Positions 1-64,000 of a stretch of DNA of 64,000 nucleotides are shown in pieces; within the stretch, counting starts at the first letter, position 1; every line of letters starts with the position of its first letter. Location: assembly GCA_030627205.1 (NCBI GenBank), contig DAOUSN010000007.1:1-64000 (forward strand). The letters are read 5' to 3'. Made by a program: the position numbers and the translations under genes. The stretch comes from Methylococcaceae bacterium (GTDB lineage Bacteria > Pseudomonadota > Gammaproteobacteria > Methylococcales > Methylomonadaceae). The notes beneath the pieces are model-generated. The model saw nothing but the letters and a program-made list of their open reading frames with translations. It did not search any database and was not told where the DNA came from.

Positions 1-76
1 ATAAATAGAAGAGAGGTCAAAAGTTAGATATAATGGGGACTTACTTTGTACTCTAATTTTTGATAGGAAAAATAAT

Positions 77-397
77 ATGAAAAAGTTACTTTTTTTACTC
101 GCTTTATTTTCAGCTAATGTACTGGCAACCCCGGTTAATATAAATACCGCAGATGCACAAACGATAGCAGAGTCTTTAAATGGCATTGGTGAGAAAAAAG
201 CTTTAGCGATTATTGCTTATCGTGAAAAAAATGGTGATTTCAAAACCATAGAATCCTTGACAGAAGTAGCAGGGATTGGTGATAAAACCGTTGAAAAAAA
301 TAGAGAAGATATTTTATTGACCGATACGATTGAAAAAGAAGTAAATAAAAAAGTAAAAAAAGAGGTTGAAAAGCCAGAGGTTAAGGGGAAAAAATAA
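77..397 (+). CDS. ComEA-like helix-hairpin-helix protein
   Basis: Small exported protein of 106 residues. Residues 1-17 form a signal peptide (Lys-Lys then a Leu/Phe-rich core, cleavage after VLA). The mature part has the ComEA signature: VNINTA at 20-25, then two helix-hairpin-helix elements, NGIGEKKA at 35-42 and AGIGDKTVE at 65-73, which bind the DNA backbone without sequence specificity. The tail is a Lys/Glu-rich low-complexity stretch. ComEA-family proteins pull transforming DNA into the periplasm; the short proteobacterial form is often annotated as ComEA or a DNA uptake protein. No other competence gene is adjacent, so a role in transformation is inferred from the family. Confidence 0.85.
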   Translation: MKKLLFLLALFSANVLATPVNINTADAQTIAESLNGIGEKKALAIIAYREKNGDFKTIESLTEVAGIGDKTVEKNREDILLTDTIEKEVNKKVKKEVEKPEVKGKK

Positions 398-415
398 TTA
401 TTAATTTTAAAAAGT

Positions 416-447
416 CGGTTAGATGATAAATCTAATCGGTTTTTTTA
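416..447 (+). terminator. Intrinsic terminator after the ComEA-like gene
   Basis: Nine-base stem CGGTTAGAT / ATCTAATCG (one G-U pair) with a five-base loop, followed by a run of T. It lies 19 bases after the stop codon. Confidence 0.8.
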
Positions 448-504
448 TTGAAAAATATTAGGGCTTTAAAATTATTATCCATTATAAAAATAAAGGTAAG
501 CGTA

Positions 505-1192
505 AGGTCTAAGCCCTGAGCAGGTTTTAAACGTGCTTAAACAGCAACATGGTATCTACATCAGTCCATGAACGCATTTATCAGCATGTTTGGGCGGATA
601 AATGTAATGGCGGAGATTTATATCTGTATCTTTACCAAGCTAATAAAAAACACCGTAAAAAATATGGTTCAATAGACAATAGTGGGCAGATTTCAAATCG
701 CACTTGTATTGAGCAGCGTCATGAAATTGTTGAAGAAAAATCACGTCTTGGCGATTGGGAGATTGATACGGTGATTAGCAAAAATCACAATGGCGTATTA
801 GTGACAATTATTGACCTAGAATCAAAGCTCACCTTGATTAAAAAAGTTGATAGTAAATATTCCTAGGGAGTGATGACAGCAACTATAGAGCTGCTCAAGC
901 CTCATAGCAATAAAACACATACCATCACGCAGATAACGGAAAAGAGTTTGTAGGTCATAAAACGATAGCAGAGGCATTGAAAACAGAGTTTTATTGATCA
1001 TGAGAACGCGGATTGAATGAGAATACCAATGGTCTTATTCGGCAATATTTTCCTAAAGGCAGCAGTTTTATGATATTACAGATGAACAAGTTGAATTTGT
1101 GATGTACCGCCTTAACAACCGCCCTCAAAAGTGATTAAATTACCAAACACCTCAATTGGTGTTTTTGTACAGAATAAAAGCAAAGTCGTATT
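505..1192 (+). pseudogene. Decayed IS30-family transposase
   Basis: Remnant of an IS30-type DDE transposase, readable only by switching frames. SPEQVLNVLKQQHGIYIS is encoded from about 512, an extra C near 566 shifts the frame, and HERIYQHVWADK follows. GDWEIDTVI with the first catalytic Asp lies near 750. After a stop at 866 the tail continues in other frames with traces of the IS30 C-terminus: ADNGKEFVGHKTIAEALKTE near 935-990, ENTNGLIRQYFPKGS near 1020-1065 and YRLNNRP near 1104-1125. Several frameshifts and stops make it non-functional. I could not define terminal inverted repeats. It separates the ComEA-like gene from bioH. Confidence 0.8.
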
Positions 1193-1450
1193 AATACGAG
1201 GTTTTAAAATTTATCATTCTATAATTTATTATTATTACAATAACAATAAATAAGGATAACTGATACACTACTAATTATTAAGATATTTTACTAATTCATA
1301 GATAATAAATGGTATCCAGTGTCATTACTTCGTAAATATTTATTAATTCTAAGTTTATTAATAATAGTCCGCAATATTTTTTTAACTATACCTGAACTTG
1401 GAAGAAATTGAATGTTTTTGGTAAATGAACATTATTTATTGATATAACAG

Positions 1451-2230
1451 ATGAACATACATAAAGAAATTTACGGTGAAGGGGAAATCATTGTTTTACT
1501 ACATGGTTGGGCTATGCACACTGGTGTTTGGCGTGACTTTGCACAACAGTTGGCAGAAAATTATCAAGTTATCTGTTTGGATTTACCCTCACATGGACAT
1601 AGTGACGCACTGCCTAATTTTGAGTTAGCATTGATTAGTGAACAACTGATTAAAGAATTTCCACAAGAACCGTGTATTGTTTTAGGTTGGTCTTTAGGAG
1701 GGACGGTTGCTTTAGATTTGAAGCAACGTTTTCCAATTAGAATTAAAGCACTTGCCTTATTAGCGGGCAATCCCTGTTTTGTAAAAAGAGAAAATTGGGC
1801 AGGAATGGAATTAACATTATTGCATCGTTTTAAGGATAATTTAATGAAAGATTGTCATGCAACTTTATTACGGTTTTTATCCTTACAGATTTTAGGTTTG
1901 AATAATTATAAAGTTTTGGTTAAAACTCTAAGAATAGCGTTACAAGAAACCCCTGTTCCCAAGCAATCAGTTTTAGAACAAGGCTTGATTCTTTTAAAAG
2001 AGACAGATTTACGTTCTGTCGTGGGTGAACTAAATTGTTCTTTGTTATTAATCCTCGGTGACAGAGATACCCTTGTTCCTGTGGCAGTAGGTGAACAAAT
2101 GAAATCTTTACAGCCTAAATTATTTTTGCATATTTTGAAGAAGGCAGGACATGTGCCATTTTTATCTCATCAGAATGAATTATTAGTGATATTAATAGAT
2201 TTTATGGAGCGTTGTAAGCATGTTAGCTGA
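1451..2230 (+). CDS. bioH: Pimeloyl-[ACP] methyl ester carboxylesterase BioH
   Basis: Alpha/beta-hydrolase of 259 residues, the usual BioH length. It demethylates pimeloyl-ACP methyl ester, ending the disguised-substrate phase of biotin synthesis in the cytosol. Seen directly: oxyanion motif LLHGWAMHTGVW (16-27), nucleophile elbow GWSLGG with Ser81, LGDRD with the likely catalytic Asp, and AGHVPF with the catalytic His. The gene overlaps bioC by 11 bases, as expected for translationally coupled partners that open and close the same pathway step. No other bio gene is in the window: bioH is preceded by intergenic DNA and an IS30 remnant. Confidence 0.92.
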   Translation: MNIHKEIYGEGEIIVLLHGWAMHTGVWRDFAQQLAENYQVICLDLPSHGHSDALPNFELALISEQLIKEFPQEPCIVLGWSLGGTVALDLKQRFPIRIKALALLAGNPCFVKRENWAGMELTLLHRFKDNLMKDCHATLLRFLSLQILGLNNYKVLVKTLRIALQETPVPKQSVLEQGLILLKETDLRSVVGELNCSLLLILGDRDTLVPVAVGEQMKSLQPKLFLHILKKAGHVPFLSHQNELLVILIDFMERCKHVS

Positions 2231-3014
2231 TTCATCATTTGATAAGAAAGATGTGAAGAAAGCTTTTTCACAAGCCGTTAGCTCTTATGATGAGATGGCA
2301 ACTTTACAAAGAATTGCGGGAAGGGAGTTATTAAAATATGAGGGAATAGAAGAGCAAACAGGAACTATTTTAGATATAGGTTGCGGGACAGGTTTTTTAA
2401 CAGGTGAATTATTGAGCTTATTTAATTATCAACAATTAATTGCTCTAGATTTAGCATTATCTATGATAAAAGCTACTCGAAAAAAAAATAGTGCTATTAC
2501 TAATCTTCAATATTTGTGTGCTGATGCAGAAAATTTACCTTTATTAGATAACTCAGTTAATCAAGTTTTTTCTAATGTTGCTTTACAATGGTGTCAAAAC
2601 TTAGCGGGGGTTTTTACTGAGATTAAGCGAATTTTAAAGCCGAATGGATCATTAGTTTTTTCGACGTTTGGTAGTCAAACTTTACATGAGCTAAAGCATT
2701 CATGGGCAAAGGTCGATAATTTTAGCCATGTAAACAAATTTTATAATGCTAAACAAATTTGTGAAAATCTAAACTTGGTAGGTTTTCAAGAAATAATGTT
2801 CACAGAAAAGGTTTATACCTCTTATTATGATTCGGTTATTTCTTTAATGCGGGAGTTAAAAGGGATTGGCGCACATAACGTGATGACTGGGCGTAATCAT
2901 AATATGACTGGTAAATCAAGAATGCAGTTGATGATTAATTATTACGAAATATTACGAGATAATAATAGGATTCCTGCAACATTTGAAATAATTAATGTAT
3001 CTTGTAAAAAATAG
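2220..3014 (+). CDS. bioC: Malonyl-[ACP] O-methyltransferase BioC
   Basis: Class I SAM-dependent methyltransferase of 264 residues. BioC methylates malonyl-ACP so that the fatty-acid elongation enzymes accept it as primer for the pimeloyl chain. The N-terminus (KKDVKKAFSQAVSSYDEMA) is the BioC-specific lead-in, motif I LDIGCGTG is at 51-58, and NVALQWCQNL and the RILKPNG post-III region are typical of the family. The ATG lies inside bioH (11-base overlap). A strong hairpin terminator follows directly, so the unit here is only bioH-bioC. bioD, which often follows, is absent. Confidence 0.92.
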   Translation: MLADSSFDKKDVKKAFSQAVSSYDEMATLQRIAGRELLKYEGIEEQTGTILDIGCGTGFLTGELLSLFNYQQLIALDLALSMIKATRKKNSAITNLQYLCADAENLPLLDNSVNQVFSNVALQWCQNLAGVFTEIKRILKPNGSLVFSTFGSQTLHELKHSWAKVDNFSHVNKFYNAKQICENLNLVGFQEIMFTEKVYTSYYDSVISLMRELKGIGAHNVMTGRNHNMTGKSRMQLMINYYEILRDNNRIPATFEIINVSCKK

Positions 3015-3015
3015 A

Positions 3016-3053
3016 TAAGTTCCTATTTATAAAAATAAGAACTTAACTTTTTA
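3016..3053. terminator. Hairpin terminator between bioC and the PEP-CTERM gene
   Basis: Stem TAAGTTC / GAACTTA extended by an A/T-rich inner stem, followed by ACTTTTTATTT on the plus strand. It sits between convergent genes and could also stop minus-strand transcription. Confidence 0.75.
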
Positions 3054-3067
3054 TTTCAATCACAGCT

Positions 3068-3799
3068 TTAAGCAACAAGACCTTGATTTTTTTTACGTTT
3101 AGACATTCCAACTAAACCAACTAAACCAGAGCCAAACAACCAAATTGCAGCTGGGATAGGTGTGGAAGCTAAAGGTGCTGGTGGAAGAATATCTACTACA
3201 AAACTATCAAATACAAAATCCGAAGCAAAAGAAGATTGGCTTATAGATAAATTAATAGAATCAACAGAATCAAAAGAAAATGTATCTGCTCCTAAAAAAT
3301 TACTAAAAATAATCCTTTGATCAAAACCTACTACCATTTGATTACTTGATATATTGGCTACTCTTCCATCTGTATCTGTTAGCGTTAATGCAAGGTTCAC
3401 TGAGCCTTGATCAATTTCTAAAATATCAAATGAAAAATAGTTTCTATCTGCAGTTTCCCCTTGGGTTAAGTCTACACCACCAAGTCCTAATCCTCCTTTA
3501 TCCCATGTTATTTCACTTTTTATTCTGGTTATGGCATCAGAACTATAAGTAAAAACGCTACCAAATGCTCCAGTGTTCCCACCTAAAGGACCATCTACAT
3601 GATCAGTTTGATTGGTTCTAGATCCACCAATCGCTCCATCAGATAATATTGTTCCAGATGCACTAGTTGGCGATGAATTTTGTACTGCGTATGAAATACC
3701 ACCATCATCGAATGTATCAATGGTAATTGGTGCAGCTAAAACTGAACCAGTGATAGATAGAGCAGCGACAGTTGCTATTGAAAGTATATACTTTTTCAT
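3068..3799 (-). CDS. PEP-CTERM sorting-signal protein
   Basis: Exported protein of 243 residues. It has an N-terminal signal peptide (about 1-22, cleavage after SVLA) and a C-terminal PEP-CTERM tripartite signal from about residue 213: the variant motif TPIPAA, a hydrophobic stretch with WLFGSGLVGLVG, then SKRKK. Exosortases recognise this signal and anchor or release the protein at the outer surface. The middle is rich in Ser, Thr, Gly and Asp and looks like a beta-sandwich; I see no catalytic motif. The Shine-Dalgarno AAGGGGA lies just upstream. The matching exosortase XrtA and TPR protein lie 0.25-5 kb away on the same strand, so this is the likely local substrate. Confidence 0.85.
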   Translation of the reverse strand: MKKYILSIATVAALSITGSVLAAPITIDTFDDGGISYAVQNSSPTSASGTILSDGAIGGSRTNQTDHVDGPLGGNTGAFGSVFTYSSDAITRIKSEITWDKGGLGLGGVDLTQGETADRNYFSFDILEIDQGSVNLALTLTDTDGRVANISSNQMVVGFDQRIIFSNFLGADTFSFDSVDSINLSISQSSFASDFVFDSFVVDILPPAPLASTPIPAAIWLFGSGLVGLVGMSKRKKNQGLVA

Positions 3800-4056
3800 A
3801 ACTTTCCCCTTAAAAAATTTAATTATTACTACAAATCCAATATAACTTTGATATTTTTCTCAAAAATATATATGGAATCTCACTTGAATTATATTGTAAT
3901 TCACTAACAAAAAGCAATACCATTTTCTATGAAATGATAGTTAGCTCACGATAACACCTTAACTAGCTATAGTTATGATTATATAAATGTTTGATGTAGT
4001 TAAAAGCTTACGCTATTAATGCCTTATATTAGAGTTTACAAAATATTTATTTTAGT

Positions 4057-6426
4057 TTAGTTTTTTAAGGTTTTTAATAATGTAATTACTTCATCTTTTT
4101 CTGCAAAGCCTTCTTTTTTATCACTAATTTTTAATGCCGTTTTCAATTCAGGTATTGCTTTTAGAGGGTTATTAATTTTAATATAGGCTTTGGCTAAATG
4201 GTATCTAAATACAGCAGTATTGGGTTTTTCTGAAACGACTTTTATAAAAACAGCTAACGCTTCTTGATAATGACTATTAGCAAATAATACCCAACCATAG
4301 GTGTCAAGATAATAAATCTGTTTTAAATCAGCAAAATGTTTTACTAACTCAAGCGCGCGTTTTGCATTTTCTTTGGATGGAAAATGGTCTACTAATAAAG
4401 ATGCCAAATTATTGAGAGCAATATTATTCTCTGGTTGATTAGCTAAAAGTTCTTCATAAATTGCTAATGAAGTTTTATAGTCTTTATTTTTTTCATAAAT
4501 ACCCGCTAAACCCATTATTAAATTGATATTGTTAGGTATGTTTTTTAGCCCTTCTTTGTACATAGAAATAGCTTTATCATCATTATTTTTGAGTTTATAA
4601 ATAGCCGTAATTTTTTCATAAAAAGCCGCAATTTTTGGCCATTTATGATTTGCGGTTATGAGGATAGATAAGGCCTGATCAATTTTTTTATCAAAAATAA
4701 ATAATTGAGCACGTAATACAATAGCATAAGGTTTATCAGGGTAGGTTGCTATATATTCATTAAGATAGGTGTGCATTATTGTTCGTTGATTTAAACGCTC
4801 ATAACAAATTAACATACCGTCTAAAGCTGCAAATAAATTAGGTGAATACTTGAGAGCTTGTTTATATTGCTCAATGGCTTTTTCAAAAAACTCTTGTCTT
4901 TGTGAAATTCTTCCGGCTAAATAGTTAGAGGCATCAACACCTTTAGGATTTTTAGCAATTAATTCAACAATTTTTTCTGTTCCTTCCCAGTCTTCTTGAG
5001 AAAACTTGATTTTAGCGAGTGTTAGTAGTGCTTTAGGATTCTCTGGATCTTCTTTTAAAAAACGTTGTACTATTTTTTCTGCACGAATAAAATCTTCATT
5101 ATCTATCATTTTGGAAGCAACAAATGTCATTGCGGTAAAATTACTTGGATTAAGATCAAGTGCTTTACGGAAATATTCTTCGGCTAACGCTAGTGAGTTT
5201 TTTTCTAAATAGGCTTGAGCTAATAAGGTGATTGCTTCATCAGATTCTGGGTAGTTTTTTAGAATGCTACGTAAATCTATAATTCCTTCATCATACAAAC
5301 CTTTGGCGAGTTTTAATTGAGTTTTTAAAATGCGTCCACCAAGATTTTGAGGATTAACCGCTAAAACTTCTTCAATAAGTGCCGATGCTACCGTTGAGTC
5401 AGGCTCGTTAGCGGCTAATAGAAGTTTGGCTTTTAATTGAGCTGATTCATTATCGGTATTTTTAATTAGTAAATTAAGTTGCTTCTTAGCTTCTAATGGT
5501 TTTTTCTGAATACTGTATAGTTTTACAAGATAAAAATATAATTCTGTTTCCTTAGGAGTTTTCGCAATATAACCCTTAATTTTTTCTTCAACTAAAGTAG
5601 GTTTCTTAGTTATTAAAAATCTAATTAACCTAATTTTAGGAGCTAATAAATCTTGGTTTGTAACGATAATATTTTCTAATATTTCTACGCCTTCATCATC
5701 TTTTTGTCTACGAAAATAATAGTTAGCAAAATTATAACTAAAAGCAAGTGTTTCAGGAAAACGTTTAATTGCTATTTTATACTGTTTCTCAATTGCAGAA
5801 AAATCTTTTAGCTCGCTAAATATTTTAATTTTTAGTTGATTTAATGCTAAGTCATCAATATTATTTTTTAGAGCTTGATTAACTGTCTTTAAAGCTGTTG
5901 AGTAATTTTTTTGTTGTAAATAAATAACTACCTGTAATTTAGCTGCATCAGCATGATTTGGATTATGTAATAAAACCTTATCTATTATTGATATTGCTTC
6001 ATTAATTTTTTCCTGTGTAAAAAAAATCTTGGCTTGCAACACTAACGCATCCAAATTATTTTTATCAATAGCCAATATAAGATTAACTTTTCCCATGGCT
6101 TCGTCAATTTTTTGAGATATTAAGAATAACATTCCCAATTTCAAATGTGCCTCAATATGGTTAGGATCAATTTCAACAACTTGTTCTAATGTTTTATACA
6201 TCTCCGTTCCATTTTTTTCTTTCTCATAAATTAGAGCTAAATAATAAAATGCCTCTGCTTGTTGATTGTCAATTTGAACGGCATTTTTAAATTCTAATTT
6301 TGCTTTATCATAATTTTCTTGTTGATAAAAAGATTTTCCATTTTCTATGTATTCTTGAGCAGTATGAGAATTACATCCTAATAATGAGAAAAATATAAAA
6401 AAGATTAATATTTTTATGAAAGGCAT
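4057..6426 (-). CDS. TPR-repeat lipoprotein of the exosortase system (PrsT-like)
   Basis: Lipoprotein of 789 residues. Signal peptide 1-17 ends at lipobox SLLGC with Cys18. The rest is an almost unbroken array of roughly twenty tetratricopeptide repeats, recognisable by A..Y...L...P.N..A.. spacing, for example GKSFYQQENYDKAKLEFKNA and the region near 620-680. It resembles PrsT, the large TPR lipoprotein found beside exosortase A in PEP-CTERM/EPS loci, though it is somewhat shorter than the usual ~900 residues. It follows xrtA by 55 bases on the same strand, so the two are probably co-transcribed. The likely role is a scaffold in polysaccharide export or PEP-CTERM protein assembly; that is inference from context. 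Confidence 0.8.
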   Translation of the reverse strand: MPFIKILIFFIFFSLLGCNSHTAQEYIENGKSFYQQENYDKAKLEFKNAVQIDNQQAEAFYYLALIYEKEKNGTEMYKTLEQVVEIDPNHIEAHLKLGMLFLISQKIDEAMGKVNLILAIDKNNLDALVLQAKIFFTQEKINEAISIIDKVLLHNPNHADAAKLQVVIYLQQKNYSTALKTVNQALKNNIDDLALNQLKIKIFSELKDFSAIEKQYKIAIKRFPETLAFSYNFANYYFRRQKDDEGVEILENIIVTNQDLLAPKIRLIRFLITKKPTLVEEKIKGYIAKTPKETELYFYLVKLYSIQKKPLEAKKQLNLLIKNTDNESAQLKAKLLLAANEPDSTVASALIEEVLAVNPQNLGGRILKTQLKLAKGLYDEGIIDLRSILKNYPESDEAITLLAQAYLEKNSLALAEEYFRKALDLNPSNFTAMTFVASKMIDNEDFIRAEKIVQRFLKEDPENPKALLTLAKIKFSQEDWEGTEKIVELIAKNPKGVDASNYLAGRISQRQEFFEKAIEQYKQALKYSPNLFAALDGMLICYERLNQRTIMHTYLNEYIATYPDKPYAIVLRAQLFIFDKKIDQALSILITANHKWPKIAAFYEKITAIYKLKNNDDKAISMYKEGLKNIPNNINLIMGLAGIYEKNKDYKTSLAIYEELLANQPENNIALNNLASLLVDHFPSKENAKRALELVKHFADLKQIYYLDTYGWVLFANSHYQEALAVFIKVVSEKPNTAVFRYHLAKAYIKINNPLKAIPELKTALKISDKKEGFAEKDEVITLLKTLKN

Positions 6427-6481
6427 AAGTTCAGTCCAGTATTTTAGTTTGATAAATAATAATATTACGTATTTTTGTTAG

Positions 6482-8050
6482 TTAATTTGGAACATATTTT
6501 TCTAATTTATTATCAAGAAGCAACATAAACTGTTGTAGGCGTTTATCAGCTAGTTCATTATCTTCATTTGGATGAATAACGGTTGTTAAACGAATGAGTG
6601 CACCATCAGTTCTTTTATATTTTAACGAACCTAAGAAAGTATGCCATTTTAAAAAATACTCATTAGCAATGCTTTCTCCCCTTTGTTGATACCAGTAATA
6701 AACCAGTTGTTTATTGTCTCCTTTCTTTATCAAAACTCTATTAAATGAGATTTTATTAAATTGAGTTTCAATAAGTTCAATAATTTTCCAGCCACCACCA
6801 GGAATACATAATTTAGGTGAATGTGGAACGACACCATTTTTTTGTGTTTGATAATAAGCAACATAAAAATTTATAATTTTCTCGTTAGCTTTAAAATCAA
6901 TCAGGGTATAATCAGTTAACCCTAATACAGTAAGCGTTTTTTCGTCTAAAGTTTTTATATTTCCGGTAAAATTGGCTAATTGTAATGGAAACGTTTTAAA
7001 AGATTGTCGCTGGGGAATAATATCAGCTCTAGTTGCTAAAGGTTTTATAAAAATAACGGCTGCTATCATTAATAAAATACTACAAAATAAAGGTAAAAGT
7101 ATTAAAGTGTAAGTTTTGCTATATTCAGGACTTGGCTCGCTTATTAGTCCAAATATATCATCCCAAGTCCTTGTTTTACGTTCATTCCAAGAAAGTAACC
7201 ACATTGATAAAATCAAGACTATTAAACAAGCCATGAAAACAATCCAGCCTTCAAAGTCATGGGTAAAACCCTCTGCCATTGATATTCCCCAATGGTTAAC
7301 AAGGACACCGATAATTCCAATTCTAAAACTATTCATGAAAATAGTAATCGGGATTGAGATTAAAAATATAAGCATTCGTTTCCAAAAAACCACTTGATAC
7401 ATATAAGCACAAATGAAGGCTAAACTCATTAATGGAAATAAATAACGTAAACCACTACAAGCTTCTACAATTTGTAATTTATAATTACCTAAATCAATGA
7501 CATTCCCTTCTAAAAAAACAGGTATATCACAAAACCGAATAATAGAAACCCCAAGTTGTGAAGAGATTAATTGTAATTTTGCGGTTAAACCTGCTTGTAA
7601 AACAGCAGGTAGAGGAAATGAAAAAATAATGATTAGAATAGGAATTAAGGTTATTTTACTAACTTTATAACCTGTAATCGTTAACGATAAACCAATTAAA
7701 AGAAAAATAAATGAAAAGCGTAATGAAAAATAAATATCAGCAATAGTTCCAATAAAATAAGCAATTATCGCAATAATAATAATTGCCACACCTATCCATG
7801 AGGGGCTAAATTTTTCGGCTAATATTAGCTGCTTTTTTTGCCAGATAAAGTAAATAGTAATCAAAGGTATCATAAAACCGTGACCGTATTCTTCTTTTGT
7901 ATTCCATGTTGTTATTAAAATTTTAAAAACATCCCAATAAAGTATGAGAATTAATCCAATAGTAACAACAATAATGGCTATATGTTTAATAGAAAGAAGG
8001 GCTTTCATATTTAATGAATTATTGGTTATGGATAAAAATAATTTATTCAT
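6482..8050 (-). CDS. xrtA: Exosortase A with C-terminal EpsI domain (XrtA)
   Basis: Polytopic membrane protein of 522 residues. The N-terminal half has about eight hydrophobic segments carrying the exosortase catalytic triad: Cys198 in VEACSGLRYLFPL, Arg243 in NSFRIGIIG and His264 in EGFTHDFEGW. From about residue 320 a soluble EpsI-type domain follows (PHSPKLCIPGGGW, VYYWYQQRGE), as in XrtA fusions. It is the predicted transpeptidase that cleaves PEP-CTERM signals. An alternative start is Met15 (8008); neither start has a clear Shine-Dalgarno. It lies 53 bases after ppa and 55 before the TPR gene. The polysaccharide-synthesis genes that normally surround xrtA are not in this window. Confidence 0.88.
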   Translation of the reverse strand: MNKLFLSITNNSLNMKALLSIKHIAIIVVTIGLILILYWDVFKILITTWNTKEEYGHGFMIPLITIYFIWQKKQLILAEKFSPSWIGVAIIIIAIIAYFIGTIADIYFSLRFSFIFLLIGLSLTITGYKVSKITLIPILIIIFSFPLPAVLQAGLTAKLQLISSQLGVSIIRFCDIPVFLEGNVIDLGNYKLQIVEACSGLRYLFPLMSLAFICAYMYQVVFWKRMLIFLISIPITIFMNSFRIGIIGVLVNHWGISMAEGFTHDFEGWIVFMACLIVLILSMWLLSWNERKTRTWDDIFGLISEPSPEYSKTYTLILLPLFCSILLMIAAVIFIKPLATRADIIPQRQSFKTFPLQLANFTGNIKTLDEKTLTVLGLTDYTLIDFKANEKIINFYVAYYQTQKNGVVPHSPKLCIPGGGWKIIELIETQFNKISFNRVLIKKGDNKQLVYYWYQQRGESIANEYFLKWHTFLGSLKYKRTDGALIRLTTVIHPNEDNELADKRLQQFMLLLDNKLEKYVPN

Positions 8051-8103
8051 TTGGCTACTAATTTTAAAATGGCTAGAAAAAGTTATATCGGAGTTATTAT
8101 TTA

Positions 8104-8634
8104 TTATGTTTGCTGATTACGGATAATGCTTTCAAGTATTTCTTTTTTGGCTTCATCAACATCAGCCCAACCATTAATTTTCACCCATTTTCCTGGTTCT
8201 AGATCTTTATAATGTTCAAAAAAATGCGAAATTTTGGAGAGTTTTTCTTCCATAATATCAGAATATGAGTTTACCTTATTATAGTATGGTGTCAGTTTTT
8301 CTATAGGAACTGCTAAAACTTTTGGGTCATCACCTGCTTCATCAACCATTTTTAGTAAACCTATCGGACGACAGCTTATAACTGAACCACTTAATAAAGC
8401 CGCAGGTGCAATAACTAAGACATCGACAGGATCACCGTCATCCGCTAAAGTGTGAGGTATGTAGCCGTAATTAGTTGGATACTGCATGGCTGTTCCCATA
8501 AACCGATCTACTATTAACGCACCTGTATCTTTATCAATTTCGTATTTTACAGGGTCACTATTCGCAGGAATTTCAATAACGACATTGATTATATCTGGAC
8601 TCTCAATGTTTAGGATAACTTTTTTAGGTGACAT
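8104..8634 (-). CDS. ppa: Inorganic pyrophosphatase (family I)
   Basis: Cytosolic Mg-dependent pyrophosphatase of 176 residues, the standard bacterial hexameric type. It hydrolyses PPi to two phosphates, pulling biosynthetic reactions forward. The signature DGDPVDVLV is at 66-74 with its metal-binding Asp residues; NYGYIPHT and [12 protein letters not shown] are also diagnostic. It is first in a minus-strand run ppa-xrtA-TPR and divergent from the DUF2797 gene, with a 66-base intergenic region that must hold both promoters. Confidence 0.95.
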
Positions 8635-8700
8635 ATTGTTTGTTGTAGTGGTGTAAAATGAGGTTATTATATTAACAGATGAAATACTACAGGATAATAA

Positions 8701-9516
8701 ATGTTAGGAAATTTAGGTAAAATGAAAACACAATTGGAAAATCCTATTCATTATCAGTTACCATTATCTAATGAATTAATTGATTTAAACCCTTTAATTG
8801 GTCAACCGATTAAATTAGTTCATAGTGGCAATATTTATTGTATACACTGTCAGAAAAAAACTAAAAAAAGTTTTAATCAGGGTTATTGCTATCAATGTTT
8901 TAGAGCATTGGCACAATGTGATTTATGTATTATGAAACCCGAAATCTGTCATCATCATCAAGGAACATGTCGAGATCCTGAATGGGGTGATGAATTTTGT
9001 ATGCAGCCACATTATGTTTATTTGGCTAATTCATCAGGAATAAAAGTGGGAATTACCCGTCATACTCAAATTCCCACACGGTGGATAGATCAGGGCGCTG
9101 TACAAGCACTGCCGATTTTTAAAGTATCAAGTCGTTATTTATCAGGGCTAGTTGAAGTTATTATTGCTCAACATGTTAGTGATAAAACTAGTTGGCAAAA
9201 AATGCTAAAATCTAAACCAGAGAAGGTTGATTTAATTGTTAAGCGTGATGAATTATTAGTTTTGTGTAAACAAGAATTAAATGAACTTCAACAGACTATT
9301 GATGAAACGGCTTTAGAATTATTGACTGATGAACCAATAATTACGCTTGATTTTCCAATAATACGTTATCCTGTTAAGGTAAAATCATTAAATTTTGATA
9401 AGCAAGCGGAAGTTTCTGGGATCTTGGAAGGAATTAAAGGTCAATATTTATTACTTGATAACGGGGTGATTAATATTCGTAAATTTACTGGTTATGAAGT
9501 TGAACTGATTATCTAG
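8701..9516 (+). CDS. DUF2797 family zinc-finger-like protein
   Basis: Protein of 271 residues that I recognise as DUF2797, a family of unknown function. The N-terminal third is Cys-rich: CxxC pairs at 47-50, 63-66 and 73-76, then Cys83, HHH, Cys90 and Cys100, consistent with structural zinc. It is followed by [15 protein letters not shown] (about 106-120), which resembles the first strands of a GIY-YIG fold, but no complete nuclease active site can be named. The ATG at 8701 has AGGA upstream; Met8 is an alternative. It has no operon partner of known function. Confidence 0.8.
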
Positions 9517-9588
9517 TAATAATTTCTAAACCCCGTTAACTCATGTAATGTTCTTTAATTTTTTAAACACCTAATAAATACATTGTTT

Positions 9589-10338
9589 ATGTTGCCTTAT
9601 TTTCCAGACCAAAATGCTGAAGTAAAGCATTGCCCTAGAGACTACATCATTAGTTTAGTTACCTTTATTGCAGTTACAATTTCTTTAACTTATGATGGAA
9701 GTGCGCCGTTATCACATCAAAAAATACTCGCGATTATTGCTTGGACTATATTAATTATAATGCTTTGGGGAGAAAATAAAGTTATTAGAACCCAAGTTAT
9801 GATTGCAGTAGTTTTTGCAACGATTGGTGAAAATTTTGCCTCACTCTATATGGAAGCTTATAGCTATCGGTTTAAAAATATTCCACTTTATATTCCCGCA
9901 GGTCATGGTATTGTTTACCTTACGGCGGTTGCTTTGGGACGGTCAGGTTTTTTTCAGCACTATGCGCGAGAAATATCAATTTTTGTGGTTATGATAGGCG
10001 GATTATGGGCAATTAAAGGTATTAGTCCTTTTACTGAGCGTAATGATGTGGTTGGAGCAGTGCTTTTTGGTATTTTTTTAATTTGTTTATTCAAAGGGCG
10101 TTCACCTATGGTTTATTTAGGTGCATTTTTTATTACCTCATGGTTAGAAATAGTTGGAACTCAAGCTGGAACATGGTCTTGGGCAGAGATAGATCCTGCC
10201 TCAACATTATCTCAAGGAAATCCACCGAGTGGTATTGCCGCGTGGTATTGTCTAGTAGATGCTGTAGCTATGATTGGTGCAAAACCACTGTTAAAATGTC
10301 TAAGTCGTTTTTATCAACAACACCTTACGTCAATCTGA
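9589..10338 (+). CDS. Polytopic membrane protein, unknown function
   Basis: Integral membrane protein of about 249 residues with six to eight hydrophobic segments. The ATG at 9589 is preferred to the in-frame TTG at 9583. Possibly functional features are the charged or polar residues inside the membrane part: GENFASLYMEAYSYR (near 85-100), PAGHGIVYLTAVALGR and the C-terminal GTQAGTWSWAEIDP followed by GNPPSGIAAWYCLVDA. The last combination looks conserved-type rather than random, but I do not recognise the family. The gene stands alone, followed by a hairpin terminator. Confidence 0.7.
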   Translation: MLPYFPDQNAEVKHCPRDYIISLVTFIAVTISLTYDGSAPLSHQKILAIIAWTILIIMLWGENKVIRTQVMIAVVFATIGENFASLYMEAYSYRFKNIPLYIPAGHGIVYLTAVALGRSGFFQHYAREISIFVVMIGGLWAIKGISPFTERNDVVGAVLFGIFLICLFKGRSPMVYLGAFFITSWLEIVGTQAGTWSWAEIDPASTLSQGNPPSGIAAWYCLVDAVAMIGAKPLLKCLSRFYQQHLTSI

Positions 10339-10364
10339 GTATTAATAGTAATTAGACCGTCATT

Positions 10365-10395
10365 AAGAGCCAACGTTTTGTCGGCTCTTTAGTGT
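10365..10395. terminator. Hairpin between convergent genes
   Basis: AAGAGCC / GGCTCTT stem plus an inner A-C/G-T extension around an ACGTTTTGT loop, followed by TTAGTGTTATTT on the plus strand. It separates the membrane protein gene from ygfZ and can work in either direction. Confidence 0.65.
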
Positions 10396-10398
10396 TAT

Positions 10399-11358
10399 TT
10401 ACAATTTTATAATTTTTAGGTGTTGTTCAAACTGTAAGTTTGCATCATCATTAGCGATTGTTGACATGACTATTAATAATGTTTGTTTATCGCCAAACTT
10501 TTCAGCTTGAATAATTTTACCGATTGACTCACCAGCTAAATTATTAATACGATTATCTTTAAAAAAAGTATCCGCCGCACATTCACCAACAAATAAAGCT
10601 CGTTTACTGCTTCCTAGATAATGTGTACGTGCTATAACTTCTTGACCTGTATAACAGCCTTTATCAAAACTAATTCCTCCTAATTTATCCAAGTTTAGCA
10701 TCTGAGGAATATAATGCTCACTACTCTGTGTATCTAGCCATGCTAATCCTGTACTAATATCTAAATAATTCCATAAGCAAGAGTTTTGTGGAATAAAACC
10801 ATCATTAAGCCATTTTGACCACTGTTTTATACTATTTTCAACCGTTGCGATTATCAAATAACGTGACTGTGAAAGTTTGATAATTGCATTTCGTCGTCCA
10901 AAATCATTGTTAGGAAGTATTTCATTATTAAGGTGTGTTGATGAACAAGATAAACCTATAATACAAAACTCATCACTAAGATTATGTAAATGTACGTCGG
11001 AACGTAATATATACATTTGGAGTTTCTTTTGTACTTTATCAGCTAATACACTGGGTAAAATCAAAAAAAAGTTATTTTCTTGTTTAAAAAAAATTAATAT
11101 GGTAGAGATAGTACGCCCTTTAGCATTACAGAATGCGGTAAAAAAACTGTTCTCACAATTTAGTTCCTTAACATTACAACTAAGTTGCCCTTGTAAAAAT
11201 ATTAACGCATCGTTACCTGTGACTTTTATTACTGTTAATTGAGGAACAGGAAATAATGCCGAAATTAAGCTAGTTGGCGTTTTGGAAAATTGAATATCAC
11301 CATTATTTAGAAAAGTTGCGGTTTGAGAGGTTAAAAAATCTTGCCAATTTGAATTCAT
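10399..11358 (-). CDS. ygfZ: tRNA-modifying / Fe-S maintenance protein YgfZ
   Basis: GcvT-like folate-binding protein of about 319 residues. YgfZ/Caf17 proteins support the activity of certain Fe-S enzymes such as MiaB in the cytosol. The family signature KGCYTGQEVIARTHYLG is present (Lys-Gly-Cys-Tyr at about 233-236), and TGNDALIFLQGQLSCNV near the N-terminus is typical. The frame is open to 11409, but those extra 17 residues are a hydrophobic non-family stretch, so I place the start at the ATG at 11358 (MNSNWQDFL). The gene is divergent from lptE. Confidence 0.88.
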   Translation of the reverse strand: MNSNWQDFLTSQTATFLNNGDIQFSKTPTSLISALFPVPQLTVIKVTGNDALIFLQGQLSCNVKELNCENSFFTAFCNAKGRTISTILIFFKQENNFFLILPSVLADKVQKKLQMYILRSDVHLHNLSDEFCIIGLSCSSTHLNNEILPNNDFGRRNAIIKLSQSRYLIIATVENSIKQWSKWLNDGFIPQNSCLWNYLDISTGLAWLDTQSSEHYIPQMLNLDKLGGISFDKGCYTGQEVIARTHYLGSSKRALFVGECAADTFFKDNRINNLAGESIGKIIQAEKFGDKQTLLIVMSTIANDDANLQFEQHLKIIKL

Positions 11359-11503
11359 AGTTATTGATATTTGGATAAAAAATAAAATTATAACCGATGT
11401 TATCAGCAACTGTTTAAAGTCGGTATAATATTTAACCTAATTCTGTAATAATCCGTTACAATTTCATTCCTAGTCCTTTGCGCCATTTAAATTCTCAATC
11501 ATT

Positions 11504-12043
11504 ATGCAAACAAAACCTATCGCTGTTGCTATCCTTTTGTTCTTTATAACTGCCTGTGGTTATCAATTACGGGGAGCAGTTGAACTTCCTGAGGGCATGG
11601 AAAACTTATACTTAGAAAATGCCTCTGGACAACTACGAAATGAAATTAGTAAAGCCTTAAAATTTTCTAAAGGCAAACTGGTTTCAACGACTCAAGAAGC
11701 TGGAATTGTTATTAAAATATTGAGAGAAGATATGAGAATACAGGTAATATCACTAAGCTCGACAGGCAAGGCTAATCAATTTGAATTAATTTATACTTTA
11801 TTATTCTCAATTTATGAACCTTCTGGAAAATTATTACTTGCTAATCAACGGATTCAAGGTCAACGAAGTTATTTTAACGATCAAACAGAGATTCTTGCTC
11901 AAACCAATGAAGAACAGTTAATTCGCAATGAAATGTATGGTCAAGCAGTGCGTTCTATTCTTATTCGTGCCAGAATAGCGATGGAAAATAGTCAAAAAAC
12001 TAAAATTAAAAAAATTAATCCTGAAAAAACGGTGACTAAATAA
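11504..12043 (+). CDS. lptE: LPS-assembly lipoprotein LptE
   Basis: Outer-membrane lipoprotein of 179 residues. LptE plugs the LptD barrel that inserts lipopolysaccharide into the outer leaflet. Signal peptide 1-17 ends at lipobox FITAC with Cys18, followed by the typical GYQLRGA. The body has VVI-type strands and the Q-rich region seen in LptE. holA starts two bases after its stop, the common gammaproteobacterial lptE-holA arrangement; leuS, often upstream, is not here. Confidence 0.9.
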   Translation: MQTKPIAVAILLFFITACGYQLRGAVELPEGMENLYLENASGQLRNEISKALKFSKGKLVSTTQEAGIVIKILREDMRIQVISLSSTGKANQFELIYTLLFSIYEPSGKLLLANQRIQGQRSYFNDQTEILAQTNEEQLIRNEMYGQAVRSILIRARIAMENSQKTKIKKINPEKTVTK

Positions 12044-12044
12044 A

Positions 12045-13055
12045 ATGCGTTTAAATTTAGCGCAATTAAAGGGGTATTTATCTAAAGGCTTACAACCAAT
12101 TTATTTAATTTCTGGTGATGAGCCATTACAAATGGGAGAAGCTGCTGATAATATTCGCGCTGTTGCTAAAAAAGATGGCTATTTAAATCGTGAGATTTTT
12201 TCAGTAGAAGGTAACTTTAATTGGAATCAAGTTATCTTAGCGACGGATAACTTATCTATTTTTGCCGATAAAAAAATTATTGATTTACGCGTACCTTCAG
12301 CAAAATTTGGAAAAGAGGGTTCAAAAATGATTATTGACTATTGTCAACGTCCTGCTGCTGATACATTATTACTGATTAGTACTGCTAAATTAACCAGCTC
12401 TTCACTAAAAAATCGTTGGGTTCAAGCAGTTGAGAAAATAGGGGTTGTGATTCAAATTTGGCCATTAATGGAACACGATTTAATCTCTTGGTTGCAACAG
12501 CGTTTATCAAAACGAGGGTTACAATTAGACTCAATGGGTCTTAAAATACTGGCATCACGAATAGAAGGAAATTTACTCGCTGCTGCTCAAGAAATAGAAA
12601 AACTTTATGTGCTTTATGGGGAAGGCTTATTAACCACGGCACAAGTACAAACAGTGGTTGCCGATAGTTCACGGTTTAATGTTTTTAATTTAACTGATGC
12701 GGTTCTCTCTGGACGGGTTAATCGGATGATAAAAATATTACATGGTTTACAAGCAGAGGGTATTGTTGCCCCCGTAATTTTATGGGCATTGAACCGTGAA
12801 TTACGCTGTCTTTTTGAATTAAAAACGGCCACCAATAAGGATGATATTTTTAGACGTTATCAAGTTTGGGGTAATCGTAAGTCACTGATTAATAAAGCTG
12901 TAATGCGACTTAATTTAGTAGATTTACAACAAGCCTTTATCATGAGTGCTAAAGCTGATCGTCAAATTAAAGGGCAGCAATCAGGGGATAGCTGGGAAAC
13001 ATTATTAGAAATTTGCTTACAACTTTCGTCTGTAAAAGTAATACAAATGCCTTAA
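12045..13055 (+). CDS. holA: DNA polymerase III subunit delta
   Basis: Clamp-loader subunit of 336 residues. Delta opens the beta sliding clamp at the replication fork. The N-terminus (MRLNLAQLKGYLSKGLQPIYLISGDEPLQMGEA) is the classic HolA start, with the beta-binding region following in NLSIFADKKIIDLRVP. The C-terminal collar region has KADRQIKGQQSGDSWETLLEIC split over about 305-330. It is transcribed with lptE (one-base gap). Confidence 0.92.
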   Translation: MRLNLAQLKGYLSKGLQPIYLISGDEPLQMGEAADNIRAVAKKDGYLNREIFSVEGNFNWNQVILATDNLSIFADKKIIDLRVPSAKFGKEGSKMIIDYCQRPAADTLLLISTAKLTSSSLKNRWVQAVEKIGVVIQIWPLMEHDLISWLQQRLSKRGLQLDSMGLKILASRIEGNLLAAAQEIEKLYVLYGEGLLTTAQVQTVVADSSRFNVFNLTDAVLSGRVNRMIKILHGLQAEGIVAPVILWALNRELRCLFELKTATNKDDIFRRYQVWGNRKSLINKAVMRLNLVDLQQAFIMSAKADRQIKGQQSGDSWETLLEICLQLSSVKVIQMP

Positions 13056-13093
13056 ACAGGCTACTAATCAAGAACTTATAAGGTTTTTTAACT

Positions 13094-14191
13094 ATGACAA
13101 CAACCGTTTTACCAATTCAAGACTACGCTTTATTAACTGATGAAGAATGTGATAAACGTATTGCTATTGCCAAAAAATTACTTGGTAAAAAGTGCATTAT
13201 TTTGGGACATCATTATCAACGAGATTCAGTGTTTAAACATGCAGATATTTCAGGGGACTCCTTAAAGCTTTCACGAGAAGCCGCAGAATCTGATGCAGAA
13301 TACATTGTATTTTGTGGGGTACATTTTATGGCAGAAGTGGCTGACATCTTATCGCGTCCAGAGCAAAAAGCAATTTTACCTGATATGGCAGCAGGTTGTT
13401 CAATGGCGGATATGGCCAATAAAGTCAATGTACAACGTTGTTGGGATGAACTCGGACAGGTTATTGAGGTAGAAAAGCAAGTAACGCCGATTACTTATAT
13501 TAATTCGGCAGCAGATTTAAAGGCTTTTTGTGGACAGCATGAAGGCATTGTTTGTACTTCATCGAATGCGGGTAAAATTCTTGATTGGAGTTTTGCTAAA
13601 CGCGAAAAAGTTTTATTTTTCCCAGATCAACATTTAGGACGTACCTCTGCTTATCAAATGGGCATTCCCTTAAATAAGATGGTAGTTTGGGATTTTAATA
13701 AACCACAAGGCGGCTTAACAGTTGAAGAAATTAAAAAGGCTAAAATAATTTTATGGAAAGGTTTTTGCTCGGTGCATCAGGTTTTTGAACCCGTACATAT
13801 TGATGATTTTTTAAAACGTTATCCTGAAACAAAAGTTATTGCGCATCCAGAAGCCTGTTTTGAAGTTTGTCAAAAAGCTGACTATATTGGTTCAACTGAA
13901 ACTATTTTAAAAATTGTGCGTGAAGCTGAAGAAAATACACGTTGGTTAGTAGCGACTGAATTAAATTTAGTCAATCGCTTAAATGATGAAGGTAAATCTC
14001 AGGGAAAAAACGTGCATTTTATGTCACCGATATTAAGTATGTGTTCGACCATGTTTAGAACTGACCCACAACATTTAACGTGGGTATTAGAAAATTTAAT
14101 TAATGGCAGAGTGGTTAATCAAATTAAAGTGAATGCAGAAGAATCTAAACTAGCAAAAAAAGCATTAGATAATATGTTGTCGATTGTATAA
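13094..14191 (+). CDS. nadA: Quinolinate synthase NadA
   Basis: [4Fe-4S] enzyme of 365 residues that condenses iminoaspartate with dihydroxyacetone phosphate to quinolinate, in de novo NAD synthesis. Diagnostic segments: LGHHYQRDSVFKHADISGDS, the three-domain repeats with Cys in VFCGVHFMAEVAD, GIVCTSSNAGK and SPILSMCSTMFR, and FLPDQHLGR-type FFPDQHLGR. Length fits the proteobacterial form. nadB is not nearby. It is preceded by a short gap after holA with a weak Shine-Dalgarno AAGG. Confidence 0.95.
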   Translation: MTTTVLPIQDYALLTDEECDKRIAIAKKLLGKKCIILGHHYQRDSVFKHADISGDSLKLSREAAESDAEYIVFCGVHFMAEVADILSRPEQKAILPDMAAGCSMADMANKVNVQRCWDELGQVIEVEKQVTPITYINSAADLKAFCGQHEGIVCTSSNAGKILDWSFAKREKVLFFPDQHLGRTSAYQMGIPLNKMVVWDFNKPQGGLTVEEIKKAKIILWKGFCSVHQVFEPVHIDDFLKRYPETKVIAHPEACFEVCQKADYIGSTETILKIVREAEENTRWLVATELNLVNRLNDEGKSQGKNVHFMSPILSMCSTMFRTDPQHLTWVLENLINGRVVNQIKVNAEESKLAKKALDNMLSIV

Positions 14192-14361
14192 AACCGTGGA
14201 TACAAGTTATAAGTTTTAATTGTGATAACTATATATAAATCAAATAATTTCACCTTTTGCATTCTATCTTCTAAAAACTGTTTAAGCCATGTTAAACTAT
14301 GCAACAGATAAAAATTAAATATTTTAAACTCCATTTTATTTAAACTTAAGAGATTCAAACC

Positions 14362-14628
14362 ATGTTTAACTCTAATACTATTGATGATATTGCTAACCGT
14401 TTGATTGATGCTGTACCTTCTAATCTTAACCACTTAAAAAATGATATAGAAAAAAACTTTCATGCCATTTTACAATCAGCTTTAGGAAAATTGGACCTAG
14501 TGACTCGTGAAGAATTTGAAGTCCAAAAAGCCGTATTAATAAAAACACGTAACAAATTAGAAGCCTTGGAAAAACAAGTGACCAAAATTGAACAGTGCTT
14601 ACCGCAAGAAACTAATCTAAAAACCTAA
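14362..14628 (+). CDS. ubiK: Ubiquinone biosynthesis accessory factor UbiK
   Basis: Small coiled-coil protein of 88 residues of the BMFP/YqiC family. UbiK binds UbiJ and membrane lipids and assists aerobic ubiquinone synthesis. The N-terminal helix (IDDIANRLIDAVPSNL) and the C-terminal coiled coil (LVTREEFEVQKAVLIKTR) containing the REEF-V motif match the family. It is a single gene upstream of yifB, the frequent gammaproteobacterial order, with a hairpin between them. Confidence 0.88.
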   Translation: MFNSNTIDDIANRLIDAVPSNLNHLKNDIEKNFHAILQSALGKLDLVTREEFEVQKAVLIKTRNKLEALEKQVTKIEQCLPQETNLKT

Positions 14629-14636
14629 TCATTTGT

Positions 14637-14662
14637 AAAGCCATCTTCCAGAAGGCTTTTAA
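14637..14662 (+). terminator. Hairpin after ubiK
   Basis: AAAGC...GCTTT stem with an inner CTTC/GAAG pair, then TTTTAATAAC. It is a probable partial terminator between ubiK and yifB. Confidence 0.55.
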
Positions 14663-14695
14663 TAACAAATTATATCCAAATAATTAAGGACAAAA

Positions 14696-16204
14696 ATGCC
14701 ACTTGCCGTTGTTTATAGTCGAGGTCGTTCTGGGATAGATGCGCCACTGGTTACGGTTGAAGTACATGTATCCAATGGTTTACCTTCATTATCAATGGTG
14801 GGATTACCAGAAACTGCCGTTAAAGAAAGTAAAGATCGTGTTTATGGCGCGATTATTAACTCAAACTTCAAGTTCCCAGCACAACGGATTACTATTAATC
14901 TTGCGCCTGCTGATCTACCCAAAGAAGGAGGGCGTTTTGATTTAGCCATTGCCTTAGGAATTTTAGCCGCATCAGGGCAAATTCCTATTAAATACTTAAG
15001 TGAATATGAATGTATCGGCGAATTATCTCTTGGTGGCGAATTACGGAGTATTAATGGTGCATTACCTGTAGCATTACATACTAAACAAGCAGGGAGAAAA
15101 TTAATTTTACCTCATGATAATGCACCAGAAGCAGCATTAATTAAACAAGTACAATTATTTCCAGCCCAACATTTATTAGACGTTTGTGCTTATTTAAACG
15201 GTCAAAAACAATTAAAAAGCGAAATCCCCGCTTTGGTTTTTGATGAAGATGAAATTTCTTTAGATTTTTCTGATGTTCATGGGCAATATCATGTTAAACG
15301 TGCCTTTGAAATTGCAGCTGCCGGCGCTCATAACTTACTTATGTTAGGGCCACCTGGAACAGGAAAATCCATGTTAGCAGCACGTTTATCTGGAATTTCA
15401 CCTTTATTATCTGAAAAACAAGCACAAGAAACCGCTGCTATTGCCTCAATAAGTAATTCAGGGTTTGACGTAAAGAATTGGTGTAAACCACCTTTTAGAG
15501 CGCCGCATCATACAGCGTCAGCTGCAGCTTTAGTCGGAGGAGGTAGTAACCCAAAACCAGGTGAAATATCATTAGCGCATAATGGCACCTTATTTTTAGA
15601 TGAACTTCCTGAGTTTGAACGACGGGTTTTAGAGGTTTTACGCGAACCTTTAGAATCAGGGCATATCACTATCTCTCGTGCTAATCGTCAAGCAGATTTT
15701 CCTGCACGTTTTCAATTAATTGCTGCCATGAATCCTTGTCCTTGTGGATATTTAGGTGATGCTTCAGGTCGTTGTCACTGTACATCTGAACAAGTTAAGC
15801 GTTACCGAAATAAAATATCTGGCCCGTTATTAGATCGCATTGACATGCACATAGAAGTTCCGCGTATTCCTCATGAAGTGTTACGTAAAGGTTCACCCCA
15901 AGGCGAAGAAAGTAGTCATCAAATTAGAGAACGAGTTATTGCCGCTCGTAATCTCGCTTTAAATCGTAGTGGTAAATCAAATACGCATTTAACCACAAAT
16001 GAAATCACTAAATTTTGTAACTTAAGTGAAGAAGGTAATCAATTACTAGAGCAAGCAATGAATCGTTTTGGACTTTCGCATCGTGCTTATCATCGTATTT
16101 TAAAACTTGCGCGAACCATTGCAGATTTAAGTCAATCTACTACCATAGATATTTCACATTTAAGTGAAGCGATTAGTTATCGAAAATTAGATAGAACGGT
16201 TTAG
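14696..16204 (+). CDS. yifB: YifB/ComM Mg-chelatase-like AAA+ ATPase
   Basis: AAA+ protein of 502 residues. In ComM this family is a hexameric helicase promoting branch migration during integration of transforming DNA. Domains in order: N-terminal Lon-protease-like fold (about 1-170; VSNGLPSLSMVGLPETAVKESKDRV), AAA+ core with Walker A GPPGTGKS near 221-228 and Walker B TLFLDELPEF near 298-307, a Cys cluster CPCGYLGDASGRCHC near 347-361 and a C-terminal helical domain (RAYHRILKLARTIADL). The ComEA-like gene at the left edge could act in the same process, but the loci are separate. Confidence 0.92.
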   Translation: MPLAVVYSRGRSGIDAPLVTVEVHVSNGLPSLSMVGLPETAVKESKDRVYGAIINSNFKFPAQRITINLAPADLPKEGGRFDLAIALGILAASGQIPIKYLSEYECIGELSLGGELRSINGALPVALHTKQAGRKLILPHDNAPEAALIKQVQLFPAQHLLDVCAYLNGQKQLKSEIPALVFDEDEISLDFSDVHGQYHVKRAFEIAAAGAHNLLMLGPPGTGKSMLAARLSGISPLLSEKQAQETAAIASISNSGFDVKNWCKPPFRAPHHTASAAALVGGGSNPKPGEISLAHNGTLFLDELPEFERRVLEVLREPLESGHITISRANRQADFPARFQLIAAMNPCPCGYLGDASGRCHCTSEQVKRYRNKISGPLLDRIDMHIEVPRIPHEVLRKGSPQGEESSHQIRERVIAARNLALNRSGKSNTHLTTNEITKFCNLSEEGNQLLEQAMNRFGLSHRAYHRILKLARTIADLSQSTTIDISHLSEAISYRKLDRTV

Positions 16205-16299
16205 CTAATAAATGAAAACAGCAGTTTTTAAAAAGTGGAATTTAAACACATTAAATAAATCGTTCGGTTTAACCACGCTATTAAACAACGGTCAATAAA

Positions 16300-17778
16300 A
16301 TGGAAGACGATTATAAAAATTCACTACCAAAAGGATGTAAATTATATGAATATCGTATTGACAGTGTTTTGGGAGCAGGCGCATTTGGAATAACTTATAA
16401 GGCATTAGATGTAAATTTAAGCCAATATGTCGCTATTAAAGAATATTTGCCAAATAATTGTGCTTTTCGCCAAGGTCAAACAACAGTTGTCGCAAAATCA
16501 AATCATGATAAGGAAACATATCAATGGGGTTTAAACCGTTTTGGTGATGAAGGGAAGAATCTTGCAAAATTTAAACACCCTAATATCGTTAGAATTTTAC
16601 GTTATTTTGTTGCTAATGATACCGCTTATTTGGTCATGGAATATGAAAATGGTGAAAGTTTAGAGGAATATTTAAAACGGATTAATCGTTGTCTAACCGA
16701 AAATGAAGCATTGGCTATTTTCAAACCTATTTTAGAAGGATTGCAAGCCGTACATGAAGGAAATTTATTACATAGAGATATAAAACCGAGTAATATTTTT
16801 TTACGTTATAACAGTTCACCAGTATTAATAGATTTTGGCGCAGCACGTTATGACTTAAGTGGTAAAAGCTGTTTAATGAGTGAAGTGTTAACACCAGGCT
16901 TTGCTCCTTTTGAACAAAATACTAGCGACGGTAAAAATCAAGGTGCGTGGTCAGATGTTTATGCAGTGGGAGCAACTTTATATCGCTGCATTATGGGTAA
17001 ACGCCCTGTTGATGCTAATTTACGAGCTGCCGCACTTGTCGAAGATAACCCAGACCCCTATATTAATGTAAAACAACACTTAGCTGGGAGATATTCTGTT
17101 TCTTTTTTGGAGGCAATTGATGCCTCACTTCAATTTCGTCATCAAAAAAGACCACAAACGATTCTAGAATTTCAAAACCTTTTATGCTCAGAAACAAATA
17201 ATTCACCTAAAATAACCGCATTACCTTTAATGAGTCCTAATACTGATGAAATATTGGATGATACCGTAATAAATGTTCGACCCGTGACAAACTCTGTCTC
17301 CAAAATAAATTCTAAACCTAGAAGTATGAAAATAAAAATAGTTATTGTGATTATTTTTTTAATTTCATTAGTAATTACCAGTGTTAAAGTGTATCAATAT
17401 ATTCAACATGAAAAAGAATTGGCTTTAATCGCCGAGCAAAAAAGCATCGCAGAAAAATCACGATTAAAAAAGCTTGCACTCGAAAAATATCAAAAAGAAA
17501 AACAAATTTTAGTAAAACAACAACGCTTACAAATTTTAAAAGTAGCTGAAGATGTATTAATTAATGGTAATCAAAAACAGCAAAAAATAAAAATGAGCCA
17601 ATTAGCTAAATTAGCAATAACTGATGCCGATGCTATGCGCTTATTAGGTTTAGGTTATTATTGGGGAATGGGAGTCGCCATTGATTATGAGTTATCATGT
17701 CAATGGTATAAGAAATCTGCTGAGGCAGGCAACCAAGAAGCAAAGGTATTTTATGAAAAATCCACAAAATGTCGTTAA
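16300..17778 (+). CDS. Membrane-anchored Ser/Thr protein kinase with Sel1-like repeat
   Basis: Protein of 492 residues. The eukaryotic-type kinase domain (about 15-290) is complete: Gly-rich loop GAGAFG 25-30, catalytic Lys47 in VAIKEYLP, HRDIKPSN 158-165, DFG 178-180 and the activation-segment PGFAPFEQ. One transmembrane helix follows at about 345-365 (IVIVIIFLISLVI), then a coiled coil rich in Lys and Gln, then a C-terminal Sel1-type repeat (MRLLGLGYYWGMGV...WYKKSAEAGNQEA). The kinase is therefore cytosolic with an extracytoplasmic Sel1 sensor or docking tail. It overlaps the next gene by 26 bases, which suggests translational coupling and a shared pathway. Confidence 0.9.
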   Translation: MEDDYKNSLPKGCKLYEYRIDSVLGAGAFGITYKALDVNLSQYVAIKEYLPNNCAFRQGQTTVVAKSNHDKETYQWGLNRFGDEGKNLAKFKHPNIVRILRYFVANDTAYLVMEYENGESLEEYLKRINRCLTENEALAIFKPILEGLQAVHEGNLLHRDIKPSNIFLRYNSSPVLIDFGAARYDLSGKSCLMSEVLTPGFAPFEQNTSDGKNQGAWSDVYAVGATLYRCIMGKRPVDANLRAAALVEDNPDPYINVKQHLAGRYSVSFLEAIDASLQFRHQKRPQTILEFQNLLCSETNNSPKITALPLMSPNTDEILDDTVINVRPVTNSVSKINSKPRSMKIKIVIVIIFLISLVITSVKVYQYIQHEKELALIAEQKSIAEKSRLKKLALEKYQKEKQILVKQQRLQILKVAEDVLINGNQKQQKIKMSQLAKLAITDADAMRLLGLGYYWGMGVAIDYELSCQWYKKSAEAGNQEAKVFYEKSTKCR

Positions 17779-18820
17779 TTATTTAGTCATAATATTGCTA
17801 TTAATGATAATACTTCCCTCTACTGCTATCTATGCAAAAACATTGCAAGAATTAGAACAAGAAGCGTTAAATAAAGAACAAAAAATCCTTAAAGAAGTAA
17901 AAAAGGCATCTAAGAAAAAGGCATCTAAGAAAAAGGCATCTAAGAAAAAGGTTTATAAACAGCGTAAAACTAAATCATGGCGTGCAAAAGCACGAAAGAT
18001 TTTATTAGCAAAAGAAATTCAACAAACACAAAAGCAAGTAGCTTTTCAGCAACAAGAGCTTGCTGGTGAAATGGTTTTTATTAAAGGTAGTTGTTTTCAA
18101 CTAGGAAGCCCTGCAACAGAAAAAGGTCGTGATGATGATGAAAAACAACATTTAGTGTGTATGAATGATTTTGAAATAGCTCGCCATGAAATAACCAAAG
18201 CTAAGTTTAGTCTTTTTGTTAGTGCCACAAATTATTTAACTGAATCAGAAAAAACTGATGGTTGCAATGGTTGGGACGGTCGTAGCTGGAAAAAAAGTAA
18301 ACAATATAGCTGGCGTAACCCAGGGTTTTCCCAAACAGATTACGATCCTGTTACCTGTGTAAGCTGGAATGATGCGATAGCCTATACTGAGTGGCTATCC
18401 ACACAAACAGGACAAAAATATCGTTTACCAACGGAAGCAGAATGGGAATACGCTGCTCGTGCAAAGACAATTACTAGTTACCCTTGGGGTGATGATATTG
18501 AAACTAATCGTGGTAATTGTTATAAAAAAAGTTGTGAAGATCATTATCCTTATACAGCACCTGTTGGCAGTTTTAATGCTTATAATGGTTTATATGATAT
18601 GCACGGTAATGTTTGGGAATGGACCTGTTCTGAATATGAATACAATTATAATGATAAAGATCAGCAATGTTTAACAAAAAACCATCTGCATCATTCTATT
18701 GTTGTTCGAGGTGGTTCTTGGCTTGATTTACAAGAAAAATTACGCTCTGCTAGTCGTGATGGTTGGGATGCCTCAGATCGAGGTTTAAATTTAGGTTTTC
18801 GTATTGTAAGAAATCTTTAA
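17753..18820 (+). CDS. Exported formylglycine-generating-enzyme-like (FGE-sulfatase domain) protein
   Basis: Protein of about 355 residues from the ATG at 17753. The frame opens at 17681, but that region is kinase coding sequence, and the 17753 start gives a proper signal peptide (core VVNYLVIILLLMIILPS, cleavage near IYA). A Lys-rich linker contains three KASKK units, then the FGE-sulfatase domain runs from GEMVFIKGSCFQLGS to LGFRIVRNL. Typical motifs are RLPTEAEWEYAAR, YPWGDD, DMHGNVWEW and VVRGGSW. Many members of this fold are not oxidases but binding domains next to kinases. I see no clear pair of active-site Cys, so I prefer a non-catalytic role in the kinase pathway. Confidence 0.85.
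   Translation: MKNPQNVVNYLVIILLLMIILPSTAIYAKTLQELEQEALNKEQKILKEVKKASKKKASKKKASKKKVYKQRKTKSWRAKARKILLAKEIQQTQKQVAFQQQELAGEMVFIKGSCFQLGSPATEKGRDDDEKQHLVCMNDFEIARHEITKAKFSLFVSATNYLTESEKTDGCNGWDGRSWKKSKQYSWRNPGFSQTDYDPVTCVSWNDAIAYTEWLSTQTGQKYRLPTEAEWEYAARAKTITSYPWGDDIETNRGNCYKKSCEDHYPYTAPVGSFNAYNGLYDMHGNVWEWTCSEYEYNYNDKDQQCLTKNHLHHSIVVRGGSWLDLQEKLRSASRDGWDASDRGLNLGFRIVRNL
17905..17949 (+). repeat. Three 15-bp tandem repeats encoding a Lys-rich linker
   Basis: Perfect unit GGCATCTAAGAAAAA, three copies in frame, encoding KASKK repeats in the linker of the FGE-like protein. The copy number could vary by slippage without shifting the frame. Confidence 0.9.
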
Positions 18821-18834
18821 GAAATCAGGACAAC

Positions 18835-19512
18835 TTACTTCTTTGATTTATTTTGTATCTTCATTATTTCTTGTTTTATAAAGCATAAGTTTTTATAAAT
18901 TTGTTGTAAATTATTAAAATGTGTTGCATTAAAAGTATGGCTAATACAATATTGATAACAGTGTAGGCTTAATTTTTCTAAAATTACAAAATTCCAGTTT
19001 TCTCCAACTATATAAGCCCCTTTAATTTGTTTAAGTCCGTTGAGTTCAATTGCTGCAATTAGTTCAGCAAGTAATTGAGGTCTTGGGTCATCATTTTTTA
19101 TAGATTTTTTAAATTCTTGAATAAAAAAATAAGGTTTTTTTGAATATTCCAATCCTTCCGAGACTAAAAAATCAGTAATCCCTGTTAAAATAAAATCATC
19201 AGTTTTATAGGTTATTTTTTCTTCGTAAAAATCTCTAAATTCATATTCTATATTAGTGAACTTTACTTGATTTAAAATGGGAGCAATAAATTTTACTTTT
19301 AATTCTTCTTCGTTGTAACTTTCTATTAAAAAATAATGCTCTTCAATTAACTCTTTTAAGAAAGTATTTTCTTTAGTTGTTATTTTAATTTCATTTTCAA
19401 ACCAATTTTTAAAGTAATTGCTAGGCAATTTTCGTTTAAGAGAAACAATTGATTCTAATTGTTGAAGCTTAATTGCTCCAAAGTTATAAATAGGAATTTC
19501 TTTAACTGACAT
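18835..19512 (-). CDS. Uncharacterised protein with PD-(D/E)XK-like motif
   Basis: Protein of 225 residues, no signal peptide. Not recognised by name. The core ITDFLVSEG followed by YFFIQEFKKS has the spacing of a restriction-type Asp...Glu-x-Lys active site (Asp near 112, QEFKK near 127-131). The following DPRPQLLAELIAAIELN resembles the Gln-containing helix seen in R-protein and restriction-like N-domains. A nuclease fold is thus plausible, but a DNA target and partner are unknown. Base composition is lower in G+C than in narG next to it. Convergent with the FGE-like gene (14-base gap). Confidence 0.65.
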   Translation of the reverse strand: MSVKEIPIYNFGAIKLQQLESIVSLKRKLPSNYFKNWFENEIKITTKENTFLKELIEEHYFLIESYNEEELKVKFIAPILNQVKFTNIEYEFRDFYEEKITYKTDDFILTGITDFLVSEGLEYSKKPYFFIQEFKKSIKNDDPRPQLLAELIAAIELNGLKQIKGAYIVGENWNFVILEKLSLHCYQYCISHTFNATHFNNLQQIYKNLCFIKQEIMKIQNKSKK

Positions 19513-19838
19513 GGTAAAAATAACCGCTTACATGAAAAGTATATTTTATGGAGAGAAAAATAAATGCCTCAATATCAGGCAACATGCCTCTTGTTCCATC
19601 ATTTGTATCGGCATTTAGATTATTAGTACTTTTGATGATCCAAGCCCATAGCTGTTAAGTGTTTAAAATCTTTTCTACTAATATTTTTTTCACAAAGAGT
19701 TAAAAAACACAGGGATGTTTTATAAGAAGTGCGTCAAATATCAGCTTTTGCTAAATGAAAAGACATCATGAATTAACCATAATCGTTACTAATTTTGGCA
19801 AGCAACGATTATTTATTTCAGTCGTGATTATTTTTTAA
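19513..19838. other. Non-coding interval downstream of narG
   Basis: 326 bases without a credible gene. On the minus strand it holds a hairpin 27 bases after the narG stop (stem ATAATCGTT / AACGATTAT, 19779-19812) and, further on, a terminator at 19556-19581. No narH-like sequence is visible in any frame. Confidence 0.7.
19556..19581 (-). terminator. Intrinsic terminator downstream of narG
   Basis: Read on the minus strand: TGCCT, seven-base loop, AGGCA, then TTTATTTTT. It lies about 260 bases after the narG stop and would end a monocistronic narG transcript. Confidence 0.6.
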
Positions 19839-22800
19839 TTAAACTTCGGGTTCTGACTCATCATCTTGTGTATAAGGTGCTTGATGAATCCCGTCAGGAT
19901 TTAATTGAGCTTCTCGCTCTGGCGTTAATTCACGTTCCAACCAATCTATATCTTGGTCTTCTATTTTATGTAACACTACAAATTCATCTCGTTGAGAACC
20001 GACTGTTCCATAGTAATTAAAACCATAACTTAATTGTGCATAACCGCCAATCATATGGGTGGGTTTAACCGTAATTCGAGTCACACTATTTAAGATACCG
20101 CCGCGTTTATTCGTCGTATTTGACCCAGGTGTATTAATATGTTTTTCTTGAGCATGATACATCATTGCCATCCCTTCAGGAATCCGTTGACTGACAATCA
20201 CTCGTGCAACCGTCGCTCCATTGGTATTTAAGGCTTCAACCCAATCATTATCTTTTAAACCGATTGATTTTGCATCCTTTTCAGAAATCCAAACGCCAGG
20301 TCCGCCACGGAATAAGGTCAACATCCGCAAATTATCATTATAGGTACTATGAATGCCCCATTTAGAATGCGGAGTAATCCAATTTAAAGTTAAATGCGGC
20401 TTATCTTTGATAATTTTTTCAATTCCTTGCGTCGCGCTTAAATCAACAGGCGGACGATAGGTACAAAATGCTTCACCAAAATCACGCATCCATTGATGAT
20501 CTTGATAAAACTGGGCTCTACCTGTTAAAGTTCTAAATGGGATATGCTCGTGAATATTAGTATAACCTGCATTATAACTGACTTTTTCTGATTCAATTCC
20601 ACTCCATGTAGGGGCAGTAATAATTTTCCGTGGTTGGGCTTTAATATCACGGAAGGTGATTTTGTCATCTTCACGCGATTTAGCTAAATGAACATGATCT
20701 ATGCCCGTTTTTTTAGATAAGGATTCCCAAGATCTAACTGCCACATCACCATTAGTTTCAGGGGCTAAGGCTAAAATCGTTTCGCAAACATTAATATCAC
20801 TTTCTAAGGACGGCATTCCTTTTGAGATACCTTCATCTTGAATGGTGTAACAAATTTCTTTTAAATGCTCGTACTCTTTATCGGTATTCCAATCAATGCC
20901 TTTAACATTATTACCGAGTTTAGTTAATAGTGGACCTAAGGCCGTAAATTTCTTATAGGTATTACCAAAATCACGCTCAACTACTTTTAAAAGAGGTAAA
21001 GTTTTCCCTGGAATAGGTTCACATTCGCCGCGTTTCCAATCTTTAACGTCCATAGATTGCGCTAATTCAGCAGGGGTATCATGCAAAATAGGTAAAGCAA
21101 CCAGATCTTTTTGAGTCCCTAAATGTTTTTCTGCTAACGGAGAATAATGTTTGGCTAAAGTTTTAAAAATTTGCCAATCTGATTTAGACTCCCAACCCGG
21201 ATTAACGGCTTCGGTTAACGGATGAATAAAGGGGTGCATATCAGTAGTATTCAAATCATCTTTTTCATACCAAGTTGCCGTAGGTAAAATAATATCAGAA
21301 TACGCGCCGGTGGAATTCATCCGAAAATTAATATCAACTAATAAATCTAATTTAGCTATCGGCGCATCTTTGTGCCATTTAATCTCATTGCCTTTTGCAT
21401 CTTGTAGGACATCTTGCATCACTCCATTTTGCGCGCCTAATAGATGTTTTAAGAAATACTCATGTCCCTTTGCACTAGAGCCTAAAAGATTCGCTCGCCA
21501 GACAAAAAGGTTACGGGGATGATTTTCTTTAGCATCAATATCTTCAGCGGCAAAGGCTATTTCACCACTTTTAAGCTTTTCAACTACATAATCAGAAATG
21601 CCTTTTTCATCTGTTGCCCCTGCTGCCATCGCTTCTTTGCAAATTTCTAAGGGGTTTTTATTAAAATGTGGCGCGGAAGGCAACCAACCTAAACGCTGTG
21701 AAACCACGTTATAATCAGCAAGATTACTACCTTTATAGCTTGCTTTCGCATTAGCCGCTAATAAACCGTCAGCATCTAAACGTTCATAACGCCATTGGTC
21801 GGTATGAAAATAGAAAAAAGTTGTTCCATTCATCTGACGAGGAGGACGATGCCAATCTAATCCAAAAGCGATAGGCAACCAACCTGCCTGTGGACGTAAT
21901 TTTTCTTGCCCAACATAATGCGCCCAACCGCCGCCACTTTGTCCCACGCAACCACACATGTGTAGTAAGTTCATAATGGCGCGATAATTCATATCATTGT
22001 GATACCAATGATTAATGCCTGCCCCTAAAATAACCATAGATTTACCGCGTGTTTTTGCAGCATTGTCAGCAAATTCACGTCCTGTACGAATAATATCCGC
22101 TTGTTTAACCCCCGTGATATTTTCAGCCCATGCTGGGGTATTCGGAGTATTTGCATCATCATAACCTGAGGCAACATCACCCCCTAAGCCCCGATCAATA
22201 CCATATTGTGCGACTTGTAAATCAAATACCGTTGCAATCAGAATCTCTTTTCCATTGACGGTTATTTTTTTCACAGGCACATTGCGTTTTATCCCTAAAT
22301 CTTTACCTGAATCAAAGTTAGGAAATAAAACCTCAATGACTTCATCATTATTAGAGAGTAAACTTAATTGCGGGTGAGTGTCATTATCGCCTTTTTTAGG
22401 TAATAAATTCCATTTTCCCTCCTCTCCCCAACGAAAACCAATAGAACCATTCGGTGCGATAATATCGCCTGTTTTTTCATCAAGAACCACTGTTTTCCAT
22501 TCAGGGTTATTATCTTCACCTAATGCGTTATCAAAATCAGCGGCTCTAACTAAACGTCCCGTGGTAAAGGATTTATCATAAGGTTCTAGCATCACTAACA
22601 TCGGTAAATCGGTATAAGTTCGGGCATATTCTTGGAAATAATCATCTTGGTTGTCGATGAAAAATTCCTTAAGGGCTACATGTCCCATCGCAAGAAAAAC
22701 TGCGGCATCCGTTCCTTGTTTTGCTGGCATCCAAAGGTCAGCAAATTTAACATATTCGGCATAATCGGGAGCAATCGCAACGACTTTTGTTCCCTTATAA

Positions 22801-23615
22801 CGGACTTCTGAATAAAAATGCGCATCAGGGGTACGGGTCATCGGTAAATTTGCCCCCGCAACGATTAAATAAGTTGAGTTATACCAGTCGGCTGATTCGG
22901 GAACATCCGTTTGCTCGCCCCATGTTTGCGGTGATGCAGGGGGTAAATCACAATACCAATCATAGAATGATAAAGATACAGCCCCAATTAATGAGAGGTA
23001 ACGACTACCTGCGGCATAACTAATCATCGACATGGCAGGAATAGGCGAAAAACCTACAACACGATCAGGCCCATGTTCTTTAGCGGTATAGACATTAGCC
23101 GCTGCCATAATTTCATTAACTTCATCCCATTCGATACGAACAAATCCGCCTAATCCTCTGACAGAAGTATATTGTTTACGTTTTGCAGAATCTTTCTGAA
23201 TCGCTTTCCATGATTCAACAGGGTCTTTTCCTGTTGCGCGTTCCGCACGATAAAGCGTGACTAAACGCTCTCGTATCATGGGGTGTTTAACACGGTTTGG
23301 GCTGTATAAATACCATGAGAAACTTGCACCACGTTGGCAACCACGAGGTTCATGATTGGGCATATCAGGACGTGTACGAGGATAGTCGGTTGCTTGCATT
23401 TCAAAAGCAACTAAGCCATTTTTAACATGCACATTCCAAGAACAGCCTCCGGTACAATTGACCCCATGGGTTGAACGGACGACTTTATCAAAACGCCAAC
23501 GATTGCGATAACCATCTTCCCAATGTCGGCTTTCATCGGTAACAATACCGTGACCATTGGAAAACGTGCTTTTTACTTTTTTAAAAAAATTTAATCGGTC
23601 GAGAAAATGACTCAT
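19839..23615 (-). CDS. narG: Respiratory nitrate reductase alpha subunit NarG (orphan)
   Basis: Full-length molybdenum subunit of 1258 residues. It reduces nitrate to nitrite at a bis-MGD cofactor on the cytoplasmic face, taking electrons from NarI through NarH. The FS0 cluster ligands are intact: His50, Cys54, Cys58 and Cys93 (THGVNCTGGCSW; EPRGCQRGASFSWYLYS). The Mo-ligand region SFYDWYCDLPPASPQTWGEQ and the C-terminal YHAQEKHINTPGS are also present. Shine-Dalgarno AGGAG precedes the ATG. narH, narJ, narI and narK are absent on both sides, which is highly unusual, since NarG is normally first in narGHJI. Without NarH it cannot receive quinol electrons, so the partners must lie elsewhere or the gene is a relic. 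Confidence 0.95.
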   Translation of the reverse strand: MSHFLDRLNFFKKVKSTFSNGHGIVTDESRHWEDGYRNRWRFDKVVRSTHGVNCTGGCSWNVHVKNGLVAFEMQATDYPRTRPDMPNHEPRGCQRGASFSWYLYSPNRVKHPMIRERLVTLYRAERATGKDPVESWKAIQKDSAKRKQYTSVRGLGGFVRIEWDEVNEIMAAANVYTAKEHGPDRVVGFSPIPAMSMISYAAGSRYLSLIGAVSLSFYDWYCDLPPASPQTWGEQTDVPESADWYNSTYLIVAGANLPMTRTPDAHFYSEVRYKGTKVVAIAPDYAEYVKFADLWMPAKQGTDAAVFLAMGHVALKEFFIDNQDDYFQEYARTYTDLPMLVMLEPYDKSFTTGRLVRAADFDNALGEDNNPEWKTVVLDEKTGDIIAPNGSIGFRWGEEGKWNLLPKKGDNDTHPQLSLLSNNDEVIEVLFPNFDSGKDLGIKRNVPVKKITVNGKEILIATVFDLQVAQYGIDRGLGGDVASGYDDANTPNTPAWAENITGVKQADIIRTGREFADNAAKTRGKSMVILGAGINHWYHNDMNYRAIMNLLHMCGCVGQSGGGWAHYVGQEKLRPQAGWLPIAFGLDWHRPPRQMNGTTFFYFHTDQWRYERLDADGLLAANAKASYKGSNLADYNVVSQRLGWLPSAPHFNKNPLEICKEAMAAGATDEKGISDYVVEKLKSGEIAFAAEDIDAKENHPRNLFVWRANLLGSSAKGHEYFLKHLLGAQNGVMQDVLQDAKGNEIKWHKDAPIAKLDLLVDINFRMNSTGAYSDIILPTATWYEKDDLNTTDMHPFIHPLTEAVNPGWESKSDWQIFKTLAKHYSPLAEKHLGTQKDLVALPILHDTPAELAQSMDVKDWKRGECEPIPGKTLPLLKVVERDFGNTYKKFTALGPLLTKLGNNVKGIDWNTDKEYEHLKEICYTIQDEGISKGMPSLESDINVCETILALAPETNGDVAVRSWESLSKKTGIDHVHLAKSREDDKITFRDIKAQPRKIITAPTWSGIESEKVSYNAGYTNIHEHIPFRTLTGRAQFYQDHQWMRDFGEAFCTYRPPVDLSATQGIEKIIKDKPHLTLNWITPHSKWGIHSTYNDNLRMLTLFRGGPGVWISEKDAKSIGLKDNDWVEALNTNGATVARVIVSQRIPEGMAMMYHAQEKHINTPGSNTTNKRGGILNSVTRITVKPTHMIGGYAQLSYGFNYYGTVGSQRDEFVVLHKIEDQDIDWLERELTPEREAQLNPDGIHQAPYTQDDESEPEV

Positions 23616-23701
23616 TAATTTGTCTCCTTGTTGGCGTTTATCGTTTCCAAGCTTATGTGAATACGATTAATATGTAATGCAAATTTTATTAAAGAGGTCA
23701 T

Positions 23702-24577
23702 TTATACCTCATCATCAAACAGATTTTCAACGTGGCTAATACTAATTGCGGTAATTAATAATTGGTTTAAGACCTTGATATTTTTTATAGCTAATAATTT
23801 AGTGCTGATTAATTCTGGAATTTTTTGAAAGCGAGTGGTGAGAATATTGATAATACTTTGTTGTAGGGAATTAATTATTCCTCGTTTTTCACCGCGTTTT
23901 TCTCCGCGTTGCTCACCTAGTTGATAAAGCCCTGATTTTTCAATAGTTATTTGAGTTATCATCTCACTTGCCTTTTTTATATGTGGTTGTAAATTTCGGT
24001 TTTCAGCTAAAACATCGACCATACTTAAATAGTCTCGAAATTGTTGGGGATCATCTTCGAGTAACTCATGCAAACCTAAAATAATATGATCGACCATTTC
24101 TTGTTCATTACGGCCTTTAAAATCACATAAAATAGCTAACACTAACGCATCAGGGTTATTTCGAGCCATTAATGTTTGACAATCAACGTCTTTCATATCA
24201 ATTAATTGATAACAATAGTTCCAATCAGGTTCTTTAATGAAATTATTCATTGTTAACGGTTTTTGACCTATGTAAATGACATATTGTTTGATAGGCAATT
24301 TAGGGTTAGCTAGTGCAATATCCGTATAATATCGCATCATCCGTAGTGGCATTTTGGAATCATTGCTACTTTGAATTTCAATATGTAGTATAAATGATTG
24401 ATTATTTTTTAGTTTTAATTTAACCACTAAATCAGCACGACGTTCTTCTATTTGTTGTTGCTCAGTGGTTAATAGTTCAACTTCGTTTGGGTCTATATCT
24501 AATTTTAATAAATGGATAGCAATATCAACAGCAATACGCTTGATACTTTGTTTACTAATAATATCTTTATGAGCCAT
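23702..24577 (-). CDS. Rpn family recombination-promoting nuclease / putative transposase
   Basis: PD-(D/E)XK-type protein of 291 residues from the ATG at 24577 (MAHKDIISKQSIKRIAVDIA), preferred to the frame opening at 24628. The active-site pattern RRADLVVKLKLKN...FILHIEIQSSND (Asp, then Glu-x-Gln) is the Rpn/PDDEXK_2 signature. A central helical part (PDALVLAILCDFKG) and a C-terminal low-complexity segment with repeated GEQRGEKRGEKRG are common in this family. Rpn proteins are horizontally mobile and abundant in large-genome gammaproteobacteria. It lies upstream of narG on the same strand with a separate Shine-Dalgarno; there is no evident functional link. Confidence 0.85.
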   Translation of the reverse strand: MAHKDIISKQSIKRIAVDIAIHLLKLDIDPNEVELLTTEQQQIEERRADLVVKLKLKNNQSFILHIEIQSSNDSKMPLRMMRYYTDIALANPKLPIKQYVIYIGQKPLTMNNFIKEPDWNYCYQLIDMKDVDCQTLMARNNPDALVLAILCDFKGRNEQEMVDHIILGLHELLEDDPQQFRDYLSMVDVLAENRNLQPHIKKASEMITQITIEKSGLYQLGEQRGEKRGEKRGIINSLQQSIINILTTRFQKIPELISTKLLAIKNIKVLNQLLITAISISHVENLFDDEV

Positions 24578-24645
24578 GATTTTAAACGTTATTTGAGAGA
24601 GCGGGTTTTTTGATGAGTTAATAACCAAATAAAATACAATGCTTG

Positions 24646-24676
24646 AATCAATAAACCCTGTTTTCGGAGGGTTATT
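24646..24676 (-). terminator. Hairpin between the Rpn gene and sufS
   Basis: AAACCCT / AGGGTT stem around GTTTTCGG with flanking A/T pairs. It lies upstream of both divergent genes, so its role as terminator or leader structure is unclear. Confidence 0.35.
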
Positions 24677-24821
24677 ATACCATTGACTCCCTAAGTGATT
24701 AGGAAAAATAGTAAATTATTATTTCAATATATATATGTTAGAATGATTTAAAGCAACTCTTTAATCCCCTATTTAAAGTTTTAACATAAGGCTTGTAAGC
24801 CCAATAACAAACCAATTAAAT

Positions 24822-26045
24822 ATGACTTACCCTATTGAAAAAATCCGCGCTGACTTTCCTATTTTAGCGCAAAAAATTCGTAACAAACCGTTAATTTATT
24901 TAGATAATGCGGCAAGCAGTCAAAAACCTAATCAAGTAATTGATTGTATTAGTAATTTTTATAGAGAAGATTATGCTAATATTCATCGAGGGGTACATAC
25001 ATTAAGTCAACGAGCGACTGATAAGTATGAACAAACTCGAAATAAGGTTAAAGATTTTATTAATGCTGACTCAGGCAAAGAAATTATTTTTGTACGCGGG
25101 GCAACGGAGGCGATTAATTTAATTGCTCAAACCTTTGGACTGGCTAATATTAATGTGGGAGATGAAATTTTAATTACCGCTATGGAGCATCATTCCAATA
25201 TTGTTCCATGGCAAATGCTGTGTAAACAAAAAGGCGCGATTCTTAAAGTTGCACCTATTAATCAACAAGGTGAATTAATTTATGATAAATTTAAAGCATT
25301 GATTAGTGACAAAACTAAATTAGTAGCTGTAGTTCACATGTCAAATGCACTAGGCTCAATCAATCCCGTTAAAAAAATGATTGCCGCTGCTCATGCTAAA
25401 AATATTCCTGTTTTATTAGATGGCGCACAGGCTATTCCTCATATCTCGGTGGATGTTCAAGATTTAGACTGTGATTTTTATGTCTTTTCAGGGCATAAAC
25501 TTTACGCGCCTTCAGGTGTTGGCGTTTTATACGGTAAACAAGCATTATTAGAAGCCATGCCTGCGTATCAAGGGGGCGGTGATATGATTCGTACTGTTAC
25601 CTTTGAAAAAAGTACTTACGCAGGGTTACCGCATAAATTTGAAGCAGGTACACCTAATATTACCGATACAGTGGCTTTAGGGGCAGCTATTGATTACATA
25701 AATAATATTGGCATGGATGCCATTGCTATTTATGAAAATGAGTTGTTAGTTTATGCAACTGAAAAGGCTCGACAAATTAATGGTTTAACTATTATTGGTG
25801 ATGCGGCAGAAAAAGGGGCAATTTTATCCTTTACTTTAGATAGAATTCATCCACATGATATTGGAACTATGTTAGATAGTGTAGGTATTGCGATTCGTGC
25901 TGGTCATCATTGTGCAATGCCAGTGATGGATTTTTTTAATGTTCCTGCTACTGCACGGGCTTCATTTGCTATCTATAATACTACAGCTGAAATTGATTTA
26001 TTAATGGAAGCGATTCAAGAGTTAATAACTATTTTTAATGCTTAA
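24822..26045 (+). CDS. sufS: Cysteine desulfurase SufS
   Basis: PLP enzyme of 407 residues, group II desulfurase. It takes sulfur from L-cysteine onto an active-site Cys for Fe-S cluster assembly. Seen: N-terminal IRADFPILAQKIRNKPLIYLDNAASSQKP, PLP-lysine region FSGHKLYAPSGVGVLYGK and catalytic Cys364 in RAGHHCAMP. The 3' end overlaps rsmJ by 11 bases on the opposite strand. The other suf genes are not adjacent; sufB is 32 kb away at 58345 and sufC, sufD and sufE are not in the window. Confidence 0.93.
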   Translation: MTYPIEKIRADFPILAQKIRNKPLIYLDNAASSQKPNQVIDCISNFYREDYANIHRGVHTLSQRATDKYEQTRNKVKDFINADSGKEIIFVRGATEAINLIAQTFGLANINVGDEILITAMEHHSNIVPWQMLCKQKGAILKVAPINQQGELIYDKFKALISDKTKLVAVVHMSNALGSINPVKKMIAAAHAKNIPVLLDGAQAIPHISVDVQDLDCDFYVFSGHKLYAPSGVGVLYGKQALLEAMPAYQGGGDMIRTVTFEKSTYAGLPHKFEAGTPNITDTVALGAAIDYINNIGMDAIAIYENELLVYATEKARQINGLTIIGDAAEKGAILSFTLDRIHPHDIGTMLDSVGIAIRAGHHCAMPVMDFFNVPATARASFAIYNTTAEIDLLMEAIQELITIFNA

Positions 26046-26820
26046 AATAAACATCATAACGCAATAGTTTTCCTTTAAAACTCTCATTGGGTTTTCCTCC
26101 TAAAGGCTCTGCATAATCAGGACTTTTTACAACAACTCGTTTAGCTGTTGCGGTCATGGCTGTGATGAAAAGCTGTTCTTTATCATCATCTTGACCTAAT
26201 AGTTTATGTAAAACCTGCATAGGTTTTTTTGCTAATGCAGATTTTTTACGTTTAGGTGGAAACATGGGATCTAAATAAATACAATCAGGTGCAATTTTAA
26301 GCTGGGTTAATAATTCTATTGCATTACCATGAGTTAACTGCGGTAAATTAAGCGCAAGTTCTTGCACCCATTTAAGATGGGATAAACGTAAAAAAGCATC
26401 CTTTAACAAAACTGCCATTATCGGTGACCTCTCAAAACACTGAATTTGATAACCCATCCTAAATATAAATAATGCGTCTTGCCCCCAACCTGTTGTTGCG
26501 TCAATAACAGTCTTTGTTTTACGACCTAGTGCTTTTGCTAAATTATTTTTCCTTGGCGCTGGATAGGAATGTTGCTCACCTGACCGAGGTTCAATGTTCA
26601 CCATTAACGCATTTTTTATAAGTGAATGTTTATCTAAAAGCTTTAAACAGCCATCCTGGTAACTTAAAAAAAAATCCTCGTTATTATTTTTATCTGTGGA
26701 TAAATAAAGCGGAATTGCTAATTCTTTAGCTAGAGCTTGACAATCAGATAATTCGGCTTGATCTTGGTTAATTACTGCCAGTTTAGCAGATTTTGAATGG
26801 AACATTAATAAATTCACCAA
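26035..26820 (-). CDS. rsmJ: 16S rRNA (guanine-1516-N2)-methyltransferase RsmJ
   Basis: SAM-dependent rRNA methyltransferase of 261 residues. It methylates G1516 of 16S rRNA. Motifs match the family: RKNNLAKALGRK, VIDATTGWGQDALF (SAM site), CFERSPIMAVLLKDA, CIYLDPMFPPKRKKSALAKK with the catalytic DPMFP, and KSPDYAEPL near the end. Single gene, convergent with sufS and overlapping its stop. Confidence 0.92.
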   Translation of the reverse strand: MVNLLMFHSKSAKLAVINQDQAELSDCQALAKELAIPLYLSTDKNNNEDFFLSYQDGCLKLLDKHSLIKNALMVNIEPRSGEQHSYPAPRKNNLAKALGRKTKTVIDATTGWGQDALFIFRMGYQIQCFERSPIMAVLLKDAFLRLSHLKWVQELALNLPQLTHGNAIELLTQLKIAPDCIYLDPMFPPKRKKSALAKKPMQVLHKLLGQDDDKEQLFITAMTATAKRVVVKSPDYAEPLGGKPNESFKGKLLRYDVYFKH

Positions 26821-26923
26821 GCATTAATTAGTAAGTAGTCATGCTACACTATTTCAGATAAAATTAAACAATGATGCAAAACAGCATTTTCTAATCTCAT
26901 AATTGGTAATAAGAGAAAATACT

Positions 26924-28702
26924 ATGTCAACACAACCTTTAGAAAAATTAGGTCTAGCCTTCTCTGGTGGTGGCTTTCGAGCTTCTTTTTTCCATATTGG
27001 TATTTTAGCACAAATGGCAGAACAAGGTCTGTTAAGAAAAGTGGAGATAATTTCTAGTGTATCAGGCGGTTCTGTTATCGGAGCGTTGTATTATTTGCAT
27101 GTGAAAAAATTATTAGAAAGTAAAACTGATGAACGTATTACAGATCAAGATTACATTGATATTATAAAAGTTATTGAAGTTGATTTTTTAAAGGCAACTG
27201 AAAAAAATATTCTCATGTCTACTTTTTCAAATTTGATAAAAAACTTTCAAATGCTTATCAGTTTAAATTATTCAGGTAGTAATCGTATTGCGGAACTTTA
27301 TAATAAATATTTTTATCAAAATATTATAAAAGAGTTCACTATTCCTGTAGAAATGCAACAGTTAAAAATTTATCCACTTGAAAGCCCCAAGTATTTTCAT
27401 CCAAAAAAGCATAATATTTTTAGACGTTATAAAGTACCTATTTTAGTATTGAATGCCACCACTTTAAATACGGGGCGTAATTGGCAATTCACGGCACAAA
27501 CCATGGGTGAGCCACCTAATCGTACTAAAGAAGATAATGAATCTCAATTTATTGGGGTTGATAAAAAGCCTATTCGATTACGAAGAGCGCGTAACGGCTA
27601 TAAAAGTATGGTAACACAACAACAAAAAATAACCTTAGGTCATGCTGTTGCAGCCTCTGCCTCTGTTCCAGGGCTATTTACACCTTTAGCTATAAAGGGT
27701 CTTTACTATGATAGAGTAAAACAACAACGAATTTTACCACAGCTTATTGATGGCGGGGTTTTTGATAATCAAGGAACAGAAGCTCTACTTGATAATGATT
27801 GTACACATTTTATTATTAGTGATGCTTCTGGACAAATGAGTATTAAAAACCAAATAGCAACTGATTCACTTTCTTCTCTTTTACGGATGAGTGATATTTT
27901 ACAAGATCGTGCGCGTACAAAAAGTTTATTACATTTAATTTCTAAAATAAAAAACAAAAATAGAATTGCCTTTATGGATTTGCGTAAAGGTTTGAGTATT
28001 CGAGAAATTAGTTGGATTAATGAAAATAATGAAGCGGCTGAAAAAGATAAACTTTTTCCTGCGACTTCTAATGAATTTGGTGTTGATCCTAAAGTGCAAG
28101 AAAAGCTTTCTAAAATTCGTACTGATTTAGATGCATTTACAGAAGTTGAAGCTTATTCTTTAATGCGTAGTGGTTATTTGATGAGCGAAAAAGATTTAAA
28201 ACAACTTAAAGAAGAACTTAAAGAAGAATCAAATAAAGATGAGATTAAAAATACTAAACAATCACCTAAAATAGCATGGAAATTCAATCAAATTTCTCAC
28301 TGGATGAAAAATCCTACGGCACAATATCTTAAACAACTTGATATTTCTCAATTAACTTTTGCTAAAGTGCTACAAGTTTTTTTATGGCTTTGGATTCCTA
28401 TTATTTTAGTAATAGGAGGGACACTTTATTATTATTGGCCACAAATTCAGCAATTTATATTGAGTTCTATCCCCGTTTACCCTTTTGTCATTATGTTCTC
28501 ATTATGGGCAATTAATAGTTTTGCAGGTACTTTAGTTAAATTACTACCTTTTTTAGGATATTTAACCCCCTTTATTCAATTCATAAAAGGTCTAATTAAA
28601 GCGTTACTTTTTAGCTGGGGCGCTATCTTTATTAGTTTCTATTTAATTTGTATTAATCCGTTTTATTTAGCCTATGGAAGAGTGTCTAAATTGAAAAAAT
28701 AG
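26924..28702 (+). CDS. Patatin-like phospholipase with C-terminal membrane segments
   Basis: Protein of about 592 residues from the ATG at 26924 (MSTQPLEKLG); the frame opens at a TTG at 26903. The patatin-type hydrolase domain occupies roughly 1-330: oxyanion loop SGGGFRASFFHIG near 15-27, nucleophile elbow SVSGGS and Asp in LIDGGVFDNQG. The C-terminal third is amphipathic, then has about three hydrophobic segments (LWIPIILVIGGTLYYYW; PVYPFVIMFSLWAIN; LLFSWGAIFISFYL). A membrane-bound lipid acyl hydrolase is likely; substrate unknown. It probably shares a transcript with the DUF4124 gene 45 bases downstream. Confidence 0.85.
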   Translation: MSTQPLEKLGLAFSGGGFRASFFHIGILAQMAEQGLLRKVEIISSVSGGSVIGALYYLHVKKLLESKTDERITDQDYIDIIKVIEVDFLKATEKNILMSTFSNLIKNFQMLISLNYSGSNRIAELYNKYFYQNIIKEFTIPVEMQQLKIYPLESPKYFHPKKHNIFRRYKVPILVLNATTLNTGRNWQFTAQTMGEPPNRTKEDNESQFIGVDKKPIRLRRARNGYKSMVTQQQKITLGHAVAASASVPGLFTPLAIKGLYYDRVKQQRILPQLIDGGVFDNQGTEALLDNDCTHFIISDASGQMSIKNQIATDSLSSLLRMSDILQDRARTKSLLHLISKIKNKNRIAFMDLRKGLSIREISWINENNEAAEKDKLFPATSNEFGVDPKVQEKLSKIRTDLDAFTEVEAYSLMRSGYLMSEKDLKQLKEELKEESNKDEIKNTKQSPKIAWKFNQISHWMKNPTAQYLKQLDISQLTFAKVLQVFLWLWIPIILVIGGTLYYYWPQIQQFILSSIPVYPFVIMFSLWAINSFAGTLVKLLPFLGYLTPFIQFIKGLIKALLFSWGAIFISFYLICINPFYLAYGRVSKLKK

Positions 28703-28747
28703 CCATCTTATTTAGACCTAAATAAAATTATCAAAGAGATCAATATC

Positions 28748-29416
28748 ATGAAATTCCAAATACTAACCATGATAATATTATTAATTTTAACTAATATGAC
28801 TTACGCTGGCTCTATTTACAAATGTATTAAAGATAACGGAAATATTGTATTTACAGATAAACCTTGTGGAAAGATGAAAGGAAAATTAATTCATCAAGAA
28901 ACTAAAGCAGAATCTAAGGCAATGATTTTAAAGCGAAAAGTAGCTAATATTAACAACTTAATTCGTTTAGGGAAAAATCAACCTGCAAGAAAATATGCTG
29001 AAAAGCATCAGTTAGAAGAAATTTATAGAGAAGAAACAAAAACTTATAATTTATATTTAGAGCAACAAGTAAAGCAGCAACAATTAGCAACGCAAAAGCA
29101 GAATGTTGCCATTAAAGAGCAACAACTGCAAATACAGCAACAGTCTTTAGTATTGCAAAAACAGCAATTAGAGCAACAAAAACAACAACTAAAGGTTAAC
29201 AAATCTTTAGCATCTGTCCGAAAAAAACGTTATTACCCTTATCTAAATACGCCCATCATGAATTATTGTCAGGGAACTTCGTTAAAATGTGGGAAATCTG
29301 TTTATAAAAAACATACAACGTTTAATCGTAAAAATATTAATAAAATAGGAAGGATTCAGTTACAAGCTCAAGATAAAAAAGCACAGTTAAATTTTTATTT
29401 ACATGCAAATTTTTAA
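28748..29416 (+). CDS. Exported DUF4124 protein with Gln-rich coiled coil
   Basis: Protein of 222 residues with a signal peptide (1-20, cleavage after TYA). A DUF4124 domain follows: SIYKCIKDNGNIVFTDKPCG with its paired Cys. A long Gln/Lys-rich coiled coil spans about 90-160. The C-terminus is basic. DUF4124 proteins are periplasmic with no known biochemical role. It lies 45 bases after the patatin-like gene on the same strand. Confidence 0.75.
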   Translation: MKFQILTMIILLILTNMTYAGSIYKCIKDNGNIVFTDKPCGKMKGKLIHQETKAESKAMILKRKVANINNLIRLGKNQPARKYAEKHQLEEIYREETKTYNLYLEQQVKQQQLATQKQNVAIKEQQLQIQQQSLVLQKQQLEQQKQQLKVNKSLASVRKKRYYPYLNTPIMNYCQGTSLKCGKSVYKKHTTFNRKNINKIGRIQLQAQDKKAQLNFYLHANF

Positions 29417-29477
29417 TTAGTCAGAATTTATATTTTTATCATGTATAGAAATAGTTTTACGTTTCGTTCAAACTAAA

Positions 29478-30488
29478 CTAAAATGAAATAATATTAGATT
29501 GACTATTTTTTTGAATTGGTAAAGTCGTGGTTTTTTTCTTTTTTTCAGTTACTGGTGTTTCAGTAGGATTAGCCCAAGTATTTTCAGCAACCGATGGTGC
29601 TTTAGTTGGATTAGAATCAGTCTTAGACCAGCTATTTTCAACAGTAGAATTTTGAGTAGAACTAGAATTAATCGCTTTTTGTTTTTTCTTTTGTTTTACA
29701 AAACCTCGTATACCTGTTAGAAATTCATGTTCATGAATCCCCCAAATAAATTCACCATCAGCAGTTATCGTTCTTAAATCTGTTTCAGAAAAAATAACTT
29801 GAATCGTTAGCTCATAGTTTTCTGCATTTAATCCTGTTAATTGTGCTGATAACGCAGTAATCGGTAATGCGCGTGCTTTAGTACCTACAAAGCCATTTGA
29901 TAAAGTGGTTAATGTTTCACCTAGTGTTTTAACATAGCAACGATACTCAATATCAACTCCTTCGGGTTTGTTTGGCCAATGAATGGCAAAACTTTCAATT
30001 CGCCAGTTTTTATCTGGATTCCCTAAACCTTCACCTGCGGCTAGTTGGATATCACCTTGCCATTCTACATGACCTGAAAAAGATAGCTGTAAAGTTTTTT
30101 CAGTTGATAAATCATCATCGGTAATTAATTCGTTAGTTTCACTTTCAATATTGGATTTTACTGCTAAATCTTGATTATTTTCTAATAAAAACTCTGTTTT
30201 TAACTGTATTTCTGCTGATTTACACTCCGTTGTTATAAAAATTCCAACTAATAGATCTGCGGCTTCACCGATTACTCGAATAACAACAGCATCATCAGGT
30301 TTATTTAAAAAACCTTCATTATTTGCATCTAAAAATAGCATTGCAATCCGACTGCTCATTAAACCAATGGGGATAGCGATGTTAATAATAGGTGGATTAA
30401 GGTTATCTGTTGCCTTAATATATGTTAATAAATGTAACCCTGGGCGTAATTGCAGTGTTTTAGTTTCTATGGGTTTTAAGAGAGACAT
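29478..30488 (-). CDS. Unrecognised cytosolic protein
   Basis: Protein of 336 residues with no signal peptide or membrane segment. I do not recognise it. About 1-275 looks like two beta-rich domains (LRPGLHLLTYIKA; VEWQGDIQLAAGEG; WRIESFAIHWPNKPEGVDIEYRC; ENYELTIQVIFSETDL), joined by an acidic linker near 105-130. The C-terminal 60 residues are Ser/Thr/Asn/Lys-rich and disordered. GIHEHEFLTGIRGFVK near 250-265 is a distinctive, possibly conserved stretch. It is divergent from cinA with a 182-base spacer. Confidence 0.6.
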   Translation of the reverse strand: MSLLKPIETKTLQLRPGLHLLTYIKATDNLNPPIINIAIPIGLMSSRIAMLFLDANNEGFLNKPDDAVVIRVIGEAADLLVGIFITTECKSAEIQLKTEFLLENNQDLAVKSNIESETNELITDDDLSTEKTLQLSFSGHVEWQGDIQLAAGEGLGNPDKNWRIESFAIHWPNKPEGVDIEYRCYVKTLGETLTTLSNGFVGTKARALPITALSAQLTGLNAENYELTIQVIFSETDLRTITADGEFIWGIHEHEFLTGIRGFVKQKKKQKAINSSSTQNSTVENSWSKTDSNPTKAPSVAENTWANPTETPVTEKKKKTTTLPIQKNSQSNIISF

Positions 30489-30670
30489 TTTTTTCCTTTA
30501 TTGAGATGAATTTTTAACAGTTGATTTAGTAGGTGGAAATTAGTTTACCCTTTCAACACTTGATGCAGGATAATAGCTAGCATTTATAAATAAATCAATG
30601 CTTAATTTAGTTTAAAACTTAAGTTAATTAACTATCACCTAAATCACTATCTTTTGAGGGAATAATAAAA

Positions 30671-31894
30671 ATGAATCCAAATGTTGAAATCTTTTCACAA
30701 GGGGAAGAGGTTATCACTGGACAAATTGCTGATACAAATGCCGCTTGGTTATCCTCACAACTTGTAATGATGGGCTTTAAAGTATCTCGACATACCGCTG
30801 TTGGTGATAATATGGATGATTTAATTGTACTTTTAAAAGAAATAGCAATACGCACAGATTGTTGTTTTTGTACAGGAGGACTAGGGCCTACAACTGATGA
30901 TTTAACTCGTGAAGCCGTTGCTCATGCTTTTGACGCACCTCTAGTTTTTGATGAAATTGCATTAAAAAATATTCAAGATTTTTTTCAAACACGGGGTAAA
31001 GCTATGGCGAGTATTAATCGACAACAAGCTTTTTTTCCACAAGGAGCAACACGAATAGATAATCCTTGGGGAACAGCCCCTGCCTTTAGTTTTAATTATC
31101 AACAATGTTTATTTATTTTTTTACCTGGTGTGCCTTTTGAAATGAGAAATTTATTTAATGAACAAATAAAAGCTAATTTGTTACAATATTTTTCTTTAAA
31201 CCCGCAACCATTAACTATTATTAAGACCTTTGGAATCGGAGAATCGGAGTTACAGGTATGTTTAAATAACCTTAATTTACCTAGTTCTGTAAGTATAGGT
31301 TTTAGAGCAACCGCTAATGAAAATCAAGTTAAATTATTATTTAGTAATGATATTTTAGCTGCTGATAAAACTTTATTAATTAATCAAATTGTTAATGCAC
31401 TGGGTGACTATGTTTTTGCTATTGATGATTTAGAAAATACAGTAGGAGGATTAGTTGAGGTTGTATCAGCACAGTTAGAAAAAAACCAACAAACATTAGC
31501 GGTTATTGAAACCCTTACTCAAGGTTTATTCGCAGCAAAAGTTATTGGACATTCATGGCTATTATCCTCATCATTTCATGCAACGATTGAATCATTAGAG
31601 CAACAGTGGCAATTGCAAACCACTACAGATTTATCTACAACTGCTAAAATTTTAGCTGAGAAATTACAGCAACACAGTCACGCAGATTTTGTGTTAGTAC
31701 AACTTTACCAAAGGAATATTAATATCGTTAGCAATAAAAATCAGCCTTTTTTATTATATAATACTTTGCAAACTCCGCATGGTATTTACCAATCCATTCA
31801 AACCTTAAACGGATCATTAGAACGTAAACAAAATCAAGCGGCAATGCTAGGTTTAGATTTATTGCGCCGTTATTTACAACAGAAAAAATTATAA
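30671..31894 (+). CDS. cinA: CinA family protein with degenerate C-terminal domain
   Basis: Protein of 407 residues. The N-terminal molybdopterin-binding-like (COG1058) domain is well kept: FSQGEEVITGQIADTNAAWL, FCTGGLGPTTDDLTREAVA and PGVPFEMRNLF. This domain hydrolyses ADP-ribose in characterised CinA. The C-terminal nicotinamide-nucleotide deamidase domain is altered: the usual AESCTGG start is ETLTQG here, and the Gly/Ala-rich continuation is lost. Deamidase activity is therefore doubtful. Shine-Dalgarno GAGGGA precedes the ATG. The stop overlaps the uup start by one base, so the two are coupled. Confidence 0.85.
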   Translation: MNPNVEIFSQGEEVITGQIADTNAAWLSSQLVMMGFKVSRHTAVGDNMDDLIVLLKEIAIRTDCCFCTGGLGPTTDDLTREAVAHAFDAPLVFDEIALKNIQDFFQTRGKAMASINRQQAFFPQGATRIDNPWGTAPAFSFNYQQCLFIFLPGVPFEMRNLFNEQIKANLLQYFSLNPQPLTIIKTFGIGESELQVCLNNLNLPSSVSIGFRATANENQVKLLFSNDILAADKTLLINQIVNALGDYVFAIDDLENTVGGLVEVVSAQLEKNQQTLAVIETLTQGLFAAKVIGHSWLLSSSFHATIESLEQQWQLQTTTDLSTTAKILAEKLQQHSHADFVLVQLYQRNINIVSNKNQPFLLYNTLQTPHGIYQSIQTLNGSLERKQNQAAMLGLDLLRRYLQQKKL

Positions 31895-33789
31895 TGCCTT
31901 TATTACAACTGTCAAATGTTTCCATGGCTTATGGAACTCATGCTTTATTAGATCATGCTAATTTTCAACTAGATGCTGGAGAAAAAGTTGGACTTTTAGG
32001 ACGAAATGGAGAAGGAAAGTCTACCTTAATGAAAATTATTGCAGGGAGTATTGATGCTGATGATGGTGATATTTGGCGACAATCTGAATTAAAATTAGCA
32101 TGGTTAGAACAAGCCCCTGAATTAGTGGGCGATATGACTATTTATGATGCTGTTGCTGATGGTTTAGGTGATTTAGGTCATTGGATTAGCCGCTATCATA
32201 GCTTGTCGATGACTTTGGATGCAAATGATGAAAAAGCGTTAATTGAACTCGGTGATTTACAACATAAACTTGAAACTCATAATGGCTGGCATTTTCAACA
32301 ACGGGTAGAAAGTACCTTGAGTAAACTTAATTTACCGGCCGAAATCAAGGTAAATAGTTTATCAGGAGGATGGAAACGCCGTGTGGCTTTAGCACAGGCT
32401 TTAGTTATAGAACCTGAGGTATTATTATTAGATGAACCTACTAACCATTTAGATTTTGAAAGCATTAGCTGGTTAGAAGAACAAGTTAGTAATTTTAAAG
32501 GCGCAGTGTTATTTGTTACTCATGATCGCTCGTTTTTACAAAATTTAGCGACACGTATTGTTGATTTAGATCGTGGACAATTAGTCTCATGGCAAGGTAA
32601 TTATAATGATTATTTACGCAGAAAAGCAGCGGCTTTAGACGATCAAATGAATCAAAATGCTGAATTTGATAAAAAATTGGCACAAGAAGAAGTCTGGATA
32701 CGGCAAGGTGTTAAGGCGAGGCGTACTCGTAATGAAGGGCGAGTTCGAGCTTTAGAGCAATTACGTCGCGAGCGTTCTGAACGTCGTAATAAACAAGGAA
32801 CAAGTAAGTTAACTTTAAGTTCAGTCGATACTTCAGGTAAAAAAGTCATTGAATGTAAAAACCTTAGCTTTCAATATGACGATAAAGTTATTATCGACAA
32901 CTTTTCTACCCTCATACAACGGGGGGATAAAATTGGTTTAATTGGTGCTAATGGTAGTGGAAAATCAACTTTTTTAAAATTATTATTAAAACAACTAGAG
33001 CCTAATAGTGGTTTGGTTTCACAAGGAACTAAGCTAGACATTGCTTATTTTGACCAGCTTAGAGAACAATTAGACCCAGAAACCACGGTTGCTGATTCTG
33101 TTGCTGGAGGCAGTGATTTTATAGAAATTGGAGGTGATAAACGTCATGTCATGTCTTATTTAGCCGATTTTTTATTTAGCCCATTAAGAGCAAGATCCCC
33201 AGTTAAAAGTTTGTCTGGTGGGGAAAAAAATAGATTATTATTAGCTAAACTGTTCACTCGCCCCGCTAATCTCATTATTATGGATGAGCCGACGAATGAT
33301 TTAGACTTAGAAACTTTGGAATTATTGGAAGCAAAATTAGTTGAGTTTACAGGTACGTTATTATTAGTTAGTCATGACCGAGCTTTTTTAGATAACGTGG
33401 TGACCAGTGTTTTTGTTTTTGATGGCAAAGGTCAAGTTGATGAATTTATTGGGGGTTATAGTGATTGGTTTGTCTATAATCAGCAACAAAGAAAACAATT
33501 ACAATCTCTAAAAAAAGCAAAAGAAACGGTTAAAAAATCAAGCATAGTAACGCCTGAAAAGAAAAAAACTATCTATAAACAACAGCAAGAGCTTGATAGT
33601 TTGCCAGAACTTATTGACACATTGGAAGCTTTACAAAAAAGTATTAATGAAAAAATTAATGAGTCTGATTTTTATCAACAAGCAAAAGAAATAACGGTAA
33701 AAACATTAAATGAATTGCAAGAAACTGAGAAAAAACTGGAACAAGCCTATCAACGTTGGGATGAATTAGAAGCATTAGTTGGTGATTAA
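31894..33789 (+). CDS. uup: ABC-F ATPase Uup
   Basis: Soluble ABC-F protein of 631 residues with two nucleotide-binding domains. Domain 1 has GRNGEGKST and LSGGWKRRVALAQAL. Domain 2 has GANGSGKST and LSGGEKNRLLLAKLF. Between them lies the linker with many Arg, and a C-terminal coiled coil (about 560-630) marks Uup rather than EttA. Uup binds branched DNA and acts in ribosome-linked quality control. The ATG overlaps the cinA stop. Confidence 0.92.
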   Translation: MPLLQLSNVSMAYGTHALLDHANFQLDAGEKVGLLGRNGEGKSTLMKIIAGSIDADDGDIWRQSELKLAWLEQAPELVGDMTIYDAVADGLGDLGHWISRYHSLSMTLDANDEKALIELGDLQHKLETHNGWHFQQRVESTLSKLNLPAEIKVNSLSGGWKRRVALAQALVIEPEVLLLDEPTNHLDFESISWLEEQVSNFKGAVLFVTHDRSFLQNLATRIVDLDRGQLVSWQGNYNDYLRRKAAALDDQMNQNAEFDKKLAQEEVWIRQGVKARRTRNEGRVRALEQLRRERSERRNKQGTSKLTLSSVDTSGKKVIECKNLSFQYDDKVIIDNFSTLIQRGDKIGLIGANGSGKSTFLKLLLKQLEPNSGLVSQGTKLDIAYFDQLREQLDPETTVADSVAGGSDFIEIGGDKRHVMSYLADFLFSPLRARSPVKSLSGGEKNRLLLAKLFTRPANLIIMDEPTNDLDLETLELLEAKLVEFTGTLLLVSHDRAFLDNVVTSVFVFDGKGQVDEFIGGYSDWFVYNQQQRKQLQSLKKAKETVKKSSIVTPEKKKTIYKQQQELDSLPELIDTLEALQKSINEKINESDFYQQAKEITVKTLNELQETEKKLEQAYQRWDELEALVGD

Positions 33790-33797
33790 AATAAAAG

Positions 33798-34373
33798 GTG
33801 ACAAAAATTAATATTATTAAATTAGGTGGTAGTTTAGAAAAATCTGAGCAATTAATAGCATGTTTAAATTATGCCGCCGATACTTTTGATAAATTAATTA
33901 TTGTACCAGGTGGCGGTTTTTTTGCTGATTCAGTACGGAAATCACAACAAAAATGGCAATTTGATGACGCTATTGCTCATGAAATGGCAATTTTAGCCAT
34001 GCAGCAAATGGCATTATTATTTCATAGTTTACGTCCTGATTTTAAGTGCTTAAATTCAGTTGATAGTATTCAATTACAGATTAAAATTACCGATAAAATT
34101 ATTTGGTCACCTAATATAAATGAGTTAAATCTGGCAGGTATTAAGGCGAGTTGGGATATTAGTTCTGATAGTTTATCCGCATGGCTTGCGAGTCAATTAC
34201 CATCAGTTCAATTGACTTTAATTAAAGCGGCGAATTTTTCGGCTGATACCGATATAACTAATTTAGTTAAACAAGGTATTGTTGATAAAGCATTTTTAAG
34301 TTTTATTGACAATGCTTCGTTTAAGATTAATGTTATCAATGCTAATAAATTTTACTTGCAATCAACTTTATAA
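33798..34373 (+). CDS. Small amino-acid-kinase-fold protein (MfnE-like)
   Basis: Protein of 191 residues starting at a GTG. The kinase-fold P-loop IIKLGGSLEKSE is at the N-terminus, with VPGGGFFADSVR near 36-47 and DSLSAWLASQL near 123-133. Length and motifs fit the short aspartate/uridylate-kinase relatives that in methanogens phosphorylate the methanofuran precursor (MfnE) and that occur in methylotrophs with methanopterin/methanofuran-type C1 cofactors. If so it marks a C1-metabolising host. No other such gene is nearby, so this is moderate. It follows uup by eight bases, so a shared transcript is likely. Confidence 0.65.
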   Translation: MTKINIIKLGGSLEKSEQLIACLNYAADTFDKLIIVPGGGFFADSVRKSQQKWQFDDAIAHEMAILAMQQMALLFHSLRPDFKCLNSVDSIQLQIKITDKIIWSPNINELNLAGIKASWDISSDSLSAWLASQLPSVQLTLIKAANFSADTDITNLVKQGIVDKAFLSFIDNASFKINVINANKFYLQSTL

Positions 34374-34414
34374 CCATGAAATTTATTGATTTAATTATTA
34401 GCTAAAAAAAATAT

Positions 34415-35716
34415 TTAAAGACGGTACTCAGCAGAGCGTGCATGAGCAGTTAAGCCTTCACCACGCGCTAAAATAGAAGCGGTTTTAGCTAATTCACTCG
34501 CACCTTCTTTTGAACAATTAATTAAACTTGAACGTTTTTGAAAATCATAAACGCCTAATGGCGATGAATAACGGGCAGTACTTGAAGTGGGTAAAACATG
34601 ATTAGGCCCTGCACAATAATCACCTAAAGCCTCTGCGGTATAACGTCCCATAAATATCGCTCCTGCATTACGAATTTTAGAACATAATTCATCAGGGTTT
34701 GCGATTGAAAGCTCTAAATGCTCAGGAGCAATGGTATTAACAACTTCGGCAGCTTCATCCAGACTAGCTACTTTAACTAATGCCCCACGATTATTAAGTG
34801 ATGTACGAATAATGTCCTGTCGTTCCATTGTTGGTAATAATTTATCAATACTTTGTTCAACAGCTTTAAGAAACTCCGCATCGTCTGAAATTAAAATCGC
34901 CTGAGCTTGTTCATCATGTTCGGCTTGCGAAAATAGATCCATTGCAATCCAATCAGGATTAGTTTGACCGTCACAAACGACTAAGATTTCAGATGGACCT
35001 GCAATCATATCAATACCAACTTGACCAAAAACTAATTTTTTAGCGGTCGCTACATAAATATTACCAGGCCCTACAATTTTATCAACCGCAGTAATAGTTT
35101 CTGTCCCATAAGCTAAAGCAGCAATAGCTTGCGCACCTCCAACCGTAAAAACTCTATCAATTCCTGATAGATGTGCGGCAGCTAAAACTAGTGTATTTCT
35201 TTCTCCATTAGGGGTAGGAACAACCATAATTAATTCGCCAACTCCTGCAACTTTAGCAGGAATGGCATTCATTAATACCGATGAATGGTAGGCGGCTTTT
35301 CCACCTGGAACATAAAGCCCTACTTTATCTAAAGCGGTTATTTTTTGTCCCAATATTGTTCCATTTGCTTCTTTATAATCCCAACTTGCTAATTTTTGAT
35401 GTTCAGCATAAGAAAAAATACGATGAGCTGCTGTTTTTAAGGCTTGTGCTTCCTCTTTAGGTAAACTATCCCAGGCTTGTTTTAAGGTATCTTTAGATAA
35501 TTCCAATTCCGTTGCTAGTTTAAATTGGCAATAATCAAATTTATTAGTATAACGAATAACCGCCTCATCTCCTTGATTACGTACATTGGCAATAATTTCT
35601 AAAACTTGTCCATGAATCTCTAAATCATCGGAACTATTCCAAGCTAATAATTCTTTTAAATCTTCATAAAAATTATGGCTTGCGCTGTCAAGGTGAGTTA
35701 TTTGTAAGTTAATCAT
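34415..35716 (-). CDS. hisD: Histidinol dehydrogenase
   Basis: Enzyme of 433 residues catalysing the last two steps of histidine synthesis (L-histidinol to L-histidine, NAD-dependent, Zn). Diagnostic: [45 protein letters not shown] with the following [16 protein letters not shown] and GPNHVLPT. It ends the minus-strand operon murA-hisG-hisD, starting four bases after hisG. Confidence 0.95.
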
Positions 35717-35720
35717 TCTA

Positions 35721-36347
35721 TTACCTTTTTAAAGTCGTTTCAAATTGGTCAATTAAAGGTTGAATTATATGATGATTTATTTTCATTGAGGCTTTATTAA
35801 CTACTAAACGTGAGCTAATTTCACAAATAAGCTCTTTAGGTTCAAGACCATTGGCTTTTAGGGTATTACCTGTTTCAACTAAATCAACAATACAATCAGC
35901 TAACCCAACTAACGGTGCAAGTTCCATTGCCCCGTAAAGTTTTATAATTTCAGCCTGTATACCTAAACTTGCAAAATAACGTTTTGCGGTTTTAACATAT
36001 TTAGTTGCAACCCGAATACGTCGCCCTAAAGGCGGTGCATCAACATAACCTGCGGTCATCATTCGACAACGAGCGATACCTAAATCTAAAGGCTCATAAA
36101 GACCTTCAGCACCATGTTCTAATAAAACATCTTTACCAGCAATGCCTAAATCAGCTGCGCCATATTCAACAAATGTAGGTACATCAGTTGCACGTATAAT
36201 CACTAAACGAACCTTGTCATGAGTCGTTCTTAAAATAAGTTTACGTGATGTTTTAGGGTCATCAAGTGGTACGATACCAGCCGCTTTAAGAAGAGGAAGT
36301 GAGTCTTCATAAATACGACCTTTTGATACAGCAATGGTTAGCATCAT
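35721..36347 (-). CDS. hisG: ATP phosphoribosyltransferase, short form
   Basis: Catalytic subunit of 208 residues, the short HisG type that lacks the C-terminal His-sensing domain and needs HisZ. It links PRPP to ATP in the first step of histidine synthesis. Seen: [36 protein letters not shown] and [19 protein letters not shown]. hisZ is not in the window. The start codon directly abuts the murA stop. Two Met codons head the frame; the upstream one is used here. Confidence 0.93.
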
Positions 36348-37652
<1,305 letters not shown>

Positions 37653-37683
37653 TTAAAATAATAAGGAGCTATTCTATCGTAGT

Positions 37684-37712
37684 TTGAAAAAGGTTACTCT
37701 TATTTGTACTAT
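37684..37712 (+). promoter_or_regulatory. Candidate sigma-70 promoter for mltB
   Basis: TTGAAA, 17-base spacer, TACTAT (with TATAAT overlapping three bases on). It lies about 38 bases upstream of the mltB ATG in the region divergent from murA. Confidence 0.5.
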
Positions 37713-37749
37713 AATGATGTATTAAAAAAATTATAGGAAACTAAATTCT

Positions 37750-38784
37750 ATGGCTTTATTAAGTTATAAGCACCTCTCTATTTTAGCTTTTGTATTTTTG
37801 ATAACAGCTTGCAATCCTGAGCCGATTGTTTATCATCAAGATTATTATAAAGGACTCACTCAACCTATAGTACCTGTAATAAATTCTACTGTATCTACAA
37901 CTAAAAAAACGCCAAAACAAATAGGAAATTATTCGGCAAAAAAATTAACAGGGGCTTATGCTAATTCTTCAACCGCTCATAAATTTATTGGTTATATGGG
38001 TAAACAATATGGGTTTACACAAAACTACTTAAATGGTCTGTTTTCAAAAGCCCAACATTTACAGTCGGTGGTAAAATTAGAAACTCCAATTTCAAAAGTA
38101 AAAACAACATTTATTCCTTCACCTGGTAGTTGGTCACGTTATCGTAAGAAATTTTTAACCACTAGACATATTAACAATGGGATAAAATTTTGGCGTAAAA
38201 ATGCGGTAGATATTCAAAAAGCAAGTGCGACCTATAAAGTTAATCCTGAATATATTGTGGCAATCATTGGTGTAGAAACATTCTTTGGATTGAATGTTGG
38301 AAAAACACGGACTTTAGATGCTCTAAGTACTTTAGCTTTTCATACAAAAAGACGGAGTAAATTTTTTACTTCTGAATTAGAAAATTTTTTATTGATGACT
38401 AGAGAAGAAGGTTATGAACCGAGGAAAATTGTAGGTTCTTGGGCAGGAGCTATGGGTTTAGGACAATTTATGCCTAGTAGTTTTCGTCGTTTAGCGGTAG
38501 ATTTTAACCGTGATGGTAAACGAGATTTATGGAATCCAACTGATGCAATTGGCAGTGTTGCCAATTATTTTTCACATAGTGGCTGGCAGTTTAATCAACC
38601 AGTTACCACTCAAGTATCAAAAAGTTTGGGAACTAATATCATTAAATTAAGTGCTTATTCTGGTAATGAGTTTTGGCGTACTTATAAAAATTTTAAGGTA
38701 ATTAAAAAATATAATCATAGTAACCATTACGCAATGGCAGTACATCAGCTTTCTCAAGCAATTAAGCAAGGTTATCAGCAGTAG
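37750..38784 (+). CDS. mltB: Membrane-bound lytic murein transglycosylase B
   Basis: Lipoprotein of 344 residues. The signal peptide ends at lipobox LITAC (Cys21). The MltB/SLT family 3 domain covers the rest. Catalytic Glu lies in VAIIGVETFFGLNVG; downstream GSWAGAMGLGQFMPSSF and DFNRDGKRDLWNPTDAIGSV are diagnostic. It cleaves peptidoglycan glycan strands with 1,6-anhydro ring formation at the outer membrane. Shine-Dalgarno AGGA precedes the ATG. rlpA, often adjacent, is absent here. Confidence 0.93.
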   Translation: MALLSYKHLSILAFVFLITACNPEPIVYHQDYYKGLTQPIVPVINSTVSTTKKTPKQIGNYSAKKLTGAYANSSTAHKFIGYMGKQYGFTQNYLNGLFSKAQHLQSVVKLETPISKVKTTFIPSPGSWSRYRKKFLTTRHINNGIKFWRKNAVDIQKASATYKVNPEYIVAIIGVETFFGLNVGKTRTLDALSTLAFHTKRRSKFFTSELENFLLMTREEGYEPRKIVGSWAGAMGLGQFMPSSFRRLAVDFNRDGKRDLWNPTDAIGSVANYFSHSGWQFNQPVTTQVSKSLGTNIIKLSAYSGNEFWRTYKNFKVIKKYNHSNHYAMAVHQLSQAIKQGYQQ

Positions 38785-38800
38785 TGATAAACTCTTTTTT

Positions 38801-38932
38801 GACAGGCAAAAAAAACCTCTCAATACTTTAAACGATAATTAAAAGTAAAGAGAGGTTAAAAATCAAGCAGACTATTAATGAGGAGGAACTGCTTGTCAGT
38901 ACAACACACTAGAAGGTTAAAACATTGCGTAC
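38801..38932 (-). ncRNA. Candidate 3'-UTR small RNA with anti-Shine-Dalgarno loop
   Basis: Read on the minus strand, downstream of the 50-residue membrane protein gene: hairpin CAAGCAG / CTGCTTG (38864-38895) with an 18-base loop containing TTCCTCCTC, a short A/T linker, then the terminator hairpin and T8. Two stem-loops, a C-rich loop complementary to ribosome binding sites and a strong terminator are the layout of many trans-acting sRNAs. Structure is seen; function is inferred. The 5' end is unknown. Confidence 0.35.
38806..38857 (-). terminator. Strong intrinsic terminator (minus strand)
   Basis: Stem AACCTCTC / GAGAGGTT (38814-38821 with 38850-38857), an A-A internal loop and an inner TACTTT / AAAGTA stem. 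On the minus strand the stem runs into a tract of eight T; on the plus strand there is no T tract. It therefore serves the gene at 38933-39085, not mltB. Confidence 0.8.
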
Positions 38933-39085
38933 TTAATTTTGTAATTTAGCACGCATTACAATGTTGCTATAAATAGCAGCACTAGCAAATAAAACAGTTG
39001 AAACAATAAACTGACCTGAAATAAAACTCCAGACACCCATGATAAATAATAAACCTATAACAATATCTTTGTTAAAGTCACTCAT
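38933..39085 (-). CDS. 50-residue small membrane protein
   Basis: Short gene of 50 codons plus stop, not recognised by family. It starts MSDFNKDIVIGLLFIMGVW and has two hydrophobic helices (about 8-22 and 25-40) separated by SGQ, ending in a basic tail RAKLQN. AGGA lies upstream at a long spacing. It has its own terminator 75 bases downstream. The clean open frame, two amphipathic-free helices and a dedicated terminator support it as a real gene. Confidence 0.6.
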   Translation of the reverse strand: MSDFNKDIVIGLLFIMGVWSFISGQFIVSTVLFASAAIYSNIVMRAKLQN

Positions 39086-39253
39086 AATTACAGTTAGTTC
39101 CTGATTAATAATTTAAAATCTTTAAAGTTGTGCTTAGTATACAGTGGATAAAAATGTTTACAATACCGCAAATACTAAATTTATTATTTACTATTAAGAA
39201 ACAATGGTTTTGTCAACCTTTATGACAGTTAGATTACAACAAAGGTGTTACCA

Positions 39254-40150
39254 ATGGATAAATTAACGAGTATGAATGTATTTGTTCGTGTTGCAAAATT
39301 AGGTGGTTTTGCTAAAGCTGCTAGAGACTTAGGTTTATCTAGAGCAATGGTCACCAAACATGTTATGCAATTAGAAGGTAAATTAAGTACCAGACTTTTT
39401 AATAGGACTACACGCAGCTTAGGTCTAACTGAAGTAGGAGAGTCTTATTTAGAACGTTGTCAACAAGTATTACAAGATGTTGAAGAAATGGAAGCTGCGA
39501 TTACCCATTTACAATCTGAACCTAAAGGAACGTTAAAAATAAGTTCGCCACCTGTGATTGGAGCTGTCCATATTGCCCCTGCATTAGCTGAATTTTTGAA
39601 AATTCATTCAGAATTATCAGTTGATATGATTTTAAAAACTACTGCTAGTGATTTAATTGATGAGGTTCTTGATATAACTATTCATTTAGGGAAATTAAAT
39701 GATAGTAGTTTAGTTGCACGTAAACTGGCAAGTTCTCCTCTAGTTGTCTGTGCATCGCCTGCCTATTTGGAACAATATGGAATACCGGAAACACCTAATG
39801 ATCTCAATAATCATAGTTGTTTAGTTAATTGGGCGTTACCTCCACGTGATTTATGGTATTTTTCGCAAGGCAAGTCTATAAGAAAAATTAAAGTGTCAGG
39901 ACGAATGCAATCAAATGTTGCTGACCCGATGCGTATTGCGGCAATTAGTGGGGTAGGTTTGGTTATGCTACCACGTTACATTCTTGGTAATGATATAAAA
40001 AAAGGAAAATTACAGGTTGTTTTAGAATCTTATAGCCCTCCTCCTCTAGAAATTTATGCAATTTATCCTCATCGTAAATATTTATCAGTAAAAGTGCGTT
40101 TATTTTTAGAATTTTTAAAGCCATGGTTACAACAAAAATTAAGTGAATGA
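39254..40150 (+). CDS. LysR-family transcriptional regulator
   Basis: Regulator of 298 residues from the ATG at 39254; an in-frame GTG lies nine bases upstream, but AAAGGTG is well placed as Shine-Dalgarno for the ATG. The N-terminal winged helix-turn-helix (about 1-60) has FVRVAKLGGFAKAARDLGLSR and TRLFNRTTRSLGLTE. The C-terminal substrate-binding domain from about 90 has LKISSPPVIG and ends with PHRKYLSVKVRLFLEFL. It resembles the CrgA/DsdC-type subgroup. The effector is unknown and the neighbours give no clear target. Confidence 0.9.
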   Translation: MDKLTSMNVFVRVAKLGGFAKAARDLGLSRAMVTKHVMQLEGKLSTRLFNRTTRSLGLTEVGESYLERCQQVLQDVEEMEAAITHLQSEPKGTLKISSPPVIGAVHIAPALAEFLKIHSELSVDMILKTTASDLIDEVLDITIHLGKLNDSSLVARKLASSPLVVCASPAYLEQYGIPETPNDLNNHSCLVNWALPPRDLWYFSQGKSIRKIKVSGRMQSNVADPMRIAAISGVGLVMLPRYILGNDIKKGKLQVVLESYSPPPLEIYAIYPHRKYLSVKVRLFLEFLKPWLQQKLSE

Positions 40151-40271
40151 TGATTAAGCTGGATAAAAATTAAATTTATCAAATCCTATGCTTTAGTCGG
40201 TGATAAATGCTATGGTGATGGAAGAAACTTCATCCATTAATTGAAAAAATAACTTAAATAAATAAATTATC

Positions 40272-40664
40272 ATGATAGAAAATCTAAACCCTAAACAAAG
40301 CTTTATTTTTATGCAGCAAAACTCTGAAGCTGTTTTAATTGATGTTAGGACTAAAATGGAATACCTTTTTGTTGGTCATCCATTAAATGCTATTCATATT
40401 GCTTGGAAAGATGGACCAAATTGGCAACAAAATCCTGAGTTTATTAGCGAAATTAAAAGAATAGTATCGAATAAACAAACATCTATTTTATTACTTTGTC
40501 GTAGTGGTCAACGTTCGCTTATCGCTGCAAAAATGCTGGAGGATGAGGGATATTCACATTTAATCAATATTGAAGAAGGTTTTGAAGGCGATTTAGATAA
40601 TAATAACCAGCGAGGAAACTTAGGAGGTTGGCGTTATCATGATTTAGGATGGGAGCAAAGCTAA
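40272..40664 (+). CDS. Single-domain rhodanese-like sulfurtransferase
   Basis: Cytosolic protein of 130 residues, one rhodanese domain. DVRTKMEYLFVGHPLNAIHI is the N-terminal strand motif, and the active-site loop LLCRSGQRS holds the catalytic Cys (near 77). It carries sulfane sulfur as a persulfide. Near-universal GGWRYHDL ends the protein, a motif of rhodaneses from sulfur-oxidising and related gammaproteobacteria. Stands alone between the LysR gene and the secretion operon. Confidence 0.88.
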   Translation: MIENLNPKQSFIFMQQNSEAVLIDVRTKMEYLFVGHPLNAIHIAWKDGPNWQQNPEFISEIKRIVSNKQTSILLLCRSGQRSLIAAKMLEDEGYSHLINIEEGFEGDLDNNNQRGNLGGWRYHDLGWEQS

Positions 40665-40713
40665 TAAAATAATAGTTAAATTAAGAGCCGTCTGAAAACT
40701 GCTCGTTAAATTT

Positions 40714-42039
40714 TTACTCTTCAATAAGTGAACGCGCAAAGGCATTTGTTGCTGGTTGAATTAAATATTCAAGTAATGTTCGCTCACCTGTATTAATTAA
40801 AACTTCTGCTGGCATTCCTGGGATAAGAACTAAATTACCTAATTTATCCTGACTTTCTTTCGTTAATTCTATTGTTGCCTGATAATATTTAAATCCTTGT
40901 TTTTCATCAGTAACACTATCGGCTGATAATTTTGTCACAATGCCTTCCATGGTTGGAGTGGTTTTACTTTTAAAAGAACTAAAACGTATTTCTGCAACTG
41001 AACCTATTTTAATGTTATCAATATCAACAAGTAAGACTTGAGCGTCAATAACTAAATCTTCATTTTCAGGAATAATATTCAAAATTGGTCTTCCAGCAAT
41101 AATAACCCCACCTTGTGTATTCATTTCTAAGCCTAAAATAATACCATCAACAGGGGCTATGATTTCAGTTCGTGCAACTTTATCTTGTTCTGCTCGTAAT
41201 CTTTCACTAATATCAAATAATTCGCCATTAACTTTTTCAAGTAGTCCTGCAACTTCCTCTTGAAACTTACGCTTAGTTTGGATGATTTGTAATTTTGTTT
41301 CAACCTTTTGCATTTTTGTTGAGGCTATTTCAGCAGTTAAGCTTGCTACTTCCCCATATAAACTCGTATGATTTCGCTCTAAATCTCTTAATCGTTGTCT
41401 ATCAGCAAAACCTTCTTTTAATAATTCTTTTAAATCTTTTATTTCTTCTGCAAATGAAATTATTAATTGTCGCTTACTATTCGTTTGAGCTACGAGTCCT
41501 TTAACTTTTGATATTAATTGTTGTATTCGTTGTTTTAGTAAACTAATTTCACCATTATAACTATCTTTTCTAGTTTTAAAGATGCCTTGCTGTCCTTGTA
41601 TTGCCTTGTTAACTCGAATATCTTTTAGTGAGTTTAATTTATCAAAATCAATTTTTTTAGCTTGCTTTCGTTCGGCAGTTAATCGCGCACTAAGTGCGGT
41701 TCTAATAATAAATTGTCCTTGTAATATCTCAACTTGTGCTTTAAACTGAGTATTATTAAGAGTGATTAACTTATCCCCTGTTTTTACTTGGTCACCATCT
41801 TTTACCCACAACTTTTTTACAATTCCACCTTCAAGATGTTGCACTGTTTTTCGATGTGATTTTACAGTAACAATTCCAGTTGCTAGAGAAGAGCTATCTA
41901 TAGGAGCAACAGCACTCCAAACTCCAAAAATACCGACAGTAAAAAACAGAATCAGATAACCTATACGTCTTACAGGTTTATCGTTGGCATTAACAGGAAT
42001 TTCTGTGGCGTTATTTTTTGATGCGGCTTTGATATTCAT
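40714..42039 (-). CDS. HlyD-family type I secretion periplasmic adaptor
   Basis: Membrane fusion protein of 441 residues. One N-terminal transmembrane helix (about 25-45, RRIGYLILFFTVGIFGVWS), a biotinyl-lipoyl half-motif (GIVTVKSHRKTVQHLEGGIV), a long coiled-coil hairpin (about 100-290) and the C-terminal half-motif APVDGIILGLEMNTQGGVI. It bridges the inner-membrane ABC transporter to a TolC-like channel. It follows the ABC gene by 21 bases. No outer-membrane channel gene is in the window. Confidence 0.9.
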   Translation of the reverse strand: MNIKAASKNNATEIPVNANDKPVRRIGYLILFFTVGIFGVWSAVAPIDSSSLATGIVTVKSHRKTVQHLEGGIVKKLWVKDGDQVKTGDKLITLNNTQFKAQVEILQGQFIIRTALSARLTAERKQAKKIDFDKLNSLKDIRVNKAIQGQQGIFKTRKDSYNGEISLLKQRIQQLISKVKGLVAQTNSKRQLIISFAEEIKDLKELLKEGFADRQRLRDLERNHTSLYGEVASLTAEIASTKMQKVETKLQIIQTKRKFQEEVAGLLEKVNGELFDISERLRAEQDKVARTEIIAPVDGIILGLEMNTQGGVIIAGRPILNIIPENEDLVIDAQVLLVDIDNIKIGSVAEIRFSSFKSKTTPTMEGIVTKLSADSVTDEKQGFKYYQATIELTKESQDKLGNLVLIPGMPAEVLINTGERTLLEYLIQPATNAFARSLIEE

Positions 42040-42060
42040 TGATTCGATATGCCATGATTC

Positions 42061-43800
42061 CTAAATAGGAATGGTGAATGTTTTAGGGATTACCTTTGGT
42101 GCAGGTTTAGATTGTTGTTGCTGTTCAGCTAATTTTGCAAGCACAACATCACGTTCACCATATAAAGCTAGTAAACCATCGTGTAAGACTAATAATTTAT
42201 CTAATTGCCCTAAGATATTATGTCGATGAGTGACGATAATAATGGTAGTATTTTTTTCTTTTAACCGCGCAATAGCAGCTGCTAAAGCTAGTTCTCCTTG
42301 GTCATCAAGATTAGAATTAGGCTCATCTAAAACCACAAGTTGGGGGTGTCCATAAAGAGCTCTCGCTAATCCAATACGTTGTTTTTGTCCACCAGAAAGG
42401 TTACCACCAGTTGCACCAATTAAGCTATCGTAACCATTTTCTAAATGTAAGATCATTTCATGAACACCTGCCATTTTAGCGGCGTCAATAACTTTGTCCG
42501 CATCAACTTCACCAAAACGAGCAATATTTTCACTAATTGTCCCTTCAAATAATTCTATATCTTGGGGTAAATAACCGATATGAGGGCCAAGCTCAATTCT
42601 ATTCCAATCAAAAATATCAGCCCCATCTAAACGAATTTTTCCATTTGTAGTTGGCCAGATACCTAATAAAGCTCTTACTAAACTAGATTTACCAGCTCCA
42701 CTTGGCCCTAAAATACCAACGCTATCACCTTTATCAATTACAAATGAAACCCCTTTTACTGATGGAATTTTAGCACCAGGTGGAACAACAACGGCCTGTT
42801 CTGCTTGAATTTTACCTTCAGGAGCTTGTAAGCTCATTTTTTCTTTATCGGCTGGGATCTGAGTTAATAATTCATTAAGCCTTGCATACTGAGTACGGGC
42901 AACAACAAATCCTTTCCACCCTCCTATCATTTGATCTATAGGCCCTAAGGCTTTACCTAAAAGTATAGAGCCTGCGATCATTAACCCCGGGCTAATTTCC
43001 TGTTGAATAGCAAGATACGCTCCTAGCCCTAAAACTAATGATTGAAACATGCCACGCAATGTTTTTGAAAGTGAGCTTAAAAATCCTGCTTTAGAACTTG
43101 CCTTCGCTTGTAATTCTAAAACATTGTGACTTTTATGTAACCAACGGTGAAAAATATTATCTAACATTCCCATCGACTCAATAACTTCCGCGTTGTTTAA
43201 GCTTTTATTTAATTGTTGTCGATTAATTGCCGCTAAAGTATTTGCTTCAGCAAGGGTTTTACTAGTTGACTTTTCATTAACAATAGCTAATATAATTAAA
43301 ATAACTCCAGAAAGAATAGCCGCCCAACCAAAATAAGGGTGAAATAAAAACATAATCCCTATGTAAAATGGCATCCACGGCGCGTCAAAAAAGGCAAATA
43401 AACCATTGCCAGTTAAAAACTGTCTAAGTGAGGTTAAATCATCTAAAGGTTGAGAGGACGCTTGTTGTCCTCCTGTATAAAGTGATCTTTTATAAGCAAT
43501 TTTAAATAAGCGCTGATTGAGTAGAATTTCAAGTCGCGCACTGACCCTAACTAATATTTGTGAGCGCACCATTTCTAACGCACCTTGGGTTAGAAAAATA
43601 GCAACTACAATTAAAGTTAGCATCAGTAGTGTAGTTTCACTGCGAGAACTTATAACCCGATCATAAAGCTGCAACATATAGATAACAGGGGTTAGCATAA
43701 GAATATTAATAATCATGCTAAATCCTGCCGCTGATATAAAAGCCCCTTTACATAGTAGTAAAGATTCCTGTAAATCAGATTTTACGCCCTTTTGTCTCAT
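42061..43800 (-). CDS. Type I secretion ABC transporter (PrtD family)
   Basis: Permease-ATPase fusion of 579 residues. The membrane domain (about 20-310) has six helices; the ATPase has Walker A GPSGAGKS, signature LSGGQKQRIGLARAL and Walker B LVVLDEPNSNLDDQ. There is no N-terminal C39 peptidase or C39-like domain, which places it with the PrtD/AprD exporters of unprocessed proteins bearing C-terminal signals. Its cargo is not encoded next to it. The two TerD genes upstream are on the same strand 176 bases away. Confidence 0.9.
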   Translation of the reverse strand: MRQKGVKSDLQESLLLCKGAFISAAGFSMIINILMLTPVIYMLQLYDRVISSRSETTLLMLTLIVVAIFLTQGALEMVRSQILVRVSARLEILLNQRLFKIAYKRSLYTGGQQASSQPLDDLTSLRQFLTGNGLFAFFDAPWMPFYIGIMFLFHPYFGWAAILSGVILIILAIVNEKSTSKTLAEANTLAAINRQQLNKSLNNAEVIESMGMLDNIFHRWLHKSHNVLELQAKASSKAGFLSSLSKTLRGMFQSLVLGLGAYLAIQQEISPGLMIAGSILLGKALGPIDQMIGGWKGFVVARTQYARLNELLTQIPADKEKMSLQAPEGKIQAEQAVVVPPGAKIPSVKGVSFVIDKGDSVGILGPSGAGKSSLVRALLGIWPTTNGKIRLDGADIFDWNRIELGPHIGYLPQDIELFEGTISENIARFGEVDADKVIDAAKMAGVHEMILHLENGYDSLIGATGGNLSGGQKQRIGLARALYGHPQLVVLDEPNSNLDDQGELALAAAIARLKEKNTTIIIVTHRHNILGQLDKLLVLHDGLLALYGERDVVLAKLAEQQQQSKPAPKVIPKTFTIPI

Positions 43801-43976
43801 ATGCCGTCAGTTAAAATTTAGTTAATCAAATATTGTACTGCATTTTAAATTAAGAATCATGCCTTTTATTTCTAAACTAAAAAGCTTTAAAGGGTTCGCA
43901 AAATAAATTTTCACTGCTTGTTCAATGCTTTAACTATATTTTCGCAATTAATTATTTTATTAACTATTACTTTAAT

Positions 43977-44588
43977 TTAAAGATACTGAGTAGAAGCGGT
44001 TTGTAAGGTTTGCTCTAATTTTCGGTCGCTAGTCGAATCACCAATTGAGGTAAATTTCCACGCACCTGTATGTCGATATAATTTCCCCATAATCATAGAA
44101 ACTTTACCAGAAAAAGTGGTATCATTAGCAATATCATAAGTTGCTATAATGTCATCAACTCGTTCTGGAGTACCTTCATAAATTCTAATTGAGGCAAAAG
44201 GAATGCTGGCAAAGTCTTGTCCTTGAAAGGAATTAAGTACAAATACCACTTGATTAACTGTCTCAGGAATTTTGGTTAAATCAACCACAATTACTTCATT
44301 ATCTAAACCATCATCACCATCCATATCACCAGTTAAATCATCGCCAGAATGACGTATTGATCCACATTTTGAAGATAATTGTCCAAAGTACACCTTATCT
44401 AATAACTGTTTGTTTTCAGCAAATAACCCCACTGAGGCATCAAGATCAACCGCGACTTTTTTCATTCTTCCAAATAAACCTTTCTTTTCAATCGCCCCCC
44501 AATTTACCCCAACACAAATTTTTTCTAAACCATTACCACCTTTTGCAAGACTAATACGTTGTCCTTTTTGAAGACTTATTGCTGTCAT
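43977..44588 (-). CDS. TerD-family stress protein (copy 2)
   Basis: Protein of 203 residues. The TerD fold begins SLQKGQRISLAKGG and the calcium-binding acidic loop GDDLTGDMDGDDGLDNE is intact. VVFVLNSFQGQDFASIPFASIRI and MIMGKLYRHTGAWKFTSIGD are family core strands. TerD proteins are linked to tellurite resistance, phage inhibition and general stress, with no agreed reaction. It is about two thirds identical by eye to the copy upstream (21-base gap), so the pair is a tandem duplication. Confidence 0.9.
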   Translation of the reverse strand: MTAISLQKGQRISLAKGGNGLEKICVGVNWGAIEKKGLFGRMKKVAVDLDASVGLFAENKQLLDKVYFGQLSSKCGSIRHSGDDLTGDMDGDDGLDNEVIVVDLTKIPETVNQVVFVLNSFQGQDFASIPFASIRIYEGTPERVDDIIATYDIANDTTFSGKVSMIMGKLYRHTGAWKFTSIGDSTSDRKLEQTLQTASTQYL

Positions 44589-44609
44589 TTTATTCTCCTA
44601 ATAATTTTT

Positions 44610-45218
44610 TTAAAGATACTTAGTTTCAACTGTTTTCAATGTTTCTTCTAATTTACGATCATCTGTTGCATCACCTATAGATGTAAATTTCCACGAACTT
44701 CCATGTCGGTATAGTTTACCTAACACCATAGAAACTTTACCAGCAAAGGTTGAATCATTAGCAATATCATACGTTGCTACAACCTCTTCTACTTGACTCG
44801 GTGTGCCTTCATAAATTCTGATTGAAGCAAAAGGAATGCTTGCAAAATCTTGACCTTGAAACGAATTTAAAACAAAAACAACTTGGTTTACGTTTGCAGG
44901 GACATTTTTTAAATTAACTGTAATTACTTCATTATCTAGTCCATCATCACCATCAACATCCCCTGTTAAATCATCACCTGAATGAGATATAGAACCACAT
45001 TGTGAGGCTAATTTACCAAAAAAAACTTTACTTATTAATTTTTTATCTTCTGAAAATAAACCAACAGAGGCATCAAGGTCAACCCCTACTTTTTTAGATT
45101 TTCCAAAAATTCCTTTTTTTTCAATTGCCCCCCAATTAACGCCTACACATATTTTTTCCAGACTTTTACCATCTTTTTCAAGACTAATACGTTGCCCTTT
45201 TTGAAGACTTATCGCCAT
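44610..45218 (-). CDS. TerD-family stress protein (copy 1)
   Basis: Protein of 202 residues, paralogue of the next gene on the strand. It starts MAISLQKGQRISLEKDG and keeps the acidic loop GDDLTGDVDGDDGLDNE. The most divergent parts between the copies are near residues 45-75 and the C-terminus. No terA, terB, terC, terZ or AAA partners are nearby. It is the first gene of the minus-strand unit and divergent from polA; a Shine-Dalgarno AAGGGGAA precedes the ATG. Confidence 0.9.
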   Translation of the reverse strand: MAISLQKGQRISLEKDGKSLEKICVGVNWGAIEKKGIFGKSKKVGVDLDASVGLFSEDKKLISKVFFGKLASQCGSISHSGDDLTGDVDGDDGLDNEVITVNLKNVPANVNQVVFVLNSFQGQDFASIPFASIRIYEGTPSQVEEVVATYDIANDSTFAGKVSMVLGKLYRHGSSWKFTSIGDATDDRKLEETLKTVETKYL

Positions 45219-45348
45219 ACCATTCCCCTTAATTTAGTTTAATTCATCATTTTATGATAGATGCGTTATCATGTAACCAGTTTTATCTATCCACTACGCT
45301 TTGTCAATTCATTCTCTAATTAAGCTTTAATTTTAATTCTATAAAAAT

Positions 45349-48051
45349 ATGTCAAAACAACGCCTTATTTTAATTGATGGTTCTTCCTTTTTATTTAGAG
45401 CTTATCATGCTGTTCCTTCTTTAACGAATGCCGAAGGGTTACCTACTAATGCGATTTACGGTGTTGCTAACATGTTACGTAAACTCATTAATGATTATCA
45501 AAGTGACTATTTTACCGTAGTATTTGATGCTAAAGGGAAAACATTTCGGCATCAACTTTATCCAGATTATAAAGCTCACCGTCCACCAATGGATGATGAT
45601 TTACGGGTACAAATAAAACCGCTACATACATTGATTAAAGCCATGGGTATACCATTAATTATTGAAAATGATGTGGAAGCTGACGATGTTTTAGGTGCGT
45701 TAGCACTCTATGCGGAACAGCAAGGGTTTGAGGTAATTATTTCCACAGGTGATAAAGATATGGCACAATTAGTCACTGATAATATTAGCCTTGAAAATAG
45801 TATGTCTAATACAAAAATGGATATTCAAGGGGTGATTGATAAATTTGGGGTGAAACCTGAGCAAATCATTGATTATTTAGCCTTAATGGGTGACAGTGCT
45901 GATAATATTCCCGGAGTACCAAAAGTAGGAACAAAAACGGCGGCAAAATGGTTGGCAACCTATGAAACCATAGATAATTTAATTATTAATGCTGACAAAA
46001 TTAAGGGTAAGGTTGGTGAAAGCTTACGAGCTAATCTGGAACAATTAGCCCTTTCAAAACAATTGACGACTCTTAAAACCGACTTGAATTTAGCCTATAC
46101 GCTGAATGATTTAAAACGCAAACCCGTTGATTTAGAAATTTTAAAACATCAAGTTGCAAATTTAGGGTTTTCAAACTGGTTTAAACAACTTCAATGGCAA
46201 AACCAACGAGTGCCAGAGCCTACTATCATCAATACCGAAATTAAAGTTAATTATCAAACCATTTTAACTCTAGTGCAATTAGATGAGTGGCTAATACGAT
46301 TACAGCAGGCAGATATTTTTGCTTTTGATACAGAAACGACTAGTATTAATTATTCTCAAGCAGAAATAGTGGGGTTATCATTTGCTATTGAAATAGGAAC
46401 TGCTGTTTATTTACCATTAGCACATAATTATATTGATGCACCATTACAATTAGATAGAGAAATGGTTTTAGCACGATTTAAACCGTTATTAGAAGATAAA
46501 AATAAGGCAAAATTAGGGCAAAATCTTAAATATGATGCTCATGTTTTAAAAAATCATGGAATTAATTTATGCGGTATTCATGATGATACCATGCTTGCCT
46601 CTTATCTAATTAATAGTGTAGCAACCAAGCATAATTTAGATGATTTGGCTAAATATTATCTAAAAATTACAACTATACATTATGAAGATGTTGCTGGTAA
46701 AGGTGTTAAGCAAATTCCATTTTCAAAAGTAACTTTAGAGCAAGCAGCGCCTTATGCAGCGAAGGATGCGGATATTAGTTTACGCTTACATCAATTATTT
46801 GCCTCTAAATTGCAAAACTTACCTAAATTACAACAACTCTATCAACATTTAGAAATTCCCTTAATAACCGTATTAATAAATATTGAGGAAAATGGAGTTT
46901 TAATTGATGAGGATAAATTAGCAACTCAGAGTATGGAACTTGCTAGTCAACTTATTTCATTAGAACAACAAGCTCATGATTTGGCAGGACAAAGTTTTAA
47001 CTTAAATTCACCCAAACAAATTCAAACCATACTTTATGATAAATTAGATTTACCGATTTTAAAGAAAACCCCAAAAGGCCAGCCTTCAACAGCGGAATCG
47101 GTATTGCAAGAATTAGCACTTGAGTATCCTCTGCCTAAATTACTGTTAGATTATCGGAGTTTAAATAAATTAAAATCAACTTACACGGATAAATTACCTT
47201 TACAGGTTAATCCAAAAACCAACCGTATCCATACTTCTTATCATCAAGCGGTCACGGCGACTGGACGTTTATCGTCATCAAATCCTAATTTACAAAACAT
47301 CCCTATTCGCAGTGAAGAAGGTCGAAAAATTCGCCAAGCCTTTGTTGCGCCAGAGGGTTATAAAATAGTTGCTGCTGATTATTCACAAATAGAACTTAGA
47401 ATTATGGCGCATTTGTCTCAAGACCAAGGTTTATTAACCGCTTTTGCAATGGGAACAGATATTCATACGGCAACGGCTGCGGAAGTATTTGAGGTAACAA
47501 TAGATAAAGTAACCAATGATTTACGCCGTTCAGCTAAAGCGATTAATTTTGGTTTGATTTATGGGATGTCAGCATTCGGACTTGCTCAACAACTAGGCTT
47601 AAAAAGAGCTAAGGCGCAATCGTATATTGATTTATATTTTGAACGTTATCCTGGTGTTAAAGACTATATGGAAAATACCCGTGAATTAGCTAAACAACAG
47701 GGTTATGTAGAAACTTTATGGGGACGGCGATTATATTTACCTGATATTAATGCTGGCAATGCTCGTAAACGTCAATATGCTGAACGTGCAGCCATTAATG
47801 CTCCCATGCAAGGAACGGCGGCAGATATTATAAAACAAGCGATGTTATCAACCCATAACTGGATAATTACTGATAAACCCGATGTTAAAATGATTATGCA
47901 AGTCCATGATGAACTAGTATTTGAAATTGCAGTAGATACTTTAGACCAAGCAATTATTAAAATTGATAAGTTGATGGGTTCAGCAATGAAACTAGATGTA
48001 CCTCTAACTGTAGAAATAGGGATAGGTAATAACTGGGATGAAGCACATTAA
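45349..48051 (+). CDS. polA: DNA polymerase I
   Basis: Enzyme of 900 residues with all three activities. The 5'-3' exonuclease domain (1-290) has LIDGSSFLFRAYHA and GDKDMAQLV. The 3'-5' exonuclease (about 310-500) keeps its first metal site FAFDTETTS. The polymerase domain has DYSQIELRIMAHLSQD, RRSAKAINFGLIYGMS and the C-terminal MQVHDELVFE. It fills gaps and removes Okazaki primers. Divergent from the TerD genes. Confidence 0.97.
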   Translation: MSKQRLILIDGSSFLFRAYHAVPSLTNAEGLPTNAIYGVANMLRKLINDYQSDYFTVVFDAKGKTFRHQLYPDYKAHRPPMDDDLRVQIKPLHTLIKAMGIPLIIENDVEADDVLGALALYAEQQGFEVIISTGDKDMAQLVTDNISLENSMSNTKMDIQGVIDKFGVKPEQIIDYLALMGDSADNIPGVPKVGTKTAAKWLATYETIDNLIINADKIKGKVGESLRANLEQLALSKQLTTLKTDLNLAYTLNDLKRKPVDLEILKHQVANLGFSNWFKQLQWQNQRVPEPTIINTEIKVNYQTILTLVQLDEWLIRLQQADIFAFDTETTSINYSQAEIVGLSFAIEIGTAVYLPLAHNYIDAPLQLDREMVLARFKPLLEDKNKAKLGQNLKYDAHVLKNHGINLCGIHDDTMLASYLINSVATKHNLDDLAKYYLKITTIHYEDVAGKGVKQIPFSKVTLEQAAPYAAKDADISLRLHQLFASKLQNLPKLQQLYQHLEIPLITVLINIEENGVLIDEDKLATQSMELASQLISLEQQAHDLAGQSFNLNSPKQIQTILYDKLDLPILKKTPKGQPSTAESVLQELALEYPLPKLLLDYRSLNKLKSTYTDKLPLQVNPKTNRIHTSYHQAVTATGRLSSSNPNLQNIPIRSEEGRKIRQAFVAPEGYKIVAADYSQIELRIMAHLSQDQGLLTAFAMGTDIHTATAAEVFEVTIDKVTNDLRRSAKAINFGLIYGMSAFGLAQQLGLKRAKAQSYIDLYFERYPGVKDYMENTRELAKQQGYVETLWGRRLYLPDINAGNARKRQYAERAAINAPMQGTAADIIKQAMLSTHNWIITDKPDVKMIMQVHDELVFEIAVDTLDQAIIKIDKLMGSAMKLDVPLTVEIGIGNNWDEAH

Positions 48052-48054
48052 TTT

Positions 48055-48080
48055 GTTAAAATTGATTTAACCTATTTTTT
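48055..48080 (+). terminator. Weak terminator after polA
   Basis: GTTAAA / TTTAAC stem with a five-base loop, followed by CTATTTTTT. The stem has only one G-C pair at each end, so efficiency may be low. Confidence 0.4.
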
Positions 48081-48100
48081 AAAATAAACCTAATTATCAG

Positions 48101-48895
48101 ATGTCACAAAATTATCCTATCGTTTTATCCTTTTCTGGTCATGACCCTAGTGGTGGCGCAGGTATTCAAGCAGATATAGAAACCTTAACCAGTCATCATT
48201 GTCATGCTGTCAGCGTTATTACTGCACTTACTGAACAAGATTCATCCAATGTTAAAACTATTTACCCGCAAACACCTGAAAATATTATTGCTCAAGCACA
48301 GACTTTATTTAATGATATGACAATTAGTGCCATTAAAATTGGATTATTAGCTGATGAAAAAATAGCTGTTGCTATTGCTTCTATTTTAAAACGTTATCCT
48401 GATATTCCAGTGATTTTAGATCCAGTATTAGTTGCAGGAGGTGGGAAATCATTAAGTAATCAAAGATTAATTAAGGTAATTAATGAAATATTATTACCTT
48501 ATATAAATATTTTAACTCCTAATGGTAATGAGGCACGTTTATTAACTGGGTTAGAGTGTATTAATGAAAGTGCTTTGGCTTTATTAGATAAAGGTTGCGA
48601 TTATGTATTGGTAACAGGGGCAGATGAAAATCTTGAATCTAAAATCGTAACCAATCAACTTTTTCATCAACAACAGTGGTTGGAAAATTTTAATTGGGAT
48701 AGATTACCCTATCACTATCATGGTTCTGGATGTACTTTAGCGAGTAGTATTGCTGGATTAACCGCTCATGGTTTAGATCCTGTTGCCGCTATTATTGAAG
48801 CACAAAATTATACGTGGAATACCTTAGATGTAGCTTATAAAACAGGAATAGGTCAGTATAACCCTAAGCGTTTATTTTGGATGGAAGCAGGCTAG
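48101..48895 (+). CDS. thiD: Hydroxymethylpyrimidine/phosphomethylpyrimidine kinase ThiD
   Basis: Ribokinase-fold enzyme of 264 residues that phosphorylates HMP and HMP-P for thiamine synthesis. SFSGHDPSGGAGIQADIETL at the N-terminus, VILDPVLVAGGGKSL and the anion-hole region HGSGCTLASSIA are typical. thiE overlaps its stop by one base. No TPP riboswitch-like leader is visible in the 49 bases upstream. Confidence 0.93.
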   Translation: MSQNYPIVLSFSGHDPSGGAGIQADIETLTSHHCHAVSVITALTEQDSSNVKTIYPQTPENIIAQAQTLFNDMTISAIKIGLLADEKIAVAIASILKRYPDIPVILDPVLVAGGGKSLSNQRLIKVINEILLPYINILTPNGNEARLLTGLECINESALALLDKGCDYVLVTGADENLESKIVTNQLFHQQQWLENFNWDRLPYHYHGSGCTLASSIAGLTAHGLDPVAAIIEAQNYTWNTLDVAYKTGIGQYNPKRLFWMEAG

Positions 48896-49599
48896 TGATA
48901 TTTCCAAATATGGGCTTATATGCCATTACTTGTACTGAAAATAAATGTGGTGAACAAATTATTGCCGAAGTTGCAGCTGCTATTAAAGGTGGTGCGGTAG
49001 TGATTCAATATCGTGATAAAAATCCCGTTGATGAACTTTATTTAGGGACTGAATTATTAACCTTATGTCGTTCACATAATGTGCCTTTATTAATTAACGA
49101 TAATATAGATTTAGCTACTAGTATTGGCGCGGATGGGGTGCATTTAGGTAAAGATGATGGCGCTATTAAACAAGCCAGAAAGCAATTAGGTGTGAAGGCA
49201 ATCATTGGAGTTTCTTGTTATAATGATATTAAATTAGCTTTAAAAGCTGAAAAAGAAAGTGCTGATTATGTTGCTTTTGGACGTTTTTTTCCGTCATCAT
49301 CTAAACCTCTTGCGGCGCCGGCAGAACTAAAAACTTTACAACAAGCAAAAATACGCCTAAACCTTCCTATTGTTGCTATTGGCGGAATTTTACCCGAAAA
49401 TGGTGAGGAATTATTAACCGCAGGTTCTGATTTATTAGCGGTTATTGGCGGTATATTTAAACAAGATGATGTTGAACAATCAGCTTATGCCTACCAATCA
49501 TTATTTACGCATCGTTCGCGGATTTTATGTGATAGCTCATTTAGACATGCTCTCGCATCAACACGTTATGCTATGATGATTAAACGTTGGTTTTCTTGA
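48895..49599 (+). CDS. thiE: Thiamine-phosphate synthase ThiE
   Basis: TIM-barrel enzyme of about 234 residues that joins HMP-PP and thiazole phosphate. The start is the GTG at 48895, overlapping the thiD TAG by one base; an upstream TTG in frame would read into thiD. Motifs: VVIQYRDK, PLLINDNIDLATSIGADGVHLGKDD, IIGVSCYND, YVAFGRFFPSSSKP and VAIGGI. The C-terminal 30 residues (HRSRILCDSSFRHALAS) extend beyond the usual end and look unrelated. Confidence 0.92.
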   Translation: MIFPNMGLYAITCTENKCGEQIIAEVAAAIKGGAVVIQYRDKNPVDELYLGTELLTLCRSHNVPLLINDNIDLATSIGADGVHLGKDDGAIKQARKQLGVKAIIGVSCYNDIKLALKAEKESADYVAFGRFFPSSSKPLAAPAELKTLQQAKIRLNLPIVAIGGILPENGEELLTAGSDLLAVIGGIFKQDDVEQSAYAYQSLFTHRSRILCDSSFRHALASTRYAMMIKRWFS

Positions 49600-49604
49600 T
49601 AATG

Positions 49605-49961
49605 ATGGACACAAAAATAATCAAACAATTTCCTTTATTATTCTGCTTATTAATCACCGCTTGTTTTAGTTCTGAAAAATTAACCTCTGAGCATTTAAAT
49701 AAAGGTAAAGAGCTTGCTTTTACACGTAGTAAAGGAAATTGTTTGGCCTGTCATATTATTGCTGATGGTGAATTATCTGGAAATTTAGGCCCTGAATTAA
49801 AGAATTTAAAGGGAAGATTTAATAACAAAGGACTATTGCGTCAATTTATTTGGGATGCAACTGTATTTAATTCTAAAACAGCAATGCCACCTTTTGGTAA
49901 AAATAAAATTCTTAGCGAACAAGAAATTGATATGATTATTGATTACTTGTGGCAATTATAA
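49605..49961 (+). CDS. SoxX-like monohaem cytochrome c lipoprotein
   Basis: Protein of 118 residues from the ATG at 49605 (49602 is also possible). Signal peptide with lipobox LLITAC (Cys20), so a membrane-anchored lipoprotein. One haem site CLACH at 46-50, the distal region AMPPFGKNKIL with the axial Met, and SGNLGPELKNLKGRF match SoxX, the small subunit of the SoxAX thiosulfate-oxidising cytochrome. SoxX is usually a free periplasmic protein. soxA and other sox genes are absent here, so an alternative role as an electron carrier is open. Confidence 0.75.
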   Translation: MDTKIIKQFPLLFCLLITACFSSEKLTSEHLNKGKELAFTRSKGNCLACHIIADGELSGNLGPELKNLKGRFNNKGLLRQFIWDATVFNSKTAMPPFGKNKILSEQEIDMIIDYLWQL

Positions 49962-49962
49962 G

Positions 49963-49985
49963 CATTTTCATTTTCATTTTCATTT
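49963..49985 (+). repeat. CATTTT hexamer tandem repeat
   Basis: Almost four copies of CATTTT between the soxX-like stop and the helicase start. In frame with the helicase it would read His-Phe repeats if an upstream start were used. Hexamer slippage would change leader length, not frame. Confidence 0.85.
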
Positions 49986-49995
49986 CTCTAAACTT

Positions 49996-51906
49996 GTGAC
50001 TAAACTTGAACGTATTTTTAGTGATAAAGGGAAGTTAGCTAAAATTATTGATGGCTACCTACCTCGCATCGCTCAAACTGAAATGGCAACTACTATTGCC
50101 GCAACGATTAAAAATCATCAGCATTTAATTGCAGAAGCAGGAACAGGAACAGGTAAAACCTTTGCCTATTTAATTCCTGCGATTTTATCCAACAAAAAAA
50201 TTATTGTTTCAACCGCAACTAAAAATCTACAAGATCAACTATTTAATAATGACCTTCCGCTGATTCGTAAAGTCTTAAGCAATCATCCGTTTAAGTCCGC
50301 ATTACTCAAAGGACGGGCTAATTATCTATGTCATTATCGTTTGAAAAATGCCTTAGATTTAGCAGAAGGATTCAATAAAAAAGAAATGCGGTTATTGTCC
50401 AAAATAAAAACTTGGGCTAATCGTACACGTCATGGTGATATATCTCAAATTGATGATATAACTGAATCTAATCCTATTTGGTATCAAGCTACCTCAACCC
50501 GTGAAAATTGTTTAGGTGCAGATTGTCCTGATTATAGTGATTGTTTTTTAGCAAAAGCGCGTCGTAGAGCGCAAGATGCCGATGTTATTGTGGTTAATCA
50601 TTATTTATTATGTGCTGATTGGTCACTGAGAGAAACTGGATTTGGTGAATTATTACCCGATGCGGAAGTTATTATTCTGGATGAAGCGCATCAATTAGCA
50701 GAAATTGCCTCAAATTTTTTAGGCTTATCATTAAGTGCAAAACAGTTTAATGATTTAAGCGATGATACTTTAGAAGCCTATTTTAAAGAAGCAAAAGATA
50801 TGCCTGATTTGCGTACGGCTTGTGATGATTTAAAACATGAAGCTCAAAACTTGAGATTGGCGTTTGGAAGCAAACTTAGAAAAGGAGAATGGCGTGAAAT
50901 TGAGGCTACCCCTAAAATTTGTGGAGCGTTACAAAGTTTTAGCGAACAATTACAACGTTTAGAAGTTAATTTAGCTAAAGCGGCAGAGAAGTCTCAAGAT
51001 TTAGAAAACTGTAGTAAGCGTTGTGATGAATTAAATTTACAATTGCATAGTATTTTAAACGATGATAATAAAAATGCGATACGCTGGTACGAAACCCATC
51101 GTTTGAGTTTTACCTTAGGGAGTACACCGCTAGAAATTGCTGCCGATTTTCAAAGTTTTATGCACCAATATAAAGCTACGTGGATATTTACCTCGGCGAC
51201 ATTAAGTGTTGCCCAGAGTTTTGACCACTTTACTAATACCTTAGGTTTAAGCAATGTGGACAGTTATAGCTGGAAAAGTCCTTTTGATTATCCTAATCAA
51301 GCTTTATTTTATCATCCACGAGGTTTACCTCAACCTAATGATTCTGATGCGATTGAACGTATTATTGAACTTGTCATTCCTGTTCTTCAAGCCAGTCGAG
51401 GGCGAGCTTTTTTCCTATTTACTAGCTATCGTGCCTTAAATCGTGCCGTAGAATTATTAGAAAATAATTTAGATTATCCATTATTAGTCCAAGGTAGTCG
51501 TCCTAAAACCTTATTATTAGCTGATTTTAAACGTCATGGTAATGCGGTTTTATTAGGAACATCAAGTTTCTGGGAAGGGATTGATGTTCGTGGTGAAGCA
51601 CTATCTTGCGTGATTATAGATAAACTACCTTTTGCCTCACCCTTTGAACCTATTTTAAAAGCTCGCTTAGAAGCGATGAAACAACAAGGGCGTAATGGTT
51701 TTTTTGAGTATCAAGTTCCAGCCGCAGCGATTGCTTTACGCCAAGGAGTTGGAAGATTGATTCGTGATGTTAATGATAGTGGAGTATTAATGGTTTGCGA
51801 TCCACGATTATTAAAACGTGCTTATGGACAAATATTTTTAGATAGTGTTCCTGAAATGCGCCGTACTCGTGAAATTTGTGACGTTGAAGAATTTTTTAAT
51901 CATTAA
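49996..51906 (+). CDS. yoaA: DinG-family ATP-dependent DNA helicase YoaA
   Basis: XPD-like 5'-3' helicase of about 636 residues. Walker A AEAGTGTGKTFAYLIP, Fe-S cluster Cys in NYLCHYR and NCLGADCPDYSDC, DEAH box ILDEAHQLAE and motif VI RQGVGRLIRD are all seen. YoaA works with the HolC subunit in repair of replication forks. The frame is open to 49939, but the extra N-terminus is a His-Phe repeat, so I prefer the GTG at 49996. Its stop lies at the left edge of a direct repeat that recurs before sufB. Confidence 0.92.
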   Translation: MTKLERIFSDKGKLAKIIDGYLPRIAQTEMATTIAATIKNHQHLIAEAGTGTGKTFAYLIPAILSNKKIIVSTATKNLQDQLFNNDLPLIRKVLSNHPFKSALLKGRANYLCHYRLKNALDLAEGFNKKEMRLLSKIKTWANRTRHGDISQIDDITESNPIWYQATSTRENCLGADCPDYSDCFLAKARRRAQDADVIVVNHYLLCADWSLRETGFGELLPDAEVIILDEAHQLAEIASNFLGLSLSAKQFNDLSDDTLEAYFKEAKDMPDLRTACDDLKHEAQNLRLAFGSKLRKGEWREIEATPKICGALQSFSEQLQRLEVNLAKAAEKSQDLENCSKRCDELNLQLHSILNDDNKNAIRWYETHRLSFTLGSTPLEIAADFQSFMHQYKATWIFTSATLSVAQSFDHFTNTLGLSNVDSYSWKSPFDYPNQALFYHPRGLPQPNDSDAIERIIELVIPVLQASRGRAFFLFTSYRALNRAVELLENNLDYPLLVQGSRPKTLLLADFKRHGNAVLLGTSSFWEGIDVRGEALSCVIIDKLPFASPFEPILKARLEAMKQQGRNGFFEYQVPAAAIALRQGVGRLIRDVNDSGVLMVCDPRLLKRAYGQIFLDSVPEMRRTREICDVEEFFNH

Positions 51907-52041
51907 AGACACATTAAATTTATAACTAGCAATTTCTAATTTTACAAAAGTTATAATGAATATTTCTAGTTTAATAACCAAGCTCTTTATAATTAAGCTA
52001 GAGCAAAATAGTTTCAAATTATTTTAAACTTCCAAAAAAAT
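51902..52041 (+). repeat. Left copy of the 140/146-bp direct repeat
   Basis: Begins in the yoaA stop codon and matches 58197-58342 with about 92 percent identity by manual alignment, with one 1-base and one 5-base gap. The 5-base gap removes part of the spacer of the sufB promoter, so this copy looks promoter-dead (TTTATA to CAAAAT only 12 bases). Confidence 0.9.
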
Positions 52042-52192
52042 GATTTATTATCTGTTATGGCTTATCTCTAGCTCAGGTTAATTATCAGTTATCCTCATTA
52101 TTTATTTAACATCGACTCCTTTATTTACTTTACTTTATTTCTGGCGTTGATTTTGATTACTTGATTTTTAAATTTAACCAAATAATTTTATT

Positions 52193-52559
52193 ATGACTAA
52201 TATTCACCCTGTTATTATTAATAACACTTCTAGCTCTAATCAACAAAAAACTGAAAAAGAATTAGCGGATTAATCCGTTGTAGATCTATTTGAAAATGAA
52301 GAACAATCACATAAAACCAGTCATGTGATTGCAAGTTTTGTCGATTCTTATACACGTCAAAAAAATACTTTGGCTTTAGATGTTTAGCTTAATCAGGAGT
52401 TTGCTAAATATCCTGAGATTTGGGCTAATGAGGATGAACGTCAGCAGGCGACTTTAGAAATTATTGAAACGGTATAAAAAAATAATGATGAGAAAGTCGA
52501 TTTATATACTCATTTGGATAAAGGAAAGAGTCGTGAATCATGGTTGGCGAAAAAAATTG
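52193..52559 (+). pseudogene. Truncated first copy of the nuclease-like gene
   Basis: Starts with ATG and is clearly homologous to the first 126 codons of the gene at 53800-55347 (shared segments VIASFVDSY, RQKNTLALDV, LNQEFAKYPEIWA, LDKGKSRESWLAKKIE). It carries three in-frame stops: TAA after ELAD, TAG where the other copy has Trp (LALDV-stop-LNQEF) and TAA where the other has Gln. Homology ends abruptly at KKIE, exactly where a REP-type repeat begins. The nuclease and glycine-rich parts are missing. Confidence 0.88.
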
Positions 52560-52689
52560 AACTCGTAAGATGGGTAAATGTAGAGTTTGTAGGATGGGTA
52601 GAGCGTAATGAGCGATAGCGAAATTAAGCGAAACCCATCATTTTATGCCACCGCTTTGATGGGTTTCGCTATCGCTCTACCCATCCTAC
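52560..52689. repeat. REP/BIME-type palindromic element
   Basis: Perfect 17-bp arms GTAGGATGGGTAGAGCG (52589-52605) and its complement (52673-52689), with inner arms GAAACCCATCA / TGATGGGTTTC. Preceded by a 29-bp lead AACTCGTAAGATGGGTAAA... that recurs at 53613. Confidence 0.9.
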
Positions 52690-52729
52690 AGACTAACTTA
52701 TTTTATGGGTAGGTAATACACATTTCTCG

Positions 52730-52774
52730 TTCCCAAACTCCAGTTTGGGAATGGCTATCAAGCTCTGCTTGATA
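52730..52774. repeat. Second palindromic repeat doublet
   Basis: Two hairpins in tandem: TTCCCAAACT / AGTTTGGGAA (52730-52751) and TATCAAG / CTTGATA (52756-52774). Different in sequence from the GTAGGATGGG element. It lies 110 bases upstream of the antitoxin. Confidence 0.85.
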
Positions 52775-52884
52775 AGTATTACTTTATTTCCAAATTTCTA
52801 TTTGTAAACAAGACTTTTTTACTTGAAAAATATATAAATATAGTTACTATAGCTATAAGAGCTACTTTATAAAAAGGTAAGAAA

Positions 52885-53169
52885 ATGAAAACATTAGCCG
52901 CAAGAGAAGCCAAAAATAAATTTGGACAAATGATGGACAGCGTGCAAAGCGAGCCTGTCACCATTGAAAAAAATGGTCGCCCTGTCGCAGTAGTTCTTTC
53001 AATTAAAGACTATCAAGCAAGCGAACAGTTAAAGCTAGAAGCATTAAAACGTGATATAGCAATCGCACAACAAGAAGTCAAAGAGGGGAAAGTTTTTGAT
53101 TATAGTCCTGATTTAGCTACTAGAATTAAAGCGAGAGGACGTAAACTCTTGAATAAATCTGAAAACTAA
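52885..53169 (+). CDS. Phd/YefM-family antitoxin
   Basis: Protein of 94 residues. The DNA-binding N-terminal half is typical: KTLAAREAKNKFGQMMDSVQSEPVTIEKNGRPVAVVLS. The C-terminal half is helical and charged and would bind the toxin. Shine-Dalgarno AAGGTAAG precedes the ATG. The toxin gene starts two bases after its stop. It sits between the two generations of the nuclease module and probably arrived separately. Confidence 0.9.
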   Translation: MKTLAAREAKNKFGQMMDSVQSEPVTIEKNGRPVAVVLSIKDYQASEQLKLEALKRDIAIAQQEVKEGKVFDYSPDLATRIKARGRKLLNKSEN

Positions 53170-53171
53170 CC

Positions 53172-53469
53172 ATGGCAACTTTACAATTCACCGATATTTC
53201 AGAGCAAGATTTAGATGCGCTATGGCTATATATCGCACAAGACAGCATTCAGTATGCCGATAAATTTATCGAAAAAAATTATTATCAAATGTCAGCTATT
53301 AGTCGAAAATCCAAAAATAGGACGAAAACGCGCCGAACTATCCAAGGATATTTATAGTTTTCTCATTGACCGCTATTGTATTTTTTATAGCCCAATTAAT
53401 GACTCTGGCGTAATTATTCAACGAGTAATTAATAGTTCGCGTGATATTGCTAATATTGATTTTCACTAA
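53172..53469 (+). pseudogene. ParE/RelE-family toxin, frameshifted at an A7 tract
   Basis: The first frame reads MATLQFTDISEQDLDALWL...YADKFIEK and the other reads IIIKCQLLVENPKIGRKRAELSKDIYSFLIDRYCIFYSPI...VINSSRDI. Together they make a normal ParE toxin of about 98 residues. The switch lies at seven A (53272-53278); six A would restore one frame. Unspliced, the product ends after 61 residues and lacks the conserved C-terminal strands. It may be a pseudogene, slippage-expressed, or a sequencing error. The antitoxin is intact. Confidence 0.8.
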
Positions 53470-53486
53470 TTTAGCTTATTTTAAAA

Positions 53487-53621
53487 ATGAAACCAATTAA
53501 ATTTGATTTACCGATAAATAACACACGCATAGTAACATTAAAGCAGTTACAAGAAAACTTAACCCCTGAAATTCTTGAACCTTTACGCTCAGGAAAACTG
53601 TCAAAATGGTTAAACTCGTAA
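53487..53621 (+). pseudogene. Truncated copy of the small partner gene
   Basis: Reads MKPIKFDLPINNTRIVTLKQ... through PLRSGKLSKWLN then a stop, and is homologous to the first ~45 codons of the gene at 55381. Homology ends at KWL, where the same AACTCGTAAGATGGG repeat found at 52560 begins, so this gene too is cut at a REP-type element. Confidence 0.85.
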
Positions 53622-53672
53622 GATGGGTAAACGTAGAGTTTGTAGGATGGGTAGAGCGTAATGAGCGATAGC
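53613..53672. repeat. Second copy of the AACTCGTAAGATGGG repeat
   Basis: Matches 52560-52619 over 60 bp with one clear mismatch, including GTAGGATGGGTAGAGCG and TAATGAGCGATAGC. Only the left half of the longer palindrome is present. It truncates the small partner pseudogene. Confidence 0.88.
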
Positions 53673-53799
53673 TAAATGGAACTAAACCCTATTTTTTACA
53701 ACATAATTTATCAGTTAATTGTGCTATTCTATTTCTCCCTAATCTCAGTATTAGACAAGCTGCTCCCTTATGTTTTAAATTTAACTAAAGCTTCTGATT

Positions 53800-55347
53800 A
53801 TTACTAATCCCCACTCTATTGTTGTTGATAACACTTCTGGCTCTATTTCCAATCAAGAAAAAAGCGAAGAAGAATTGGCGAATGAAACTCTTATAGAAAT
53901 ATTTGATAACGAAGAGAATGCTCAGAAAACTAGCTCTGTCATTGCAAGTTTTGTGGATTCTTATTCACGTCAAAAAAATACTTTAGCTTTAGATGTTTGG
54001 CTTAATCAAGAGTTTGCTAAATATCCTGAGATTTGGGCTGATGAGAATGAACGTCAGCAAGCGACTTTAGAAATCATTGAAACGGTACAAAAAAATAATG
54101 ATGAAAAAGTTGATTTATATGCTCATTTGGATAAAGGAAAGAGTCGTGAATCATGGTTGGCTAAAAAGATAGAGCAAGGGGCAACTGCCGCAGGGGTTGT
54201 TAGTGTTGGGCAATATGCTGAACAGGTTGATAATGTTTTAAAAGATGCGAATCAAAGCACTTGGGATACTTTAACTCGAAAAGATGGCTTGATTAGTCAA
54301 AATGTTAATTTAGATGGTTTTATTGCTGAATATCATCATGCCAGTAGCTTTAATATTGATGCGGTTGCTAAGGGAAGCCCTTATCGTGCTAGGGTTTTAG
54401 AGCCTAAGTTGGGCGATAGCTATGCTAAAAATTCGGTTGATATTGGTATTTATGATGCTGAAGGAAAGTTAGTCCGCCGTTATCAGGCTAAATATGGTGC
54501 GGATAATAAAGCGACGGATAAGCTTTTTGAGAAAGGGGATTGTCGGGGGCAAAGAAAATTAGTCCCTAAAGGTCAGGCGGATGCGAACAGCAGTGAAGTT
54601 ATTGAGATTGATGGTATAAGCTCTAAGCCTTTATCTAAAGAGGAAGCGAAAGCCTTACAAAAACAGGCGCAACAAGAGCAAGAAATTAAGCAATATGATT
54701 GGAACGATGCTAATCGGATGACTATTGCTAAAGAAATTGGTAAGAAAGCTTTAGTTTCAGCCGCTTTTTGTGCAGGTTTTCAAGGTTCACGCATTTTGGG
54801 ACGAAGAGTGTAGAATACTTTAACGGGAAAAGAGAACCGTTCTGCGAATGAAGATTTACAGGAATTTTTTGAGTCTTCAATTAAAAGTGCTGGGAATGTT
54901 GGCGCACAGGTGGCTGTTTCAGGTGCGTTGGTGGTTGCGGCGAAAAGTGGTTGGATAAAGGTTTTAAAAAATACACCTGCGGTGGAGATTGCTAATATTG
55001 CTTATATTAGCATGGAGAATGCGAAGTGTTTATATAAGTTTGCAACGGGTGAGCTATCCGCTATTGAGGCGTTAGATGCAATCGGGAATACGAATTGTAG
55101 TGCGATTGGCGGTATTTATGGTGCAGTTGAAGGTGCGGTTTGGGGTTTAGCTTTAGGTGGTCCAATTGGGGCTTTTGTCGGGAGTGTTGTAGGGGGTATT
55201 GCGGGAAGTGCTATAGCAGAACCTATTTATGAAGGTAGTAAGGCAATTGTTAAAACGGCGGCAAAGGTGATTAAATCGACTTATGAAGGCGTAAAATCTG
55301 CGGCTAAAGGTGTGATGGACACGCTAACATTCGGTTTGTTTTCTTAA
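53800..55347 (+). pseudogene. Predicted PD-(D/E)XK nuclease with glycine-rich C-terminus, one internal TAG
   Basis: One reading frame of about 515 codons broken only by TAG at 54811-54813. The true start, by comparison with the copy at 52193 (ATGACTAAT), is here ATTACTAAT, so ATG has changed to ATT; a TTG at 53875 could serve instead. Numbered from that TTG: Glu152 in FIAEYHHASSF, Asp189 in NSVDIGIYD and QAK at 204-206 form an Asp...Gln-x-Lys site of the Mrr-like nuclease type. After the TAG, a hydrophobic Gly-rich segment (AIGGIYGAVEGAVWGLALGG and beyond) suggests membrane insertion. Not recognised as a named family. A toxin or conflict effector is my inference; the TAG likely inactivates it unless read through. 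Confidence 0.7.
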
Positions 55348-55380
55348 AGTCGCTATTATTTAATTTTTACAAGGAAAAAC

Positions 55381-55659
55381 ATGAAACCGATTAAGTTTGA
55401 TTTGCCTTTAAATGGCTTACATATTGCAAATTTAAAACAGTTAAAAGAAAACTTAACGCCTGAAATTTTTGAACCTTTACGCTCAGGGAAACTGGAGAAA
55501 TGGTTAAAGGTTCGTAATTTAAATGCACATGCAGACCAAATTAATACGAACGATAGGTCGCTAATTATTAACGACGAAAAGGTTCTAAACCATGATAGTT
55601 GGAAATCTTCCGCCTGCTTCTTTAAAAGTATTTGTCATGTTTTTACAAGCATTTATTAA
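55381..55659 (+). CDS. Small protein following the nuclease-like gene
   Basis: Protein of 92 residues, no signal peptide. The first 55 residues (KPIKFDLPLNGLHIANLKQL; LRSGKLEKWLKVRNL) are also found in the truncated copy at 53487, so this is a duplicated gene and its placement after the nuclease-like gene is conserved across both copies. From memory, similar stretches occur at the N-terminus of larger bacterial proteins, but I cannot name the domain. Thirty-three bases after the upstream stop; Shine-Dalgarno AAGGA. An antitoxin/immunity or adaptor role is possible. Confidence 0.6.
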   Translation: MKPIKFDLPLNGLHIANLKQLKENLTPEIFEPLRSGKLEKWLKVRNLNAHADQINTNDRSLIINDEKVLNHDSWKSSACFFKSICHVFTSIY

Positions 55660-55711
55660 CAAGTAACTTGTTAAATTTAATGAAACGAAATGAAACTCAT
55701 CATTTGAGAAA

Positions 55712-55858
55712 TGTAGGGTGGCAATCTTTTCTGCCCACCTTTTATTGCCAATAAATTTTCAAATTATTCCCAAAATAAAATATCATCTTAAAATACGCTT
55801 TTCGGGGGAAAATTTTGGCGGCAAATTTCGGTGGGCAAAAAAGACTGCCCACCCTACA
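55712..55858. repeat. 147-bp palindromic element upstream of the RAYT gene
   Basis: Ends TGTAGGGTGG and CCACCCTACA are inverted. Each end also folds on itself (GGTGGCA...TGCCCACC and GGTGGGCA...TGCCCACC), the two-hairpin form of REP/BIME elements. It ends 36 bases before the RAYT start codon. Confidence 0.9.
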
Positions 55859-55894
55859 CTTTTATTTCTTATGGTTGAAAATTGGAGCGTTGTT

Positions 55895-56377
55895 ATGTCA
55901 AATTATCGCCGCCTTTATGTTAATGGCGGGACTTATTTCTTTACTGTTGTTACTTATCAACGACAACCTTTTTTAATTAATCCACCCTGTCGCTAATGGT
56001 TACGCGAAGCCATTATAGAGACGCGCAAAAACTATCCTTTTATAATTAATGCGTGGGTTTTATTGCCCGACCATTTACATTGTGTCTGGACATTACCTAA
56101 TAATGACCACAATTTTTCTATTCGCTGGAACTTAATCAAAAAACGATTTACCCATGTTGCAAAACCTTATCTACAGCAACCAAACCTAATGACTGCCTCT
56201 AAACAAAAACACCGTGAAAGCACTCTCTGGCAACGGCGTTTTTGGGAACATCAAATCCGCGATGAAAATGATTATCGTCATCATATTGAATATATTCATC
56301 ACAATCCTGTAAAACACGGTCTCGTTAATAACCCTTATCACTGGCAATACTCAACTATCCATCAACAAAAAGAGTAA
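55895..56377 (+). pseudogene. REP-associated tyrosine transposase (RAYT) with one nonsense codon
   Basis: IS200-like Y1 transposase domain of about 160 codons. MSNYRRLYVNGGTYFFTVVTY is the family start, HLH in LLPDHLHCVWTLP is the HUH metal site, and YIHHNPVKHGLV is the RAYT-type C-terminal helix near the catalytic Tyr. One in-frame TAA at 55994-55996 sits where relatives have Gln (R-Q-WLREAI), consistent with a single CAA to TAA change. All else is intact, so the inactivation is recent. The palindrome just upstream is its likely substrate. Confidence 0.88.
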
Positions 56378-56412
56378 ATAAAACCGACTAACCCCATTGA
56401 TTAAAATATCGC

Positions 56413-57927
56413 ATGAATAATATTAAAACGCTCTATACCAATCTTCGCGCCCACGTTGAATCTCACTACCCGTTACTTTATTTAGTCACTTTTGAAGAAC
56501 AACAAGCCGACCAACTTATTACTGAACTTGCTCACGAAGATCAGCGTAAAATTTACGAATGGAATCTAGCTCGCGGCATAGTCAATTTTACCCACAAACA
56601 ACCTCTAGCCGATTACTGTGATTTAGCCAGCGCTTTAGAAAATTGGCTAAATGATGAGCTAACCAATCATTTTTTAATCATCAAAGATGCACATTTAGCA
56701 CTGCATGATAATCCATTAGCGGTTGTCCGATTAAAAGCTTTAGCCCATAAATTACTACATGACAATGAAACGATCGTCACAGTCATATTATGCTCTTCAC
56801 AAGCCTGTATTCCACCAGAATTAGAAAAACTTATCACCCTGTTTGATTTACCTTTGCCCGATGAGGACAGAATTCATACGATTATTCAAAGATTTGTAGA
56901 AATGTTAGGCGATAGCATTGATAAGAAAACTTTAAATGACTTAACGCTTGCTTTTAGAGGATTAGGTGAACATGAAATTAATCAATTGCTCTATCGAAGT
57001 TATCAACGTGATGGACAAATTAGTAGTCAAGATGTTGAATTAGTTTTAAATGAAAAAGAACAAATCATCAAAAAATCAGGCATTCTTGATATGGTGTCAT
57101 CGGTTGAACAATTTGATGATATTAGTGGCTTAAAATCACTGAAAAAATGGCTCACTCAAAAGTCTTATATTTTGCATAATTTAAATGAAGCCATTGAATT
57201 TGGCGTAGAAGCTCCAAAAGGCGTTATGATTGTTGGAATGCCGGGCTGTGGTAAATCATTAACCGCAAAAGCAACCGCCGCATTATTTAAATTGCCTTTA
57301 TTACGCTTAGATGTTGGCTCATTAATGGGAAAATATGTGGGTGAAAGTGAATCAAATATGCGCCGCGCTTTAAAACTTGCAGAAGCAGTAAGCCCTTGCG
57401 TTTTATGGGTAGATGAATTAGAAAAAGCCTTTGTCGGTATTGGTAGCGGTGGTGATGGTTCAGAAGTTGCGACTCGCTTATTTGGTTACTTTTTATCATG
57501 GATGCAGGATAAAACAGGCGCGGTTTTTGTCTTAGCCACCGCTAATGATATTTCAGCATTACCGCCTGAATTATTACGCAAAGGACGTTTTGATGAAATT
57601 TTTTATGTAAATTTTCCTAATCTTAATGAACGTGAAGGGATTTTTAGTATTCATTTGAATAAACGAAATAAATACTCTCCGAGCATTGATATAAAAAAAC
57701 TAGCCGAAAAAACAGACGGGTTTTCGGGAGCAGATATTGAAGCCGTGGTAAAAGAAAGCATTGAAGTCGCTTTTATTAATAATCGTGCGACACTCACAAC
57801 CGAAAGCCTAATGAATGTTATCAATAATACTCACCCGTTAAAAGTGGTAATGAAAGATAAAGTGAAAGATAAAGTGAAAGAGTATGAAGATAAATTTAAT
57901 AGTTTGAAAATTAAGGTGGCATTTTAA
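56413..57927 (+). CDS. Ycf46-like AAA+ ATPase
   Basis: Protein of 504 residues. The N-terminal half (1-230) is helical with a degenerate NTPase-like part ([26 protein letters not shown]). The AAA+ core has Walker A GMPGCGKS at 275-282, pore loop region [11 protein letters not shown], Walker [13 protein letters not shown] at 329-340 and Arg fingers in [11 protein letters not shown]. This is the chloroplast Ycf46/cyanobacterial group, of unknown bacterial function. The C-terminus has the short repeat [12 protein letters not shown]. It is the only intact multi-domain gene in the island. Confidence 0.88.
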
Positions 57928-58196
57928 TATGGGGTAGGGTGCATAAGCAAAGCGTCATGCACCAAAAATTAGGACTCCTTATTACTTAATAAAGGGGGCA
58001 GATAATCAAGGAAAAATCATCAATTCTTACTCCTTGATTCTTATGTTTTTACCTTTATTTTTTGCAAAAGGTTGTTATTAAATATTATTTGTTATTTTAT
58101 TTATAAATTAATTATTTTTGAATATCACCTGATTTTGAGTGCCACCTTCAAATTTTAACATATTGATTTATACTTATATTTTAAGGTGACAACTTT
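57928..58196. other. Intergenic interval after the AAA ATPase
   Basis: No gene. It contains a REP-like palindrome GGTGCAT / ATGCACC (57938-57963) and a terminator-like hairpin AATCAAGGA / TCCTTGATT (58004-58039) followed by a T-rich stretch, then A/T-rich DNA up to the direct repeat. Confidence 0.7.
58004..58062 (+). terminator. Probable terminator after the AAA ATPase gene
   Basis: Nine-base perfect stem AATCAAGGA / TCCTTGATT with an 18-base loop, followed by CTTATGTTTTTACC and TTTATTTTTT. Confidence 0.5.
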
Positions 58197-58342
58197 ATTA
58201 AAGACACATTAAGTTTACAACTAGCAATTTCTAATGTTATAAAAGGTTATAATTAATATTTCTAGCTTAATAACCAAGCTCTTTACTATGTAATTAAGCT
58301 AGAGTAGAATGGTTTTAAATTATTTTAAACTTTCAAAAAAAT
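58197..58342 (+). repeat. Right copy of the direct repeat, carrying the sufB promoter
   Basis: Matches 51902-52041. It ends three bases before the sufB ATG and contains an intact promoter, unlike the left copy. Confidence 0.9.
58282..58310 (+). promoter_or_regulatory. Candidate sigma-70 promoter of sufB
   Basis: TTTACT, 17-base spacer, TAGAAT, 34 bases before the sufB ATG. In the left repeat copy a 5-base deletion and base changes destroy it, so the two copies give an internal comparison. Confidence 0.6.
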
Positions 58343-58344
58343 TT

Positions 58345-59790
58345 ATGTCAGTCACAAGCACAGAAATAGAAAATCTCATTGGACAAGAATACAAACAAGG
58401 TTTTGTTACTGAGTTAGAGGTTGATACCTTTCCTGTTGGTTTGGATGAAGCAGTTATTCATAAACTATCTAAAGTCAAAAATGAACCTGAGTTTATGCTT
58501 GATTATCGGTTAAAATCCTTTCGTCATTGGCAAACTATGAGTAACCCTGATTGGGGAAAACTAAAGATTGAACCGATTGATTATCAAGCAATTAGTTATT
58601 ATTCTGCCCCTAAGAATATAGAAAAACTAGGGAGTTTAGATGAAGTAGATCCGAAATTATTAGAAACCTATAAAAAATTAGGGATACCATTAGAGGAACA
58701 AAAGCAATTGGCAAATGTTGCCGTAGATGCTGTTTTTGATAGCGTCTCCGTGGCCACAACTTTTAAAGGTAAGTTACACGATGCAGGAGTTATTTTCTGT
58801 CCTATTTCCGAGGCTATTCGTGATTATCCTGAATTAATTAAACAATATTTAAGTTCTGTTGTACCTATAGAAGATAACTTTTTTGCGGCTCTAAATTCAG
58901 CTGTATTTACAGATGGCTCATTTGTCTATATTCCTAAAGGTGTGCGTTGCCCGATGGAGTTATCAACCTATTTTAGAATCAATGCCAGTAATACTGGGCA
59001 ATTTGAACGTACTTTAATTATTGCCGATGAAGGCTCGCATGTTTCTTATTTAGAAGGTTGTAGTGCGCCGCAACGTGACGAAAATCAGCTTCATGCCGCA
59101 GTGGTTGAATTAGTTATTTTAAAAGATGCAGAAATTAAATATTCTACAGTTCAAAACTGGTATCCAGGTGACAAAAATGGTAAAGGTGGAATTTATAATT
59201 TTGTAACTAAACGGGCAAATTGTCTTGGTGAGAATGCTAAAGTTTCATGGACACAAGTAGAAACAGGTTCGGCAATTACATGGAAATACCCAAGTTGTAT
59301 TCTAACTGGAGACAATTCTAGTGGTGAATTTTATTCAGTTGCATTGACCAATAATTATCAACAAGCCGACACAGGCACAAAGATGATTCATATTGGGAAA
59401 AATACGACAAGTACCATTATTTCTAAAGGTATTTCCGCAGGTAGAGCGCAAAATACTTATAGAGGGTTAGTTAAAGTGTTAAAAAATGCGGAAAATGCAC
59501 GTAATTATACTCAGTGTGATTCCTTATTAGTGGGTGATAAATGTGGAGCTCATACCTTTCCTTATCTTGAGGTTAAACAACCGACCGCACAAATTGAACA
59601 TGAAGCAACGACCTCTAAAATTAGTGAAGATCAATTATTTTTCTGCCAACAACGAGGACTTTCAGCCGAAGATGCGGTATCAATGATTGTAAATGGTTTT
59701 TGTAAGCAAGTCTTCAAAGAATTACCAATGGAATTTGCCGTTGAAGCTCAAGCATTATTAGGTATTAGTTTAGAAGGTTCAGTTGGTTAA
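58345..59790 (+). CDS. sufB: Fe-S cluster scaffold subunit SufB
   Basis: Protein of 481 residues from the ATG at 58345 ([20 protein letters not shown]). The frame is open to 58309, but that start would lie in the -10 region. Beta-helix core motifs include [38 protein letters not shown] and [21 protein letters not shown]. It assembles Fe-S clusters with SufC and SufD in the cytosol. Neither sufC nor sufD follows; the next gene is a convergent regulator 13 bases on. The suf set is thus split at least between here and sufS at 24822. Confidence 0.93.
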
Positions 59791-59803
59791 TATTTAAGAA
59801 AAA

Positions 59804-60799
59804 TCACAAGCGGTAATTCTTGCGCTTACGCCAAAAAGTAGCACGACTCATTCCTAGTAGTTTAGCCGCTTGCGTTATTTTTCCATGGCAATCTCTTAAA
59901 GCTTGTTCAATTGCATTTTTTTCATTATCAAATTTATGGTGAGATATATTAATTGTACCTTGAGTTGATAGAGTAACTTCCCTAAATTCAGGAGGTAACT
60001 CAGACAAGCGTAAAATAGTGCCTTGTCCGACGACAAAGGCATATTCTAAAACATTTTGTAATTCCCGAATATTTCCCCGCCATGGGTAATCTAACAACAC
60101 ACGCATCGCTTCTGGATCAATGGTTTCTATTTGACGAAACCCCTTTTGATTGTGTAACTCTATGAAGTGTGCGAGTAATAAATTAATATCTTCACGACGT
60201 TCACGCAAGGGAGGTAAAAAAATAGGTACAACCCGTAAACGATACATTAAATCTTCTCGAAAACGTCCTTCTTTAACTTCTTGACGTAATGAACGGTGAG
60301 TTGCTGCAACTAATCTAACATCAGCCTTATAACTTTTTGTTCCTCCCACAGGTGTGTAGGTTTTTTCTTGAATCACTCGTAATAATTTTGCCTGTAACTC
60401 CAAAGGTAATTCACCGACTTCATCTAAAAATAAAGTTCCTCTTTCTGCTTGATTAAATAAACCAGAATGATTTTTAATTGCCCCGCTAAATGCCCCCCGA
60501 ACATGACCAAATAATTCACTCTCTAATAAATTTAAAGATAATGCGGCGCAATTAATGGCAATAAAAGGTTTATTACAGCGTGAACTTAAGCTATGAATAG
60601 CACAGGCAACCAGTTCTTTTCCTGTTCCACTTTCACCTCGTACTAAGACGGTGACATCGGTTTTTGCAGCACTTTTAATAATTTGAAAGACAGGCTGCAT
60701 CTGAGGAGAACGACTTAAAATGCCATGAAAATTTTGCTGTAAGGATGAGTTTATTTCAAGAGTATGTAGCCAATTTTTTAATTGAGAAATTTGTTTCAT
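59804..60799 (-). CDS. Sigma-54 activator without sensor domain (FisR/PspF-like)
   Basis: AAA+ enhancer-binding protein of 331 residues. Only about 24 residues precede the AAA+ domain, so no receiver, PAS or GAF sensor is present. Walker A GESGTGKE at 55-62, sigma-54-contact loop GAFSGA at 102-107 (usual GAFTGA, Thr to Ser) and Walker B GTLFLDEVGEL. The C-terminus has a Fis-type helix-turn-helix (KITQAAKLLGMSRATFWRKR). It is divergent from the persulfide dioxygenase gene and its -24/-12 promoter, which is the probable target. FisR, which activates persulfide dioxygenase genes elsewhere, has an N-terminal sensing region missing here; PspF is the known sensor-less relative. Confidence 0.88.
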   Translation of the reverse strand: MKQISQLKNWLHTLEINSSLQQNFHGILSRSPQMQPVFQIIKSAAKTDVTVLVRGESGTGKELVACAIHSLSSRCNKPFIAINCAALSLNLLESELFGHVRGAFSGAIKNHSGLFNQAERGTLFLDEVGELPLELQAKLLRVIQEKTYTPVGGTKSYKADVRLVAATHRSLRQEVKEGRFREDLMYRLRVVPIFLPPLRERREDINLLLAHFIELHNQKGFRQIETIDPEAMRVLLDYPWRGNIRELQNVLEYAFVVGQGTILRLSELPPEFREVTLSTQGTINISHHKFDNEKNAIEQALRDCHGKITQAAKLLGMSRATFWRKRKNYRL

Positions 60800-60851
60800 T
60801 ATGTTTTATTATGTTTCATTAGTTATGTCTCATTGAAACACTGATGAAACA
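60792..60851. promoter_or_regulatory. Candidate enhancer sites for the sigma-54 activator
   Basis: Five heptamers: TGTTTCA at 60792 and 60812, TGTCTCA-T-TGAAACA at 60826-60840 (near-perfect palindrome) and TGAAACA at 60845. The palindrome centre is about 92 bp upstream of the -24 element, a normal enhancer distance. The first site overlaps the regulator start codon. Confidence 0.65.
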
Positions 60852-60924
60852 AATCAACAAGCATTTAAACATTATAAAATAAAAAATAACTTGAATTACA
60901 ATAGCTTATAAATTAAAGTGCCGT

Positions 60925-60940
60925 TGGCATTGTCTTTGCT
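60925..60940 (+). promoter_or_regulatory. Sigma-54 (-24/-12) promoter
   Basis: TGGCATT, four bases, TTGCT, with GG and GC exactly ten bases apart, as sigma-54 requires. It lies about 59 bases before the ATG of the persulfide dioxygenase-rhodanese gene. Confidence 0.8.
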
Positions 60941-60998
60941 TTTAAAAGGAATGTCATTATATTTTTCAATAGCCCTTATTCTTTAGTAGGAGAACCTC

Positions 60999-62084
60999 AT
61001 GATATTTAGACAATTTTTTGATGATGCAACTTGGACTTACACCTATTTAATTGCAGATCCAAAAACGAAAGAATCCATCATTATTGATCCTGTTAATACG
61101 CAAATTGAGGTTTATTTACAATTATTAGCATCGGAAAATTTAACCCTAAAGTATTCTTTAGAAAGCCATGTTCATGCCGATCATATCACCGCAGGAGGGT
61201 TATTGCGTCAAAAAACAGGGACAAAAACAGCGGTTAGTGGTTTATGTGGCGCAGAAACGGCTGATGTTCAAATTGAAGATGGCGATGTGTTTGAATTTGG
61301 AGATGAAATTATTAAAGTTATTTCAACGCCAGGACATACACCAGGGAGTATTTCTTTCCTATGGCGTGACCGTTTACTTTCAGGTGATTCATTATTTATT
61401 GGGGGCTGTGGTCGAACTGATTTTCAAGGCGGTGATGCAGGGGCTTTATATGATGCGATTACACAACGTTTATTTACCCTACCTGATGATACTTTAGTTT
61501 ACCCCGGTCATGATTATCAAGGGCGTTGGGTCTCGACAATTCAACAAGAAAAAACTAACAATCCCCGATTAACAGGAAAGTCACGGGAAGAATTCATTGA
61601 GATTATGGAAAATCTAAATTTACCGCATCCTAAGCTAATTAACGAAGCCGTTCCTGCAAATCGTTATTGTGGTTTGGATGAAGATGAATGCCAAGATGCA
61701 GTGGTACGTAGAGAATTAAGTTTACCTAAACGTAATCTGGGAACAGGGGCTGATAAAGTTGCGGCGGCTAAACAAGTGATTACCGAAGTGACCGTTGAAA
61801 CGGCTAAAAAACTTATTGCTGAAGGGCGTATTTCAGTAGTTGATGTGCGTGAAGGCGAAGAATATAACGCTGGGCATCTTGATGATGCGATTTTATTACC
61901 GCGTGGCGTTTTGGAATTTAAACTTACCAATTTTTCTGAATTAAACGATAAATCTGCAGCAGTTTTAGTTTATTGTCGCACTGGAGGACGTTCAGCATTG
62001 GCGGCACAAACTTTGCAGGAATTGGGTTATAACAATGTCTTATCTATGATTGGTGGTTTTGAGGCTTGGTCTAAAACAGTTTAA
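60999..62084 (+). CDS. Persulfide dioxygenase-rhodanese fusion
   Basis: Protein of 361 residues with two domains. The N-terminal ETHE1-type metallo-beta-lactamase domain (about 1-240) has HVHADH at 57-62, TPGHTPGS and GDSLFIGGCGRTDFQGG with YPGHDYQG. ETHE1 enzymes oxidise glutathione persulfide to sulfite using a mononuclear iron. The C-terminal rhodanese domain (about 260-361) has VVDVREGEEYNAGHLDDA and catalytic Cys in VYCRTGGRS. Natural fusions of this kind link sulfane-sulfur transfer and oxidation. AGGAG precedes the ATG, and a sigma-54 promoter with enhancer sites lies upstream. Confidence 0.93.
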   Translation: MIFRQFFDDATWTYTYLIADPKTKESIIIDPVNTQIEVYLQLLASENLTLKYSLESHVHADHITAGGLLRQKTGTKTAVSGLCGAETADVQIEDGDVFEFGDEIIKVISTPGHTPGSISFLWRDRLLSGDSLFIGGCGRTDFQGGDAGALYDAITQRLFTLPDDTLVYPGHDYQGRWVSTIQQEKTNNPRLTGKSREEFIEIMENLNLPHPKLINEAVPANRYCGLDEDECQDAVVRRELSLPKRNLGTGADKVAAAKQVITEVTVETAKKLIAEGRISVVDVREGEEYNAGHLDDAILLPRGVLEFKLTNFSELNDKSAAVLVYCRTGGRSALAAQTLQELGYNNVLSMIGGFEAWSKTV

Positions 62085-62099
62085 AATTACATCAATAAG

Positions 62100-62126
62100 A
62101 AAGCATGATAATGTCATGCTTTTTAA
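62100..62126 (+). terminator. Terminator after the dioxygenase gene
   Basis: Perfect nine-base stem AAAGCATGA / TCATGCTTT with a five-base loop, then TTTAATAAA. Confidence 0.85.
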
Positions 62127-62170
62127 TAAAAAATAATTATAAAAATATAAATTAGAAATGAAAAATTAAA

Positions 62171-62842
62171 ATGAAAATGAAAATGAAACTTAAATTGTTA
62201 GTCAGTTCTGTATTATTAATACTGGCAACGCAGGCGGTGAATGCGGTTGAGCCAGTGAAAGCTGCTGAGCCAGTGAAGGTTGTTGATCATACCCACACTA
62301 TCACGAAAGATACTGAAACACTTGCAAAAATTAAGGACTTAGTGCTGGGGCCTAGAGAAAAAGTTTATAATGAAACTTTTAATCCCCGTCAAAAAGAGTA
62401 TCCGAATCATTTAGGCTTTAATGATTTACATATTCAAGCGATTAGACATTTAAAACCTGATACCCATGATATTCATGATCCTAAATTACAGGTTATTGTT
62501 CATCATCATTGTAAAGCTTATGAAGATTCAACCTTGTTATGTTTAATGTTTCATTCGGGAATGAAAGATCAAGATAAGCCGATGGGATTTGAATATATTA
62601 TTACCACTGCCCAATATAATAAATTACCTAAAGATGAAAAAAAATATTGGCATTATCATGCTGTAGAAATTCCTCGCGCACATGCAACCTTTCCTGATTT
62701 AACGGATGAAGAAGCCGCAAAAATTCTACCTGCTGTTAATGAAACTTACGGAAAAGTGATTTATTTTAAACAGCCTCAAGATGATATGCCTTTAGGTGAA
62801 CCGTATATTATGATGGTTCAAGACATGCCTGAACAAGAGTAG
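62171..62842 (+). CDS. Exported DUF1264 (OBAP-like) protein
   Basis: Protein of 223 residues with a signal peptide (MKMKMKLKLL start, cleavage after VNA) and a short repeat EPVKAAEPVKVV. The rest is the DUF1264 domain, shared with plant oil-body-associated proteins: DLHIQAIRHLK, VHHHCKAYEDSTLLCLMFHSG, PMGFEYIITTAQYNKLP and YWHYHAVEIPRAHATFPDL. His-rich positions (VHHHC, WHYH) suggest metal or haem contact, but no function is established. The start could be any of three adjacent Met codons. Confidence 0.82.
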   Translation: MKMKMKLKLLVSSVLLILATQAVNAVEPVKAAEPVKVVDHTHTITKDTETLAKIKDLVLGPREKVYNETFNPRQKEYPNHLGFNDLHIQAIRHLKPDTHDIHDPKLQVIVHHHCKAYEDSTLLCLMFHSGMKDQDKPMGFEYIITTAQYNKLPKDEKKYWHYHAVEIPRAHATFPDLTDEEAAKILPAVNETYGKVIYFKQPQDDMPLGEPYIMMVQDMPEQE

Positions 62843-62854
62843 TTGTTAATTAAC

Positions 62855-62890
62855 ACTCAGAGATGTAAAAGAATGACATCTCTGAGTAGT
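62855..62890 (+). terminator. Hairpin abutting the cytochrome c peroxidase-like gene
   Basis: Perfect 12-base stem ACTCAGAGATGT / ACATCTCTGAGT with a nine-base loop, followed by AGTTTTG. It ends about ten bases before the next start codon at 62898, so it may also act as a leader or attenuator. Confidence 0.7.
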
Positions 62891-62897
62891 TTTGTTT

Positions 62898-63950
62898 ATG
62901 GAAAGTGTGATGGGCTTTATATTAATATTATTAATAGTGAATTTAGGCTTAACTAAACAAGTTTTAGCCGATAATTTATTAGGACTTCCGGCTTTAATTA
63001 TTCCCAAAGATAATTTACAAACGCCTGAAAAAATTAAATTAGGACAGCGTTTATTTAATGATAAACGTTTAAGCGCAGATGGTTCAATTAGTTGTGCCAG
63101 TTGTCATCATAGTGATAAAGCGTTTACTGATGGCTTGAAAACGGCAAAAGGAATCAACGGATTAACAGGCACTCGTAACGCGCCTACGGTGATGAATGCG
63201 GCTTTTTATCAACGTTTTTTTGTCGATGGACGTGCTAAAAGTTTAGAAGCACAAGCCTTAGGACCATTAACGAATCCTATTGAACATGGTTTAAAAAATT
63301 CACAGGCGATTATTGATATTATTAAAGCAGATGCAAATTATCGACGTGATTTTAAAGCGGTTTTTAAGGTTGATGAAATAACGCCGCTGCATATTGGCAA
63401 AGCTATTGCCAGTTTTGAACGAACTTTAATCGGAGGAAACTCTAAGTTCGATCAATATTATTTTGGTCGTGATCGAAGCCAATTATCTAAAAGTGCCGCG
63501 CGTGGATTAAGAATTTTCAGACGTAAAGGCAATTGTGCAAATTGCCATGAAATCTCTTGGAATAATGCCCGTTTTACCGATAATCGTTTTTATAATATTG
63601 GCGTAGGCTCAAAACAGTTAAAACCTTTTTTTGCGATGATGAAACAAGGGCAAATAGAAGATTCTTTAACGCCACTTCAACGTTCAGAATTAGGTCGTTT
63701 TAGAGTGACTAAAATAATTAGTGATATAGGAAAATTTAAAACCCCTACGTTACGCAATATTGCTTTAACAGCACCTTATATGCACGATGGCAGTATGAAA
63801 ACATTAGCGGAAGTGATTGATTATTACGATAAAGGCGGGGATAAAAATCCTTGGCTTGATTCGGCTATTTTCCCCCTTAATTTTACGAAGCAAGAAAAAC
63901 AAGATTTAGAAAATTTTCTAGGAAGTTTAACGTCACAAGTTAAAAAATAA
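62898..63950 (+). CDS. Di-haem cytochrome c peroxidase family protein
   Basis: Protein of about 350 residues from the ATG at 62898 (62910 is also possible); the frame opens at a TTG. Signal peptide (core GFILILLIVNLGL, cleavage after VLA). Two CxxCH haem sites: CASCHH near 75 and CANCHE near 215. KLGQRLFNDKRLSADGSIS, SYM-type YMHDGSMKTLAEVIDYYDKGG and KTPTLRNIALTAPY are diagnostic of the CcpA/MauG family. It may remove periplasmic hydrogen peroxide or, like MauG, modify a protein. No partner is seen. Confidence 0.9.
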   Translation: MESVMGFILILLIVNLGLTKQVLADNLLGLPALIIPKDNLQTPEKIKLGQRLFNDKRLSADGSISCASCHHSDKAFTDGLKTAKGINGLTGTRNAPTVMNAAFYQRFFVDGRAKSLEAQALGPLTNPIEHGLKNSQAIIDIIKADANYRRDFKAVFKVDEITPLHIGKAIASFERTLIGGNSKFDQYYFGRDRSQLSKSAARGLRIFRRKGNCANCHEISWNNARFTDNRFYNIGVGSKQLKPFFAMMKQGQIEDSLTPLQRSELGRFRVTKIISDIGKFKTPTLRNIALTAPYMHDGSMKTLAEVIDYYDKGGDKNPWLDSAIFPLNFTKQEKQDLENFLGSLTSQVKK

Positions 63951-64000
63951 CGTAATTAAGATAATTGACTCTATTAATAATGGATATTGAACTAAGTGAA

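Follow-up and report, generated by a model that had tools for sequence, protein, structure and literature searches.

The sRNA locus and its gene neighbours

The 64,000-nt stretch of DNA analysed here (the window) carries on its minus strand a 50-codon ORF for a predicted membrane protein, followed by a small structured unit that ends in an intrinsic terminator. A gene for a LysR-family regulator is encoded divergently from the ORF, and an mltB-like lytic murein transglycosylase gene converges on the unit from its other side (Table 1). The leader of the unit begins at most 15 nt past the stop codon of the ORF, and 23 nt separate the end of the unit from the stop codon of the mltB-like gene, which bounds it. 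For the LysR-family gene of the window, the best NCBIfam models are YafC and AaeR, both below their cut-offs. At 40714-43800 on the minus strand, genes for an HlyD-family membrane-fusion protein and an ABC transporter lie next to each other, as in type I secretion.

Table 1. Features of the locus and their positions in the window
Feature	Position	Strand	Remarks
Lytic murein transglycosylase gene, mltB-like, convergent	37750-38784	+	Pfam SLT_2; TIGR02282 (MltB) above cut-off
sRNA unit (leader, CCUCC hairpin, terminator)	38808-38918	-	R1 match with E 7.7e-17, 82.1 bits; in the seed alignment
Intrinsic terminator hairpin with U8	38808-38857	-	Alone, folding z -6.3 versus shuffles; pair changes in the stem
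Hairpin 1, stem 7 bp, loop 18 nt	38864-38895	-	Direct reading, folding, pair changes
Loop motif UUCCUCCUC	38880-38888	-	Complementary to GAGGAGGAA (Shine-Dalgarno-like)
sRNA 5' leader AACCUUCUAGUGUGUUGUACUGA(C)	38896-38918	-	Degenerate CUUC in the window; ACCUCCUGGUGUUGUACC, with its second CUCC motif, is usual in relatives
50-codon ORF, predicted membrane protein	38933-39085	-	ATG start; upstream of the sRNA unit in the same predicted transcript
Putative sigma-70-type promoter TTGTAA-16-TATACT	39136-39163	-	Aligned and conserved in two genus-mates; position equals that of the relatives' TATAGT promoter-like block
Putative LysR-type operator, inverted repeat ATTGTTTCTTAATAGTAAATAAT	39183-39205		Relatives have TTTCT-N-GAAACAAT at the same place
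LysR-family regulator gene, divergent	39245-40150	+	Pfam HTH_1 and LysR_substrate; conserved start probably 39254

A hairpin and a terminator downstream of the ORF

On the minus strand, CAAGCAG (38895-38889) and CUGCUUG (38870-38864) enclose the loop UUCCUCCUCAUUAAUAGU (38888-38871) to form hairpin 1, and the terminator stem consists of AACCUCUC (38857-38850) and GAGAGGUU (38821-38814); a run of eight T occupies 38815-38808. This direct reading confirmed an earlier sequence-only reading, which had described a minus-strand hairpin with a C-rich loop and then a U8 terminator, located 3' of a 50-codon membrane-protein ORF. A 128-nt segment folded at -29.4 kcal/mol, as compared to -17.7 +/- 2.8 kcal/mol for its shuffled versions (z -4.1), and none of the 200 shuffles reached this value. 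By itself, the CCUCC hairpin does not stand out in folding energy (z -1.75, with 10 of 200 shuffles folding as well), and a single sequence thus does not prove it.

A simple terminator scan of the window reported none at the sRNA unit, presumably because the loop of the terminator exceeds the limit of 8 set in that scan. The terminator stem (38806-38858) is perfect on both strands and the U tract is present on the minus strand only, so that a role of the terminator for the convergent mltB-like gene is not obvious. The stem CAAGCAG/CUGCUUG, together with AUUUUU on the same strand, could in addition function as a weaker first terminator.

Conservation of the RNA across genomes

A covariance model built from 23 aligned copies (R1) matched 208 of the 237 genomes of the window's family, which we take to be Methylomonadaceae in GTDB naming; the matches cover 28 of 29 genera and 162 of 173 better-quality genomes, mostly with one copy per matching genome and in some cases with two to five. 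The R1 searches of family and class genomes employed stricter filters, with which weak matches are lost. When 21 of the 29 family genomes devoid of an R1 match were searched again with laxer filters, three matched at E <= 0.01 and three more at E <= 0.05.

Outside the family, R1 gave no match at E <= 0.01 and a single one at E 0.063 in 24 genomes that represent seven further families of the order. Nine of 369 genomes of the class matched; G000 and G014 among them belong to the family, and the remaining seven, from 367 genomes outside the family, are weak, with at most 34.6 bits versus 82.1 for the window copy. We note that L093, L094 and L097, which come from other families of the class and score 34.6, 31.1 and 26.8 bits, could be either chance matches or remote relatives of the RNA. 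A search of plasmids for the RNA gave no match.

The exact hairpin pattern occurred in 28 stretches over 84,980 species genomes. Twenty-seven bear Methylococcales names (the lineage was checked for four of the organism names) and one is titled only Gammaproteobacteria; named matches include Methylobacter marinus A45, Methylobacter luteus, Methyloglobulus, Methylicorpusculum, Methylomicrobium and Crenothrix polyspora. The 3' region of the ORF is also conserved as DNA. When the whole window was compared to Rfam, no match was found at gathering score. Judged by sequence comparison, the RNA is conserved across one family of type I methanotrophs, and we regard it as a real, conserved sRNA family that is absent from Rfam 15 and whose function we infer.

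Covariation and the coding strand of the RNA

Pairing was analyzed in an alignment of 82 distinct copies (A3), which was fitted to the model and therefore leans towards the structure in its pair counts. In A3, 97.8% of cells pair, 13 of the 14 pairs change on both sides (six of seven in hairpin 1 and all seven in the terminator stem), and none of 500 shuffles reached any of five covariation measures. Sliding the 3' partners lowered pairing to 56.5% or less, and 114 double-change cells were observed versus 18.4 expected; despite the lean of the model-fitted alignment, these values are far from each other. The R1 matches in 208 of 237 family genomes and the covariation of the stem thus prove, by comparison, the CCUCC hairpin.

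The stem of the hairpin drifts with compensation (CAAGCAG, CGAGCGG, CAAACA, AUAAGCUAG and others) and the loop stays CUCCUC. For instance, CAAACA/UGUUUG takes the place of CAAGCAG/CUGCUUG in L132-L134, L136, L140 and L143, with CUCCUCAU retained, and the loop is more constant than the stem that surrounds it. On the minus-strand reading, A3 has 52 G-U cells versus six A-C cells, which identifies the minus strand as that of the RNA. A mini-hairpin in the leader (GGU/ACC) was considered and rejected: compensation was seen by eye (GGU/ACC versus AGU/ACU), yet 94 to 500 of 500 shuffles scored as high.

CUCC motifs in the loop and the leader

CUCC is present in the loop of 69 of the 82 copies in A3, as compared to a mean of 14.6 after shuffling of the loop letters, and in the leader of 66 copies; the leader of the window copy is without it, and the leader motif is lost in several copies of the genus Methyloglobulus. 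Five of the 82 copies are devoid of CUCC in both leader and loop. The 23 seeds had been picked by a pattern with TCCT as an obligatory part of the loop, so that the loop counts lean towards the claim. A less biased count, from 30 loci chosen by protein homology alone, yielded 22 R1 matches at E <= 1, of which 20 are in A3 and 16 of those 20 have CUCC in the loop. By prediction, the motif has an unpaired probability of 0.90 on average in the loop; for the leader the value is 0.76, and for the terminator arm 0.05. The consensus of the motif is CCUCCUCAU, not the exact CCUCCUCCC.

The sequence-only reading had proposed that the C-rich loop is suited to Shine-Dalgarno pairing, and both the complementarity and its conservation in relatives were borne out. 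Loss of the loop where the terminator is kept, which it had named as the observation that would count against it, is mostly absent, with 69 of 82 copies keeping CUCC; the 13 copies without CUCC in the loop, three of which have a shortened loop (L018, L150 and L151), do go against it. Taken at this level, the proposal is supported: the RNA is structured, is under selection and has a loop with complementarity to Shine-Dalgarno sequences.

The 50-codon ORF and its loss

Of 61 genomes searched, 34 have homologues of the 50-aa protein; these genomes all belong to the window's family (37 family genomes searched), with up to six copies per genome. The window protein has no Pfam family at E 0.001 and no NCBIfam match. 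Among Pfam matches of nine homologues, taken up to E 10, the best is DUF6949 with E 0.0007 in one member, a family for which the window protein scores 15.1 bits versus a cut-off of 28.7; DUF1127 is not among these matches. Eight of the 30 homology-chosen loci (L020, L023-L026 and L028-L030) have no R1 match at E <= 1, and are protein paralogues without the RNA.

Gene neighbourhoods were compared over 105 sRNA rows, in which one place occurs twice (L022/L137) and two rows are weak and outside the family (L093 and L094). A divergent LysR gene is present in 68 of the 105 rows; 52 of these 68 have the ORF, and 16, from 10 genera, are without it and keep the RNA. Among the 37 rows without a LysR match, 25 have the ORF; because some LysR-less rows are near contig ends, the gene is not truly absent in every case. 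In genus g4, G008 displays the order LysR-ORF-RNA, and its genus-mate G035 has LysR-RNA with approximately the last four codons of the ORF and its stop. In two copies from genus g29, the C-terminal part of the ORF is still weakly recognisable (E 0.12 and 0.087), and one member each of g11 and g16 is without the ORF, which the other members of those genera keep. In several relatives, the ORF has thus been lost while the RNA and its putative promoter remain. Of the sequence-only reading of a 3'-UTR sRNA, the conserved RNA unit stands, and a location that is always within a 3' UTR does not, as seen from the 16 ORF-less loci.

Putative promoter, LysR-type regulator and Hfq

An upstream block, TTTCT...GAAACAAT..ATTTATTATT......TATTGTAT.CAAT......CTGTATAGT, was found in 68 distinct sequences with a motif chosen by eye and without chance control, and this motif failed in 36 of 105 rows, including that of the window. 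The putative promoter of the window aligns with two genus-mates over its whole extent. Within the window, neither promoter-like sites (four found versus 2.6 expected) nor operator matches (nine found versus 8.4 expected, the window copy having two mismatches) exceed chance.

In ORF-less copies, the distance from the -10 element to the first base of the model is 20 nt in G031 and G145, 50 nt in G035 and 55 nt in G021; in these copies, the RNA must be a primary transcript. A related upstream block is also present at ORF-RNA paralogues that have no LysR neighbour (e.g. L132, L133, L134, L150 and L151), which suggests that they are co-regulated. The hfq gene was present in all nine genomes searched, including that of the window.

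Search for targets

Two neighbouring genes were tried as targets and rejected. For lysR, duplex energies were no better than those of shuffles (two of 66 start regions below p 0.05, mean p 0.41), and a UACAACA match seen by eye in the lysR leader of the window is unsupported by these energies; for the start of the ORF itself, three of 70 start regions were below p 0.05 (mean p 0.44), again no better than shuffles.

In 26 genomes, the pattern TGAGGAGGA-N(1-8)-ATG was found in 62 rows versus 13 for the reversed pattern, with none in the window's genome; it is not enriched with respect to the plain Shine-Dalgarno version TAAGGAGGA, which gave 71 rows. Two GAGGAGG-N-ATG matches in the window are inside a long narG-like coding sequence and not at a start (a 1258-codon ORF at 19839-23615 on the minus strand, which we take to resemble the alpha subunit of respiratory nitrate reductase). 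Reading of 59 matching places led to 41 different ORFs with a length of 40 codons or more, among which two families recur: a 68-residue membrane protein (four genomes, three genera) and a CueO-like multicopper oxidase (three genomes, three genera). GAGGAGG precedes nine of 26 orthologues of the 68-residue gene, four of these nine being the sites that selected the family, and AAGGAGG precedes none. For the two candidate families, pairing with the cognate loop was no better than with permuted loops (0.54 and 0.62 of permutations did equally well; each genome was represented by one RNA copy, and the oxidase by 11 start regions). Since the loop-specific pattern is not commoner and cognate pairing is not better, we name no target; the 68-residue gene and the multicopper oxidase are only a lead.

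The 68-residue membrane protein was found in 27 of 34 family genomes (loci L238-L263), but not in that of the window, and has no Pfam or NCBIfam match; several genera show start regions of the AUGAGGAGG type. At L196, its gene lies between those of a Crp/Fnr-like regulator and a ThiF/MoeB-like protein.

A proposed mechanism and its alternatives

Beyond the conservation, structure, covariation, predicted loop exposure, genomic arrangement, ORF-less copies and hfq presence documented above, we consider it probable that the unit is a LysR-controlled, trans-acting sRNA of type I methanotrophs, which masks Shine-Dalgarno sites and derives either from a 3' UTR or from a free-standing gene. A single promoter, with the divergently encoded LysR-type regulator as its likely controller, would generate a transcript that often carries the 50-codon membrane-protein ORF and ends in an RNA of ~95-110 nt, composed of a single-stranded leader, a hairpin displaying CCUCCUC and the terminator. 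In loci with the ORF, RNase cleavage in the AU-rich stretch past the stop codon would probably free the RNA; in loci without it, the RNA would itself be the primary transcript. Hfq may bind the U-rich parts of the RNA, and the CUCC motifs of leader and loop would pair in trans with Shine-Dalgarno regions and block translation, probably with the participation of Hfq.

The RNA could, in principle, be nothing else than a 3'-UTR stabiliser and terminator of the membrane-protein mRNA, devoid of action in trans. A hairpin and a terminator would fit such a role, the 50-aa protein is itself conserved, and the ORF is just upstream in 52 of the 68 LysR-linked loci; in the other 16, however, the RNA persists without it, and in G035 it is near-intact after deletion of the ORF. 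Moreover, the unpaired loop is more constant than its stem, and we regard this explanation as unlikely. A small hydrophobic protein encoded beside an RNA with a Shine-Dalgarno-complementary loop also brings to mind a cis or feedback element, in which the CCUCC loop would pair with the start of its own ORF or with the divergent lysR, as in autoregulation or in a system resembling type I toxin-antitoxin pairs. The duplex energies with the lysR and ORF starts (mean p 0.41 and 0.44) argue against it, as do the persistence of ORF-less copies and the location of RNA and ORF on the same strand, with no antisense, making this arrangement very improbable.

The RNA might instead be a decoy for a protein or the ribosome, in which CCUCC would mimic the 3' end of 16S rRNA and titrate a factor that binds Shine-Dalgarno sequences, with no pairing to selected mRNAs; the ACCUCCU of the leader equals the anti-Shine-Dalgarno core, and the target tests yielded no specific target. 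Such titration would need very high expression, and the homologue-like NfeR1 pairs at start regions, according to the part of its description used here (PMC10746234); we thus hold a decoy to be improbable. A functional RNA on the plus strand, where the loop AUGAGGAGGAA would offer GGA motifs to CsrA/RsmA in the manner of a CsrB-like sponge, can draw on the fact that the reverse complement of the segment folds too, with GGAGG in its loop. It is contradicted by the 52 G-U versus six A-C cells, by pairing of 97.8% on the minus versus 93.8% on the plus strand, and by the U8 tail and promoter-like block, which face the minus strand, the plus strand having no U tract; we find it scarcely credible.

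The ORF-less copies represent a natural series in which to study the change of an mRNA 3' end into an independent sRNA gene. As a bolder extension, which we hold with more doubt than belief, the 3' UTR may repeatedly have turned into a free-standing sRNA gene, the ORF having been lost in separate lineages (between the genus-mates G008 and G035 of g4, in one member each of g11 and g16, and with a remnant in g29). The paralogues that carry the same promoter block might form a small multi-RNA regulon, the core Shine-Dalgarno-pairing riboregulator of methane oxidisers, acting perhaps on the CueO-like multicopper oxidase and the 68-residue membrane protein.

Methanotrophs are the main biological sink for methane before its escape from soils and sediments, and post-transcriptional control in these organisms is almost undescribed. 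We recognised no native methanotroph sRNA in the literature searched, which was open-licence only, with subscription journals outside its scope; the Methylomonas sRNA of PMC7720504 is synthetic, according to the part of that paper used here. With a single RNA that is family-wide, easy to probe and next to a candidate regulator, post-transcriptional control in methanotrophs becomes testable in cultured strains.

Comparison with known sRNAs

Two cyanobacterial sRNAs of Rfam gave weak scores: Yfr10 in the window (17.3 bits, E 6.2, gathering score 43) and NsiR1 in the terminator half of L036 (25 bits, E 0.29, gathering score 39). Both are far below their gathering scores, and were taken as chance matches and not as relatives.

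The loops of the CcsR RNAs carry CCUCCUCCC. In the sections of PMC8625941 and PMC10253847 used here, CcsR1-4 ('cuckoo' RNAs, CIN1 locus of Rhodobacter sphaeroides) are described as located in the 3' UTR of CcaF1, a gene for a small DUF1127 protein, excised by RNase E, and active in stress and C1 metabolism. As far as those sections describe it, the order is the same as here, with a small-protein gene, then a 3'-UTR RNA with a CCUCC-type motif, and the terminator last. Here too, the motif is in a hairpin loop (CUCC in 69 of 82 copies, predicted unpaired probability 0.90). In contrast, the present protein is not DUF1127, there is one RNA per locus versus four, and the organisms belong to another class; stand-alone copies exist, leader and stems are different, and there is no Rfam match at threshold.

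NfeR1 (alpha-r14) of Sinorhizobium meliloti is presented, in the part of PMC10746234 used here, as an RNA of three hairpins with divergent stems and the anti-Shine-Dalgarno motif CCUCCUCCC in unpaired regions, whose transcription is activated by the LysR-type LsrB and which silences mRNAs at their start region. Here, 68 of the 105 loci have a LysR gene in divergent orientation, a candidate activator, and a conserved upstream block contains TTTCT-N-GAAACAAT, a putative operator. The RNA described here differs in having two covarying hairpins, with two unpaired CUCC sites and a third CUCC that is paired in the terminator stem (0.05), in its motif CCUCCUCAU, and in a LysR gene that is adjacent and divergent. 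Rfam scans showed no sequence relation to NfeR1, and the resemblance is likely to be convergent.

As for Shine-Dalgarno-pairing sRNAs in general, what is found here is a conserved structured RNA with its own terminator. We propose that it would work like the alphaproteobacterial CcsR RNAs and NfeR1, the resemblance being one of working and not of membership.
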